A DNA stretch of 64,000 nucleotides from positions 1 to 64,000 of the forward strand of contig CANJWZ010000016.1 of NCBI GenBank assembly GCA_947478725.1, read 5' to 3'. The position numbers and the translations under genes are program-made. Positions 1-64,000 of this stretch are shown here, one piece after another (positions within the stretch are counted from its first letter, which is position 1; each line of letters begins with the position of its first letter). The notes under the pieces were generated by a model that saw only the letters and a list, made by a program, of their open reading frames with translations, was not told the DNA's origin and did not search any database. The DNA comes from Comamonadaceae bacterium. GTDB taxonomy: Bacteria; Pseudomonadota; Gammaproteobacteria; Burkholderiales; Burkholderiaceae_C.

Positions 1-206
1 AGGTCCTTGCGAATCCCCCGCTTTCATCCTTAGATCGTATGCGGTATTAGCGTAAATTTCTCTACGTTATCCCCCACGACTGGGCACGTTCCGATATATT
101 ACTCACCCGTTCGCCACTCTCGAGTATTGCTACTCTACCGTTCGACTTGCATGTGTAAGGCATGCCGCCAGCGTTCAATCTGAGCCAGGATCAAACTCTT
201 TAGTTT
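1..206 (-). rRNA. rrs: 16S ribosomal RNA, 5' end (truncated by window)
   Basis: Reverse complement of 181-199 is AGAGTTTGATCCTGGCTCA, followed by GATTGAACGCTGGCGGCATGCC, the universal 5' end of bacterial 16S. Confidence 0.97.
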
Positions 207-490
207 AATCACTGCAATAATTTTCCACTCGCTGCACGTGAATGCAGCAAGAAACTCATAAAAACGGAATTGAAGAGAAATCATTGACGATTTCACTTTT
301 CTCTATCTTCATGAGCGTTTAAAGTCAAAAGACTTTGTCTACTTTCAACCAACCGAAGTCAGTTAATTTTGACTGGCAATCGCCTTCAAACGCCCATACT
401 TATCGGCTGTAAATTTTTAATGATCCTGACTATTTGCAATCTGCGAAGCAGCTTGCTTTAGGTCGGTAGCTGTAATCAGCTGAGCCTTCG

Positions 491-520
491 ATTATATACC
501 GGGGTTTTAATCCCTGTCAA
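491..520 (-). promoter_or_regulatory. rRNA promoter (proximal), TTGACA-N18-TATAAT
   Basis: Minus strand TTGACAGGGATTAAAACCCCGGTATATAAT upstream of 16S. Confidence 0.75.
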
Positions 521-589
521 CTTGAAGGTCTTCGCTACTTTTGCTTGACTTTACTTTCGTAGAGTCTTACTAATTTAGCAGAGCCTCAA

Positions 590-619
590 ATTATATACCG
601 GTTTTTTTGTTTCCGTCAA
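590..619 (-). promoter_or_regulatory. rRNA promoter (distal), TTGACG-N18-TATAAT
   Basis: Minus strand TTGACGGAAACAAAAAAACCGGTATATAAT; shares CCGGTATATAAT with the proximal promoter. Confidence 0.75.
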
Positions 620-748
620 ACTAATTTGAGACTTTTTTCTGCTGACTGACCGTTTGCACAGTTGATACCTTGGGGCATCTTCTCTTCAGCAGAGCCTGCA
701 ACTATAGCACGCTAATCTGCCCGGTGGCAAGAAACCTTGATATTTTTC

Positions 749-3028
749 TCAGCCCACGAGCGGCAGCGTGCGCTGCCGCTTCCCCGTGAGGGCAAACATG
801 GCATTCGCCACGGCCGGCGCGAGTGGCGGCACGCCAGGCTCGCCCACGCCGCTGGGTGGGGCTCGACTGCTCACAAAATAGGTATGGACCTGCGGGCTTT
901 TGGCCAATTTTTGCAGGGCGTAATCGGAGAAGTTTTTTTGCTGTACCTGGCCATCATGAATGTCTATTCGCCCGTACAGCGCGGCTGACAGGCCGAAAAT
1001 CACCGCTCCCTCCATTTGTTGGGCCACGATGCCAGGGTTGACGACGGTGCCGCAATCGATCGCGCAGACGACCTGATGCACCCGAGGTACGCCCGCCTCC
1101 AGCGACACCACAGCTACCTGCGCCACGATCGAGCCAAAGGACTCGTGCAAAGCAATACCGCGCGCCTGCCCCGCCGGCAGCGCTGTACCCCAGCCCGCTT
1201 TGGCGGCCGCCAAATCAAGGACAGCCAAGTGACGCGGCGCACTTGTCAGCAGTGACCTCCTGTAGGCCAGTGCATCCTGCCCAGCCGCTTGAGCCAGCTC
1301 ATCCATAAAGCAATCAGAAAAGAACGCATTGTGTGAATGCCCCACTGAACGCCAGTAACCCACGGGCACTGAGCTGCGTGTGGCGACATGTGACATTTTT
1401 TGGTGCGCAAATGCATACGGCAAACCAAACAGGCCTTCGGCCGTGGTTTTGTCCGGCATCTCCAGAGGCCCGTGCAAAACAGTGGCGGCCCGCTCAAACC
1501 AGCGGGGCGATATGGCGTCGCCTGCAGATTGAATGCGCAGGCTGCTGGCAACACCCTGCGTATCTATTGATGCCTGTAGCCGTGCGGTGGCCATCGGTCG
1601 GTAAAAATCATGGGTCATGTCTTCTTCACGTGACCAGATCAATTGCACCGGTTGCCCGCCGCTGTCCATCGCAACGCGTACCGCCTGGGCGACAAAGTCA
1701 ACCTCCAGCCGCCTGCCAAAGCCGCCACCCAACAGAGTGACAACAACCGTCACATCATCAATATCAACACCGGCAACCCGCGCCGCAACCGCCGCGGCCA
1801 TTTGCGGTACCTGGCTGGGCACCCATATCAACACTTTGCCGCCAGTTACCTGAGCGGTGCAGTTCATCGGCTCCAGCGTGGCATGGGCCAGATAAGGTGC
1901 GCTGTAGGTCGCTTCCAACTTGCGCGCTGCGGCAGACTCAGCCGCCGCGACATCACCCTGCTCAAAAAAGACATGACCCGTGTCTTGCGCCAGAGCCGCC
2001 TGCAGCTGTTTTTCAATCGCCCGGCTGTCTAGCGCACCAGCCGGGCGCTGCTGCCACTCAAGCTGCACCGCTTGTGCCGCCTGTTGCGCGTGCCACCATG
2101 TTTTGCCAATCACCGCAAATCCAGCGCTTGAGCCAGCCCAGGCCTGGAGCGGCACGATGCGCAAAACGCCCGGCATGGCCAAAGCTGCGCTGGCGTTGAT
2201 GGCTCCGGGCGAGCCGCCCAGCATTGGGCACAAGCGCACCGCCGCATACAACATGCCCGGCAAACGCACATCCATCCCAAACATGGCCGTGCCATTGACT
2301 TTGTCAGGCACATCCGTGCGCGGTGCGCTCTGTCCAATCAGCGTCCAGTCTTTGCGCGCCTTCAGGCTGACATTGCCCGGCGGCGTTGAGACCGCATATT
2401 TGGCGAACTGGCCGTAATGGGCCGACCGCCCGGACGCATGCGAAACAACACCGTTCTTAACCGTCAGTTCTGCCAGGGGCAGCTTCCATTCCAACGATGC
2501 AGCCCCCAACAAAGACGCTCTGGCCGTGGCGGCCGCCAGACGCAGCGGCTCCCAGGCATCTGCCACGCTTGACGAGCCCCCTGTGACATGAATGCCCAGC
2601 TCGCGCGCCACCTTGCCGACCATCCACTGGCCGAGTCTGACTTGCATAGCAGCCTGTTTGCCGTTGTCGCCCAGTTGGCTGGGATGAAACGGCAGACTGG
2701 AAACCAGCATCGCCACATTGCCATAAATCGCATCGCTGCCCGCCTGAGCCAGCTTGATGCGGCTCAGCGGAAGATCAAGCTCTTCGGCCACCAGCATGGC
2801 CAGCGCGGTATGCACGCCCTGCCCCATTTCACTGCGCGCCATGGCCAGCACCACCCCACCGTCGGGGGTGATCTTGATCCAGCCATTCAGGGCAATGCTG
2901 GTGTCTACGCTGTCGATCGGCCAGAGCTTGCCCGAGCCCAAGCGCGACCGCGCAGGCAAAGCGCCCCAGCCAACCACCAGCGCGCCCAAGGCACCAGCAC
3001 CGCTGAGCAGCCACGTCCTGCGTTTCAT
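749..3028 (-). CDS. iorB: Xanthine dehydrogenase family molybdopterin-binding subunit (isoquinoline 1-oxidoreductase beta-like)
   Basis: [15 protein letters not shown] leader; [32 protein letters not shown] and [17 protein letters not shown] motifs. Start trimmed to 3028, giving an ATGA overlap with the 2Fe-2S subunit. Confidence 0.88.
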
Positions 3029-3513
3029 GTCGTGGCTTTCTTGCCCAACCCCACGGGCAGACCCGCCGCCCGCTTGATCGCCAGCCGAATCCGCTGATAA
3101 GTCCCGCAGCGGCAAATATTCGTCATGGCCGCATCGATATCCGCATCGGTCGGCTTGGGTGTTTTGTCCAGCAGAGCGCTGGCAGCCATCAACATGCCCG
3201 ACTGGCAATAACCACATTGCGGCACCTGCTCGGCAATCCAGGCCAGTTGCAGGGCATGGGGTTGGGCTGGCGTGCCCAGCGCTTCGATGGTCTGGATGCG
3301 TTTGCCGACCACGCTTGAAGTGGGCACAACGCAAGAGTGCATCGCCTGCCCATCGACCTTGACGGTACAGGCACCGCAGGCTGCAACACCACAGCCAAAT
3401 TTGGTGCCGGTCATGTTCAGCACATCACGCAGCAACCACAGCAGGGGCATGGCCGGGTCAGCCACGGCCTCAACCGCTTTGCCGTTGATGGTCAATGTGA
3501 TCGAAGTGTCCAC
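3025..3513 (-). CDS. iorA: (2Fe-2S)-binding protein, isoquinoline 1-oxidoreductase alpha-like
   Basis: [15 protein letters not shown] and [10 protein letters not shown]...CRCGTYQRI double 2Fe-2S motifs. Confidence 0.9.
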
Positions 3514-3602
3514 CGCCGGGCTCCAAAATAGTCGTTACAAAGTCCACTATACAGAGCGGTCATGAAGACAACGGGATAATCCGTATCAACTTACCGGATC
3601 CT

Positions 3603-5552
3603 ATGGCACTCATTACCCTTCTTGACGCTCAACTCGCTTTTGGGCACGTCGCACTGCTCGACCACGCCGATTTTTCACTTGAGAACAACCAGCGCATCGG
3701 GCTGATTGGCCGCAACGGCACTGGCAAATCTTCGCTGCTCAAAATTTTGGCAGGCCTAGAAAAACCAGACGACGGCACACTGCAACTGCAGCAAAACCTG
3801 CGTATCGCCTATGTTCCGCAAGAACCCAGCCTGGACCCGCATGCAACAGTGTTCGTCGCGGCCAGCGCCGGGCTGGCCCGCACGCGTCAGGTGGTCGAGC
3901 TGTATCTGGCCGCCGACGAGCACACGGACCTGGACGCGCTCCAGTCTGAAATCGAAGCCCTCGACGGCTGGACCTGGGAGCAGCGGGTCGAAGAAACCCT
4001 GCACCGCCTGCACCTGGACAAAGACGCCATCGTCGGCTCCTTGTCGGGCGGCACCAAAAAGCGCGTCGCGCTGGCCCAGGCGCTGGTCGCCAAGCCTGAC
4101 GTGCTGCTCTTGGATGAGCCCACCAACCACCTGGACCTCGACTCGATTGCCTGGCTCGAGGAACTGCTGGTCAACTTCAACGGCAGCATCATCAGCATCA
4201 CCCACGACCGCGCCTTTTTGGACCAGGTCGCGACCGTGATTGTTGAGCTGGACCGGGGCAAGCTGCTCAGCTACCCCGGCAACTTTGCCCAGTACCTGGT
4301 GCAAAAAGAAGACCAGATGGCGCAAGAAGCCGTCATCAACGCCAAGGCCGACAAGCTGCTGGCCGCTGAAGAGGTGTGGATTCGCAAGGGCGTGGAAGCG
4401 CGCCGCACCCGCAGCGTGGCTCGCATCGGCCGGCTTGAGGTGCTGCGCGACAGCCGCGCCAACCGCCGCGACGCGGTGGGCAGGGTCAACCTGGACGTCT
4501 CAAGTGGCGAGAAAAGCGGCAAGATCGTGGCCGAGCTGACCAACGTGTCCAAAAGCTTCAGCCATCCGAACAGCGAAAAGATCGGGAAAATCATTGTCAA
4601 CAACTTCACCGGCACCCTGCTGCGCGGCGACAAAATCGGCTTGCTGGGCCCCAATGGCGCAGGCAAAACCACCCTGCTCAAGCTGATTTTGGGTGAGCTT
4701 CAGCCCGACGTGACGGTGCCACCCGGCAAAATCCGCCAGGGCGCCAACCTGCAAGTGGCCTACTTTGACCAGATGCGGGACGCGCTGGACCTGGACGCCA
4801 CGCTGGAAGACTTCATCAGCCCAGGCAGCGAATGGGTCGAGATCAATGGCCAGAAAAAGCATGTCAAAAGCTACCTGACCGACTTTTTGTTCAGCCCCCA
4901 GCGCGCCACCTCTCCGGTACGCACGCTGTCGGGCGGCGAGCGCAACCGCCTGCTGCTGGCGCGCCTGTTTGCGCGGCCCGCCAACGTGCTGGTGCTGGAC
5001 GAGCCCACCAACGACCTGGACATCGACACGCTGGAACTGCTAGAAGACCTGCTGCAAAACTACGCTGGCACCGTGTTTTTGGTCAGCCACGACCGGCGGT
5101 TTTTGGACAACGTGGTCACCAGCACCATCGCTTATGAAGGCACGCCAGACAACCCGGGTTTCTGGCGCGAGTACGAAGGCGGCGTGACCGACTGGATCAC
5201 CCAGTCCAAACGGGCCGCACAAATCACCGGCAGCGCCAAAACCACCGCCGCCAGCCAGAAAACGCCGGAAAAAGCCAAGAAAAGTGGGCAAAACAGCCCC
5301 CAGCCTAATGAATACTTAGGTGAGAAGCTATCAAAAAAGAAGCTGAGCTACAAAGAACAAAAAGAACTCGATGGCCTGCCCGCGCTGATTCAAACGCTGG
5401 AATCCCAGCAAAAAGCCATCGCCCAGGAGCTGTTTGACGGCAGCTTGTACAGCAGCAACCCCAAACGCGCGGCCGAGCTGACCGCCAAAAACGCCAAACT
5501 CGACGACGAGCTGCTGGACGCCATGCAGCGCTGGGAGACGCTGTCGACCTGA
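3603..5552 (+). CDS. uup: ABC-F family ATP-binding protein Uup
   Basis: Two ABC domains (GRNGTGKSSLLK, LSGGTKKRVALAQAL; GPNGAGKTTLLK, LSGGERNRLLLARL) plus C-terminal coiled coil KKLSYKEQKELDGLPALIQTLE. Confidence 0.94.
   Translation: MALITLLDAQLAFGHVALLDHADFSLENNQRIGLIGRNGTGKSSLLKILAGLEKPDDGTLQLQQNLRIAYVPQEPSLDPHATVFVAASAGLARTRQVVELYLAADEHTDLDALQSEIEALDGWTWEQRVEETLHRLHLDKDAIVGSLSGGTKKRVALAQALVAKPDVLLLDEPTNHLDLDSIAWLEELLVNFNGSIISITHDRAFLDQVATVIVELDRGKLLSYPGNFAQYLVQKEDQMAQEAVINAKADKLLAAEEVWIRKGVEARRTRSVARIGRLEVLRDSRANRRDAVGRVNLDVSSGEKSGKIVAELTNVSKSFSHPNSEKIGKIIVNNFTGTLLRGDKIGLLGPNGAGKTTLLKLILGELQPDVTVPPGKIRQGANLQVAYFDQMRDALDLDATLEDFISPGSEWVEINGQKKHVKSYLTDFLFSPQRATSPVRTLSGGERNRLLLARLFARPANVLVLDEPTNDLDIDTLELLEDLLQNYAGTVFLVSHDRRFLDNVVTSTIAYEGTPDNPGFWREYEGGVTDWITQSKRAAQITGSAKTTAASQKTPEKAKKSGQNSPQPNEYLGEKLSKKKLSYKEQKELDGLPALIQTLESQQKAIAQELFDGSLYSSNPKRAAELTAKNAKLDDELLDAMQRWETLST
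5285..5345 (-). repeat. Copy of dispersed GCTA-N9-AGC repeat family inside uup
   Basis: Minus strand gcttcttttttgatagcttctcacctaagtattcattaggctgggggctgttttg aligns without gaps to the intergenic copy at 14971 (tttgatagcttc, 9 nt, tattcatt). Confidence 0.6.
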
Positions 5553-5605
5553 TTTGTCGGCATCAGCTGACACAGGACCAGCGCTTGGCCAGGCTTAGCT
5601 TTGCC

Positions 5606-5802
5606 ATGCCTGCTCTATCCATCCAAATACAGCACAGCCGTTCGCAACTGGGCTTGTGTCTCTTCTGCTTGATGAGCTTGTGGCTGACCGGCTGCGCCTC
5701 CTTGCCAAGCGAGGTCCAGCCCCCACCAGCTTGGCCCTGACCGAAAACACAGACACCCGGCTGGGCAAGGCCGTGGCCAACCGTGCGGCGTATGCCCTCT
5801 AG
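5606..5802 (+). pseudogene. Decayed lipoprotein 5' remnant, possibly phospholipase D family
   Basis: MPALSIQIQHSRSQLGLCLFCLMSLWLTGCASLPSEVQPPPAWP* (lipobox LTGC), continuing in another frame as TSLALTENTDTRLGKAVANRAAYAL*. Confidence 0.45.
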
Positions 5803-5825
5803 AATGAAAAATCTAAGGAGGACAC

Positions 5826-5909
5826 ATGACTGATATTGCCACCCGAAACGTCACACACGACATCACACACGGTCGCAGCACCCTGCGCATCAACGGCCTG
5901 CTGCGGTGA
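5826..5909 (+). CDS. 27-aa upstream ORF overlapping the racemase start by GTGA
   Basis: AAGGAGG Shine-Dalgarno followed by MTDIATRNVTHDITHGRSTLRINGLLR*; stop overlaps the GTG at 5906. Confidence 0.35.
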   Translation: MTDIATRNVTHDITHGRSTLRINGLLR

Positions 5910-6652
5910 GCAACATGAACATCGTCGTCATCAACCCCAATACCACTGCCGCCATGACGGCTCGCATCGCCTCGACCGCAAAAGCCGTAGCACAAGCAGC
6001 CACGCAGATCATCGCCATCCAGCCCGGCAAAGGCCCTGCATCGATTGAAGGCTATGCCGACGAAGCGATGGCGGTGCCGCACATGCTGGAGGCGATGTTT
6101 GCGGCGCAGACAAATCATCCGGCGATTGCAGGCTACGTGATTGCCTGCTTTGACGACACAGGGCTGGACGCAGCGCGTTGCGTGCTTGATGCGCCGGTGG
6201 TCGGTATCGGTGAAGCGGCATGCCACCTGGCATCGCTGGTAGCGGCGCGCTTTAGTGTCATCACGACGCTGGCGCGATCTGTCAGCCCAATTGAGCACAA
6301 CCTCGTCAAGTACGGTCTGGCATCACGCTGTGCGCGGGTGCGGTCGGCCGAGGTGGCGGTACTTGATCTGGAAGACGCCGCGTCCGATGCCTATGCGCAA
6401 ATTTCCAACGAGATCCGCAGCGCCTTGAAAGACGACCGCGCCGAAGCCATCGTGCTGGGCTGCGCCGGCATGACCGACCTGGCGACGCGATTGTCGACAG
6501 AACACCACGTACCCGTGATTGACGGCGTGGGCGCGGCCGTCAAGCTGGTGGAAAGCCTGGCTGCCTTGGGCTTGAAAACCAGCAAACACACGACCTACGC
6601 CAAGCCGCTCGCCAAAGCGTATGCGGGCGCCTTACCCAACTTCATTTCCTGA
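5906..6652 (+). CDS. Asp/Glu/hydantoin racemase family protein
   Basis: MNIVVINPNTTAAMTARI N-terminus and AIVLGCAGMTDL / VPVIDGVGAAVKL motifs. Confidence 0.88.
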   Translation: MSNMNIVVINPNTTAAMTARIASTAKAVAQAATQIIAIQPGKGPASIEGYADEAMAVPHMLEAMFAAQTNHPAIAGYVIACFDDTGLDAARCVLDAPVVGIGEAACHLASLVAARFSVITTLARSVSPIEHNLVKYGLASRCARVRSAEVAVLDLEDAASDAYAQISNEIRSALKDDRAEAIVLGCAGMTDLATRLSTEHHVPVIDGVGAAVKLVESLAALGLKTSKHTTYAKPLAKAYAGALPNFIS

Positions 6653-6662
6653 GAACACCGTC

Positions 6663-7844
6663 ATGCCACTGATTCACGACACCGCCCACGCTTTTGTTCC
6701 CTACCCCGATGCGCCAGTACCGCACGCAGCCACCGGGCCCTTGAGCGGCCTGTGCTTTGCCGCCAAAGATTTATTTGACGTGGCGGGCTACCCGACAGGC
6801 GGTGGCCAGCCCTTTGTGCTGGCCATGTCGGGCATCAAAACCCAGACCGCGCCTGCGGTGCAGCAATTGCTGGACGCAGGTGCGCGGTTTATCGGCAAAA
6901 CCGTGACGGACGAGCTGGCGTTTTCGATGAACGGCAACAACGCGCACTTTGGCGCGCCCATCAATGGCGCTGCGCCTGACCGGATTTCAGGCGGCTCCTC
7001 GTCTGGCTCAGCGTCGGCTGTTTCCAGCCGGTTGTGCGACTTTGCACTGGGCAGCGACACCGGCGGCTCGGTGCGCGCGCCGGCCAATCACTGCGGCCTG
7101 TACGGCATTCGCCCAAGCCATGGGCGCATCAGCCTCGAAGGTGTGCTGGACCTGGCCCCCAGCCTGGACACCTGCGGCTACTTTGCACGGGACGTTGAAA
7201 CCTTTGCCCGCGTGTCGGATGTGCTGCTGGGTGCCGACGCCACGCCCTTGCCAGAAAAAATCCGCTTGCTCAAACCGACTGACATCTGGGCCCTGCTGGG
7301 TACTGAGCCGCTGCAAGCACAAACCGAACCGCTGGCGCGTGTTGAAGCGGCGCTGGGCAAAGCGCACGCCTGTGCTGTCGTACTAGATGACATCGACACC
7401 ATGTACTGGCAGTTTCGCTACCTGCAGGGGCGTGAGGCGTGGATGGTCAACGGCCCCCTGATTGAACGCTTTTGCCCGCCTCTCGGGCCGGGCGTGGCCG
7501 AGCGGTTTGACTGGTCAAGCAAAGTGACCGACGCACAATTGGCAAGCGCAACCGTCTACCGCGAGCGCTTTAAAAAACATCTGGCCGACCTGTTGGGCAA
7601 GGACGGGGTGCTGGTGATGCCGACCGTTGCCGACATCGCACCATTGACGATGGAAAGCGGTGAACAACTGGAAAGCTACCGCAACCGCTCAATTCAGATG
7701 CTGTGCATCGCGGGCCTGTCAGGCTTTCCCCAAATCTCGATGCCGCTGGGCCAGCGGCTGGGTGCGCCGCTGGGCTTGTCGCTGCTGGGCCCGCTTGGCA
7801 GTGATGCCAGTTTGGTCAAGCTGGCGCAGCGGATTGCTCAGTGA
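6663..7844 (+). CDS. Amidase (amidase signature family)
   Basis: Ser-Ser-Lys type signature GGSSSGSASAVSSRLCDFALGSDTGGSVRAPANHCGLYGIRPSHGR. Confidence 0.9.
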   Translation: MPLIHDTAHAFVPYPDAPVPHAATGPLSGLCFAAKDLFDVAGYPTGGGQPFVLAMSGIKTQTAPAVQQLLDAGARFIGKTVTDELAFSMNGNNAHFGAPINGAAPDRISGGSSSGSASAVSSRLCDFALGSDTGGSVRAPANHCGLYGIRPSHGRISLEGVLDLAPSLDTCGYFARDVETFARVSDVLLGADATPLPEKIRLLKPTDIWALLGTEPLQAQTEPLARVEAALGKAHACAVVLDDIDTMYWQFRYLQGREAWMVNGPLIERFCPPLGPGVAERFDWSSKVTDAQLASATVYRERFKKHLADLLGKDGVLVMPTVADIAPLTMESGEQLESYRNRSIQMLCIAGLSGFPQISMPLGQRLGAPLGLSLLGPLGSDASLVKLAQRIAQ

Positions 7845-7918
7845 TGGCTTGATCGCTCAAAGCACGCAGATCATTCAAAAGGCCCGTTAAGCGCTGCAGG
7901 CTAACCAATACGCGGACT

Positions 7919-7960
7919 AGCAGCTACTAAATAAGTAGCAAATCAGTTTCATTCAAGCGG
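7919..7960 (+). repeat. Dispersed GCTA-N9-AGC repeat, partial copy
   Basis: gctactaaataagtagc perfect inverted repeat between amidase and HiPIP genes. Confidence 0.5.
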
Positions 7961-8399
7961 CTTTTTTGTTGTACGCGCTGCACCATGCCTTGGCCAGCAC
8001 TTGCTTGCCGGGGTAGAGCGGGCAACCGCCTTGGTCAGCCGCGCCGCCCTGGTACAGCGAGCAGTTGCTGCACATCTGGCCGTCAGCGTATTTGGAGAAT
8101 TTGGCTTTGTCGGCTTTGGCTGCCACGGCAACGTAGCCGAGCGCTGCGGCTTGGGCGTCTTTTTCATCCACCAGCGGACCGCTGGCCAGGGCGGGAGCTG
8201 GGGCGGGTGAAGGTGCAGCGGCTACCGATTCGGGCGCAGGTGCTGGTGCTGGTGCTGGTGCTGGTGCTGGTGCTGACGCAGGGGCGGCAACCTCAGCCGG
8301 TTTTTTGTCGCCACAGGCGGCGAGCAGCGCAGCCGCTCCGGCGGCGGTGATCAACGGCAGGGCGGGAATGCTTTGAATCAGTTGGCGACGAGTGGTCAT
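7953..8399 (-). CDS. High-potential iron-sulfur protein (HiPIP) with Tat-like/lipobox leader and Ala-Pro linker
   Basis: C-x2-C-x16-C-x13-C in CSNCSLYQGGAADQGGCPLYPGKQVLAKAWCSAY; N-terminus MTTRRQLIQSIPALPLITAAGAAALLAAC. Confidence 0.9.
   Translation of the reverse strand: MTTRRQLIQSIPALPLITAAGAAALLAACGDKKPAEVAAPASAPAPAPAPAPAPAPESVAAAPSPAPAPALASGPLVDEKDAQAAALGYVAVAAKADKAKFSKYADGQMCSNCSLYQGGAADQGGCPLYPGKQVLAKAWCSAYNKKAA
8239..8274 (+). repeat. Tandem hexamer repeat (GGTGCT)x6 within the HiPIP gene
   Basis: Direct reading: six uninterrupted ggtgct units encoding the (AP)n linker on the minus strand. Confidence 0.95.
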
Positions 8400-8456
8400 G
8401 AAAAGGCTCCTTGGGTGTTGGCGATCAGCAATGATGGACTGAATTTTCAATATAGG

Positions 8457-8570
8457 CTAACGCGGCGGTGTTCGTCTGTCAGCCGATGGCACCAATTCGC
8501 TTGCAAAGCCCAAAAAGGCACGTATCCGGGCGGGCATCAGTTTGCGGGTGGGCAAGGCAACGTGCACCGT
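8457..8570 (-). pseudogene. LysR-type regulator C-terminal remnant
   Basis: Minus strand TVHVALPTRKLMPARIRAFLGFASELVPSADRRTPPR* resembles the LysR substrate-binding domain C-terminus; TAA directly upstream. Confidence 0.5.
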
Positions 8571-8773
8571 TTAACGGCCAAAAAGATAGAGAGTTCAGAT
8601 TGTTTCACGCATCGCAATGATTGGTTTTTCGCGGTTTCGTTTTCGGTCAACCGGATCAGCCCGAAAGCTCGTACCATCGCTGCGCCGACAGCACATCAGC
8701 GATTCAGCAAGACCAGGCCTGTGAGGCAGGACCGTGCGCTCAAAGTGACGACCTTGCTGGATACGCCCTGGGC

Positions 8774-11700
8774 TTATCGCTTGGAATCGCCCACCAACAC
8801 ATAGGGCGCCCAAAAAGCAGGATGCCCAAACTTGGCGTCCGCCATCACTTGAAGGATGGCGCTGCGCAGGCTCTCGGCTTTGGGTGCGCTGGGGTTGGCG
8901 GTGAAATGCGCGAAGGTTTTGGTGGTGAGTTCTTTGGCACTCTCCGACTCAACCGCCCAGTGGGTCACCAACAGGCTTCGGCTACCCGCATAAAAAAAGC
9001 CGCGTGCCAATCCGCTGAGCGCCTCTTCCGCTTTGCCATCGGCCGCTGCTGTGTTGCAGGCACTCAAGACGACCCAATCGGCATTGAGTTTCAAGCTCAA
9101 GACATCATCGAGTGTCAGCAAGGGACCCAGCGCATCACGCGCTTCGGAGCCGTCAGCGGCCAAGGCCAAAGCGGGCTGCAGCAACTTCGGCAAATCACCC
9201 GCCATCAGCCCATGCGTGGCAAACACAATCACTTTCTTTTGCGCTAGCAGGCCATCGGCATTGGCTTTCATCACGCTTTGTTTCGTCGCCTGGCTTCCTA
9301 AAATCAGATCGCGACTGGGGTCGGCTTTCAGTGCCTTGGCTAAATCGTAGAGCTCATCGCGTGTTTCGGGCAAGGCAGGGATGCTGTGATAGGTCTTATC
9401 CCCACCAGGCAAAACTTTTTCTAAATCATTGTTCACGGCACGGGTGAAACTGACATTGCGCACCCCACCCGCCAAGTCACTTTTACCCAAAGCCGGGTTG
9501 AACACGGGATCGCCCCAGGCCATCAAGGCTTCAGCAGGAAGCTGCCTGCGTGGCAGGGAGCGCAGACTGAGCCAGGCGCTGACGCTGGGTACTTGGGTCA
9601 GACTCGCTTGACGGATCAACCACGCTGGCTTGGCCACCTTGGCGGGGTTTTCAGTTTGCAAGACTGCAAAGGGCAATCGCGCCAACACACCAGACGCGGC
9701 AACAATCCATTGGCTGCGGTCTTTCAACACATCGCCCAAGGGCTCTATCAAGGCTTGGTAAGTTTGGTAGGCCAACGCGTCATCGTATTTTGTGACCTTG
9801 CCCTGGGTTGAAATACTTTCCAAAGACAGCCGCAGCGTGTCGACAGTTTTCGTCAGTTGGCTGGCATTGATAGAAGCGCGATGGAACTTGGCTTGTACCT
9901 GCCCTTTTTCTTGCTTGACCGCCCACACATTGGTGCCAGTCGCATCGGGCATCAGGACCAGCATGGCTTCGTCAGGCATCAGACGCCGTGAAATTTCATC
10001 CAGGCTTGGGGGCAAGGGGCGCACCAAGCGTTCATAGTCTGGAAATCCTGCTTTTATTTGCGCTTGTAACTGGTTTCTGTCTTTATCAAGGGCATTGATA
10101 CGCGTACGCATTTGCGCCGCAATTTCAGGTAGCGTCGATTGCGCGTCACCAGCGTCCCCTTGCAAATAGGCCCGTAAACCTTTTATTTCGTTTCTGGCAT
10201 CTTGCTCTTTTCGCACGAGTTCAGACAAGCCCTGCGTGTTGGCTGCGGCCCGCAAAGCCGCATCAGAAAGAGCCTCTTGTACCGAGCCAGCGCGCAACCA
10301 ATCGGCCAAACCAAGAGCCTGCAAGACACGGGCAGGCTCCATCTCGGAAATGCACTCGATGTAGGTACCAATGATCAGTTGCCTGACATCCGGACGAATA
10401 CCATATTGATCCAGGAAGTCTGCATTGCGCGGATGGGTCAAATCGTCCACGGCGGTTTGCAGCAGCTTCAAACTGCTTGCCTTGCTGTCGGGCGTGCCCT
10501 GTCGCCACAGCGCAACGCCTTGTAAGCCAAGCGATTGGGCGGCATAAAAGCTTCCTTCACCAAACAACTTTAGATTGGCTGCAGCAACTTTTCCAAACAA
10601 GGCAGCGGCTTGCTCTGGCATTTGACTTCCAAGGTAGACATAGGCCCTGTCGAAGTTAAAAGCAACTCTTCTGGTGGCGCTCTCGTTGCCTTGCGCCAAT
10701 TGATCTAATTGGTTTATTTCGGCCAAAGCTTGAGGCCATTTTTTTTGACCTGCCAAGGCAATATAAATATCTCTGCGCTTGCTCGCTCGGGATGAATTGA
10801 GCGGATTGACCTCAAGACCCTTCAAAATATCGTCAGATAGACGTGCAAATTTTTCAGCCGCCTCAAATTCACGTTGTGCAAAGCGTAAATTGGACGCCAC
10901 GATATAAATCCCAGCACGAAAATTTGCAGGGAGCTCCGCTTCAGAGGCAAAGCGGAGGTATTCGCGCAAGGATTGTTCTGCCTCAAAAAATTTGCCTGCG
11001 GTTTTGTAGGCTTGCGTTTTTCTTGCCAAGGCATTGCCCACATCAGCGGCTAAATTGATTCGGCTAAAGCCATCCTCACCAGGCAGTTGAATGGCGTAGG
11101 CTCGCCGTGCAGCTTGTTCGGCTTTCAGGGCAGACTCGATAGCAGCCTCCATTTTCCCCATTCGCGTGTCATAGGCCGAGCGAACGGAAAACGACAGGTA
11201 GGTACTTCGTAAAGCACCCCGTTGCCCACCCATGCCTAATTTTTCTTTGTCAAGAGCGTCTAATAAAGGCGGGATTTTGTCGAGTTCTTTCTTGGCATCT
11301 GCATACCTGCCCCATTGGAGGTAATCGCTGACGACTTGCGCCGTGAAAAAAGGCTTCATAACGGGGACCGCTGCCTCTGCCACCTCTTTGTGGATTGAAA
11401 CAGCTTTTGCATATTCACCGCGACTTCTATACATGTTCGCCAAATCATTACGCAGACCGACACTTTTGATGTAGGGAAGCGCTTCGTTGATCACACGCTC
11501 TTCTATATCCGGCCTACCGAGACGCTTGGCCGCCTTGCGTTTTTCATTGACCTGCTTTTCAAGATCTCTTGTCAGCGAGTTCGTCCTCAGCGGTTCATCC
11601 AAAATGGCTGTGAGTTTGGCCTCTTCTTGCGGTGTCACATTTTTAAATTGAGCTTCAATTTCAATATCTTGCGAAAAGCTGGCAAAGCTTGCCTGTAGCA

Positions 11701-11830
11701 GCACCATCAACAAAAACGCATGTATGTTGAACTTGACTTTTGGCTTGACGGATTTTTTAAATGAAAGTCTCAAGAAAGACACATGTTTCATGGTGCTCTG
11801 ATGATTTTTGAAGAGTTTTGGCTTTTTCAT
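8774..11830 (-). CDS. TPR and CHAT domain-containing protein, predicted exported
   Basis: C-terminal CHAT motifs VIVFATHGLMAGDL (His) and WVVLSACNTAAADGKAEEALSGLARGFFYAGSRSLLVTHWAV (Cys); signal-like MLLQASFASFSQ; helical repeats between. Start may be 11830 or 11791. Confidence 0.88.
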   Translation of the reverse strand: MKKPKLFKNHQSTMKHVSFLRLSFKKSVKPKVKFNIHAFLLMVLLQASFASFSQDIEIEAQFKNVTPQEEAKLTAILDEPLRTNSLTRDLEKQVNEKRKAAKRLGRPDIEERVINEALPYIKSVGLRNDLANMYRSRGEYAKAVSIHKEVAEAAVPVMKPFFTAQVVSDYLQWGRYADAKKELDKIPPLLDALDKEKLGMGGQRGALRSTYLSFSVRSAYDTRMGKMEAAIESALKAEQAARRAYAIQLPGEDGFSRINLAADVGNALARKTQAYKTAGKFFEAEQSLREYLRFASEAELPANFRAGIYIVASNLRFAQREFEAAEKFARLSDDILKGLEVNPLNSSRASKRRDIYIALAGQKKWPQALAEINQLDQLAQGNESATRRVAFNFDRAYVYLGSQMPEQAAALFGKVAAANLKLFGEGSFYAAQSLGLQGVALWRQGTPDSKASSLKLLQTAVDDLTHPRNADFLDQYGIRPDVRQLIIGTYIECISEMEPARVLQALGLADWLRAGSVQEALSDAALRAAANTQGLSELVRKEQDARNEIKGLRAYLQGDAGDAQSTLPEIAAQMRTRINALDKDRNQLQAQIKAGFPDYERLVRPLPPSLDEISRRLMPDEAMLVLMPDATGTNVWAVKQEKGQVQAKFHRASINASQLTKTVDTLRLSLESISTQGKVTKYDDALAYQTYQALIEPLGDVLKDRSQWIVAASGVLARLPFAVLQTENPAKVAKPAWLIRQASLTQVPSVSAWLSLRSLPRRQLPAEALMAWGDPVFNPALGKSDLAGGVRNVSFTRAVNNDLEKVLPGGDKTYHSIPALPETRDELYDLAKALKADPSRDLILGSQATKQSVMKANADGLLAQKKVIVFATHGLMAGDLPKLLQPALALAADGSEARDALGPLLTLDDVLSLKLNADWVVLSACNTAAADGKAEEALSGLARGFFYAGSRSLLVTHWAVESESAKELTTKTFAHFTANPSAPKAESLRSAILQVMADAKFGHPAFWAPYVLVGDSKR

Positions 11831-12035
11831 CAATTTCGATCCTATCAGCACGGCTTTGATACCCGTGCAAAGTGGCTCAGCAATTCGGGCAGGTCCCGCC
11901 TTTGAGCCTTCGAGGCAACAGATTGTGCTGAGGCCTGGTCGCCACATGTCACGCGCCGGGGACATCAGTAGCCGCTGCGCCCCAGCAAAGCCACCCTCTT
12001 CAATGACTTTCAGCCACCAAGCAAACGACAGTCCG

Positions 12036-12090
12036 CGCTAATAGCTATCAAGAAATGAGCACTCAAGATTCTTTATCACTGCGCCTGAAA
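12036..12090 (+). repeat. Dispersed GCTA-N9-AGC repeat, weak copy
   Basis: gctatcaagaaatgagcactcaagattctttatc at the 3' end of the Bug-family gene. Confidence 0.4.
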
Positions 12091-13095
12091 GCCGCTCGCC
12101 TTGATGATTTTGGTCCAGGTTTGCGCGTAGGCCTGTTCGCGGCTGGCCAGCTGTGCGGGCGGCATGTAGCCAACCGTCAGCCCCATGGCGGTGAGCTTTT
12201 CGCGCACGTCGGGCATGGCCACCACTTTTGACACCGCGTCAGCGATGCGGTCAATCGTCGCTTTGGGCGTGCCTGCCGGGGCAAATATGCCGTAGTAGGG
12301 CACGTCCTCAAAACCGGCCAGGCCCAGTTCGGCAAAGGTCGGCACGTCGGGCAGCGCGGCCTGACGGGTGTTGCCCAGCACGGCCACCACACGCACCTTG
12401 CCGGCCTTGTGGTTTTCAATAAAGTCAGGAATGGACGCCACACCGGCGCCGATCTGGTTGCCCAGCATGTCGGCCATCATCGGGGCGCTGCCCCGGTAGG
12501 GGGCGGCGGCCAGGTCGAGCTGGTACTTTTGCCCGATCACCTTGACCAAAAACTCCGGCACCGAGGCCGGTGCGGGCACGCCCACATTGCCCTTGTTGCC
12601 CTGGCTTTTGACCCAGGCCACGTAGTCATTGACCGACTTGGCAGGCGTGCCGCCAGACACCGCCAGCGCATTGACGAAAGTGGCAAAACCGGCCACCGCG
12701 ACAAAGTCTTTGGCCGGGTCAAAGCCCGGGTTTTTGACCACCAGCGGCAAAATCGACACGGTGTGGTCATGGGTTAAAAACAGCACCGAGCCATCCGCAG
12801 GCGCAGCTTTTAACGCCTGCGCAGCCAGTTGCCCGCCCGCACCGGCTTTGTTCTCCACCACCACCGACGTGCCCAGCTGATCCTTGAGCTTGTCGGCAAA
12901 AATTCGCGCAATCGCGTCAGTGCCACCACCGGCAGGAAAACCCACCATCAGCCGGACACCACCCGATTGGGCCTGGGCCAGACTGCTGGAAAAAACAAAT
13001 ACCGCCAGCAAAACCAGCAAATGGCGGCGGCCTGCTGATGCGGTGGGTGAGTTTGAGAAAAAAGCAAGCATGAGATTCTCCAGGTCAGGTATCAA
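12076..13095 (-). CDS. Bug-family tripartite tricarboxylate transporter substrate-binding protein
   Basis: VRLMVGFPAGGGTDAIARIFADKL...VVENKAGAGGQLAAQALK and DVPTFAELG, canonical Bug signatures. Confidence 0.93.
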   Translation of the reverse strand: MIPDLENLMLAFFSNSPTASAGRRHLLVLLAVFVFSSSLAQAQSGGVRLMVGFPAGGGTDAIARIFADKLKDQLGTSVVVENKAGAGGQLAAQALKAAPADGSVLFLTHDHTVSILPLVVKNPGFDPAKDFVAVAGFATFVNALAVSGGTPAKSVNDYVAWVKSQGNKGNVGVPAPASVPEFLVKVIGQKYQLDLAAAPYRGSAPMMADMLGNQIGAGVASIPDFIENHKAGKVRVVAVLGNTRQAALPDVPTFAELGLAGFEDVPYYGIFAPAGTPKATIDRIADAVSKVVAMPDVREKLTAMGLTVGYMPPAQLASREQAYAQTWTKIIKASGFQAQ

Positions 13096-13185
13096 AACGG
13101 TGCATACACGTAGACAAGTGATTTTGCAGCAAGAAAGAGCCCCGCTTGTGCCTATTGTTAGCGCACCTTAGCACTGTTTCACGAA

Positions 13186-13446
13186 CTAGCCAAAGCGCAG
13201 CTTCATCCCCAGAATGGTGGCGGCCAAGGCCAGCGTGATGCTGTTGGCAATGATCAAAGGCCATGCCAACAGCAATATGCCGTACAACAGCCAGAGCGCC
13301 ACCCCAACCGTGAACACGCTGTACATGCCAAGCGAAATACCGCTCACGTCACGGGTTTTAAAGCTGTGCCAGGCCTGTGGAATAAAACTGGCCGTTGTCA
13401 GCACCGCCGCAACCGAGCCAATCAGATCAATCAAACCGGCGTTCAT
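13186..13446 (-). CDS. SemiSWEET-family sugar transporter
   Basis: 86 aa, three TM; LIGSVAAVLTTASFIPQAWHSFKTRDVSGISLGMY PQ-loop motif. Confidence 0.85.
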   Translation of the reverse strand: MNAGLIDLIGSVAAVLTTASFIPQAWHSFKTRDVSGISLGMYSVFTVGVALWLLYGILLLAWPLIIANSITLALAATILGMKLRFG

Positions 13447-14906
13447 CTGGCAGCCTCCTTGCCGCCTTCTTTGACGGCCCAATCGACCAGCGCCTCCAGC
13501 GCAGGCCGTGCGGCGGCTGCGTTGGGGTGGTTGACGATGCCGACCACCACCAAGCGCCTGCCGCTCGGTGTGTGCACAAAGCCTGCCAGGGCGGTGACGT
13601 CACGCAGGCTGCCGCCTTTGAGGTGCGCCCAGCCTTGCGACACACGCGAGCGGCTTCTGCGCAGCGTGCCGTCCACACCAGTGATCGGCAGCGAGGCCAT
13701 CAGCTCGGGCATGGCCCCTGAGATGTAAGCCGTTTGCAGCATGCGGGCCAGGCCCTGCGGCGTGATGCGCTCTTGGCGCGACAGGCCCGAACCGTTGTCG
13801 AGCACTGGCACGTCCTGCTCGCCAAAACGTTCGCGCCACCAGTTTTGCAGCACCGTGCGCGAGGCCTCAAAGCTGGCCGGGTTCTGGTTTTGTTGTGGGC
13901 TCTGGTTCAAACTTAGGGTCAAAAACAACTGCTGGGCCATCACGTTGTTGCTGTATTTGTTGATGTCGCGTATGGCCTCGGTCAAGCTGGGCGACGTGAA
14001 TTCAAATGCGCTTTTCAGACCGACTGGCGCGCGGCCGTCACGCACGCGGCCCGTCAGCTTGCCACCCATCTCGGCCCACATGCCGGCCACCGCGCGCTCG
14101 GCATAGCTAGCTGGGTCGGCATAGGCGATGGGCCAGACTTTCTCGCCACAGGCCACCGGGTAGCTGCCTTTGAACATGATGCGAGACGGATCACTGAAGT
14201 CGGCCATCAGCGTGCCCCGGTAGTCGCTGCAGTCCTTGCCAGTGGTCAGCGGCACACTGGTTTGCATTTGCACATTGGCCAGCGGCGGCTCAAAGCTGAC
14301 GCTGGCCATGCCGCTGGCGTAGTTGGGCACAAAAGTCATCACCACCGACTTGTAATTGATCAGCAGCGCATCGGGCGCAGCGTTGTAGAGGCGCAGCGGC
14401 TCGCCGTCAAAGTCCCCTGCGTTTTGCGCCGTCAGCGCAAAGGCGCTGCGGTCCAGCAGAATGTCGCCGCTGATGGTTTTGATGCCGATCGCCTGCACAC
14501 GGCGCAGCAGCACCCACAGCCGCTCCAGCACCAGCGTGGGATCACCCCGGCCCTGAATGATGAGGTTGCCCGTGAGCACGCCATCTTTGATGCTGCCGTC
14601 CACAAACACCGGCGTGGGCCAGGTATAGGCTGGGCCCAGCAGCTCAAGTGCAGCGTAAGTGGTCACCAGCTTCATGACCGATGCGGGGTTGGCCTGGGTG
14701 TTGGCACGGTAGCTTAAAAGTGGAGCAGATTTGCCACTGACGAGGGGCGCGGCATCCACCACCACAGCCGCCAGCGCTTCGCGCGGCACTTTGGCCCGGG
14801 CCAGCGCGGCGTCAACCTCGGGCGGCAGGGTTTGAGCTAGGGCTTGGCCGATTAGACCCACGGCCAGCAAGGCCGCTGCCATCAAAGGGGGCAAATTCAG
14901 GTTCAT
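13443..14906 (-). CDS. dacB: D-alanyl-D-alanine carboxypeptidase/endopeptidase (PBP4)
   Basis: NPASVMKLVTTYAALELLG (SxxK), KYSNNVMAQQLFLTL (SxN), HLKGGSLRDVTALAG (KTG-like). Confidence 0.92.
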   Translation of the reverse strand: MNLNLPPLMAAALLAVGLIGQALAQTLPPEVDAALARAKVPREALAAVVVDAAPLVSGKSAPLLSYRANTQANPASVMKLVTTYAALELLGPAYTWPTPVFVDGSIKDGVLTGNLIIQGRGDPTLVLERLWVLLRRVQAIGIKTISGDILLDRSAFALTAQNAGDFDGEPLRLYNAAPDALLINYKSVVMTFVPNYASGMASVSFEPPLANVQMQTSVPLTTGKDCSDYRGTLMADFSDPSRIMFKGSYPVACGEKVWPIAYADPASYAERAVAGMWAEMGGKLTGRVRDGRAPVGLKSAFEFTSPSLTEAIRDINKYSNNVMAQQLFLTLSLNQSPQQNQNPASFEASRTVLQNWWRERFGEQDVPVLDNGSGLSRQERITPQGLARMLQTAYISGAMPELMASLPITGVDGTLRRSRSRVSQGWAHLKGGSLRDVTALAGFVHTPSGRRLVVVGIVNHPNAAAARPALEALVDWAVKEGGKEAAR

Positions 14907-14967
14907 GCCGAGATTATCGAGCCGAAGGCGGGGCAGTCACGGGATAATCGTTTTCGCACAGAGTCAA

Positions 14968-15030
14968 TTTGCTAGTTATTTGATAGCTTCCTGCACACAT
15001 ATTCATTGGCCTAGAGCCGCATTTGATACC
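14968..15030 (+). repeat. Dispersed GCTA-N9-AGC repeat copy
   Basis: gctagttatttgatagcttcctgcacacatattcattggcctagagccgcatttgat. Confidence 0.7.
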
Positions 15031-15040
15031 TATTTTCGTC

Positions 15041-15793
15041 ATGTTAATGCTCCCCAACGACAAATTTCTGGCTTTTGACACCTCCACCGACACCATGTCT
15101 GTGGCGGTGACGGACGGTACGCGGGTGTGGCAGCACACCGGGCCAGGCGGGGCCAAGGCCTCGGCCACGCTGATTCCGGTGGTGATGGCGCTCCTGGCTG
15201 ACGCAGGCTTGGCGCTGGGAGATTTGGGCGCGATTGTTTTTGGCCGTGGCCCGGGTTCGTTTACCGGGCTGCGCACGGCCTGCGCGGTGGCACAGGGACT
15301 GGCCTTTGGTGCCAACGCTGGCACCGGTGTGCCGGTGCTGCCAGTCGACACCCTGATGGCCGTGGCTGAAGAGGCGCGACTGCTTCAGCCATCGGCCGAG
15401 GCATCGCCCTGCATCACTGCCCTGCTCGATGCCCGTATGGACGAGATGTATGTCCAGCGCTATGCCAGCAAGCAGGGGGGGCAAGGCGTTTTGAAGCCGC
15501 TGGGAGCTTGCGAGTTGATGCACCCTGAGCATCTGCTCATCGAGGCCAACACGCTGTACGCCGGCAATGTGTTTGACGTGTATTCGGACCGGTTGCCGCC
15601 AGGCTTGAAGCGCATCACCTGTTTGCCAACTGCCACCGCCCTGCTGCGACTGGCACCGAAGCTGGCCGCCAGCGGGCAGTGTGTGCCCGCCGCGCAGGCC
15701 TTGCCGCTTTATGTTCGCGATAAAGTGGCACAAACCACGGTCGAGCGCGAAACCGCCAAAGCCATGAAAATACTCGCAGCCAGCACGGCATGA
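15041..15793 (+). CDS. tsaB: tRNA threonylcarbamoyladenosine biosynthesis protein TsaB
   Basis: LAFDTSTDTMSVAV...GRGPGSFTGLRTACAVAQGLA. Confidence 0.93.
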   Translation: MLMLPNDKFLAFDTSTDTMSVAVTDGTRVWQHTGPGGAKASATLIPVVMALLADAGLALGDLGAIVFGRGPGSFTGLRTACAVAQGLAFGANAGTGVPVLPVDTLMAVAEEARLLQPSAEASPCITALLDARMDEMYVQRYASKQGGQGVLKPLGACELMHPEHLLIEANTLYAGNVFDVYSDRLPPGLKRITCLPTATALLRLAPKLAASGQCVPAAQALPLYVRDKVAQTTVERETAKAMKILAASTA

Positions 15794-15802
15794 AGCCGGC
15801 CC

Positions 15803-16300
15803 ATGAACGCCATCTTAAAACCCACACAAACGCTTGAAGCCCAGTTGGAGCCCATGACGGCCAGCTGGCTGAGCGAGGTCGCGCGGGTGGAGCACAGCGC
15901 CTACAAACACCCGTGGACGATGGGCAACTTCAGTGACTCGCTCCATTCGGGTTACATGGCCCAGTTGCTGACGGCTGGCACGGCACCCAGTGCCAGCTTG
16001 ATCGGTTATTTTGTGGCCATGAAGGGCGTTGACGAAACCCATTTGCTGAACCTGACCGTGGCCCCCGCTTATCAGCGGCAAGGATGGGCGCGGGTGATGC
16101 TGGACGCGCTGGCCGTGTGGTCACGCGGCCAGAACGCCCAGTGGCTGTGGCTGGAGGTGCGCGCCAGCAACGGCCACGCCAAGGCGGTGTACCAGCATTG
16201 CGGCTTTCGGGAAGTGGGCCTGAGAAAAGGCTATTACCCGGCTGGCGGCACGCTGCTCAACCCGCGCGAAGACGCGATTGTGATGAGCCTGAAGCTATGA
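15803..16300 (+). CDS. rimI: Ribosomal protein S18-alanine N-acetyltransferase
   Basis: GNAT fold: LLNLTVAPAYQRQGWARVMLDAL...LEVRASNGHAKAVYQHCGFREVGLRKGYY; adjacent to tsaB. Confidence 0.93.
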   Translation: MNAILKPTQTLEAQLEPMTASWLSEVARVEHSAYKHPWTMGNFSDSLHSGYMAQLLTAGTAPSASLIGYFVAMKGVDETHLLNLTVAPAYQRQGWARVMLDALAVWSRGQNAQWLWLEVRASNGHAKAVYQHCGFREVGLRKGYYPAGGTLLNPREDAIVMSLKL

Positions 16301-17097
16301 CCCTGCTCACCGAATCCGCCCCAAAGACGGGCTTGAGCCTAGACAGGCGCCAGCGCGCGATGCTCAAGGAGATGGGCGTGCAGGTCTGGCAGCCGCTGGC
16401 CACGACGGCACCAGCACTGAAGGCGCCACCCAGCGCTATCGATTCAGAAGCTGCTCGTCCAGACATACAGGCCGTTTCAAGGACGATTGATGTCCCAAAA
16501 CAGGTTGTTCAAGCCCCCAAAGCAGCTGCGCCCGCGCCACGCGCCCCCAGCACTGCAACCAGCACCACCTCCGGCACCACATCTGGCACCAGCGCCTGGC
16601 GCATCGGCAAGCTGCAAACGCTGTACACACCGCAAAGCCTGGCCAGTGCTGCGCGCTGGCTGGTGCTGACGGAGTCGCCAGCCAGCACACTGCAAGAGCC
16701 CTTCAAGCCCTTTGACGGCGACGCAGGCAAGCTGCTTGACAACATGCTGCGTGCCGCGCACCTGCACACGGCGGGCAGTGCCATGCTGGCACCGCTGGTC
16801 CGTGTCAACAACGCTGGCGGCTCGGGTGGTGATTTGACGGCTGAACTTGCTGACGTTCTGGCCAGCGCCCAAGCCGACGTGGTGCTGGTCATGGGCCGAC
16901 TGGCCGCCCAGGCCGTGTTGCAATCAACCGAGCCACTGGCCACACTGCGCGGGCAAGTTCACCGTTTGCATGGCGCCAAAACCGTCATCAACACCATTGT
17001 CACATTGGACCCGGCCTACCTGCTGCGCAACCCGCTGGACAAAGCCAAAGCCTGGGACGATCTGTGTCTGGCGATCAGCGTTGCCGCTGCATCATGA
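16297..17097 (+). CDS. Uracil-DNA glycosylase family protein (downstream of rimI)
   Basis: LDNMLRAAHL...VLVMGRLAAQAVLQSTEPLATLRGQVHRLHGAKTVINTIVTLDPAYLLRNPLDKAKAWDDL; start trimmed to 16297 (ATGA overlap with rimI). Confidence 0.82.
   Translation: MTLLTESAPKTGLSLDRRQRAMLKEMGVQVWQPLATTAPALKAPPSAIDSEAARPDIQAVSRTIDVPKQVVQAPKAAAPAPRAPSTATSTTSGTTSGTSAWRIGKLQTLYTPQSLASAARWLVLTESPASTLQEPFKPFDGDAGKLLDNMLRAAHLHTAGSAMLAPLVRVNNAGGSGGDLTAELADVLASAQADVVLVMGRLAAQAVLQSTEPLATLRGQVHRLHGAKTVINTIVTLDPAYLLRNPLDKAKAWDDLCLAISVAAAS
16432..16488 (+). repeat. Copy of dispersed GCTA-N9-AGC repeat inside the UDG gene
   Basis: agcgctatcgattcagaagctgctcgtccagacatacaggcc matches agcgctat-N9-agct(t/g)ctcg...ggcc of the copies at 25396 and 30301. 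Confidence 0.6.
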
Positions 17098-17976
17098 TGT
17101 TTTGCGGCCACCCGGAATCAGCACGGTAGAGATCGCCGCGGCCATCAGCGCCACCGCTGCCCAGTCTTGCCAGTGCAGCACCTCACCGAGCCACAACGCG
17201 CCCAAAAACACGCCCAGCACCGGGATCATCATGGTGCTCAGCGTTGACGCCACCGGCGGCAGCCCGCGTGCCAAGGTGAACCACGCCGCGTGGGTAAAAC
17301 CAAAAATCAGCACCCCGTTGTAGGCAATCGCCACCCAGTTTCTGGCTTGCGGCAAGCGCCACTGGCTGCTTTCAAAAATGACGCACAACACGGTCAGCAC
17401 CACAGCGGCCATGAAGGTCATCCAGAACGACAGCGTGAGCGTGCTGGTGGCCATGGTGGTGGCGCGCAGCTTTTGTGTGCCCAGCGCCCAGACCGCAGCG
17501 GCGCTCAAGGCCATCAGCACACCCAAGGGCCGACCAGACAAATTCGTTAACTCATTGGACAAAAGCAGCAACACGCCCACCGAGGCGGCCCCCACACCCA
17601 GCCACTGCACCGGCCGCATGCGCGCACCAAAAAAGGCCACGCCCAACAGCGATGAAAACACCGACATGGTGTAGCCCAAGATCGCGGCCCGTCCGCTGCT
17701 GAGCATGCTGACCGCCAAAATGATCAGCACATGCCAGATGATCATGTTGGTCACCGCCAGCCAGAACAGCTCGCGCCAGTCCTTGCGCGCCACATAAAAA
17801 GGCACTTTCAGCCACCGCAGCGCCAGCCACAGCACGGGCACACCCGTCCACAGGCACAGCGCCCGAAACGTCAATGGCGGGTAGCCGGTCACGCCCATTT
17901 TCATCATCGGCCAGTTCAGCCCCCAGCTCAGAGTGACAAGGGTAAGGAGAACGAGTTGCTTACGATCAAGTTGCAT
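17092..17976 (-). CDS. EamA/DMT family transporter
   Basis: Ten hydrophobic segments, duplicated EamA domains. Confidence 0.88.
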
Positions 17977-18036
17977 GCTCGTATTGTGCAGGGTAGGTTG
18001 TGCCGCCTGGGTGGCGCAGCTTCTTACAATACGGCA

Positions 18037-18888
18037 ATGAACATGCAGGCATCCCCACCGACCTTCCTCGACATGCTGCGCACGTCAGAACAACAAAACC
18101 AGTCCATGCTGTGCGTGGGCCTGGACCCTGAGCCGACGCGCTTTCCCGGCAAGCTCAAGGGCAACAGCAACAAGATTTATGACTTTTGCGCCGCGATTGT
18201 CGACGCCACCGCTGACCTGGTCATCTCTTTCAAACCGCAAATTGCCTACTTTGCCGCGCACCGCGCCGAAGGCCAGCTGGAGCGCCTGATGGAACACATG
18301 CGCCGCGCTGCGCCCAACGTGCCCATCATTCTGGACGCCAAGCGCGGCGACATCGGTGCTACCGCCGAGCAGTACGCGATCGAGGCTTTCGAGCGCTACG
18401 GCGCGGACGCCGTCACCCTCTCACCCTTCATGGGCTTTGACTCGGTGGAGCCGTATTTGAAGCACGCGGGCAAAGGGGCGTTTTTGCTGTGCCGCACGTC
18501 CAACCCCGGCGGTGACGATTTGCAAAACCAGCGCTTTGCCAGTGTGGAAGGCCAGCCCCTGCTGTACGAACACGTCGCCCGCCTGGCCCAAGGCCCGTGG
18601 AATCTCAACGGCCAGCTCGGCCTGGTGGTCGGTGCGACTTATCCGGCTGAAATTGACCGGGTTCGCACCGTCGCGCCGACTTTGCCGCTGCTGATACCCG
18701 GCGTGGGCGCCCAAGGCGGCGACGCCGTGGCCACGGTACGCGCCGGCTGGCGACCCAACGCACCCATCATCGTCAGCTCTTCGCGGGCGATTTTGTATGC
18801 GTCTGGCGACGATGATTTTGCTGAAGCTGCAAGGACAGAGGCGGTCAAGACGCGGGATGTGTTGCAGGCGGCACGGGGGGCGCTGTAG
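18037..18888 (+). CDS. pyrF: Orotidine 5'-phosphate decarboxylase (type 2)
   Basis: [49 protein letters not shown]. Confidence 0.95.
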
Positions 18889-19059
18889 TATCGAGAGCAC
18901 TCGATTTGATCAGAGCCAACCAGTCCCTTGGGAAGATGTCAACGACTGGCTTTTTGAGTTGACTTCGCAGGCTGATCGATGACATGAACGGCTCCAGAAA
19001 AGTTGTTATTCAGATGCACTGTTAATGAAATACGATTGACCAGTGCCAGCGACCCACCT

Positions 19060-19971
19060 TTAACGCCGCCTGACGATGCCACCCAGCATCACACAAGCCA
19101 GCGCCGCCACCACCAGTGCAATGCCGGCCCACTGCCACGGCGTGATGACTTCGCCCAGCACCAGCATGCCGGTGGCCAGCCCCACAACTGGCACGCCCAG
19201 GCTGAACGGTGCAACCTTGTTGGCGGGGTGGCGTTTGAGCAGCCCCGTCCACAAGGTGTAACCCAGGATGCTGGCCATCCAGCCGAGGTAGGCAACGGCC
19301 AGCCAGCTGCTGGCGCGTGCATCCAGCCACTGCCAGCGGACTTCAGGCGCATCAAACGCGACAGACAGCGCCACGAATGGCACGATGGCGACCGAGCTGC
19401 TCCACACCACAAAAGCCAAAGGCGAGTAGTCGTCGGTCAGCTGCTGCACCCGTCGCGCGACGATGTTCGAGGCCGACCACATGGCCGCAGCGCACAGCGT
19501 GAGCAACAAGCCAAACAGGCTGGCTGAACTACTGCCCACCTCAGCAGGCTGAAGGTAGTTCAGCAAAAAGCAGGTCAAGCCCAGGGCGGCCAGCAGCATG
19601 CCGGCTTGCAAGGCGCGGCTGGCGCGCTCCCCCAGCAGTACAAAACCAAACAGGGCGGTAAAAAACACCTGGGTTTGCAACAACACAGAAGCCAGCGCCG
19701 CCGTCATCCCGACCTTCAGGGCCAAGAACAAAAAACCAAACTGCCCCACGCCCTGGAAAAGGCCATACATCAGCAACCATTTGCGTGCTATCGGCGGCGG
19801 CTTGATGAACAGGATCAGCGGCAGCACCGCAAACACATAACGCACAGCACCCAACTGCAAAGGCGTGAAGTCTCGCAGTGCGAACTTCATCACCACGAAG
19901 TTGAGCCCCCACACCACCACAACGACCAACACTGCCGCCAGGTCACGGCCCGTCAGTCGGCCAGCTGTCAC
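19060..19971 (-). CDS. EamA family transporter
   Basis: Hydrophobic ten-TM pattern, [30 protein letters not shown]. Confidence 0.88.
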
Positions 19972-22900
19972 AGCAAGCGTGCCAAGTAGCGCCCGGTGTG
20001 GCTGGCCGTATTCGCTGCAATATCTTCCGGTGTGCCCACGCCCACGACCGTGCCACCACCGGCCCCACCTTCGGGCCCCATGTCAATCAGCCAATCGGCG
20101 GTTTTGATGACGTCCAGGTTGTGCTCGATCACCACAATCGTGTTGCCTGCATCGCGCAGCTGGTGCAGCACTTTGAGCAGCAAGTCAATGTCGGCAAAGT
20201 GAAGGCCAGTGGTCGGCTCGTCCAAAATGTACAACGTGCGGCCGGTGTCTTTTTTGCTCAGCTCTAAGGCCAGCTTGACGCGTTGCGCCTCGCCGCCCGA
20301 CAGCGTGGTCGCGGCCTGGCCCAGCTTGATGTAGCTCAGGCCAACATCGAGCAACGTGTGCAATTTGCGGGCGATGGTGGGCACGGCTTTGAAAAACTCG
20401 GCAGCGGCTTCGACCGTCAGGTCCAGGATTTGCGCAATATTTTTGCCCTTGTACTGCACCTCCAGCGTTTCGCGGTTGTAACGCATGCCTTTGCACACGT
20501 CGCAGGGCACATACACGTCGGGCAAAAAGTGCATTTCTACCTTCACCACGCCGTCGCCCTGACAAGCCTCGCAGCGGCCACCGGCCACGTTAAAGCTGAA
20601 CCGGCCCGCGCCGTAACCGCGTTCGCGGGCCGTGTTCATTTCAGCCAGCAGCTCGCGAATGGGGGTGAACAACCCGGTGTAGGTGGCCGGGTTGCTGCGC
20701 GGCGTGCGGCCTATCGGGGACTGGTCGACGTTGATAACTTTGTCAAAGTGCTCAATGCCTTCGATGCTTTCATGCGCGGCGGGCTCGTCGTGAGCGCGGT
20801 ACAGGGTGCGGGCCACGGCCGCGTACAGCGTGTCGTTGACCAGCGTTGACTTGCCCGAACCCGACACGCCCGTGACACAGGTCAGCAAGCCGACCGGGAA
20901 TTCAACGCTCACATTTTTCAGATTGTGGCCGGTCGCATTGATGACGCGCAGCGCCTGCATGTCGCCCAGCGTGGCCTGGTGCTGTGCCTCACGGGCGGCG
21001 CGCCTTTCATAGGCCGGGCTGGGTGCAAAGCGCGATGGTTTTTTAAGCGTGAAGGCGTTTTCTTTTTTAACCGTGGGCAACCAGGCCGTACGGTGCTCAG
21101 GCACCGCAATTTTGAGCGTTTGCGCCAGGTACTTGCCGGTCAATGAATTCGGGTTGTCACGCACTTCTTCGTAGGTGCCTTGCGCCATCACGCGGCCACC
21201 GTGTATGCCTGCACCCGGGCCCATGTCAATCACATGGTCAGCGGCACGAATCATGTCTTCGTCATGCTCGACCACCAGCACACTGTTGCCGATGTCGCGC
21301 AGGTGTTTGAGCGTGCCAATCAGCCGGTCGTTGTCGCGCTGGTGCAGGCCAATGCTGGGCTCGTCAAGCACATACATCACGCCGGTCAGGCCAGAGCCGA
21401 TTTGTGAGGCCAGCCGGATGCGCTGGGACTCGCCTCCCGACAGGGTTTCAGCACTTCTGTCCAGGCTCAGGTAATTCAGGCCCACATCGTTTAAAAACTT
21501 CAGGCGCAGGCCAATTTCGCGCACCACCTTGCCTGCAATTTCACCTTTGGCTCCCGACATTTTGAGCTGGTCAAAATAAGCAAAGCTTTCACGCAGGGTG
21601 ATGCTGCTGATATCAAAAATGGTGCGCTTGACAACGCTTCCCTGTGCGTCCGGCGCGCCGACCAAATACACGTGCCGGGCTTCTTTGCGCAGTCGTGTGC
21701 CCTTGCAATCAGGGCAGGGCTGCTCGCTGCGGTAGCGCGCCAGCTCTTCGCGCACGGTGCTGGAATCCGTTTCGCGGTAGCGGCGGTCAAAGTTGGGGAT
21801 CACGCCTTCGAACGGGTGCTTTTTGTTGACCTTTTTACCCTGCGAGGCGCCCGAGTCCATGATGTACGAAAACTTGATCTCCTCGCTGCCCGAGCCGACC
21901 AGAACCACCTGCTGCACCTGCATGGGCAGGTCTTCAAAAGCGGTTTCGATGTCAAACGAATAGTGTCTGGCCAGGCTTTCGAGCATTGAAAAATAGTAGC
22001 CGTTGCGCCTGTCCCAGCCCTTGACGGCGCCGCTGGCCAAGCTCAATGACGGGAAGGCAACAATGCGCGCCGGGTCAAAAAATTCTTTGTGACCCAAGCC
22101 GTCGCAGCTAGGGCAAGCGCCGACCGGAGAATTGAACGAAAACAGGCGCGGCTCCATGTCCGCCAGCGAATAGCTGCACACCGGGCAAGAAAACTTGGCA
22201 CTGAACAGATGCTCTTTGCCGGTGTCCATCTCCAGCCCAATGGCTTTGCTGTCGGCCAGGCGCAGAGCAGCTTCAAAGCTCTCGGCCAACCTTTGGGTTT
22301 GATCGCTGCGTGACTTGAGGCGGTCGATCACCACATCAATGTTGTGTTTCTCGGTTTTTTTGAGTTTGGGCAGCTCGTCAAATTCATAGGCATGGCCATC
22401 CACCCGAAAACGCACGTAGCCCTGGGCCTGCATGTCAGCAAACAGCTCGGCAAATTCGCCTTTTTTCTCGCGCGCAACCGGCGCCAGAATCATCAGCTTG
22501 GTGTCTTCCGGCAAGGCCAACACCGAGTCCACCATTTCGCTCACGCTTTGCGCTTGCAGCGGCAAATCATGCTCCGGGCAAAACGGCGTGCCTGCACGTG
22601 CGAACAGCAGGCGCAAATAGTCATGAATCTCGGTGACCGTCCCGACAGTGGAGCGCGGATTGTGTGAGGTGGCTTTTTGTTCAATCGAAATCGCTGGCGA
22701 CAGCCCTTCGATCATGTCCACATCGGGCTTGTCCATCAGCTGCAAAAACTGCCGGGCGTAAGTGCTCAAGCTTTCAACATAACGGCGCTGGCCTTCGGCG
22801 TACAGCGTGTCGAAAGCCAGGGACGACTTGCCTGAACCGCTCAAACCCGTGATCACCACCAATTGGTTGCGCGGAATATCCAGGTCGATATTTTTCAAAT

Positions 22901-22982
22901 TGTGCGTGCGCGCACCCCGAATGCTGATGCGCTGAGCCGCTAAAACACTGGCCAGGTAGTGGCTGTCGGTAGGAGAGTTCAA
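19968..22982 (-). CDS. uvrA: Excinuclease ABC subunit UvrA
   Basis: [69 protein letters not shown]. Confidence 0.98.
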
Positions 22983-23310
22983 GGCTGGTGACCGCGTTTA
23001 AGACAACCGACCATCATAGCGAAAACACGTGGGTCGCAGTGGTCAAAGGGCGGCAGCTTTCATAGCCTTGTCGCCCTGTCTGGCGATTTGCACCATGGCT
23101 GGTCGAGCCGCCTGACCAGACTGGCAGACGACAGGGTGGGCGCGGCATTTGCTGGAAAGTCGGCGATATCCACTGGTTTTGCGCGTGTCGGTTCAGGCAC
23201 TTTGCCTGCCAGCGTAAGCGCAGCCCCAGTATTGGCTTGAGGGTGAATTGAAGATGGATCGCCAGTGCGGGTTAAACTGTTAAAAACCAGTTTTTATCAA
23301 GGTACCTGCC

Positions 23311-23799
23311 ATGGCATCCATCAACAAAGTCATCATCGTCGGCAACCTGGGCAAAGACCCAGAGATGCGCAGCTTCCCCAATGGCGACCAGATCGCCAAC
23401 GTCTCGATAGCCACCACCGATCGCTGGAAAGACAAAGCCACCGGCGAGATGAAAGAAGCCACCGAGTGGCACCGCATCAACTTCAATGGCCGTTTGGCTG
23501 AAATTGTGGGCCAGTACCTGAAAAAAGGCTCTCAGGTCTATGTTGAGGGCAGCCTGCGCACCCGCAAATGGACGGACAAAGACGGGGTTGAAAAATTCAC
23601 CACCGAGATCCGTGCTGACCAGATGCAGATGCTGGGCAGCCGCCAGGGCATGGGCGGCGGCGCATCTGATGGTGATGACGGTGGCGGCTATAGCGCGCCA
23701 CGCACAGCGCCGGCAGCCCGACCTGCCCAGCCAGCAAAACCAGCCCCTGCCAAAGCGGCCAGCGGTTTTGACGACATGGACGACGATATTCCGTTTTAA
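23311..23799 (+). CDS. ssb: Single-stranded DNA-binding protein
   Basis: [39 protein letters not shown]...DDMDDDIPF acidic tail. Confidence 0.98.
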
Positions 23800-23953
23800 A
23801 GTCGCAGGCGCCGATGCGAACCCAAAGCCCGCTGTGCGTGGTTTTTTTTGCGGATGGACGCTGGCTTTGAAACACTAAATACTTTCGTTTACAAACAATC
23901 GCCGCTTTAAGAAAAATCCAAATTTAGCATTCGCACGATTCAAGTGCACAGAT

Positions 23954-25396
23954 TTGCTTACCTCCAAAACGACGCCTCGCATGACCCGACATCACCCCTT
24001 GATCAAAGCCTGCCTGCTGACCCTTACCACGGCGGTCACACTGGTTTGCACACCGGTGCGTGCTGACAGTATTGAACCCCTCGCCGCCATTTTGAACACT
24101 CCCGGCAGCGCTGGTCTGGGCATAGCGGTGAGGTCTATCGCATCACCCTACTTGGGAGGCGGCACCCGTTCCGACCTGCTGCCGCTGTATTTGTATGAGG
24201 GCGAACGGCTTTTTTTACATGCCAACCGCGCAGGTATCAAGCTCTTCAACGAGGGCAGCGGCCAGGACGGTCAGCGGATTGACCTGTTTGTCGAGCAGCG
24301 CTTAGAGGGCTTTGCATTAGACCGGATGCCTCCCAGACTGACCGGGATGGCTAAAAAAGATCCCGGCATTGATGTGGGGCTGGCTTACCGCCTGCGCCAG
24401 AGCTGGGGCACACTGCGCGCCGAGCTGATGCGCGACGTGGGCAGTGTATCGCGCGGCAACGAAGCCCGACTGGGCTACGGCTACGAATGGCGCTCGGGAC
24501 CATGGTCTCTGCGGCCCGATGTCTCCGTGTCCTGGCGCGACGCGAAACTGAACGACTATTACTACGGCGTGCGGGTCAACGAGGCCATCTCAGGCCGCGC
24601 CGCCTATGCGCCGGGCTCGGGCATCCAGTCAGAACTGGGCCTGTATGGCTCCTACGATGTGTCTGAGCGCTGGCGCTTGCTGGCGGGCGTGTCTGCAACG
24701 GTGCTGGGCACATCTGTCAAGAACAGTCCGATTGTCGAAAAGCGCACCCTGCCAGCCATGTATATCGGCGCGGCCTACGACTTTGGCAGCCCTCAACGAC
24801 AGCGTCGCGAGGGGGCCGAAGATACATCGCCCACTTATGTCAAGCTGATGTACGGCAAGGCAACCGAGGACGGCTGCCACCTGGCCAGGATTATCACTGC
24901 GCGCTGCCTGTCGACGGCCAAGATCAACGCCACCAACATCGCAGGCGTGCAGCTAGGCAAGCCGTTTGTTCAGAGCCTGAACGGCTGGCCGCTGGACCTT
25001 GCGGGCTACGTGGGCCTGGCGTACCACGACGAGCGCGGCCTGCAAGCCAACGGCGCGCAGCTGGATGTGTTCATGAAAGCGATTTACTATGGCTTTCCGT
25101 GGAGCGAACGCGTCAAAACCAGGCTGGGCCTGGGCGTGGGCCTGTCAGCGGCGCAGCGCGTACCCTACACCGAAGTCATCAGCCAAACCGGTAAAACCAC
25201 GTCTCGCCTGCTGAACTACCTGGACCCAACAATTGACGTCAGCGTGGGCGACCTGTTTGGCGTGCGCTCACTGAAAGACGCCTTTGTTGGTTTTGGCGTC
25301 TCGCACCGCTCTGGCGTTTTTGGCGCGTCGCGCCTGCTGGGCAATGTCAGTGGCGGCTCCAACTACATTTACACCTATGTCGAGACAGCGTTTTGA
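23954..25396 (+). CDS. MipA/OmpV family outer membrane protein
   Basis: Signal peptide; IAVRSIASPYLGGGTRSDLLPLYLYEGERLFLHANRAGIKLF; beta-rich, C-terminal aromatic (AF). Confidence 0.8.
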   Translation: MLTSKTTPRMTRHHPLIKACLLTLTTAVTLVCTPVRADSIEPLAAILNTPGSAGLGIAVRSIASPYLGGGTRSDLLPLYLYEGERLFLHANRAGIKLFNEGSGQDGQRIDLFVEQRLEGFALDRMPPRLTGMAKKDPGIDVGLAYRLRQSWGTLRAELMRDVGSVSRGNEARLGYGYEWRSGPWSLRPDVSVSWRDAKLNDYYYGVRVNEAISGRAAYAPGSGIQSELGLYGSYDVSERWRLLAGVSATVLGTSVKNSPIVEKRTLPAMYIGAAYDFGSPQRQRREGAEDTSPTYVKLMYGKATEDGCHLARIITARCLSTAKINATNIAGVQLGKPFVQSLNGWPLDLAGYVGLAYHDERGLQANGAQLDVFMKAIYYGFPWSERVKTRLGLGVGLSAAQRVPYTEVISQTGKTTSRLLNYLDPTIDVSVGDLFGVRSLKDAFVGFGVSHRSGVFGASRLLGNVSGGSNYIYTYVETAF

Positions 25397-25460
25397 GCGC
25401 TATAAAGTTAGTAGCTTCTCGTCTCTATTTTTATTGGCCTGGAGGCTGATTCAACACCAA
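25396..25460 (+). repeat. Dispersed GCTA-N9-AGC repeat copy
   Basis: agcgctataaagttagtagcttctcgtctctatttttattggcctggaggctgattcaac immediately after the MipA stop. Confidence 0.75.
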
Positions 25461-25484
25461 ATCAGCGCAAACTGGCGCGAAAAG

Positions 25485-26654
25485 CTAGTTGGCTTTGTTT
25501 TGCACGTTGCTGCTGGCAATCACCCCGCCACCCAGGCACACGTCGCCGTCGTACAGCACCGCCGACTGACCGGGGGTGACAGCCCACTGGGCCTGGCTAA
25601 AAACCAGCTGGCAACCGGTGCTGCTGCTGGCCACCAGGTCGCAGGGCGCATCCGCCTGGCGGTAACGGGTTTTAGCGGCCATCGAGCACGGCGCTGGCGG
25701 GCTGCCTGATACCCAGCTGCAATCCTGCGCGCTGAGTTCAGTGGACTGCAGCCAGCGGTGGTCGTGGCCTTGCACGGCCCACAGCGTGTTGCTGTCCATG
25801 TCCTTGCGGGCCACAAACCACGGCTCGTGTGCGCCAACACCGCGCTGGCCCAGGGCCTGCACGGCTTTGAGGTCTGCGCCTTTGGCTTTGACGCCGCCAA
25901 TGCCTAAACCCGAACGCTGACCCAGCGTGTAAAAGCTCAAGCCCACATGCTCGCCCAGCACGCGGCCTTTGTCGCTCTTGATGGGGCCGGGCGCTTTGGC
26001 GATGTAGCGGTTTAAAAAATCCCTGAACGGGCGCTCGCCAATAAAGCAGATGCCGGTGGAGTCTTTCTTTTTGGCATTCGGCAGCCCAATCTCGTCGGCA
26101 ATGCGCCGAACTTCGGTTTTTTGGAGCTCGCCCACCGGGAACAGCGTTTTGGACAACTGCGCCTGGTTCAGGCGGTGCAGAAAATAACTCTGGTCTTTGG
26201 CCGGGTCCAGGCCTTTGAGCAGTTCGAACCGCTGGCTACTGCCGTTTTGCCGGACGCGTGCATAGTGCCCGGTCGCCATTTTCTCGGCACCCAGGCGCAT
26301 CGCGTGGTCTAAAAAGGCCTTGAACTTGATTTCGGCGTTGCACAAAATATCCGGATTCGGCGTGCGGCCCGCCTGGTACTCGCGCAAAAATTCGGCAAAC
26401 ACCCGGTCTTTGTAGTCGGCAGCAAAGTTGACATGCTCCATCTCGATGCCAATCACATCGGCCACGGCAGCGGCGTCCACAAAGTCGATGTTGGACGAGC
26501 AAAACGCGTCGTCATCGTCGCCCTCCCAGTTCTTCATGAAGATGCCGATGACTTCATGGCCCTGTTGCTTGAGCAGGTAGGCTGTGACTGCAGAATCAAC
26601 ACCGCCGCTCAGACCCACGACGATCCGCTGTTTCGCAGCCAACCTATTGACCAC
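25485..26654 (-). CDS. mnmA: tRNA-specific 2-thiouridylase MnmA
   Basis: [49 protein letters not shown]. Confidence 0.97.
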
Positions 26655-26656
26655 GC

Positions 26657-27607
26657 TTACTCACCACGCTCCATGGCCTGACGGTGTCGCTCCACAAACT
26701 CCTGATACGTATTGATGCCGCGCAGCTGCAAGATCGCGTTACGCACAGCGGCTTCCACCAAAACGGCGATGTTGCGGCCGGCTTCGACCTGAATGATGAC
26801 CTTGCGAACGGGTATGCCCAGCACGTCCTGGTTCAAAGGCTCGTACGGGATGCGCTCGTACTCGCGCTCCAGGGTCTCGCGGCGCACCAGGTGCACGATC
26901 ATTTTCAGCCGCATCTTGCGGCGCACGGCGGTCTCGCCAAAAATCGCCTTGATGTCGAGCAGGCCAATGCCGCGCACTTCCAGCAGGTTTTGCAGCAGTT
27001 CGGGGCAGCGCCCTTCGATGGTGGTCTGGTTAATGCGGTACAAGTCGACCGCGTCGTCGGCCACCATGCCGTGCCCGCGCGAGATCAGCTCCAGCCCCAG
27101 TTCGCTTTTGCCCAGGCCGGACTCGCCGGTGATCATCACGCCCAGGCCCAAAATGTCCATGAACACGCCGTGCATCGAGGTGCGGTCGGCAAAGTGCTTG
27201 GACAAATAGGCGCGCAGAACGTCGATGACAAAAGCAGCAGACTCGGGGGTCGCGAACATGGGCAAGCCAGCCCGCTCACACATGGACAGCAAGGCATCAG
27301 GTGCGGTTTGTCCGTCGGCCATGATCAGCACCGGCGGCTCCAGCTTGATGATGCGGGAGATGCGGCGCACGCAGGCGTCGTCACCCGCGTTCAGCAGATA
27401 GGCCACTTCGCGCTCACCCAGAATTTGTACCCGATAAGGGTGAATGTAATTGAGGTAACCCACCAGGTCGGCACCGGAACGCGCGGCCCGAACCGCCACC
27501 TCGTCAAAACGCCGCTCGGAAGCGCCCAGGCCAGCGACCCATTCCCACTTCAGGTTGGCGCGGTGGTCTTCAAATAAAACGTCCGCACTGATGGCTGTAG
27601 GTTTCAT
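26657..27607 (-). CDS. hprK: HPr kinase/phosphorylase
   Basis: [56 protein letters not shown]. Confidence 0.97.
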
Positions 27608-28077
27608 GCCGCAGATTTCCAGGAGGCAATCAGCTGATGCAGCGCGGGGGCATCGGTGGCGGTTTTGATCTGCTCGCGCAGCGCGCTATCGCTGAGCAGT
27701 TCGGCGATTTCAGACAAAATTTCAAGGTGTTTCTGGGTGGCCGCTTCAGGCACCAGCAAAAAGATCAGCAGGGCGACCGCCTGCTCGTCAGGCGCATCAA
27801 AACCGATCGGTGTGTTCAACTGAAAAACAGCGGCCATCGGCGCTTTGAGCCCCTTGATGCGACCATGCGGAATGGCAACGCCATGACCCAATCCCGTCGA
27901 GCCCAAACGTTCGCGTGCGAACAGACTGTCAGTGATCAGCGCGCGGTTCATCCCGTGCAGGTTTTCAAACAGCAGGCCGGCTTCTTCAAAAGCACGCTTT
28001 TTGCTGGTCGCTTCAACGCTGACCAGAACCTGAGTGGAGGGCAAAATTTGCGAAAGACGGTTCATAGGGGTCGACAA
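27604..28077 (-). CDS. ptsN: PTS IIA-like nitrogen regulatory protein
   Basis: [26 protein letters not shown]. Confidence 0.94.
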
Positions 28078-28124
28078 GTCGGCAAATTATGCACTTTAAG
28101 CAGGGTTTGCACGACACACGCCCA

Positions 28125-28152
28125 TAAAAAAGCCGCCTGGTGTGGGCGGCTA
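28125..28152 (-). terminator. Rho-independent terminator of hpf
   Basis: Minus strand GCCGCC-CACACCA-GGCGGC-TTTTTT. Confidence 0.85.
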
Positions 28153-28191
28153 GCGTCAAAGCGACCGATTGTCAGGCCATGATTGGCGCTA

Positions 28192-28536
28192 TTACTGCGC
28201 GAACATCTGCTCCTGTCGCTTGGCCGCGACGTGGTGATGATCCTTGATTTTGGTTTTGTGCCGTGCCACCTGGCGGTCCAGCTTGTCGGTCAATTCATCG
28301 ACGGCGGCATACAAATCGGCGTGTGAGCTTTCTGCAAAAATGTCACGCCCTTTGACGTGCACGTTGCATTCGGCTCGCTGGCGGCTGTCTTTTTCTTTCA
28401 TGTTGTCTACCGTCAGAAGCACTTTGACGTCGACCACCTGGTCAAAGTGACGGGTAATTCGGTCCAGTTTACTGGTCACGTAGCCGCGCAGTGCGGGGGT
28501 GACTTCAAGATGGTGGCCACTGATCGTCAGGTTCAT
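28192..28536 (-). CDS. hpf: Ribosome hibernation-promoting factor, HPF/YfiA family
   Basis: [34 protein letters not shown]. Confidence 0.95.
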
Positions 28537-28839
28537 ACAAAAGACTCCTTGGAAAGGAAGGCACGGGACACAAAAGCTGCCGGGTAAGGCAGCGACGGAA
28601 ATTACGCGCTTGAAGTTACTATGCGCGCTAGTTCAGTACATTGCAACCTCCCCGGACACAAATAAATGCAAATTTTTGTATTATTTGGCGCATGTTTGCA
28701 AGGCCGTATTCGGCATGGCCGGGCCTTCCCGCATCCGGCTGACTTTCACAGCCCATCACCATGACACATGCGATGGCGTCAAGCGCGATCAAGTCGACAG
28801 GTAGCGCGGGTTTTTGGCGCCGCCGGCCAACTAAAACTC

Positions 28840-29007
28840 GCTGGCCAAGCTGGTCAAACTGGGCGAGGTGGGCAGCAAAGGCAGCCGCAGTGGCGCGGCC
28901 ATGGCCAGTGATGGGCTGTGTGAACCAGGTTTTGTTGAAGCCCTGAGGCGCTGGGCGAGCGCGATGCGTCTGCGCGCAAAGACGAGTTACTGGCGTTTTT
29001 TAGCTGA
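28840..29007 (+). pseudogene. Degenerate 3' remnant of an unidentified gene
   Basis: LAKLVKLGEVGSKGSRSGAAMASDGLCEPGFVEAL, then in another frame LGERDASARKDELLAFFS*. Confidence 0.3.
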
Positions 29008-29143
29008 ATCCTTTGCCGTCTCCAGGTAGAAAGACTCCTTGTGCAGTGCGATAATCTACCCATCTTCATTACGGAGAAATCCTTGGAAACCAGCAGTACC
29101 AGCTAGCTTTCAACACCGCAGACAGACGCTCGACGTTGTTTAA

Positions 29144-29175
29144 GGGGTTGGAAGCGAAGCACCCCCCCTTTTTTT
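29144..29175 (+). terminator. Intrinsic terminator-like hairpin ~55 nt upstream of corA
   Basis: GGGGT-TGGAAGCGAAGC-ACCCC-cc-TTTTTTT. Confidence 0.6.
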
Positions 29176-29228
29176 GTCACTGCTCTGGCAGCTTCTTAAG
29201 CCCAGACTGACACAACCGGACATCCGTC

Positions 29229-30218
29229 ATGCTCAATATTTTCACGCTCGCCAATGGGCGGCTCTTTCAGGAAGAAATCGAGTCGCTCGAAGAACTCTCC
29301 AAGTTCCAGCCCATCTGGGTTGACCTCGAATCTCCCACACTGGACGAAAAACGCTGGATCAAGCAGTACTACGGCCTGTCCATTCCTGAAGACGCGATGG
29401 ACGAGGACATTGAGGAGTCGGCCCGCTTTTACGAAGAAGACAACGGCGAGCTGCACATCCGGTCTGACTTTCTGATTGCCGACGACGAAGAGCCGCGCAC
29501 GGTGCGGGTGGCTTTCATTTTGAATCTTGTCAATGACGATCTCAAAAGCAAAGGCGTGCTGTTTTCGATTCACGACGAAGACGTGCCAGTTTTCAGACTT
29601 TTGAGGATGCGGGCGCGCCGCGCGCCGGGGCTGATTGAAGATGCCAAGGAAGTGTTGCTGAAATTGTTTGACGCAGATGCGGAATATTCAGCCGACACCC
29701 TGGAAGGCATTTACGTTGAGCTTGAAAAAGTCAGCGCCAAGGTGCTGTCGGGCGACGTGACCGACGTGCTGGCCGGCGAGGTGCTAGGCGCGATAGCGCG
29801 GCACGAAGACTTGAACGGCCGCATCCGCCGTAACATGATGGACACCCGCCGTGCCGTCAGCTTCATGATGCGCAGCAAAATGCTGAGCGCCGACCAGTTT
29901 GACGACGCGCGGCAAATTCTGCGTGATATTGACTCACTCGATTCACACACCGCTTTCCTGTTTGACAAGATCAACTTTTTGATGGACGCGACGGTGGGTT
30001 TCATCAACATCAACCAGAACAAGATCATCAAGATCTTCTCGGTGGCCAGCGTGGCACTGCTGCCGCCCACGCTGATCGCCAGCGTCTACGGCATGAACTT
30101 CAAAGGTTTCTTTCCGGAGCTGGAATGGGCTTATGGCTATCCCTATGCGCTGGTATTGATGATTGCCAGCGCCGTGGTGCCAATGTGGTACTTCAGGAAG
30201 CGTGGCTGGCTGAAATAG
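29229..30218 (+). CDS. corA: Magnesium/cobalt transporter CorA
   Basis: C-terminal YGMNFKGFFPELEWAYGYPYALVLM (GMN motif). Confidence 0.96.
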   Translation: MLNIFTLANGRLFQEEIESLEELSKFQPIWVDLESPTLDEKRWIKQYYGLSIPEDAMDEDIEESARFYEEDNGELHIRSDFLIADDEEPRTVRVAFILNLVNDDLKSKGVLFSIHDEDVPVFRLLRMRARRAPGLIEDAKEVLLKLFDADAEYSADTLEGIYVELEKVSAKVLSGDVTDVLAGEVLGAIARHEDLNGRIRRNMMDTRRAVSFMMRSKMLSADQFDDARQILRDIDSLDSHTAFLFDKINFLMDATVGFININQNKIIKIFSVASVALLPPTLIASVYGMNFKGFFPELEWAYGYPYALVLMIASAVVPMWYFRKRGWLK

Positions 30219-30300
30219 CGCCCACGGTTGCTCTCTGCGTGTAGCACCCTGCTTGTCGAAGACACGTCTGAACACCTGATTTTTTGAGTGCGTTTTGCCA

Positions 30301-30356
30301 TTTGACCTCCAGGCCAATATTTACATTCGCGAGCAGCTCCTGATTTTATAGCTTCT
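30301..30356 (-). repeat. Dispersed GCTA-N9-AGC repeat copy
   Basis: Minus strand gctataaaatcaggagctgctcgcgaatgtaaatattggcctggaggtcaaa. Confidence 0.75.
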
Positions 30357-30868
30357 TTAAAAACTGTTCGACAATCGCCAGCGCATACCTGCTGGCCACA
30401 TGGTCTACAAAACTGGGAAAGTCCACGTGCGCAGTGTCGTCGGCCCGGTCTGAAATGGTGCGAACGGCGGCAAACGGGATGGCGTAGTCGTAGCAAGTTT
30501 GCGCCACTTCGGCACCTTCCATTTCTATCGCGAGCACCTCATGCCCGACTGACCGAAAAGCACTGCGCAGGGTGCTGGACACGGCTGCGCCCGAGACAAA
30601 ACGGTCGCCGCTGGCGATCAGCCCCAGGTGCGCCGGCCACGCCGATAAACACCATGCGCTGCGCGCCAAAGCGTTCCATCAGCGCAGCAGCCGCGGTGGC
30701 AGCTGCCACTTTGCCGATTTTGGACAGGGCCAGCACCACCGGCTGCCCATGCAGGTCGCCTAGCCAGAAGTCCCAGCCTGCATGAGTCACTTTGCGGAGG
30801 CGCTACAACAGCTCGATCAGGCCGTGTTGTTCTTGTGCCAGGGCGCTGAGGATGGCGGTGATAGCCAT
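30346..30868 (-). pseudogene. mtnN: 5'-methylthioadenosine/S-adenosylhomocysteine nucleosidase, disrupted
   Basis: MAITAILSALAQEQHGLIELL*RLRKVTHAGWDFWLGDLHGQPVVLALSKIGKVAAATAAAALMERFGAQRMVFIGVAG, in-frame TAG at 30803-30805, then frame change and missing core before LGLIASGDRFVSG...VLAIEMEGAEVAQTCYDYAIPFAAVRTISDRADD. Confidence 0.85.
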
Positions 30869-30884
30869 CGAATGATCTTGCCCA

Positions 30885-30919
30885 CAAAAAAGGGCGGCTC
30901 ATGCCGCCCCGTTTTTTTT
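30885..30919 (-). terminator. Rho-independent terminator downstream of fadD
   Basis: GGGCGGC-TCAT-GCCGCCC flanked by poly-A and poly-T runs; could act in both directions. Confidence 0.88.
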
Positions 30920-30930
30920 CGACTGGCGAT

Positions 30931-32619
30931 TTATTTCTTGTCGCGCAACTCACGCCGCAAAATTTTGCCGACCGGCGTTTTGGGAAGTTCTGTGCGGAAC
31001 TCTATCACCCTGGGCTGCTTGTAACCGGTCAGATTTTCCTTGCAGAAGGTGCGTACCTGCGCTTCGGTCAAGTCCGGGTTTTTCTTGACGATCACCAGCT
31101 TGACAGCTTCACCTGATTTTTCATCGGCCACGCCTATGCAGGCGCATTCCATCACGCCGTCGAGTTGGCCGACCACGTCTTCAATCTCGTTCGGGTAGAC
31201 GTTAAAACCGCTGACCAGAATCATGTCCTTTTTGCGGTCCACGATTTTGTAAAAACCATTGCTGTCGAGGATGCCGACGTCACCCGATTTGAAGTAACCG
31301 TCTGCTGTCATGACCTTGTCAGTCTCGTCAGGCCGTTGCCAGTAACCAGCCATGACCTGTGGCCCTTTGATGGCGATCTCGCCGGGCTGGCCTTGCGGGA
31401 CTTCGTTGCCGTCGTCGTCAAGCAGCTTGAAGTAGGTGCCTGGAATCGGCACACCAATCGTGCCGCTGAAGGATTTGCTGTTGGTCGGGTTGCAACTGGC
31501 CGATGGTGAGGTCTCAGACAAGCCATAACCTTCGACAATGGGGCAACCTGTTTTCTCGAGCCACAGCTTGGCCACCGAACTGGTGACGGCCATACCGCCG
31601 CCCAGCGAAACTTTCAACTGCGACCAATCGACGGTGTTGAAGTCAGGGTGATTGGCCAGGCCGTTGAAGAGCGTGTTCACAGCCGGGAAACTGTTGACCT
31701 TGTGCTTGGCCAGCTCTTTGAGCACGGCGGGAAAGTCGCGCGGATTCGGGATCAGAATGTTTTTGCCGCCTGTGCGCATGCCCAGCATCATGTTGACGGT
31801 AAAAGCGAAGATGTGATACAGCGGCAATGCGCACACATAGACGGGTTGCACGCCCGGCTGCATGCTGGCCATGGCGGGGATGTTCCAGGCTTCGGACTGC
31901 AGCACATTGGCTATCACGTTGCTGTGCAGCAGCACCGCGCCTTTTGACACGCCGGTGGTGCCGCCCGTGTATTGCAGCACGGCCACGTCGGTCGGCTTGA
32001 TGTCCGGTCGCTTGAGCGTGGCGCGTTTGCCCTGGGCCAGCGCGTCGTTAAAGCGCACAGCACCTGGCAAATTGAAGGCAGGCACCATTTTTTTGACGTT
32101 GCGCACCACATAGTTGACCAGTGCGCCCTTGAGCAGACCCAGCCGGTCACCCATGGCGCATAGGACCACATGCTTGACCGGCGTGGCAGCAACACACTGC
32201 TCCAGCGTATTGGCAAAATTCTCGATGATGACGATCGCTTTGGAGCCGGAGTCTTTGAGTTGGTGCTCCAGCTCGCGGGGGGTGTACAGCGGATTGACGT
32301 TGACCACCACAAAACCGGCGCGCAAGATGGCGGCAACGGCTACCGGGTACTGCGGCACATTGGGCATCATGATGGCGACGCGATCACCTTTGGCCAGCCC
32401 CAGGCTTTGCAGATAGGCACCAAAGGCAACTGACAGGCTATCGGTTTCGCCAAACGTGATGTCCTTGCCCAGAAAGCTGTAGGCGACTTTGGCGGCGTTC
32501 TTTTGAAAGGACTCCTCCATCAAGGCCGCCAGCGAGGGGTACTGCGACGTGTCTACATCCGTCGGTACGCCAGGCGGGTAGGATTTGAGCCAGGGGCGGT
32601 CCAAAGTGGCAGCGGTCAT
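30931..32619 (-). CDS. fadD: Long-chain fatty acid--CoA ligase
   Basis: LQYTGGTTGVSKGAVLLHSN AMP-binding motif; EGYGLSETSP; KIVDRKKDMILVSGFNVYPNEIE. Confidence 0.95.
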   Translation of the reverse strand: MTAATLDRPWLKSYPPGVPTDVDTSQYPSLAALMEESFQKNAAKVAYSFLGKDITFGETDSLSVAFGAYLQSLGLAKGDRVAIMMPNVPQYPVAVAAILRAGFVVVNVNPLYTPRELEHQLKDSGSKAIVIIENFANTLEQCVAATPVKHVVLCAMGDRLGLLKGALVNYVVRNVKKMVPAFNLPGAVRFNDALAQGKRATLKRPDIKPTDVAVLQYTGGTTGVSKGAVLLHSNVIANVLQSEAWNIPAMASMQPGVQPVYVCALPLYHIFAFTVNMMLGMRTGGKNILIPNPRDFPAVLKELAKHKVNSFPAVNTLFNGLANHPDFNTVDWSQLKVSLGGGMAVTSSVAKLWLEKTGCPIVEGYGLSETSPSASCNPTNSKSFSGTIGVPIPGTYFKLLDDDGNEVPQGQPGEIAIKGPQVMAGYWQRPDETDKVMTADGYFKSGDVGILDSNGFYKIVDRKKDMILVSGFNVYPNEIEDVVGQLDGVMECACIGVADEKSGEAVKLVIVKKNPDLTEAQVRTFCKENLTGYKQPRVIEFRTELPKTPVGKILRRELRDKK

Positions 32620-32775
32620 GATTGTCTTCTCCATTGCGATGATGTAAACAGCCCCGAATTTTCAAGGCTGGCATGGCGCTCGCCTATTGCGTTTTCCCTA
32701 GGAAGCGCCCTCAGTTTGAAAGGAGTTGCCTCAAAGCAAAACAACCAGGGCACCGTTGTAGCCAACCCGTCAGCG

Positions 32776-34209
32776 TTACTCAATCGCCTTGCCCATGTCT
32801 TCGATGACCTTTTTGGCATCGCCAAACACCATCATGGTTTTGTCCATGTAAAAGAGTTCGTTGTCCAGTCCGGCGTAGCCTGCAGCCATCGACCGTTTGT
32901 TGACGATGACTGTTTTGGCCTTGTAGGCCTCCAAAATCGGCATCCCGTAAATAGCACTCCCCTTGACGTGTGCCGCCGGGTTGACCACATCGTTGGCGCC
33001 CAGAATGATCGCCACGTCGGCCTGGCCAAATTCAGCGTTGATGTCTTCCATTTCGTGCACCTGGTCGTACGGCACCTCAGCCTCGGCCAGCAGCACGTTC
33101 ATGTGGCCTGGCATGCGGCCAGCCACCGGGTGGATGGCGTATTTGACAGTGATGCCCTTGTCGGTCAGCTTTTGTGCCAGTTCTTTCACCGAGTGCTGCG
33201 CACGCGCCACAGCCAGGCCGTAACCCGGCACGATGATGACGGTTTCGGCGTTGCCCAAGATAAAGGCCGCATCATCTGCCGAGCCGGACTTGACGTTGCG
33301 CTGAACGGCTGAACCCGCCGCAGCCGTGCTGGCCTCGCCGCCAAAGCCGCCCAGAATAACGCTGAAAAACGAACGGTTCATGGCCTTGCACATGATGTAC
33401 GACAGGATAGCCCCGGACGAACCGACCAGCGACCCCGCGATGATCAGCATCGAGTTGTTCAGACTAAAGCCAATGCCTGCTGCTGCCCAGCCCGAATAGC
33501 TGTTCAACATCGACACCACCACCGGCATGTCGGCACCGCCAATCGGGATGATGATCAGCACACCCATGACAAAAGCCAGCGCCAGCATGGCAAAAAATGC
33601 GGTCCAGCTACCGGTGAACATAAACATCAGGCCCAGACCGAGCATGACCAGGCCCAGCACCAAGTTGACCATGTGCTGGCCAGCAAAGGTGACCGGTGCG
33701 CCTTGAAACAGCCGGAACTTGTACTTGCCGCTGAGCTTGCCAAAGGCAATCACGGAGCCGCTGAAGGTAATCGCGCCGATGGCAGCCCCCAGAAACAGCT
33801 CAAGCCTATTGCCTGCAGGTATCTGGTCGGTGCCCATGCCCTTGGCGACGATGCCAAACGCAAAGGGTTCTGCCACCGCAGCCACGCCGATGAAGACGGC
33901 AGCCAGGCCAATCATGCTGTGCATGAAAGCCACCAGCTCGGGCATTTTGGTCATCTCGACCCGCTTGGCCATCAGCGTGCCCGCGGCGCCTCCAATGACC
34001 AATGCCACCAGCACATTGACCATGCCAAGGGCCTTGCCGCCTGAGGTTTCAACAATCAGCGCACCGGTGGTCAGTACGGCGATCGTCATGCCGACCATGC
34101 CAAACAAGTTACCACGCAGCGACGTGGTGGGATGGCTCAAGCCCTTCAAAGCCTGAATAAAAAAGACAGAAGCTACCAAATAAAGCAGCGTGACGATATT
34201 CATGCTCAT
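32776..34209 (-). CDS. pntB: NAD(P) transhydrogenase subunit beta
   Basis: MNIVTLLYLVASVFFIQALKGLSHP; VIIVPGYGLAVARAQH; VNPAAHVKGSAIYGMPILEAYKAKTVIVNKRSMAAGYAGLDNELFY. Confidence 0.97.
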   Translation of the reverse strand: MSMNIVTLLYLVASVFFIQALKGLSHPTTSLRGNLFGMVGMTIAVLTTGALIVETSGGKALGMVNVLVALVIGGAAGTLMAKRVEMTKMPELVAFMHSMIGLAAVFIGVAAVAEPFAFGIVAKGMGTDQIPAGNRLELFLGAAIGAITFSGSVIAFGKLSGKYKFRLFQGAPVTFAGQHMVNLVLGLVMLGLGLMFMFTGSWTAFFAMLALAFVMGVLIIIPIGGADMPVVVSMLNSYSGWAAAGIGFSLNNSMLIIAGSLVGSSGAILSYIMCKAMNRSFFSVILGGFGGEASTAAAGSAVQRNVKSGSADDAAFILGNAETVIIVPGYGLAVARAQHSVKELAQKLTDKGITVKYAIHPVAGRMPGHMNVLLAEAEVPYDQVHEMEDINAEFGQADVAIILGANDVVNPAAHVKGSAIYGMPILEAYKAKTVIVNKRSMAAGYAGLDNELFYMDKTMMVFGDAKKVIEDMGKAIE

Positions 34210-34224
34210 TTTGAAAGTACCCCC

Positions 34225-34325
34225 ACGCTTGTCACTTCGTGTACTACGCTGCCCCCCGAGGGGGCCGCTGCGCCTGCGGTCTGGCAAAGCCAGTCCCGCG
34301 ACCCCTGCGTGAAGGGAACAAGATC
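34225..34325 (+). repeat. GC-rich dispersed repeat family 2, copy 1
   Basis: cttgtcacttcgtgtactacgctgccccccgagggggccgctgcgcctgcggtctggcaaagccagtcccgcgacccctgcgtgaaggg; near-identical to minus strand of 35925-36032. Confidence 0.85.
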
Positions 34326-34342
34326 TTTAGGTTTCACGGCAT

Positions 34343-34651
34343 TCATTTCGCTTCTCCTTTCTTTTCTTTTTTCTTGAACATCTCCAGCATCCGGCGCGTG
34401 ACCAAAAATCCGCCAAACACATTCACCGCCGCCAGCACCACGGCCAAAAAGCCCATGGTTTTTCCGAGCGGTGTCTCGGTCAGAGCGGCGGCCAGCATGG
34501 CCCCAACAATGACGATGGCTGAAATGGCGTTGGTCACAGCCATCAGCGGTGTGTGCAGCGCAGGCGTGACGGTCCACACCACGTGGTAACCCACGTAGAT
34601 GGCGAGCACAAAAATAATCAGGTTGATGATGGTGGGTGACACGGCTTCCAT
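34343..34651 (-). CDS. pntAb: NAD(P) transhydrogenase subunit alpha, TM part (alpha-2)
   Basis: MEAVSPTIINLIIFVLAIYVGYHVVWTVTPALHTPLMAVTNAISAIVIVGAML. Confidence 0.93.
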   Translation of the reverse strand: MEAVSPTIINLIIFVLAIYVGYHVVWTVTPALHTPLMAVTNAISAIVIVGAMLAAALTETPLGKTMGFLAVVLAAVNVFGGFLVTRRMLEMFKKKEKKGEAK

Positions 34652-34686
34652 GAGCTTCTCCAGATGACTTTTGAAATGATTGGCGT

Positions 34687-35805
34687 TTAAGACTTGCGTT
34701 TGATGTCGCCGGCCTGCGTCATCAGGCAAGCCGCCACGATGTCATCAGCCATGTCGATGTTCAAAGCACCTTCTTTGGTGATGATCAGCTTTAAAAAGTC
34801 GAGCAGGTTGCGCGCGTAAAGTGCGCTGGCATCTGCGGCCACCAATGATGCGATATTGGTCTCACCAATCAGCGTCACGCCGTGCTTGACCACGGTTTTG
34901 CCGGGTTCAGTCAACGGGCAATTGCCGCCTTGCGGTGCTGCCAGGTCAACAATCACGCTGCCTGGTTTCATGGCCTTGACCATGTCTTCGGTCACCAGCA
35001 CAGGGGCGGCGCGGCCTGGAATGAGTGCGGTGGTGATCACGATGTCGGCATTGGCCACGCGCTTGGCCACTTCGTCTTTTTGTCTGGCCAGCCAGCTTGG
35101 GGGCATGGGCTTGGCATAGCCGCCCACACCGACAGCGGCTTCGCGCTCTTCATCGGTTTCGTAGGGCACATCGATAAACTTGGCGCCCAATGATTCAACC
35201 TGTTCTTTCACGCTGGGGCGCACGTCGCTGGCTTCAATCACCGCACCGAGGCGCTTGGCGGTGGCAATCGCTTGCAGGCCCGCCACGCCGACACCCAGAA
35301 TCACCACGCGGGCCGCCTTAACGGTGCCAGCAGCGGTCATCAGCATCGGCATAAAACGCTGGTAAGCGTTGGCGGCCATCATCACGGCCTTGTAGCCGGC
35401 AATATTGGCTTGCGACGACAGCACGTCCATGCTTTGCGCGCGGCTGGTTCGGGGCGCGGCTTCCAGTGCAAATGCGGTGATCTGTGCTGTGGCCAGGCGC
35501 TGCAAGCCCGTAGCATCAAACGGGTTCAACATGCCCACCAGCACGCCCCCTGCTTTGAGGTGCGGCACCTCGGCGTCTAGCGGGCAGCGCACTTTGAGGA
35601 CAATGTCGGCGGCGTAAGCGCCTGCTGCATCGGTGATCTCTGCGCCGACCGCTGCATAAGCATCATCTGGCACGCTGGCTGCAACACCTGCGCCAGCTTG
35701 CACACGGATGGTGTGGCCTTGGGTTTTGAGTTTTTTGGCCGTTTCCGGCGTGATGGCGACGCGTGTTTCGCCGTCAATGATTTCGGCGGGTACCCCAATC
35801 AGCAT
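34687..35805 (-). CDS. pntAa: NAD(P) transhydrogenase subunit alpha, soluble part (alpha-1)
   Basis: MLIGVPAEIIDGETRVAITPETAKKLKTQGH; VVILGVGVAGLQAIATAKRLGAVIEASDVRP. Confidence 0.96.
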   Translation of the reverse strand: MLIGVPAEIIDGETRVAITPETAKKLKTQGHTIRVQAGAGVAASVPDDAYAAVGAEITDAAGAYAADIVLKVRCPLDAEVPHLKAGGVLVGMLNPFDATGLQRLATAQITAFALEAAPRTSRAQSMDVLSSQANIAGYKAVMMAANAYQRFMPMLMTAAGTVKAARVVILGVGVAGLQAIATAKRLGAVIEASDVRPSVKEQVESLGAKFIDVPYETDEEREAAVGVGGYAKPMPPSWLARQKDEVAKRVANADIVITTALIPGRAAPVLVTEDMVKAMKPGSVIVDLAAPQGGNCPLTEPGKTVVKHGVTLIGETNIASLVAADASALYARNLLDFLKLIITKEGALNIDMADDIVAACLMTQAGDIKRKS

Positions 35806-35924
35806 GGGTTTCTCCTCAATTAGACGTTGGTTTTTTCTGGCTTTTTTTGCCTGCCTGCGAGCTTACATGAGTTTTCCGACGGTTCTGAATGGGTATTCCA
35901 TATCCTGTGACGGTTGAGACGACC

Positions 35925-36032
35925 CATCCCCGACTTTTCAAGCAGGGGCCGCAGATCTGACTCCGCCAGTCTGCAGGCGCAGCGGCCCCTCGGGGGCAGG
36001 GAGTTACACGCAGTGAGCGACCGTGGGGCCTC
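35925..36032 (-). repeat. GC-rich dispersed repeat family 2, copy 2 (inverted)
   Basis: Minus strand ggtcgctcactgcgtgtaactccctgcccccgaggggccgctgcgcctgcagactggcggagtcagatctgcggcccctgcttgaaaag. Confidence 0.85.
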
Positions 36033-37542
36033 ATTTAGCCGTTGGCATGACAAATTCAGCGCCCTTGCCAATGCTCTCCGGCCAGCGCTGCATGATGGAC
36101 TTTTGCTTGGTGTAAAAGCGCACACCTTCTTCGCCGTAGGCATGCATGTCGCCAAACAGACTTTTCTTCCACCCGCCAAAGCCGTGCCAGGCCATCGGTA
36201 CGGGAATGGGAACATTGATGCCCACCATGCCGACTTGAATGCGTCTTGAAAATTCACGTGCCACGTTGCCGTCGCGGGTAAAGCAGCTCACGCCGTTGCC
36301 AAACTCGTGGGCATTGATCAGCTCAACCGCCTCCTTCAAGTCCTTGACGCGGAGACAGCCCAGCACCGGGCCAAATATCTCTTCCTTGTAGATGCGCATG
36401 TCTGGCGTGACATGGTCAAACAGCGTCCCGCCCATCCAGAAGCCGGCCTCGCAACCCTCGCCTGCATCTTTGCCCGTGAAGGTGCGGCCGTCCACCAGCA
36501 GTTTGGCGCCTTCTTCAACGCCCAGGTCGATGTAGCCGGTGATGCGCTTGTGAGCCGTGCTGGTGACGATGGGGCCCATTTCGGCGTCGAGGTTCACGCC
36601 GTTTTTGATCACCAGCGTTTTGGCTCTGGCGGTCAACATCGGCAGCAGGCGTTCGGCCACATCACCGACCAGGACAGCAACAGAAATCGCCATGCAGCGC
36701 TCGCCAGCCGAGCCGTAACCCGCGCCAATCAGGGCGTCTACCGCTTGTTCGAGGTCAGCATCAGGCATGACAACCATGTGGTTTTTGGCACCGCCCAAGG
36801 CTTGCACGCGCTTGCCGTGGTGCGCGCCCGTTTCGTAAATATAGTTGGCAATCGGTGTAGAACCGACAAAGGACACGGCCTTGACATCAGGGTGCACCAG
36901 CAGCGCATCGACGGCTTCCTTGTCGCCTTGCACGACATTGAAGACACCATCTGGCAATCCTGCTTGCTGGAGCAGCTCGGCCATGAACAAACTGGCGCTT
37001 GGGTCAATCGGGCTGGGCTTCAAAACAAAGCAGTTGCCCGCAGCAATCGCCACCGGAAACATCCACATGGGCACCATCACCGGAAAGTTGAACGGCGTGA
37101 TACCCGCAACCACACCCAGCGGCTGGCGCAGCGTCCAGTTGTCGATACCGGTGCTGACCTGGTCGGTAAAGTCGCCCTTGAGGAGTTGCGGCATGCCGCA
37201 GGCAAACTCCACAATGTCAATGCCGCGCGCGACCTCACCTTGTGCGTCGGTGAACACCTTGCCGTGTTCGGCAGTGATCATGTGCGCCAGCTTGTCTTTG
37301 TGGGCATTGAGCAGTTCCAGAAACTTGAACATCACCCGCGCACGGCGAATCGGCGGCGTGTCAGACCATGCCGCAAAAGCCGCCTGGCTTGAGGCCACAG
37401 CCGCAGCCACGTCCGCGCTGCTGGCCAGCAACACCTGTCCGCTCACCGCGCCGGTTGCGGGGTTGAACACGTCCTGGCTGCGCGAGGCAGCAGGCAGTGC
37501 GACTTGGCCATTGATGTAATGACCGATGGTGGGAGTTGACAT
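36031..37542 (-). CDS. mmsA: Methylmalonate-semialdehyde dehydrogenase (CoA-acylating)
   Basis: [63 protein letters not shown]. Confidence 0.96.
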
Positions 37543-37651
37543 AGGGAATCCTCAATCTGAAGTGATGGACAAGTCTAGGTTCGCACCGCTGATTTGATAA
37601 GCCCCACTTTATTGATTACATTGTTCACATATCTGAACAATAAGGCCTGCC

Positions 37652-38605
37652 ATGTCGACTGACCAACTCGCGCCCCTGGTGGCTGACCTGCACCTGCTGA
37701 CCGTGCTGGCCGCGACGAAAAGCTTTACCGAAACCGCCCGCCGTCTGGGAACGTCGAAAGCCTCTGTCAGCATGCGTATCAGCGAGCTGGAGCGCACAGC
37801 TGGCGTGTTGCTGGTGCGCCGCACCACACGCTCGGTAGGGCTGACCGAGGCCGGGCAGCAGCTGGTCACCGACATGCAGCCTGCGTTTGAGCGCATTGCA
37901 GGCAGTTACAGCGCAGCGCGGGACACGGTGGGCAAGCCGCGCGGCCTGGTGCGTGTCACGGCCCCTGTCGCTTTGGGCAGGCAACATCTGGCACCCATGG
38001 TGGCGGACTTTTTAAAGCACTTCCCGGAAATTCATATTGAGCTGGAACTGACCGACCGCTTTGTGAACCTGGCCCATGAGGGTTTTGATCTGGCCATACG
38101 CCATGCCCATGTTGTGCCCGAAACGCACGTGGCCTGGGTGCTGTGCGACACACGGTCAGTGCTCGTGGCAAGCGCTGACTATCTGGCCCAGCGCGGCATA
38201 CCCGAACACCCAAACGATTTGACAGCGCATGACTGCCTGCTGTATTTGGGCGACCAGGCCGGTAGCTGGACATTTGCCAAAAACAGCAAAAAAAAACCGA
38301 CGGAGCGGGTGGGCGTCAACATCCGTGGGTCGCTGAAAGCCAACAACAGCGAGGTGCTGCGCGACGCTATTTTGGCAGGACTGGGTATTGGCCTGCTGCC
38401 AGACTTCAGCTTACCCATCACCGCCAAGGCACAGACCCGTCTGATCCGCGTGCTGCCAGACTGGCAGGTGCAGGGCTTTTTCGGTGACAAAATTTACGCG
38501 CTGCGGCCGTGGTCAGCCCAAGTGCCTAAGGCGGTGCAGTGCCTGGTGGAGCATCTGCGGGGCAGTTTTGCGCAGGGGTTTGGCTCTGCTGGCGCTGGCA
38601 CATAA
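37652..38605 (+). CDS. LysR family transcriptional regulator
   Basis: N-terminal wHTH FTETARRLGTSKASVSMRISELERTAGVLLVRRTTRSVGLTEAG. Confidence 0.95.
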   Translation: MSTDQLAPLVADLHLLTVLAATKSFTETARRLGTSKASVSMRISELERTAGVLLVRRTTRSVGLTEAGQQLVTDMQPAFERIAGSYSAARDTVGKPRGLVRVTAPVALGRQHLAPMVADFLKHFPEIHIELELTDRFVNLAHEGFDLAIRHAHVVPETHVAWVLCDTRSVLVASADYLAQRGIPEHPNDLTAHDCLLYLGDQAGSWTFAKNSKKKPTERVGVNIRGSLKANNSEVLRDAILAGLGIGLLPDFSLPITAKAQTRLIRVLPDWQVQGFFGDKIYALRPWSAQVPKAVQCLVEHLRGSFAQGFGSAGAGT

Positions 38606-38614
38606 TCTCCCCCC

Positions 38615-39121
38615 ATGAGAGCCCGATTCAAACCCAGCGTCACCGTTGCCGCCGTCATTGCCCAAGACTTTGATGGCATTCAAAAATTCTTGCTGGTCGA
38701 GGAAGAAACCCGCGACGGCCTCAAATTCAACAACCCGGCGGGCCACCTGGATCCGGGTGAAAGCTTGCCGCAAGCCTGCGCACGTGAAACGCTGGAGGAA
38801 ACTGCCTTTCACTTCATACCGACTGATGTGGTCGGCGTGTACATGTCGCGCTTTCAACGTGCCGGTGCAACCGAGCCCAGTGGGCAAGAAGACATCACCT
38901 ACCTGAGGTTTGCATTTTGCGGCGAGCTGGGTGCTCATGTGGCGGGGCAGCCGCTGGACGAAGGCATAGTGCGGGCCGTGTGGCTGACAGCCGATGAGAT
39001 TCGGGCCAGTACAGACAAGCATCGCAGCCCCTTGCTGCTCCAGTGCATGGAAGATTATTTGGCGGGGCAACGTTTCCCATTGGCATTGGTGACAACCGAT
39101 GTCTCTGTGTTCGCGGGCTGA
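38615..39121 (+). CDS. NUDIX hydrolase (NudJ-like)
   Basis: Nudix box GHLDPGESLPQACARETLEETAF (GX5EX7REUXEE). Confidence 0.93.
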   Translation: MRARFKPSVTVAAVIAQDFDGIQKFLLVEEETRDGLKFNNPAGHLDPGESLPQACARETLEETAFHFIPTDVVGVYMSRFQRAGATEPSGQEDITYLRFAFCGELGAHVAGQPLDEGIVRAVWLTADEIRASTDKHRSPLLLQCMEDYLAGQRFPLALVTTDVSVFAG

Positions 39122-39167
39122 TGCCGATGCCCGCCCCGTTGACGACTGCCATCACCTGAGTACTGCC

Positions 39168-39989
39168 ATGCCCACTGAGACGCTGCTGACTTACCTGTTC
39201 GTACCCGGTGACCGACCGGAGCGCTTTGCCAAAGCGGTGGCCTCGGGCGCCGACCGCGTCATCATTGATCTTGAAGACGCGGTAGCGCCCGCCAACAAAG
39301 CAGCAGCGCGCAGCACCATTGCCGAATGGCTACAAAGCAACAGCGACCAGATTGACAAGGTGCTGATTCGCATCAACGATGCAGCAACCGCCTGGCATGC
39401 CGGCGACCTGGCTTGGGCCCAGGCGGTGCAAGCCACATGTGTGATGCTGCCCAAATGCGAAGCAGCAGATCAGGTGGCAGCGGTACTGGCCTGTTTGCCG
39501 CCCCATGCCAGCGTCGTGCCGCTGATAGAAAGTGCGCGCGGCCTGGTGGCGGTGTACGACATCGCCAATGCAACCGGCGTTACACGGCTGGCCTTCGGCT
39601 CGCTGGACTATATGGTGGACATGGCTGTCGATTCCGGCAGTCTGGCGCTGGACCATGCGGCCACACAAATCGCGGTGGCATCGCGTGCTGCCGGACTGGT
39701 ATCGCCGATAGCGGGCGTGACGCCCGACCTGGACCCGGCCCGTGTCACGGCAGACATGCGGCAGGCTAAAAGCCTGGGCTTCGGTGCCAAGATGTGCATT
39801 CACCCAACGCAGCTTGCCGCCGTCCTCGCAGCGCTCGCCCCCACGGCGGCTGAAGTGGCCTGGGCAGAACGGGTGATTCAGGCCTGGGCGGCATCTGGCA
39901 GCGGTGCCATACAGCTGGACGGCAAAATGGTCGATCGCCCCGTTGTACTGAAGGCCGAGCGCATCATGCTGCTGGCTTCACGCCCATAG
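39168..39989 (+). CDS. HpcH/HpaI aldolase / CitE-like CoA ester lyase
   Basis: YLFVPGDRPERFAKAVASGADRVIIDLEDAVAPANK; GFGAKMCIHPTQLAAV. Confidence 0.94.
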   Translation: MPTETLLTYLFVPGDRPERFAKAVASGADRVIIDLEDAVAPANKAAARSTIAEWLQSNSDQIDKVLIRINDAATAWHAGDLAWAQAVQATCVMLPKCEAADQVAAVLACLPPHASVVPLIESARGLVAVYDIANATGVTRLAFGSLDYMVDMAVDSGSLALDHAATQIAVASRAAGLVSPIAGVTPDLDPARVTADMRQAKSLGFGAKMCIHPTQLAAVLAALAPTAAEVAWAERVIQAWAASGSGAIQLDGKMVDRPVVLKAERIMLLASRP

Positions 39990-40080
39990 CGTTCCAAGCG
40001 GCGGCGGAGCTGATCGCTTGCGCTTACGGTAGGCTGACACGGCGTTTTGACAGAGAAAATCTGTTTTTACGCCAGCAATA

Positions 40081-40142
40081 AGGCTGCAGGCCAAAGAATT
40101 TCTGGGCTAGATGCTATTTAATAAATAGCACAGCAATCGCTT
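40081..40142 (-). repeat. Dispersed GCTA-N9-AGC repeat copy
   Basis: Minus strand gctatttattaaatagcatctagcccagaaattctttggcctgcagcct. Confidence 0.7.
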
Positions 40143-40169
40143 TTAAAACCGTGTGACCCGTGTCGACGC

Positions 40170-40334
40170 TCAGTCAGCTTCGCTTGTGGGTTTGGGTGGG
40201 TTGGCCTGCTTGTCGCGCTCTTTCGTTCGACGCTGCTCCTGCGCCACGTCGTGCAGTTGCCACCACACAAACCCGGCACCCGCCGCCACCAAAAGAGCCA
40301 CCTTCACAGCCATCAAGGTGTCGGTAGACGTCAT
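40170..40334 (-). CDS. 54-aa predicted single-TM protein, last ORF of the superoperon
   Basis: Manual translation MTSTDTLMAVKVALLVAAGAGFVWWQLHDVAQEQRRTKERDKQANPPKPTSEAD*; starts 9 nt after the crtB stop with GAGG upstream; below the ORF-track length cutoff. Confidence 0.65.
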   Translation of the reverse strand: MTSTDTLMAVKVALLVAAGAGFVWWQLHDVAQEQRRTKERDKQANPPKPTSEAD

Positions 40335-40343
40335 GCGCTGGCC

Positions 40344-41528
40344 TCAGCGGGTCGAGTCGTTCGGGACAACTGGTTTGACCGGGTGACCATGGGATTTGGC
40401 ATAGGCCAGGAAATCAGCTTGTGCCTTCGCCTCGGCAAGCGCAGCGTCAGCCCGTGCCATTCGCTCGAACAGTTCTGCCGTCCAGCGGGCGCGCTCGTCA
40501 AAGCTGCGGCGGGCCGGCTGGTTTGGCTCGGCCGGTACATCGCCGGGCGGCAACTTGGCCGACTGCACCAAAAACTGGTTGGCGGGCAGCGCTGCAAAGT
40601 GATGCGTCGGGTCGGCGGGGGCCACCAGGGCTGCGCCGCTGGCACGGACCAACAAAGCCAGCTTGCGTTTACCCGATACCACCGCACGGTGGTTGACCGA
40701 GTCCATCCCGATTTTTTCAAGCTCGCGGCCAATTTCGGCGTACACCAGACGGGCCGCGCGGATGGCGGGGCGGCAGTCGCGCGGCAACTGGCCAATGCCG
40801 TGTTCGGAGCGCTGGTACAGCACATCAGCGGCTTTGATCAAGCGATCAATCACGCTGGCAATGCGGTTATCAAAGACTGGGTTTTGCAGCCACGCATCAG
40901 GGTCGAGCCCAGCCTCGCGCATCCAGGCCAAGGGCAAATACAGCCGGCCAAATCGGGCATCTTCGCCAACGTCACGCGCAATGTTGGTCAGTTGCATCGC
41001 CACGCCCAGATCACAGGCGCGCGCCAGTGCCTGCTCGCCGCGTGTTCGCATGACCACGGCCATCATCGCCCCGACACTGCCTGCCACCCGAGCGCCGTAG
41101 GCCTCCAGGTCTTCAATGGTTTCGTAGCGGCGACCCTCGGCGTCCCACTCAAAGCCTTCCAGCAGGGCCGCGACCAATTCCAGCGGCAAATCAAACTCAC
41201 GCACCACAGCGGCGAGCGCCCGGTCGGGCTCGTACGCCATCGGGTCGTCTGCGTATATCCGGCGCAAACGTTCATTGAGCGCGGCCAGCGCCGTCACGCG
41301 GTCGTCGCTGAAGTCGATCGCATCGTCGGCCACGCGGCAAAAGGCATACAGCGCAATGGCCGGGCCACGCACGCGGCTGGGCAACAACCGTGAAGCAGCA
41401 AAAAACGTTTTGGAGCCACCGCGCATCAGCTCCTCACACGCTTCGTAGTCAAAGCCGTGCTTGGCCTGCGACTGCGCCGCAACGCCGGGCTCGGAAGGGA
41501 TGACGACGGAAGGCTGTGCGTCAGGCAT
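40344..41528 (-). CDS. crtB: Phytoene synthase
   Basis: GSKTFFAASRLLPSRVRGPAIALYAFCRVADDAIDFSDD; GVAMQLTNIARDVGEDARFGRLYLPLAW. Confidence 0.97.
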   Translation of the reverse strand: MPDAQPSVVIPSEPGVAAQSQAKHGFDYEACEELMRGGSKTFFAASRLLPSRVRGPAIALYAFCRVADDAIDFSDDRVTALAALNERLRRIYADDPMAYEPDRALAAVVREFDLPLELVAALLEGFEWDAEGRRYETIEDLEAYGARVAGSVGAMMAVVMRTRGEQALARACDLGVAMQLTNIARDVGEDARFGRLYLPLAWMREAGLDPDAWLQNPVFDNRIASVIDRLIKAADVLYQRSEHGIGQLPRDCRPAIRAARLVYAEIGRELEKIGMDSVNHRAVVSGKRKLALLVRASGAALVAPADPTHHFAALPANQFLVQSAKLPPGDVPAEPNQPARRSFDERARWTAELFERMARADAALAEAKAQADFLAYAKSHGHPVKPVVPNDSTR

Positions 41529-41533
41529 CGGCT

Positions 41534-43120
41534 CTAGGCAGTTTTTGCGTTTTGAATTTCAGGCACCACCGTTTGCAGGGCCTTGGCTGACATCAGCACG
41601 CCGGGCATACCCGCACCGGGGTGCGTGCTGGCACCGACCATGAACAGGTTTTCAATGTCTTCGCTGCGGTTGTGTGGCCTGAACCAGGCGCTTTGCAGCA
41701 GCAAGGGCTCCAGCCCGAAGGCCGCGCCCTTGTAAGACAACAAGTCATCCTTAAAGTGCTGCGGTGTCATGACATGCGAGGTCGCAATGTGCTGGCTCAG
41801 CCCAGGCAGCAGGGTTTCTTCAAGCCGCTTGCACACTGCCTGACGGTACGGCTCAGCTTGCGTCGCCCAGTCGGTGCCACTGTCCAGGTGTGGCACCGGG
41901 GCCAGCACGTAAAAGCAGTCGCAACCGGCAGGAGCCACCGATGGGTCAGTGGCTGTCGGGCGGTGCAGGTACAAACTGAAGTCGTCGGTCAACTTGTGGT
42001 TTTTAAAAATATCGGTGAGCAAACCTTCGTAGCGCGGGCCCAACACCATGGTGTGGTGCGGCACGTCAGGGTATTGTTTGTTCGTCCCAAAATACCAGAC
42101 AAACAGGCTCATCGAATGCTTGCCATTTTCGATTTTCTTGTCTGTCCAATGACGACGGTGTTCAGGCGCAATCAGGTTTTTATAGGTCCATGAGGTGTCC
42201 GAGTTGCACACCACAATGTCGGCGGCCAGTGCTTCGCCGTTGGCCAACTCAACACCTATCGCACGGCCACCTTCAACCACAATTTTGCGCACTTCGGCGT
42301 TGTAACGCACGGGCACATCACGCTCGGTCAGCAGCTCGACCATGCCCTGAATGATCGCGCCCGTACCGCCCATGGCTGAATACACGCCGAAGCGCCGCTC
42401 AAGTGCATTGATCAGGCTGTAAACACCCGTGACGGAGAAGGGATTGCCGCCAATCAGCAGGGTTTGCAGACTCATGGCCATGCGCAGTTTGGGGTGCTTG
42501 AGGTAACTCGACACCAGCCCGAACATGGTGCGCCAAGCCTTCATTTTCATCATGGCGGGCAGCGCTGCCACCAGATCGCCGATGCTGTCAAAGGCCTTGC
42601 AGCCCAGTGTTTCAAAGCCCAGTTGGTAGCACTTGTCTGCCTCTTTGACAAATCGGTCAAAGCCTGGTCCGTCTTCCGGGCTGATGCGCATCACTTCGGC
42701 CCGCATGCGATCAGGGTCGCCGTTGTAGTCAAAGTGGGTGCCATCGTGAAACCGGACCCGGTAAAACGGGTCCATCAGGCGCAACTCAACATCGTCGGCA
42801 AAGGTTTTGCCGCACAGCGCCCACAGTTCTTCAAACAAAAACGGCACCGTGACAATGGTAGGCCCGCCGTCAAAAGTAAAACCGTCCTGCCTGCGAACAT
42901 AACCGCGACCGCCGGGGCCATCGAGCTTTTCCAGAACGGTAACCTTGTAGCCCATCGCGCTGAGCCGAATCGCGGCAGCCAGGCCTCCGAAGCCAGACCC
43001 CACCACAATAGCTGTTTGCTCGCCCGCCGGGCCTGAGCCAGAACCTTGAGCCACAAAGCCTGCGGAGGGTACCGCGGTCACCAAATTAAGCGGTGAAAAA
43101 GGTGAACCAGTCGTCGACAT
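41534..43120 (-). CDS. crtI: Phytoene desaturase
   Basis: AIVVGSGFGGLAAAIRLSAMGYKVTVLEKLDGPGGRGYVRRQDGFTFDGGPTIVTVP; LFMVGASTHPGAGMPGVLMSAK. Start trimmed to 43120. Confidence 0.97.
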   Translation of the reverse strand: MSTTGSPFSPLNLVTAVPSAGFVAQGSGSGPAGEQTAIVVGSGFGGLAAAIRLSAMGYKVTVLEKLDGPGGRGYVRRQDGFTFDGGPTIVTVPFLFEELWALCGKTFADDVELRLMDPFYRVRFHDGTHFDYNGDPDRMRAEVMRISPEDGPGFDRFVKEADKCYQLGFETLGCKAFDSIGDLVAALPAMMKMKAWRTMFGLVSSYLKHPKLRMAMSLQTLLIGGNPFSVTGVYSLINALERRFGVYSAMGGTGAIIQGMVELLTERDVPVRYNAEVRKIVVEGGRAIGVELANGEALAADIVVCNSDTSWTYKNLIAPEHRRHWTDKKIENGKHSMSLFVWYFGTNKQYPDVPHHTMVLGPRYEGLLTDIFKNHKLTDDFSLYLHRPTATDPSVAPAGCDCFYVLAPVPHLDSGTDWATQAEPYRQAVCKRLEETLLPGLSQHIATSHVMTPQHFKDDLLSYKGAAFGLEPLLLQSAWFRPHNRSEDIENLFMVGASTHPGAGMPGVLMSAKALQTVVPEIQNAKTA

Positions 43121-43130
43121 CAACGCCCCA

Positions 43131-43916
43131 TCAATCTGCCGCCCCAGAAGTGACGAGTGGCGTGCGGTTGCGCATGGCCCAGCGCCACAAGGCCGTTGAA
43201 GGCAAGGGCAGTACCAGGAGAAAATGCTCCAAAATCGCCATGGCCAGCATACTGCCAACCAGTAACAAACCCGCTGTTTCGGCCGCATTCGTATCGATGT
43301 TCATGACACGCAAGCCCATCGAAACGAGAACCAGCGTCGCCAAAATAATCGACACGGGTAAAAACGCATTCATGGGGCGCCGTTTGAAGTAGCTGCCCAT
43401 GTAGACAAGGTGAGCCGGCAAAAATTCTTCCGACAAGTTGCGAACACCAAAAAACAGGTTCAGTTTCGCACTGGTGCGCATCACCCACAGCACCAGGAAG
43501 GTCCACAGGCCGACCTGATTGGCCGCATTCCATGTGATGGCGGCAATGAGTGCGCCGCCCACCAGAATACCCAGCTCGTGCCACAAAATAGCAGCGACTG
43601 CCTGGGTAAAGCGCGGCCAGCCGCTTGGAGCAGTGCATGCGGTCTGGCGGGGGCCCGTCAACCAGCCGGTTAAAAAGGTCAGCTCATGCCAGCCCCACAC
43701 CAGCAAGGCGCAGGTGAAGGCGCAGTAGGCGTTCACCACGCTCAAGGTCGCGGCTGTGTGCGACAAGCCATAAAGCGCAGTCAGGGCCAGCAGGGTCGAG
43801 ATCGACACGCTCCACCGAAAGGTGGTGCGTGACATACCGTTAAGCAGCAACACAACGCCGGTGGAGAACCACCAGACAAAGATGGCAAACAGAACAGGAA
43901 AAATGAGATTCAGCAC
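43131..43916 (-). CDS. puhE: Putative photosynthetic complex assembly protein PuhE
   Basis: Multi-TM; NAYCAFTCALLVWGWHELTFLTGWLTGPR, NLFFGVRNLSEEFLPAHLVYMGSYF; next to acsF/puhC. Confidence 0.9.
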   Translation of the reverse strand: MLNLIFPVLFAIFVWWFSTGVVLLLNGMSRTTFRWSVSISTLLALTALYGLSHTAATLSVVNAYCAFTCALLVWGWHELTFLTGWLTGPRQTACTAPSGWPRFTQAVAAILWHELGILVGGALIAAITWNAANQVGLWTFLVLWVMRTSAKLNLFFGVRNLSEEFLPAHLVYMGSYFKRRPMNAFLPVSIILATLVLVSMGLRVMNIDTNAAETAGLLLVGSMLAMAILEHFLLVLPLPSTALWRWAMRNRTPLVTSGAAD

Positions 43917-43970
43917 GCTCAGCTCAAATACGAGAAGTCTGATGGTGTTAGGAGGCGCGCCAGGCAGTTC

Positions 43971-45080
43971 TTACCAGACCGGCTGCATGCGGATTTGCGC
44001 CGGCAGTTCATGATGCTTCATGGGCAGCAGGTACAGGCGGACAAAGGTCAGTGCGCCGACCGCGCCCCAGTAGACCTGCTTGAGCCAGCCCAGCGGCCCG
44101 CCCTTCGCTTTGGCCGCGTTGATGCCGGTTTGTGCTTCAAAAAGCCGAAGCATGCCTGCGCGGAAGGCAGGGTGGTCAATGTCAAGTGACACCGGAAACA
44201 CCTGTTTGGTGATCTCGTTGGTGATGCGAAACACCTCGTAGTCATACGCTGTCGGGTCCAGCCCCATGGCCGCCTTGAGCTCCGGCCGGGTGTGGTCTCG
44301 CACGTACATGGTGCCGTAAACCGCCAGCAGAAAAAACCGGATCCACAACACATTCAAACCCTTGAGTAAATGCGGCTGGGCTCGCATGATGAGCGCAAAC
44401 GATTCTCCATGACGAAACTCGTCATTGCACCAGCGCTCAAACCACCTGAAGATCGGGTGAAACCGCTTGTCAGGGTTGCGCTCGAGCTGCCTGAAGATCG
44501 TGATGTAGCGGGCGTAACCGATTTTTTCGCTCAGGTAGGTGGCGTAAAAAATATATTTGGGTTTGAAGTAGGTGTAGGCCTTGGTGCGCTTCAAATCACC
44601 CAAATCAAGCCCCAGACCAAAATCCTTCAGCGACTGGTTGATGAAACCCGCGTGGCGAGATTCGTCACGTGCCATGTAGCGCATCAACGCCTTGATATCG
44701 GGGTTGGTGACGTTCTTTTGAATCTCGTTATACAAAATACAACCCGAGAATTCAGAGGTCAAAGAGCTGATTAAAAACTCGATAAATTCCTGCCGCAATT
44801 CAGGCGAAACTTTTGAAAAATGCTCAGCCACTTCAACCGCAAACTCGGGCGTGCGCTGAAAGTGGTCGTGGTTGTTATCGCCCTCGTACTCGGCCAGCAT
44901 GGTGTCCCATTCGGCCCGCAGGGAGGACACATCAATGCGGTCCATCGCTTCGAAATCAGTCGTGTAAAAGCGGGGGCTGAGCAGCGTGTCCTGCTTGGCC
45001 TGAAGCGCAGCGTCCGCAGAGCTGATGGCTACAGTTGAGTTGGTGGCGGATGCTTGCATGATGCTGTCCTGAATTGACAA
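43971..45080 (-). CDS. acsF: Mg-protoporphyrin IX monomethyl ester (oxidative) cyclase
   Basis: Di-iron EX2H motifs: [48 protein letters not shown]. Confidence 0.97.
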
Positions 45081-45092
45081 GTAAATGAGCGC

Positions 45093-45581
45093 TTAGCGGT
45101 TGGCCTGTGGCTGCATGGTCAGAAACGGCACGAACACCGCAGCGTTGGTGGGGCCAAATGATTCTAAGTCGACACGCTGGCCAGACACAGGATCGAACAG
45201 GGTTAACCGACCGTCAGTACGGGAAATAAGCTTGAAAGGCTGCTCCGAGCCGATTTTGCGTGCCGTGCGGTCCCGGGTCAGCGCGCGCAGTGCACCGCGA
45301 AAGAACCCTTGCTCACCTGTGACAGTGGTCAGCAACTGTCCTGTTTCACCGTCAATCACCGCCACCCCTCCACCCGGACTGTCTTCAAAGCGAAGCAGCC
45401 TTTCGGTGATGGTGGCTGCGGCCAGTTGATCCGGGCCATTGCCCGTGATGCGAACCAGAGCCACAGCTCCAAGGGTGAACACCAGTAAGCCAGCGACAGA
45501 CCAGAGTACCCAGCGCGGAAAGGTGTCAGTCGTGCGTGTCGGCATGGGATTTGAAAGGGCTGAACTGGACATGTTCATCAA
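45093..45581 (-). CDS. puhC: Photosynthetic complex assembly protein PuhC
   Basis: Single N-terminal TM; LRFEDSPGGGVAVIDGETGQLL...GFFRGALRALTRDR; between acsF and puhB. Confidence 0.92.
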   Translation of the reverse strand: MMNMSSSALSNPMPTRTTDTFPRWVLWSVAGLLVFTLGAVALVRITGNGPDQLAAATITERLLRFEDSPGGGVAVIDGETGQLLTTVTGEQGFFRGALRALTRDRTARKIGSEQPFKLISRTDGRLTLFDPVSGQRVDLESFGPTNAAVFVPFLTMQPQANR

Positions 45582-45587
45582 ATAGTT

Positions 45588-46265
45588 TTACTGTAAAGCG
45601 TTAGTTTGGCAATAAGCAGCGTTGGCACTGCCCGACTCGCGCGGCGTCTGCACCAGCACACTGGTTTTACCGCTAGCTTCGGTCCAGGCTTTCTGCAGCA
45701 TGGCTGCAAGGGCCTGCGCGTCTGCAATGCAACGAAGCATGGGTTCTGGCTTGGCCAGTCGCCAAGGCCGTGCGTGGGGCCACAAATTCAGCCAGCCAAT
45801 CCGGTCGCCACCGCTCAAGGCCAAAGGAATGTCGCCAAACCCTTTGCCGGTCAGCAAAAGGCCAGCGGTTTCAATCCGCTTAAGGGGTAAATTGAAGGTG
45901 AGCGTCAGCACAATGCCGATGCGCATCACGATGCGCTGATCGGTCAATGTGTAGGCCGTGGTGCGTGCCGTCAGCCAGGCCAAGATACCCAGCGCGGCCA
46001 TGGCCGTCAAGCCCAGTGCTGCCACCAGCAATATGCCGGCCAAGACGGTCAAGGCCGGCTCGTCCGATGAATACAGGTAAGAACCTCTGGCGAACATCAG
46101 CACCAGAAAATACACGGCTGCTTTTTTCAGGTGAAAAACCCGTACCGCGAGGTCAGAAAAATCTGGCGCGCCTTGCCACAAAATGCTTTCGCCTTTGGGC
46201 AAGGGCTCGGGTAGGCCGTAAGCCGCTTCAAACTCGTGCTCGTGGCCGTTGCTTTGAACCTTCAC
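45588..46265 (-). CDS. puhB: Photosynthetic complex assembly protein PuhB (PH-domain)
   Basis: PLPKGESILWQGAPDFSDLAVRVFHLKKAAVYF; ARTTAYTLTDQRIVMRIG; downstream of puhA. Confidence 0.93.
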   Translation of the reverse strand: MKVQSNGHEHEFEAAYGLPEPLPKGESILWQGAPDFSDLAVRVFHLKKAAVYFLVLMFARGSYLYSSDEPALTVLAGILLVAALGLTAMAALGILAWLTARTTAYTLTDQRIVMRIGIVLTLTFNLPLKRIETAGLLLTGKGFGDIPLALSGGDRIGWLNLWPHARPWRLAKPEPMLRCIADAQALAAMLQKAWTEASGKTSVLVQTPRESGSANAAYCQTNALQ

Positions 46266-47032
46266 AGCAGCGGCTCCGCGCGCATAGGATCAGCGTAGAG
46301 CGTTCCGCCGCCGTAGTAAGCACTGATTTTTTCCTCTTCCAAAAGAGTGACCTGATCAGGGCTTTTGGTGGCAGGCACTTTTGCAAATTGAGCGGCGTAA
46401 ATGCTGTGCGCCTTGACGCTGTCACGCTTAATGCGGGCAAAAGGCACAGGCAGCAGAACGCGGCGACCACCGTTTTCGGCGTTCAGTTCTACTTCAACGA
46501 AGCGGAACATCATCTCGCAGGTGTCCACCCACATGTCGACTACCTTGCCAGCAACTTTGTTGTCTGTGCCAAGCACCGGCAGCCCACGCGGGTCAGTGTC
46601 GTTTTTGGACACATCAAACCCATCCAGCACGCGCAGCGGCCGAATGATGGGGTGACCATGCAAGTCCATGTCGGGCACATCAGCGCGCATCGTGTAAGCA
46701 CCAGCACCCACACCAGACGTCATCAAGTCGCCCGTTGGTATGTAAGGATTACCGTACGATCCGCCATCGCGACGCGTGTTCTGCGGCGGCTCAGGACGGT
46801 GCAACTCGGGTACGGTGACTTCTTTACCGCTCGCGAGCTTGAAGGTCTTGGGTGCAGGAATAGGCCAGCCGGTGACGGTGGCTGAGCCCGGTGGACCTTC
46901 AGACTCCATCGGATAGCCTTCGCGATGGTTTTCAAGCACCAGATAAAAAATGATGCCTGCAAAAAATAACCAAAACATATACAAAATGATTTGGGCTAAA
47001 TCGACATATCCGGTGATGGCGCCTATTTGCAT
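46262..47032 (-). CDS. puhA: Photosynthetic reaction center subunit H
   Basis: MQIGAITGYVDLAQIILYMFWLFFAGIIFYLVLENHREGYP; C-terminal EEEKISAYYGGGTLYADPMRAEPLL. Confidence 0.98.
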   Translation of the reverse strand: MQIGAITGYVDLAQIILYMFWLFFAGIIFYLVLENHREGYPMESEGPPGSATVTGWPIPAPKTFKLASGKEVTVPELHRPEPPQNTRRDGGSYGNPYIPTGDLMTSGVGAGAYTMRADVPDMDLHGHPIIRPLRVLDGFDVSKNDTDPRGLPVLGTDNKVAGKVVDMWVDTCEMMFRFVEVELNAENGGRRVLLPVPFARIKRDSVKAHSIYAAQFAKVPATKSPDQVTLLEEEKISAYYGGGTLYADPMRAEPLL

Positions 47033-47104
47033 GATGGAACTCCTAAAAATACGATAGCGGTTGCGAAGAAACAATAAAAAAGTGGGTGACTTGCTGAAAT
47101 CTTC

Positions 47105-48565
47105 TTAGCCTGGTAAGTCAGCCAGGCCAAAACGTTCACTTTTTGCGGGCTCACTGGCTGACGGCAAATTGGCGCGTCGAACCAGGGGGCCAATGGCTGC
47201 CAAAGTGATGAACAGCAGACAAATTTCGGTGTAGTACACAAAGCTATAACCCGTCACGGGGACCGCCAAAGCCGGGCCGAGCGAGCCCTCCAGCGCGAGA
47301 GTTGACACGGCGTCTCGCGCCGCGCCACCAAAGGCAATCGACAGGCCCGCAGCGGTGGCCTGAACAGCGCCCCAGGCGCCTAGCGCCATGCCCACGAACT
47401 CTTTTCGCTCCATGGTCATCGCCGCAGCCAAGGTGCTGACTGAAAAAAGTCCAGCACCAAAACCAATACAAAAAACGCCGCCATAAAAGAGCCAGGTGGC
47501 ATCGAGCGGGGCAGCAAAAATAACGGCCGAAAAGCCGGGCAAACCGCAAACTACACCGTAAGCAGCCAGTCGGCAGGGGTCAATGCCATTGGACAGCTTG
47601 CGCGATGCAACTGCAAAAGCTACCAGTGATCCGCTGGCAAGCAGCGCCGTCAGCAAGGTTGTGGCGCTGACCGTGAGCTTGAGAATCTCGCCGCCGTAGG
47701 GCTCCAACACAATATCCTGCATATTGAAGGCCGCCGTACCCAGGGCGACCATGGCAAGAAACCGGCGCGCCTTGCCATTGCTGATAAACCGCTGCCATGC
47801 ATCTTTGAACACCGGTACCGGCTCAAGCTTCAGTGCGGCGGCCCGGGCAGGGTCACGTGCCTCTTGCTTCCAAAGCGCAACCGCGTTCAGCACCAACGTC
47901 AAAACAGCGTGCCCTTGTATGACCTGAATCATCTTTTTCGGCGTGAAGTCTTGCAACATCAGGCTAAAGACAAAACTGCTGCCGACCATGCCCAGCAGCA
48001 GCATGACGTACATCAGCGCCACGACGCGGGGGCGGGTGGGCTCATCGGCCAGATCGGTGGCCAGCGCCAAGCCAGCCGTCTGTGAGGTTTGCAAGCCTAT
48101 CCCGACACATAAAAATGACAATCCCGCAATCGCCTGGTTGAACCAGTCGGGTGTCTTGATGTCACCCTGCCCCGTCAACACCAGCAAGGCAAACGGCATG
48201 AAGCTCAGGCCCATGAACTGCAGCATGGTGCCCGTCCAGATGAAGGGCACACGCCGCCAGCCGAAGGCCGAGCGGTGGGTGTCGGAACGAAAACCGGTGA
48301 CAGCCCGAAACGGCGCGACCAGCAAGGGAATCGCCACCATCAGCGCCACCAGCCATGCCGCAACGCCCAACTCGACGATCATCACCCGGTTCAGAGTGCC
48401 AACCATCAGGGCAGCCGACATGCCGACTGTGACCTGAAACAGGGATAGCCGAAGCAGTCGACCCAGGGGCAAGCCGGCACTTGCCGCATCTGCAAATGGC
48501 AGGTACCGCAAGGGGACACGGCGAATACCGTTTTTAAAGCTTGGGATTTTCACAAGCGCTTCCAC
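47105..48565 (-). CDS. lhaA: LhaA/PucC-family MFS protein (light-harvesting assembly)
   Basis: LFQVTVGMSAALMVGTLNRVMIVELGVAAWLVALMVAIPLLVAPFRAVTGFRSDTHRSAFGWRRVPFIWTGTMLQFMG. Confidence 0.94.
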   Translation of the reverse strand: MEALVKIPSFKNGIRRVPLRYLPFADAASAGLPLGRLLRLSLFQVTVGMSAALMVGTLNRVMIVELGVAAWLVALMVAIPLLVAPFRAVTGFRSDTHRSAFGWRRVPFIWTGTMLQFMGLSFMPFALLVLTGQGDIKTPDWFNQAIAGLSFLCVGIGLQTSQTAGLALATDLADEPTRPRVVALMYVMLLLGMVGSSFVFSLMLQDFTPKKMIQVIQGHAVLTLVLNAVALWKQEARDPARAAALKLEPVPVFKDAWQRFISNGKARRFLAMVALGTAAFNMQDIVLEPYGGEILKLTVSATTLLTALLASGSLVAFAVASRKLSNGIDPCRLAAYGVVCGLPGFSAVIFAAPLDATWLFYGGVFCIGFGAGLFSVSTLAAAMTMERKEFVGMALGAWGAVQATAAGLSIAFGGAARDAVSTLALEGSLGPALAVPVTGYSFVYYTEICLLFITLAAIGPLVRRANLPSASEPAKSERFGLADLPG

Positions 48566-49260
48566 TCCATCGCTTGGGACTTGTAAAACCCGCTCGAGAT
48601 ACGTTGATCCTGGCTGTGTTGCCAGCCCGCCAATACGTCATCTGCGCCCATCAGCTGGAGTAACTTTTCTTTGGCCATCGGCTCCAGCCAGGGTGCGCGG
48701 TCTTTTCTGGGGAAGAATCGGCCAACCGTGATCAAAGTGGCCAGCAAGGGGGTACGCGGGGCGAAGGTAAAGGCGATCGATGTCGAGCATCGAGCAGCCA
48801 GGCGCGAAAGAGCCGTCACCGCATCTTTGGTCTCATAGTGAATGATGGAGTCCATCGCCACGACATGGTCAAAATGCCCCAGCTTGTCGTCCAGCATGTC
48901 GCCACTGCGAAAGTCAAGCGAGCCGCCGTTCGGGAAAGATTGGGGCGCCCGCTGTCTCGCCAGTTCCACTAACTTTGGGGACAGGTCAATCGCCACCACA
49001 TCCGCGCCACGCCGCGCCGCTTCAACCGCCAAGGCTCCTGTGCCGCAGCCAGCATCCAAAACCCTGCGTCCGTGCAAGTCCTCAGGCAGCCAAGACAACA
49101 ACGTGGCTCGCATTTTGTCGCGTCCGGCGCGCACTGTGGTGCGAATACGGCCAACAGGCGCATCTGAAGTGAGTTGTTCCCAGGCCTTCACGGCCGTGCG
49201 GTCGAAGTAATCTTCGATCTGGCCGCGGCGGTCGGTATAAGTTGCGCTGTTCACAGTCAT
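48550..49260 (-). CDS. bchM: Mg-protoporphyrin IX methyltransferase
   Basis: VLDAGCGTGALAVEAARRGADVVAIDLSPKLVELAR; between bchL and lhaA. Confidence 0.96.
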   Translation of the reverse strand: MTVNSATYTDRRGQIEDYFDRTAVKAWEQLTSDAPVGRIRTTVRAGRDKMRATLLSWLPEDLHGRRVLDAGCGTGALAVEAARRGADVVAIDLSPKLVELARQRAPQSFPNGGSLDFRSGDMLDDKLGHFDHVVAMDSIIHYETKDAVTALSRLAARCSTSIAFTFAPRTPLLATLITVGRFFPRKDRAPWLEPMAKEKLLQLMGADDVLAGWQHSQDQRISSGFYKSQAMEWKRL

Positions 49261-49272
49261 GTCATCGGCTCT

Positions 49273-53973
<4,701 letters not shown>

Positions 53974-53999
<26 letters not shown>

Positions 54000-55581
54000 C
54001 GTAAAGTGTCTCACAGGTGATTGAGGGCAGACCCATGTCCCTGGCGTAGATTTCGGTGTTGCGACGAGCCTTGCCGCGAACGAAAAATGGAATTTTCTTG
54101 AGTTCTTTTTCAGCCTCAGCGTCCCAGACTGCAACCGCCACAGCCTTTGCCGTGGCGGCTTGTTCAATGGCTTCAGCGGAGGTTTTGGCCGCGCTTGAAA
54201 TAGCCTGGCTTGTTTCCAGTGTTGCAGCGGCCTTGCTGACAACGGCGGAAGGAACTGCAGATTTACCCAGGTGCGATGGGCTGGCATCTTCATGAAACTC
54301 CGCGTCGCCGCGGAACATGCCAATCAGGTGTTCTTCAAGCCCCATCATGAGGGGATGCACCCAGGTGTCAAACATCACGTTTGCGCCCTCAAAGCCCATT
54401 TGCGGGGAGTAGCGCGCCGGAAAATCTTGCACATGAACCGGCGCTGAAATCACAGCACAAGGTATACCCAAGCGCTTGGCGATGTGTCGCTCCATTTGTG
54501 AGCCCAGCACCAATTCTGGTTGTAGCTCGGCAACTTTGGCTTCGACTTCCAGGTAATCGTCTGTGATCAAAGGCTCAACGCCATACAGTTTGGCGGCTTC
54601 GCGGACTTCCCTGGCGTGTTCACGGCTGTAGGTGCCTAAGCCAACCACGGTAAAGCCCAGCTCGCGGCTGGCAATGCGGGCAGCGGCAACAGCATGCGTG
54701 GCATCGCCAAATACAAACACGCGCTTGTTGGTCAGGTAGGTCGAGTCGACCGACTTGGCATACCAGGGCGCACGGGCATCAGCGCTCGCGAGCACCTTGC
54801 TCGCGTCAACCCCCGCCAATTGCGCCACTTCGTTGACAAAGTCGCGGGTGGCACCCGAACCAATCGGAACCACTTTTGTTGAGGGCTGACCGAAAGTGCG
54901 CGTCAGCCATTGGGCGGCAACCGACGCAATTTCAGGGTAGAGCACGACGTTGAAATCAGCATCCCCCAAGCGTGAAATGTCTGCTGGCGTTGCGCCCAGT
55001 GGCGCGACCACATTGATGTCAATGCCGAGTTGGCTCAGCAGACCCGTGATTTCGCGCAGGTCATCGCGATGCCGAAAACCCAGTGCGGTAGGGCCGAGGA
55101 TGTTGCAGCTTTTGCGGCCATTGCTAGCCGGCTTTGTTCTGGGCTGGGCCAGCGAGCGCACCAATTGATAGAAAGTCTCAGACGCGCCCCAGTTTTCCTT
55201 GCGCTGGTAGCTGGGCAGTTCAAGCGCCACCACCGGGATCGGCAAATCCAGCGCCTTGGCCAGACCGCCCGGGTCGTCTTGAATCAGCTCTGCCGTGCAA
55301 GACGCGCCAACCAGCATGGCCTTGGGCTTGAAGCGCTCAAACGCTTCACGCGCTGCTGTTTTGAAGAGTTCAGCGGTGTCGCCACCCAAGTCGCGCGCTT
55401 GAAAGGTGGTGTATGTCACTGGTGGGCGCTTGGGGAGGCGCTCAATCATGGTGAACAGCAGATCGGCGTAGGTGTCGCCTTGGGGTGCATGAAGCACGTA
55501 ATGCACGTCTTCCATGGCAGTCGCAATGCGCATCGCCCCGACATGGGGCGGTCCTTCATAGGTCCAGAGGGTGAGCTGCAT
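53974..55581 (-). CDS. bchB: DPOR subunit B
   Basis: [48 protein letters not shown]. Confidence 0.98.
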
Positions 55582-55590
55582 ATCGTGGTG

Positions 55591-57431
<1,841 letters not shown>

Positions 57432-57454
57432 AATTTAACGCTCCAAATTCAAAG

Positions 57455-57488
57455 TGTCAACTTATATTGACGTAAATTTACATTGACA
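57455..57488. promoter_or_regulatory. Pair of near-consensus PpsR/CrtJ boxes between bchF and ppaA
   Basis: TGT-CAACTTATATTG-ACG (57455-57472) and CGT-AAATTTACATTG-ACA (57471-57488), each one base off TGT-N12-ACA. Confidence 0.6.
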
Positions 57489-57712
57489 ATAGTCGCTGCA
57501 AAAAATTTACCTTGAATCAGTAGAAACATGATTGACCGAAGTCGTTTTCGCTTGTACAAACCTCAAAGGTCTAGCCAAGTTGGCTTCAAAGACTACTCGT
57601 GGCGCCGTTTTTTAGGTCAGGACTTGGTAAAAATCGGCAACGCAACAACGCACGGACAGAGTCAGTGCCGAGATGTGCCACTTATTGCGGGCGAGGAACG
57701 GGAAGAAGAAAT

Positions 57713-58669
57713 ATGAATTTACAGACCAAAACGGACTCTGCCCGAACTGCCGAAGCAAATCACTCTCAAGACGCTGGCGCGCGGGGCGATGACTCCGGTT
57801 ACGCCCAAGACAGCCAAGCCACTGCGCGTTTGGCCACCGACGCCAACCGGGAGGCTGTTGAGTTACGGCTGGCCTTGATTTCCCGGGCGATTGAAGACGA
57901 GATCATCCCGCGCCTCATGCTGGCGCACCCTACCGCAGGCGATTGCCTGCCCGTGGCATCACCCACCAGCACACCACAGGTCGGTCAGGATGAGGTCAGG
58001 GCTTTTGCGAAGCTGGTGCTCGAACCAGACGAAAACGTGGCCCATGCCTGCATTGAGGCCATGCGTACCAGCGGAATTTCAGTCGAAACCATTTACACCG
58101 ATTTGCTTGCGCCGGTCGCTCGTTACCTGGGTGAGTTGTGGGAGGACGATCTTTGCGACTTCACGCAGGTCACCGTCGGATTGGGGCGCTTGCAGCAGGT
58201 GCTCAGGGAACTCAGCCCGGCCTTTGGCCAGTCCAAGGTCGAAACCAGCGGAAACCGCGTGTTGCTTTTACCTGGGCCCGGCGAGCAGCACACCTTCGGC
58301 CTGGTGATGGTGGCCGAGTTCTTCAGGCGTGCAGGCTGGGACGTTGGCGGCGGCCCCTGGGAGGCCGGGGCCGACCCTGTGCTGATGGTCAAGCGTGAAT
58401 GGTTTGACGTGGTCGGCTTTTCGCTTGGCAATGTGGAGCAGCTCGACGACCTCGCCGCATGCATCAAAAGCGTGCGCGCAGCAGCCTTGAATAAATCGAT
58501 CTGCGTTATAGTTGGGGGGCCACTTTTTCTGGTCAATCCAGAGTACGTTGCCTACGTGAATGCAGATGCAGCGTCGACCGACGGCGCGCAAGCGCCAAGC
58601 TTGGCCGCGAGTTTGGTGGCTGCTGCGCGAGAACAAGGCGCTGGCGCGGGCAATCTCTTGGTCTCTTAG
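57713..58669 (+). CDS. ppaA: PpaA/AerR-like cobalamin-binding photosynthesis regulator
   Basis: SCHIC-type domain with WEDDLCDFTQVTVGLGRLQQVLREL and LLPGPGEQHTFGLVMVAEFFRRAGWDVGGGPW; start trimmed to 57713. Confidence 0.92.
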   Translation: MNLQTKTDSARTAEANHSQDAGARGDDSGYAQDSQATARLATDANREAVELRLALISRAIEDEIIPRLMLAHPTAGDCLPVASPTSTPQVGQDEVRAFAKLVLEPDENVAHACIEAMRTSGISVETIYTDLLAPVARYLGELWEDDLCDFTQVTVGLGRLQQVLRELSPAFGQSKVETSGNRVLLLPGPGEQHTFGLVMVAEFFRRAGWDVGGGPWEAGADPVLMVKREWFDVVGFSLGNVEQLDDLAACIKSVRAAALNKSICVIVGGPLFLVNPEYVAYVNADAASTDGAQAPSLAASLVAAAREQGAGAGNLLVS

Positions 58670-58730
58670 GGCGCTGCTCTTCTTGCAGTCTGCCCGACCC
58701 CACCGAAGTTAACCGTATCTCCAGGCACAT

Positions 58731-60179
58731 GTGAAGTCACCGCAACAGACAACAAAAGAAATCGCCATCGGGCAATTTGACAGCCCCGAGATGTTTCTAG
58801 CAGGTCTAGACGCGCAAACCACAGCTTCTTTAATTTCCGCTGCTGCTGACGTCGCTCTCATTTTGGATGAGCACGGGGTGATTCAGGATGTCGCTTTTAG
58901 CAACAACGAGCTGAAATACGGCCACCATGACTGGCTGGGCAAACCTTGGCTTGACACCGTCACCGTCGAAAGTCGGACCAAAGTTGAGGAAATGCTCAGC
59001 GAGGCCTTCAGCAACGGCAGTGCCAAGTGGCGGCATATCAACCATCCATCGGCCGACAGCGCCGACCTGGCACTTTTATACACCATCGTCCCGCTGAGCC
59101 GCGAGGCCGGCCCACACCGCTCGGTCGCCTTTGGCCGCGACTTGCGCGCACAGGTGGCGCTGCAACAACGCCTGGTCAGTGCTCAGCTGTCGATGGAGCG
59201 CGATTACTGGCGCTTGCGCCATGTGGAGACGCGCTACCGATTGCTGTTCCAGGTCGCCGCCGAGGCTGTGCTGATACTGGACGCCACGTCTGAAAAGCTC
59301 GAAGAGGCCAACCCAGCCGCCTACACATTGCTGGGCGACAAAGCGCGGTCCCCCACGTGGATGCTGAATCAAAGCCTGGACGCCTTAAGCGTGCCTGCGG
59401 TGTTGCAAATGTTTGCCGCATTGCGCCTGCGTGGGCGGGCCGACCCGATCACCGTGTGTTTTGCAGGCTCTTCTGATGTTTACACCCTGTCAGGGTCGCT
59501 GTTCCGGCAAGAAAACTCGACCCATTTTCTGATCCGGGTCACCCCCTTAAAACCGACCCAGGCCTCTTCTGAAAGCAGCATGGCGCAACTGCTGCTGCGC
59601 GTGGTTGACAACTGCCCAGATGCCTTTGCTGTGACCGACCTGGACGGCCGGGTGTTGACGGTCAACCGGGCTTTTCTGGAACTGACACAACTGGCCAGCG
59701 AAGCCCTGGTGCGCGGCGAGCCCTTGCAAAAGTGGCTGGGCCGCAGTGGCGTCGACATGAACGTGCTGATTTCCAACTTGCGCCAGCGCGGCACCGTCCG
59801 CTTGTTTGCCACCACACTGCAAGGCGAGTACGGATCGACAGCGGATGTCGAAATTTCAGCCGTCAGTGTGACGACTGGCGACCAACCATGCCTGGGCTTC
59901 ACGATTCGAGACATCGGCAGACGCTTGACGAACGAACCCCTGAGCAGCAAGGACCTGCCGCGCACAGCCAGCCAGATGACCGAGCTGGTGGGCCGCGTTC
60001 CACTGCGCGACATCGTGCGTGAAACCACTGATTTGATTGAAGACCTGTGCATACAGGCCGCGCTGGAATTAACAGGTGACAACCGCGCGGCCGCTGCCGA
60101 AATGCTGGGTTTGTCCCGGCAAAGTTTGTACGTCAAGCTCAAGCGTTTTGGCGTGAACGATGCGTTGGCTGAAAACTGA
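58731..60179 (+). CDS. ppsR: Transcriptional regulator PpsR/CrtJ (PAS domains plus Fis-type HTH)
   Basis: C-terminal DLCIQAALELTGDNRAAAAEMLGLSRQSLYVKLKRFGV; RYRLLFQVAAEAVLILDATSEKLEEANPAAYTLLG PAS; adjacent to ppaA. Confidence 0.95.
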   Translation: MKSPQQTTKEIAIGQFDSPEMFLAGLDAQTTASLISAAADVALILDEHGVIQDVAFSNNELKYGHHDWLGKPWLDTVTVESRTKVEEMLSEAFSNGSAKWRHINHPSADSADLALLYTIVPLSREAGPHRSVAFGRDLRAQVALQQRLVSAQLSMERDYWRLRHVETRYRLLFQVAAEAVLILDATSEKLEEANPAAYTLLGDKARSPTWMLNQSLDALSVPAVLQMFAALRLRGRADPITVCFAGSSDVYTLSGSLFRQENSTHFLIRVTPLKPTQASSESSMAQLLLRVVDNCPDAFAVTDLDGRVLTVNRAFLELTQLASEALVRGEPLQKWLGRSGVDMNVLISNLRQRGTVRLFATTLQGEYGSTADVEISAVSVTTGDQPCLGFTIRDIGRRLTNEPLSSKDLPRTASQMTELVGRVPLRDIVRETTDLIEDLCIQAALELTGDNRAAAAEMLGLSRQSLYVKLKRFGVNDALAEN

Positions 60180-60197
60180 CGGGGCTCAAAAAATAAG

Positions 60198-60262
60198 TTG
60201 GGCGCTACTAATTCGGTAGCTCTTCACCCATGTATCTAGTGGGCTTCAAGCCAAAAATCTAC
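60198..60262 (+). repeat. Dispersed GCTA-N9-AGC repeat copy between the two ppsR paralogs
   Basis: gcgctactaattcggtagctcttcacccatgtatctagtgggcttcaagcc. Confidence 0.6.
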
Positions 60263-60285
60263 CTAACCTCGACGGTTTAGATGGT

Positions 60286-61707
60286 TCAGGCGCCGCTCAG
60301 GTCCTGATTGAGCATGTCCAGTTGCTGTCGGTTGATGCCCAGCATGGTGGCAGCCTTGTTCAAGTCTGCGCCAGCCCGCTCCATCGCCATGCGGATGAAA
60401 TTGCGCTGCAAAACCTCCGAGGCACGCCGCATCAGCTCGGGCAGTGCGGCACTGCCGACCTGGTCACACAGCACCTTGACCGCCGCCTGCATCGGCTCGA
60501 CCGTCACAGAAATCTCGCCGCCAGTCGTGGGCGTGAGGCGAATGCTAAAGCCGATACAAGGCGGGTCAATCTCACTGAGCAAGGTGGCCGCTACTTCAAC
60601 CGGCCTGACGATAGCATCACGTGGCAGCACGTTTGAGGGCGCATAGCCTGTCATGCCTTCGCGGCTGACCCGCGCTAACAGGTCGGCAAAGGGCTCGTTC
60701 GGCAAGCTGAGCCAGTCCGACAGGGGTCGGCCGCGTACCGATGCCTCGGTGCTGGCTTGCACCAGCTTTAAAAACGCCGGGTTGGCCACCAGCACGCCAC
60801 CGTCTACATCGGTGACCGCCACGCCGTCGCTGGCGCTGTCGACCAGCCGCGCCAGTGTGGCGCCGAGGTTGCCCGACGAGCCCAACTGTTCGGTGGTTCT
60901 GATTCTGACCAGCAATTGCTGCGAGTCAACGACCCGGAAGGGTGTGGCTGTGACGCTGGTACTGGTGACGCGGCCCACAAGCTGGGCCCGCGTTTCGGTC
61001 GACTGCCCGGTTGCCAAGGCGCTGTTCAGCGCTGCGGTGACGATGTCGCGCGAATGTCGCTCAAAACCAAACGCAGCGTTTTGCCCAACCACCTGGGCCA
61101 ATGACAAGTCAAACAATTCAGTCGTGCTTTGGTTGGCTTCAATGATATTGAGCGTGCTGCCATCCACCACAATCACCGCATCAGTCGCCACTTGAAACAG
61201 CAGCCGGTAGCGCGCCTCGGCCTGCCGTGCCTGGGCGTAATTTCGCTCCATCTCACGCTGCGCGCCTATGAATTTTTGCTGCAAAGCCGCGCTGATGCCC
61301 AAGTCACGCCCCACGGCCAAAATCGGCCCACGCGCCCCCAGCCGCATGGCGGTGTAAGCCACGGGCACGATGGCACCGTCACCAGCGGGGTGATTGACTT
61401 CGCGTTTTCGGGTGGCGCAGGTCGGTGAGGCTTCAGCCATCAGCCGCTCGACTTTGGCTTTGCACTCGCTCGTCACGGTATCTGCCCACCGATGACCGAC
61501 CCAGGTGTGGGCGTCGCTGGCCAGCGGTGTTGATGCACGCTGGTCCACACGCTGCACCACGCCGGCCTCGTCAATCACCAGGGCGATATCGCCGCCCAAA
61601 GACACCATGGTTCGGGCAAGCTCGGGCGCCCACTCAGACAATGACTCTGAAAAGGTGGATGCTGCGCTCGCTTCATTCGAACGGATCGCGTTCATTGCCT
61701 CGGTCAT
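60286..61707 (-). CDS. Second PpsR/CrtJ-like PAS regulator with divergent C-terminal HTH
   Basis: ALVIDEAGVVQRVD..., RYRLLFQVATDAVIVVDGSTLNIIEANQSTTELFDL, DGVAVTDVDGGVLVANPAFLKLVQASTEASVRGRPLSDWL parallel PpsR; C-term VLQRNFIRMAMERAGADLNKAATMLGINRQQLDMLNQDLSGA. Confidence 0.9.
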   Translation of the reverse strand: MTEAMNAIRSNEASAASTFSESLSEWAPELARTMVSLGGDIALVIDEAGVVQRVDQRASTPLASDAHTWVGHRWADTVTSECKAKVERLMAEASPTCATRKREVNHPAGDGAIVPVAYTAMRLGARGPILAVGRDLGISAALQQKFIGAQREMERNYAQARQAEARYRLLFQVATDAVIVVDGSTLNIIEANQSTTELFDLSLAQVVGQNAAFGFERHSRDIVTAALNSALATGQSTETRAQLVGRVTSTSVTATPFRVVDSQQLLVRIRTTEQLGSSGNLGATLARLVDSASDGVAVTDVDGGVLVANPAFLKLVQASTEASVRGRPLSDWLSLPNEPFADLLARVSREGMTGYAPSNVLPRDAIVRPVEVAATLLSEIDPPCIGFSIRLTPTTGGEISVTVEPMQAAVKVLCDQVGSAALPELMRRASEVLQRNFIRMAMERAGADLNKAATMLGINRQQLDMLNQDLSGA

Positions 61708-61835
61708 GACTTCACCTTCAACCTAAGTTTGGCCACCCATCAAGATGGACGGCAGCCTGTCATGCCAAGCGTTGCGGTTGCTTCACATGACGTGTCAACA
61801 GACTCTGTGACTGTTTTGCATCAGTTGAGTGTAAG

Positions 61836-61853
61836 TGTAAATATAAATTGACA
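61836..61853. promoter_or_regulatory. PpsR/CrtJ box, perfect TGT-N12-ACA
   Basis: TGT-AAATATAAATTG-ACA. Confidence 0.8.
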
Positions 61854-61861
61854 CAAGCAAA

Positions 61862-61879
61862 TGTCAATTAAATAATACA
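61862..61879. promoter_or_regulatory. PpsR/CrtJ box, perfect TGT-N12-ACA
   Basis: TGT-CAATTAAATAAT-ACA, 8 bp from the preceding box and 3 bp before the bchG ATG. Confidence 0.8.
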
Positions 61880-61882
61880 CGC

Positions 61883-62782
61883 ATGCTCACTTTGGCCCCG
61901 CGCCCGTCCTTTGCAACAGTCACAGAACTGTTCAAACCCATCACCTGGTTCCCGCCGATGTGGGCGTTTGCTTGCGGCGTGGTTGCCTCTGGCGTGGCCA
62001 TGCAGGGCAAATGGTTGCTGGCGGTGGTGGGTGTGGCGCTGGCAGGACCCTTTGTGTGTGCCACCAGTCAGGCCGTCAATGACTGGTATGACCGTCACGT
62101 CGATGCCATCAATGAGCCGATGCGGCCGATTCCTTCGGGACGTATGCCCGGCCAATGGGGGTTTTATATCGCCGTGCTGTGGACGCTGATCTCCATGCTG
62201 GTGGCTACAGTGCTCGGTTTTTGGGGCTTTTGCGCAGCAGTAGTGGGCTTGCTGCTGGCCTGGGCCTACAGTGCTCCGCCGATTCGCCTGAAAGAAAACG
62301 GCTGGTGGGGCAATGCGGCCTGCGGCTTCAGTTACGAGGGCATTGCCTGGGCAACCGGCGCTGCGGTAATGGCCGGTGGCGTGATGCCCGACAGTCGCTC
62401 GCTCGCGCTCGCCTTGCTCTACAGCATTGGCACCCACGGCATCATGACGCTGAACGACTTCAAGGCGGTTGACGGTGACCGGCAAATGGGCGTGCGGTCG
62501 CTGCCGGTCCAGCTGGGCGTGCAAAACGCGGCTCGCGTGGCTTGCGGCGTGATGATCGCGTCGCAATTGGTGGTCGTGGGCTTGCTGCTGATCTGGGGCA
62601 AGCCGGTACACGCTGCCTGGATCGCGGGATTGATGGCGGCACAACTGATCATGATGCGTCGGTTTTTGGCCAGTGTGACAGAGCGCGCCCTGTGGTACAG
62701 CGGCTTTGGCGTGCCCCTGTTCGTGGCCGGCATGATGGTCAGCGCCTTTGCGCTGCGCGGCTTGATCGAAGCTGGCATGTGA
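61883..62782 (+). CDS. bchG: Bacteriochlorophyll synthase
   Basis: ELFKPITWFPPMWAFACGVVASG; SQAVNDWYDRHVDAINEPMRPIPSGRMPG. Confidence 0.97.
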   Translation: MLTLAPRPSFATVTELFKPITWFPPMWAFACGVVASGVAMQGKWLLAVVGVALAGPFVCATSQAVNDWYDRHVDAINEPMRPIPSGRMPGQWGFYIAVLWTLISMLVATVLGFWGFCAAVVGLLLAWAYSAPPIRLKENGWWGNAACGFSYEGIAWATGAAVMAGGVMPDSRSLALALLYSIGTHGIMTLNDFKAVDGDRQMGVRSLPVQLGVQNAARVACGVMIASQLVVVGLLLIWGKPVHAAWIAGLMAAQLIMMRRFLASVTERALWYSGFGVPLFVAGMMVSAFALRGLIEAGM

Positions 62783-62810
62783 TTGATTTGATTTTTAAAA
62801 GGTGAACAAC

Positions 62811-64000
62811 ATGAGTCCTAACAACACTTTTGGCGAAACATTTGATGTGGTGGTGGTCGGTGGTGGCCCCGCAGGTGCAACTGCAGCGCATGAGTTAGCC
62901 CAGCGTGGGCGGTCTGTGTTGCTGCTGGACCGTGCAGGTCGCGTCAAGCCCTGCGGCGGCGCGATTCCGCCGCGCCTGATCAAAGACTTTGCCATCCCAG
63001 ACAAGCTGCTGGTGGCCCGCGCCACATCGGCACGCATGGTGTCGCCCAGCAACAACAAGGTGGACATCCCCATCGACAACGGCTTTGTCGGCATGGTCAA
63101 CCGGGAAGAGTTTGACGAATGGCTGCGCGAGCGCGCTGCCGACAGTGGTGCAGTGCGCCGCATTGGCACGTTTGAGCGCATTGAACGCGACCCCGACGGC
63201 ATGGCGGTGGTGCATTTTGAAGCCCGTGACCATGCGCAAAAATCCGGTGCCAAGGCGGGTGTTTATGCGGCACGGGTGCGCGCCCGAAGCATCATCGGCG
63301 CAGACGGTGCGCGGTCTGAAGTCGCCCGCCAAACCGTGCCCGGTGCAAGCCACCCCAAATGCGTTTTTGCTTATCACGAAATCGTGCGCGCCCCCGAGGT
63401 CAAACCGGCCGGCTATAGCGATTCGCGTTGCGATGTTTATTACCAGGGCAAGCTGTCGCCTGATTTCTACGGCTGGGTGTTCCCGCACGGCGACACGCTG
63501 AGCATTGGCACAGGCAGCGCTGACAAAGGCTTTTCATTGCGCGGTGCAGTCGGTCAGCTGCGCCAGATTTCCGGTTTGGAAAACGCCGAAGTCTTGCGTC
63601 GTGAAGGCGCGCCGCTGCCCATGAAGCCCCTCAAGCGCTGGGACAACGGCCGTGATGTGGTGCTTGCAGGCGATGCCGCAGGTGTGGTCGCACCGGCATC
63701 GGGCGAAGGCATTTACTACGGCATGTACGGCGGCCAGCTGGCAGCGCAGTCGGTGCATGAACTGCTGGAGACCGGTGATGTGAGCGTCTTGAAGCTGGCG
63801 CGTAAACGCTTCATGAAAGAGCACGGCCTGGTGTTCGGCGTTTTGGGCATCATGCAGTGGTTCTGGTACGGCAGTGAAAAACGCCGCGAGCGCTTCGTCA
63901 AGATCTGCGAAGACCGCGACGTGCAGCAACTGACTTTTGAGTCTTACATGAACAAAAAACTGGTGCGCAAAAAACCCATGGCCCATGTGCGTATTTTCAT
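62811..64000 (+). CDS. bchP: Geranylgeranyl (bacteriochlorophyll) reductase, truncated by window
   Basis: FDVVVVGGGPAGATAAHELAQRGRSVLLLDRAGRVKPCGGAIPPRLIKDF; follows bchG; open to the window end. Confidence 0.96.
   Translation, partial: MSPNNTFGETFDVVVVGGGPAGATAAHELAQRGRSVLLLDRAGRVKPCGGAIPPRLIKDFAIPDKLLVARATSARMVSPSNNKVDIPIDNGFVGMVNREEFDEWLRERAADSGAVRRIGTFERIERDPDGMAVVHFEARDHAQKSGAKAGVYAARVRARSIIGADGARSEVARQTVPGASHPKCVFAYHEIVRAPEVKPAGYSDSRCDVYYQGKLSPDFYGWVFPHGDTLSIGTGSADKGFSLRGAVGQLRQISGLENAEVLRREGAPLPMKPLKRWDNGRDVVLAGDAAGVVAPASGEGIYYGMYGGQLAAQSVHELLETGDVSVLKLARKRFMKEHGLVFGVLGIMQWFWYGSEKRRERFVKICEDRDVQQLTFESYMNKKLVRKKPMAHVRIF

Follow-up and report, generated by a model that had tools for sequence, protein, structure and literature searches.

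A widespread family of PpsR paralogs in Burkholderiales with a predicted loss of DNA recognition and frequent linkage to phytochrome genes

PpsR is the master repressor of photosynthesis in purple bacteria, and the BphP-PpsR2 interaction is the basis of a near-infrared optogenetic pair. In the PpsR tetramer of R. sphaeroides, Arg339 and Leu340 of PAS2 touch Glu138 and Gln134 of the Q-linker (PMC3949515), and six Q-linker residues have been proposed to face the co-regulator AerR (PMC9144470). Rubrivivax gelatinosus has a single ppsR, and repression persists when its Cys is mutated (C436A; PMC4452267), so loss of the HTH Cys alone tells little. A second copy, PpsR2, is found in Bradyrhizobium and Rhodopseudomonas beside bphO and the gene of a kinase-less BphP (PMC10569730, PMC6899989). 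In most strains this alphaproteobacterial PpsR2 does not have the HTH Cys, and its binding by BphP1 is light-dependent (PMC6899989). In the BphP1-QPAS1 pair a fragment of RpPpsR2, consisting of the Q-linker and PAS1, suffices for BphP1 binding (PMC13058837). Within Burkholderiales, a crtJ homologue, ORF350, has been reported besides ppsR in Roseateles depolymerans, with no role assigned (PMC10037100). By its description it is likewise a second ppsR/crtJ-like gene in a Burkholderiales photosynthesis cluster; its link to a phytochrome and the state of its HTH are not addressed in that paper (PMC10037100). In the literature searched, which leaves most subscription journals outside, no description of betaproteobacterial ppsR2-bphP modules was found.

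The window, a stretch of 64,000 nucleotides from a Comamonadaceae bacterium, contains two ppsR genes that converge. Upstream lies ppaA/aerR (57713..58669, plus strand), encoding a B12-binding co-regulator (Pfam B12-binding and B12-binding_2) whose start codon is uncertain, the reading frame being open from 57599. It is followed by ppsR1 (58731..60179, plus strand), a normal PpsR/CrtJ of the TIGR02040 family with N-PAS, Q-linker, PAS1, PAS2 and a Fis-type HTH. A spacer of 106 bp (60180..60285), in which a strong RNA fold was looked for and none was found (z -1.4), separates it from ppsR2 (60286..61707, minus strand). The convergence, the coordinates and strands, the C-terminal sequences of the two proteins and their lengths (482 and 473 aa) were all as given in the first-pass annotation. 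Divergent from ppsR2 is bchG (61883..62782, plus strand), bacteriochlorophyll synthase-like and named from its sequence and its position in the cluster, without a profile search. The two genes are also neighbours in sister lineages. Between them are two PpsR-type palindromes of the form TGT-N12-ACA, TGTAAATATAAATTGACA (61836..61853) and, 8 bp after it, TGTCAATTAAATAATACA (61862..61879). The candidate binding DNA named earlier at 61836-61879 is thus borne out; this is the sole pair with such spacing within the window, and a pair occupies the same location in close relatives.

PpsR1 and PpsR2 are 32% identical over 442 aa (BLASTP, 209 bits). PpsR1 scores 490.2 bits against TIGR02040, whereas PpsR2 with 263.6 bits falls just under the cut-off of 275.4; likewise HTH_8 gives 40.6 for PpsR1 and 20.5 for PpsR2, below the gathering threshold of 22. 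The scaffold of N-PAS, Q-linker, PAS1 and PAS2 is kept in PpsR2, as seen from its match to 4hh2 (E 4.8e-36) and a Foldseek search (6e-30). Both proteins share the domain order of R. sphaeroides PpsR (N-domain, Q-linker, PAS1, PAS2, HTH). They had been read as PAS-PAS-HTH proteins; the HTH stands, but there are three PAS-like units (N-domain, PAS1 and PAS2) as in 4HH2, not two. The AlphaFold model of PpsR2 has a mean pLDDT of 91.5, and the HTH region (residues 421-473; 60289..60447, minus strand) is predicted to be folded, with helices at 422-444, 449-456 and 460-472. Since all three HTH helices are still present in the model, it is the recognition-helix surface that has changed and not the fold. 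PpsR2 therefore resembles the PpsR/CrtJ proteins of Rhodobacter and Rubrivivax in its architecture, its place in a photosynthesis gene cluster and its 4HH2 match, but differs from them in lacking the HTH Cys, the DNA-contact residues and the PAS2 residues of tetramer docking, and in scoring below the family cut-off.

The two features of the PpsR/CrtJ HTH, a recognition helix of the type SRQSLYxKLRR and the redox Cys, are both absent from the window PpsR2. Cys440 of PpsR1 (codon 60048..60050, plus strand) aligns with Phe437 of PpsR2 (60397..60399, minus strand), confirming the substitution noticed earlier. The Cys is found in 59/63 PpsR1 representatives, whereas the 58 representatives of the PpsR2 clade have Phe or Leu only. 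The description of PpsR2 as redox-blind does follow from the loss of this Cys, yet it explains little, as the C436A mutant of Rubrivivax represses still (PMC4452267). The recognition helix of PpsR1, LGLSRQSLYVKLKRFG, is near-invariant among PpsR1 representatives. In PpsR2 the corresponding helix, NRQQLDMLNQDLS (60292..60330, minus strand), does not have the basic second half; its first half, NRQQL, is retained, so the helix is altered as had been proposed, but not lost as a whole.

This is not a peculiarity of one genome. In a tree built from pre-HTH columns only, the 58 PpsR2 representatives form one Burkholderiales-wide clade (SH-aLRT 100, the sole branch support in our trees, and with many metagenome assemblies among the sampled genomes). 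PpsR2s of the window type occur in about 31 of the 65 genomes with a PpsR match in the family sample, and records retrieved with the PpsR2 query came from Polaromonas, Rhodoferax, Methylibium, Variovorax, Rhizobacter, Piscinibacter, Ideonella, Rubrivivax, Roseateles and Hydrogenophaga. The mean pairwise identity of the recognition helix is 0.89 among PpsR1s and 0.28 among PpsR2s, whereas three regions before the HTH are conserved to a similar or higher degree in PpsR2 (PpsR1/PpsR2: N-domain 0.47/0.57, Q-linker 0.68/0.68, PAS1 0.41/0.47). At a matched PAS identity of 40-50%, helix identity is 0.89 for PpsR1 and 0.23 for PpsR2, and at 70-80% it is 0.97 and 0.65, respectively. Throughout the PpsR2 clade the fold core of the HTH is retained (alignment columns A606, A607, L610, G611 and L617), whereas the DNA-facing positions vary (N602, R603, S613, R614, Q615, Y618 and others). 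Judged from these comparisons, PpsR2 is a widespread Burkholderiales family without the residues that PpsR uses on DNA, and the window member, by its TIGR02040 score, its place in the clade and its model, appears to be a DNA-recognition-deficient paralog. The weak DNA binding suggested in the first-pass annotation is thereby well supported across the clade. As a separate observation, many PpsR2s of the sub-branch with a longer HTH tail (L041, L042, L043, L048, L049, L051, L053 and L056) have a C-terminal ending in common, -LLN or a similar sequence (-SIN, -ALN, -SLN, -LIN).

The main rival reading is that PpsR2 does bind DNA, with an altered or lineage-specific preference, either alone or as the weak half of a heterotetramer. 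The retained fold core and the confidently modelled HTH are in its favour, and the completeness of the HTH in the model leaves room for weak binding. Furthermore, one sub-branch (Ideonella, Roseateles and others) retains a semi-basic helix, LRxQRHGL, so the extent of the loss varies and PpsR2s of this branch might still bind DNA, to judge by their residues. The window PpsR2 itself keeps Arg and Gln at two otherwise invariant positions, and in its clade the HTH A-C segment is unchanged. Against this reading stand the helix identity of PpsR2 even at 70-80% PAS identity, compared with that of PpsR1, and full deletions of the HTH that have been tolerated several times. We consider it unlikely.

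Such deletions are found in a second Burkholderiales family (f30), where four of six PpsR2s end directly after PAS2 and bphP begins at once; the remaining two keep the Cys and have an altered helix. In genome G319, too, the ppsR2 frame stops after PAS2, and a search for an HTH in the other frames found none. A further candidate, L093, was left out of the count, as it comes from a metagenome assembly with a frameshift and its HTH lies in another frame. The PpsR2s of f30 cluster with Bradyrhizobium PpsR2 and apart from the window clade, and a single joint clade of beta and alpha PpsR2s is not rejected by the AU test (p 0.47). With f30 placed near Bradyrhizobium PpsR2, the tree suggests that DNA reading may have been lost more than once. 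The f30 loci (L236-L241) have a ppsR2-bphP-bphO module of the Bradyrhizobium type. In Bradyrhizobium itself (L159) ppsR2 is followed by bphP and bphO, but the recognition helix, SRQSLYAKL, is intact. The analogy drawn earlier with the two PpsRs of Bradyrhizobium therefore holds for a phytochrome-linked second copy, common to both groups, and fails for the state of the helix. The alpha PpsR2, described as a repressor, retains this helix as well as R339 and L340, whereas the beta PpsR2 has lost both features. The natural PpsR2s that lack an HTH and adjoin bphP resemble QPAS1, a PpsR2 part that binds BphP1 without an HTH; QPAS1, unlike them, is artificial, also lacks the N-domain and PAS2, and does not oligomerise (PMC13058837). 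A PpsR of the Bradyrhizobium type encoded beside bchG (L159:9962-11407, L160:2124-3569, L164:2522-3964) has Ser in place of the HTH Cys and an intact recognition helix.

Changes in PpsR2 also concern the tetramer interface. Gly354-Tyr355 of the window PpsR2 (60643..60648, minus strand) replace the Arg339-Leu340 of R. sphaeroides PpsR (PMC3949515). Arg is present at the first position in 55/63 PpsR1s but 13/58 PpsR2s, and Leu at the second in 57/63 and 4/58, respectively; L340 is absent from the f30 PpsR2s, too, whereas the alpha PpsR2 retains both residues. Their docking partners on the Q-linker are kept in PpsR1 and PpsR2 alike, and the docking face of the PpsR2 Q-linker helix (residues 136-175; 61183..61302, minus strand) is conserved. 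With the PAS2 docking residues lost and the Q-linker acceptors kept, PpsR2 would form weak homotetramers yet could accept the PAS2 of PpsR1. PpsR1-PpsR2 heteromers are thus plausible, as the pattern of interface residues fits them.

The same Q-linker could alternatively serve as a mere sink for PpaA/AerR (B12) with no contact to PpsR1. Q133, Q140, E144, Y147 and R151 are retained in PpsR2, and five of the six residues proposed to face AerR are thereby kept (PMC9144470); furthermore, ppaA lies 5' of ppsR1 in the relatives as in the window. However, L136 is replaced by F across the whole PpsR2 clade, and ppsR2 is linked to bphP and not to ppaA, which makes a pure sink improbable.

At most PpsR2 loci, bphP starts some 20-130 bp 3' of ppsR2 on the same strand, with bphO convergent to it. 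The reference BphP (L166:7746-9911) has a PAS-GAF-PHY-PAS architecture without a kinase, and its output must therefore be a protein partner. A BphP of this type is present in 28/35 genomes with PpsR2 and in 0/38 genomes with PpsR1 only (Fisher p = 5e-14, a test that treats the genomes as independent, which they are not). One genome, G474 (L189), seemed to be a counter-example, with PpsR2 and BphP but no detectable PpsR1. It is rated 100% complete, and pufM, pufC and ppsR2-bphP-bphO are present; as bchN is not detected either, an assembly gap is likelier than a true absence of PpsR1, and the case was set aside.

The window lineage has lost bphP and bphO. In the sister lineages (L166, L090, L100 and L101) about 2.8 kb with these two genes lie between ppsR1 and ppsR2, at the site of the 106-bp spacer. 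The bphP gene next to ppsR2 seen in the alpha-type arrangement is absent from the window locus, and searches of the window genome found no phytochrome (PHY domain and BphP query) and no haem oxygenase. The window PpsR2 is accordingly an orphan of the phytochrome module. In three of four lineages that have lost bphP, the conservation of the Q-linker is below that of every BphP-containing neighbour. Such a drop is expected where BphP binding constrains the surface, but it may reflect a general acceleration instead.

The gene is nevertheless real and maintained. Relatives with PpsR2s of 99, 96 and 90% identity share an altered helix identical in type, which excludes a sequencing error or frameshift. 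An intact helix in close relatives, the finding that the first-pass annotation had named as speaking against its reading, was looked for in these three and not encountered. Together with a fourth relative (about 75%) they share the HTH up to NRQQL, where the recognition helix starts, and most of their differences lie close to the C-terminus. Pairwise dN/dS within the window clade is well below 1 wherever dS could be estimated, indicating purifying selection on ppsR2, and for HTH helices A-C dN is 0 within the 90% pair. That PpsR2 of the window lineage is a decaying remnant, as the loss of bphP and bphO, the long stem leading to the window clade in the PpsR tree and the shortened C-terminus might suggest, is very improbable given an ORF that stays open, dN values much lower than dS in four other genomes and helices A-C without amino-acid change in the 90% pair.

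We regard it as reasonably likely that PpsR2 is a DNA-blind adaptor that acts through PpsR1, under light control by BphP elsewhere and orphaned in the window lineage. PpsR2 retains the PAS/Q-linker scaffold and a folded HTH core without the DNA-contacting face of the helix, and would enter PpsR1 oligomers, cap them, or bind co-regulators that the two proteins share; its signals probably reach PpsR1 by protein contact and not by DNA binding of its own. It may thereby alter the occupancy of PpsR1 at TGT-N12-ACA pairs, for example that in front of bchG. Where PpsR2 occurs in Burkholderiales, the kinase-less BphP from the adjoining 3' gene would in most cases switch it by red/far-red light, giving the order light, BphP, PpsR2, PpsR1, DNA. 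As bphP and bphO are missing, PpsR2 of the window lineage would modulate PpsR1 independently of light, possibly through PpaA. The wider proposal, a light-signalling relay evolved in Burkholderiales phototrophs that runs from kinase-less BphP over DNA-blind PpsR2 to PpsR1 by hetero-oligomerisation, with repeated loss of the HTH and an adaptor that sometimes outlasts its photoreceptor, is more speculative, and we put it forward tentatively.

If true, a natural PpsR2 family that has given up DNA reading, repeatedly and next to bphP, would mean that the light-input function is separable from the repressor function. The suspected PpsR heteromer would be open to direct testing, and the PpsR2s without an HTH would be natural candidate partners of BphP. 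The four lineages that have lost bphP offer a comparison showing what a phytochrome partner constrains.

At two loci (L116:1748-5081 and L121:6873-8804) ppsR2-bphP adjoins prkA, in L116 also yhbH, rather than photosynthesis genes, a placement that counts against the adaptor reading. The window genome encodes four BLUF-domain genes (G000:C5:71051-71326, C43:2611-2889, C4:83318-83593 and C32:23632-23907), all on contigs other than that of the window.
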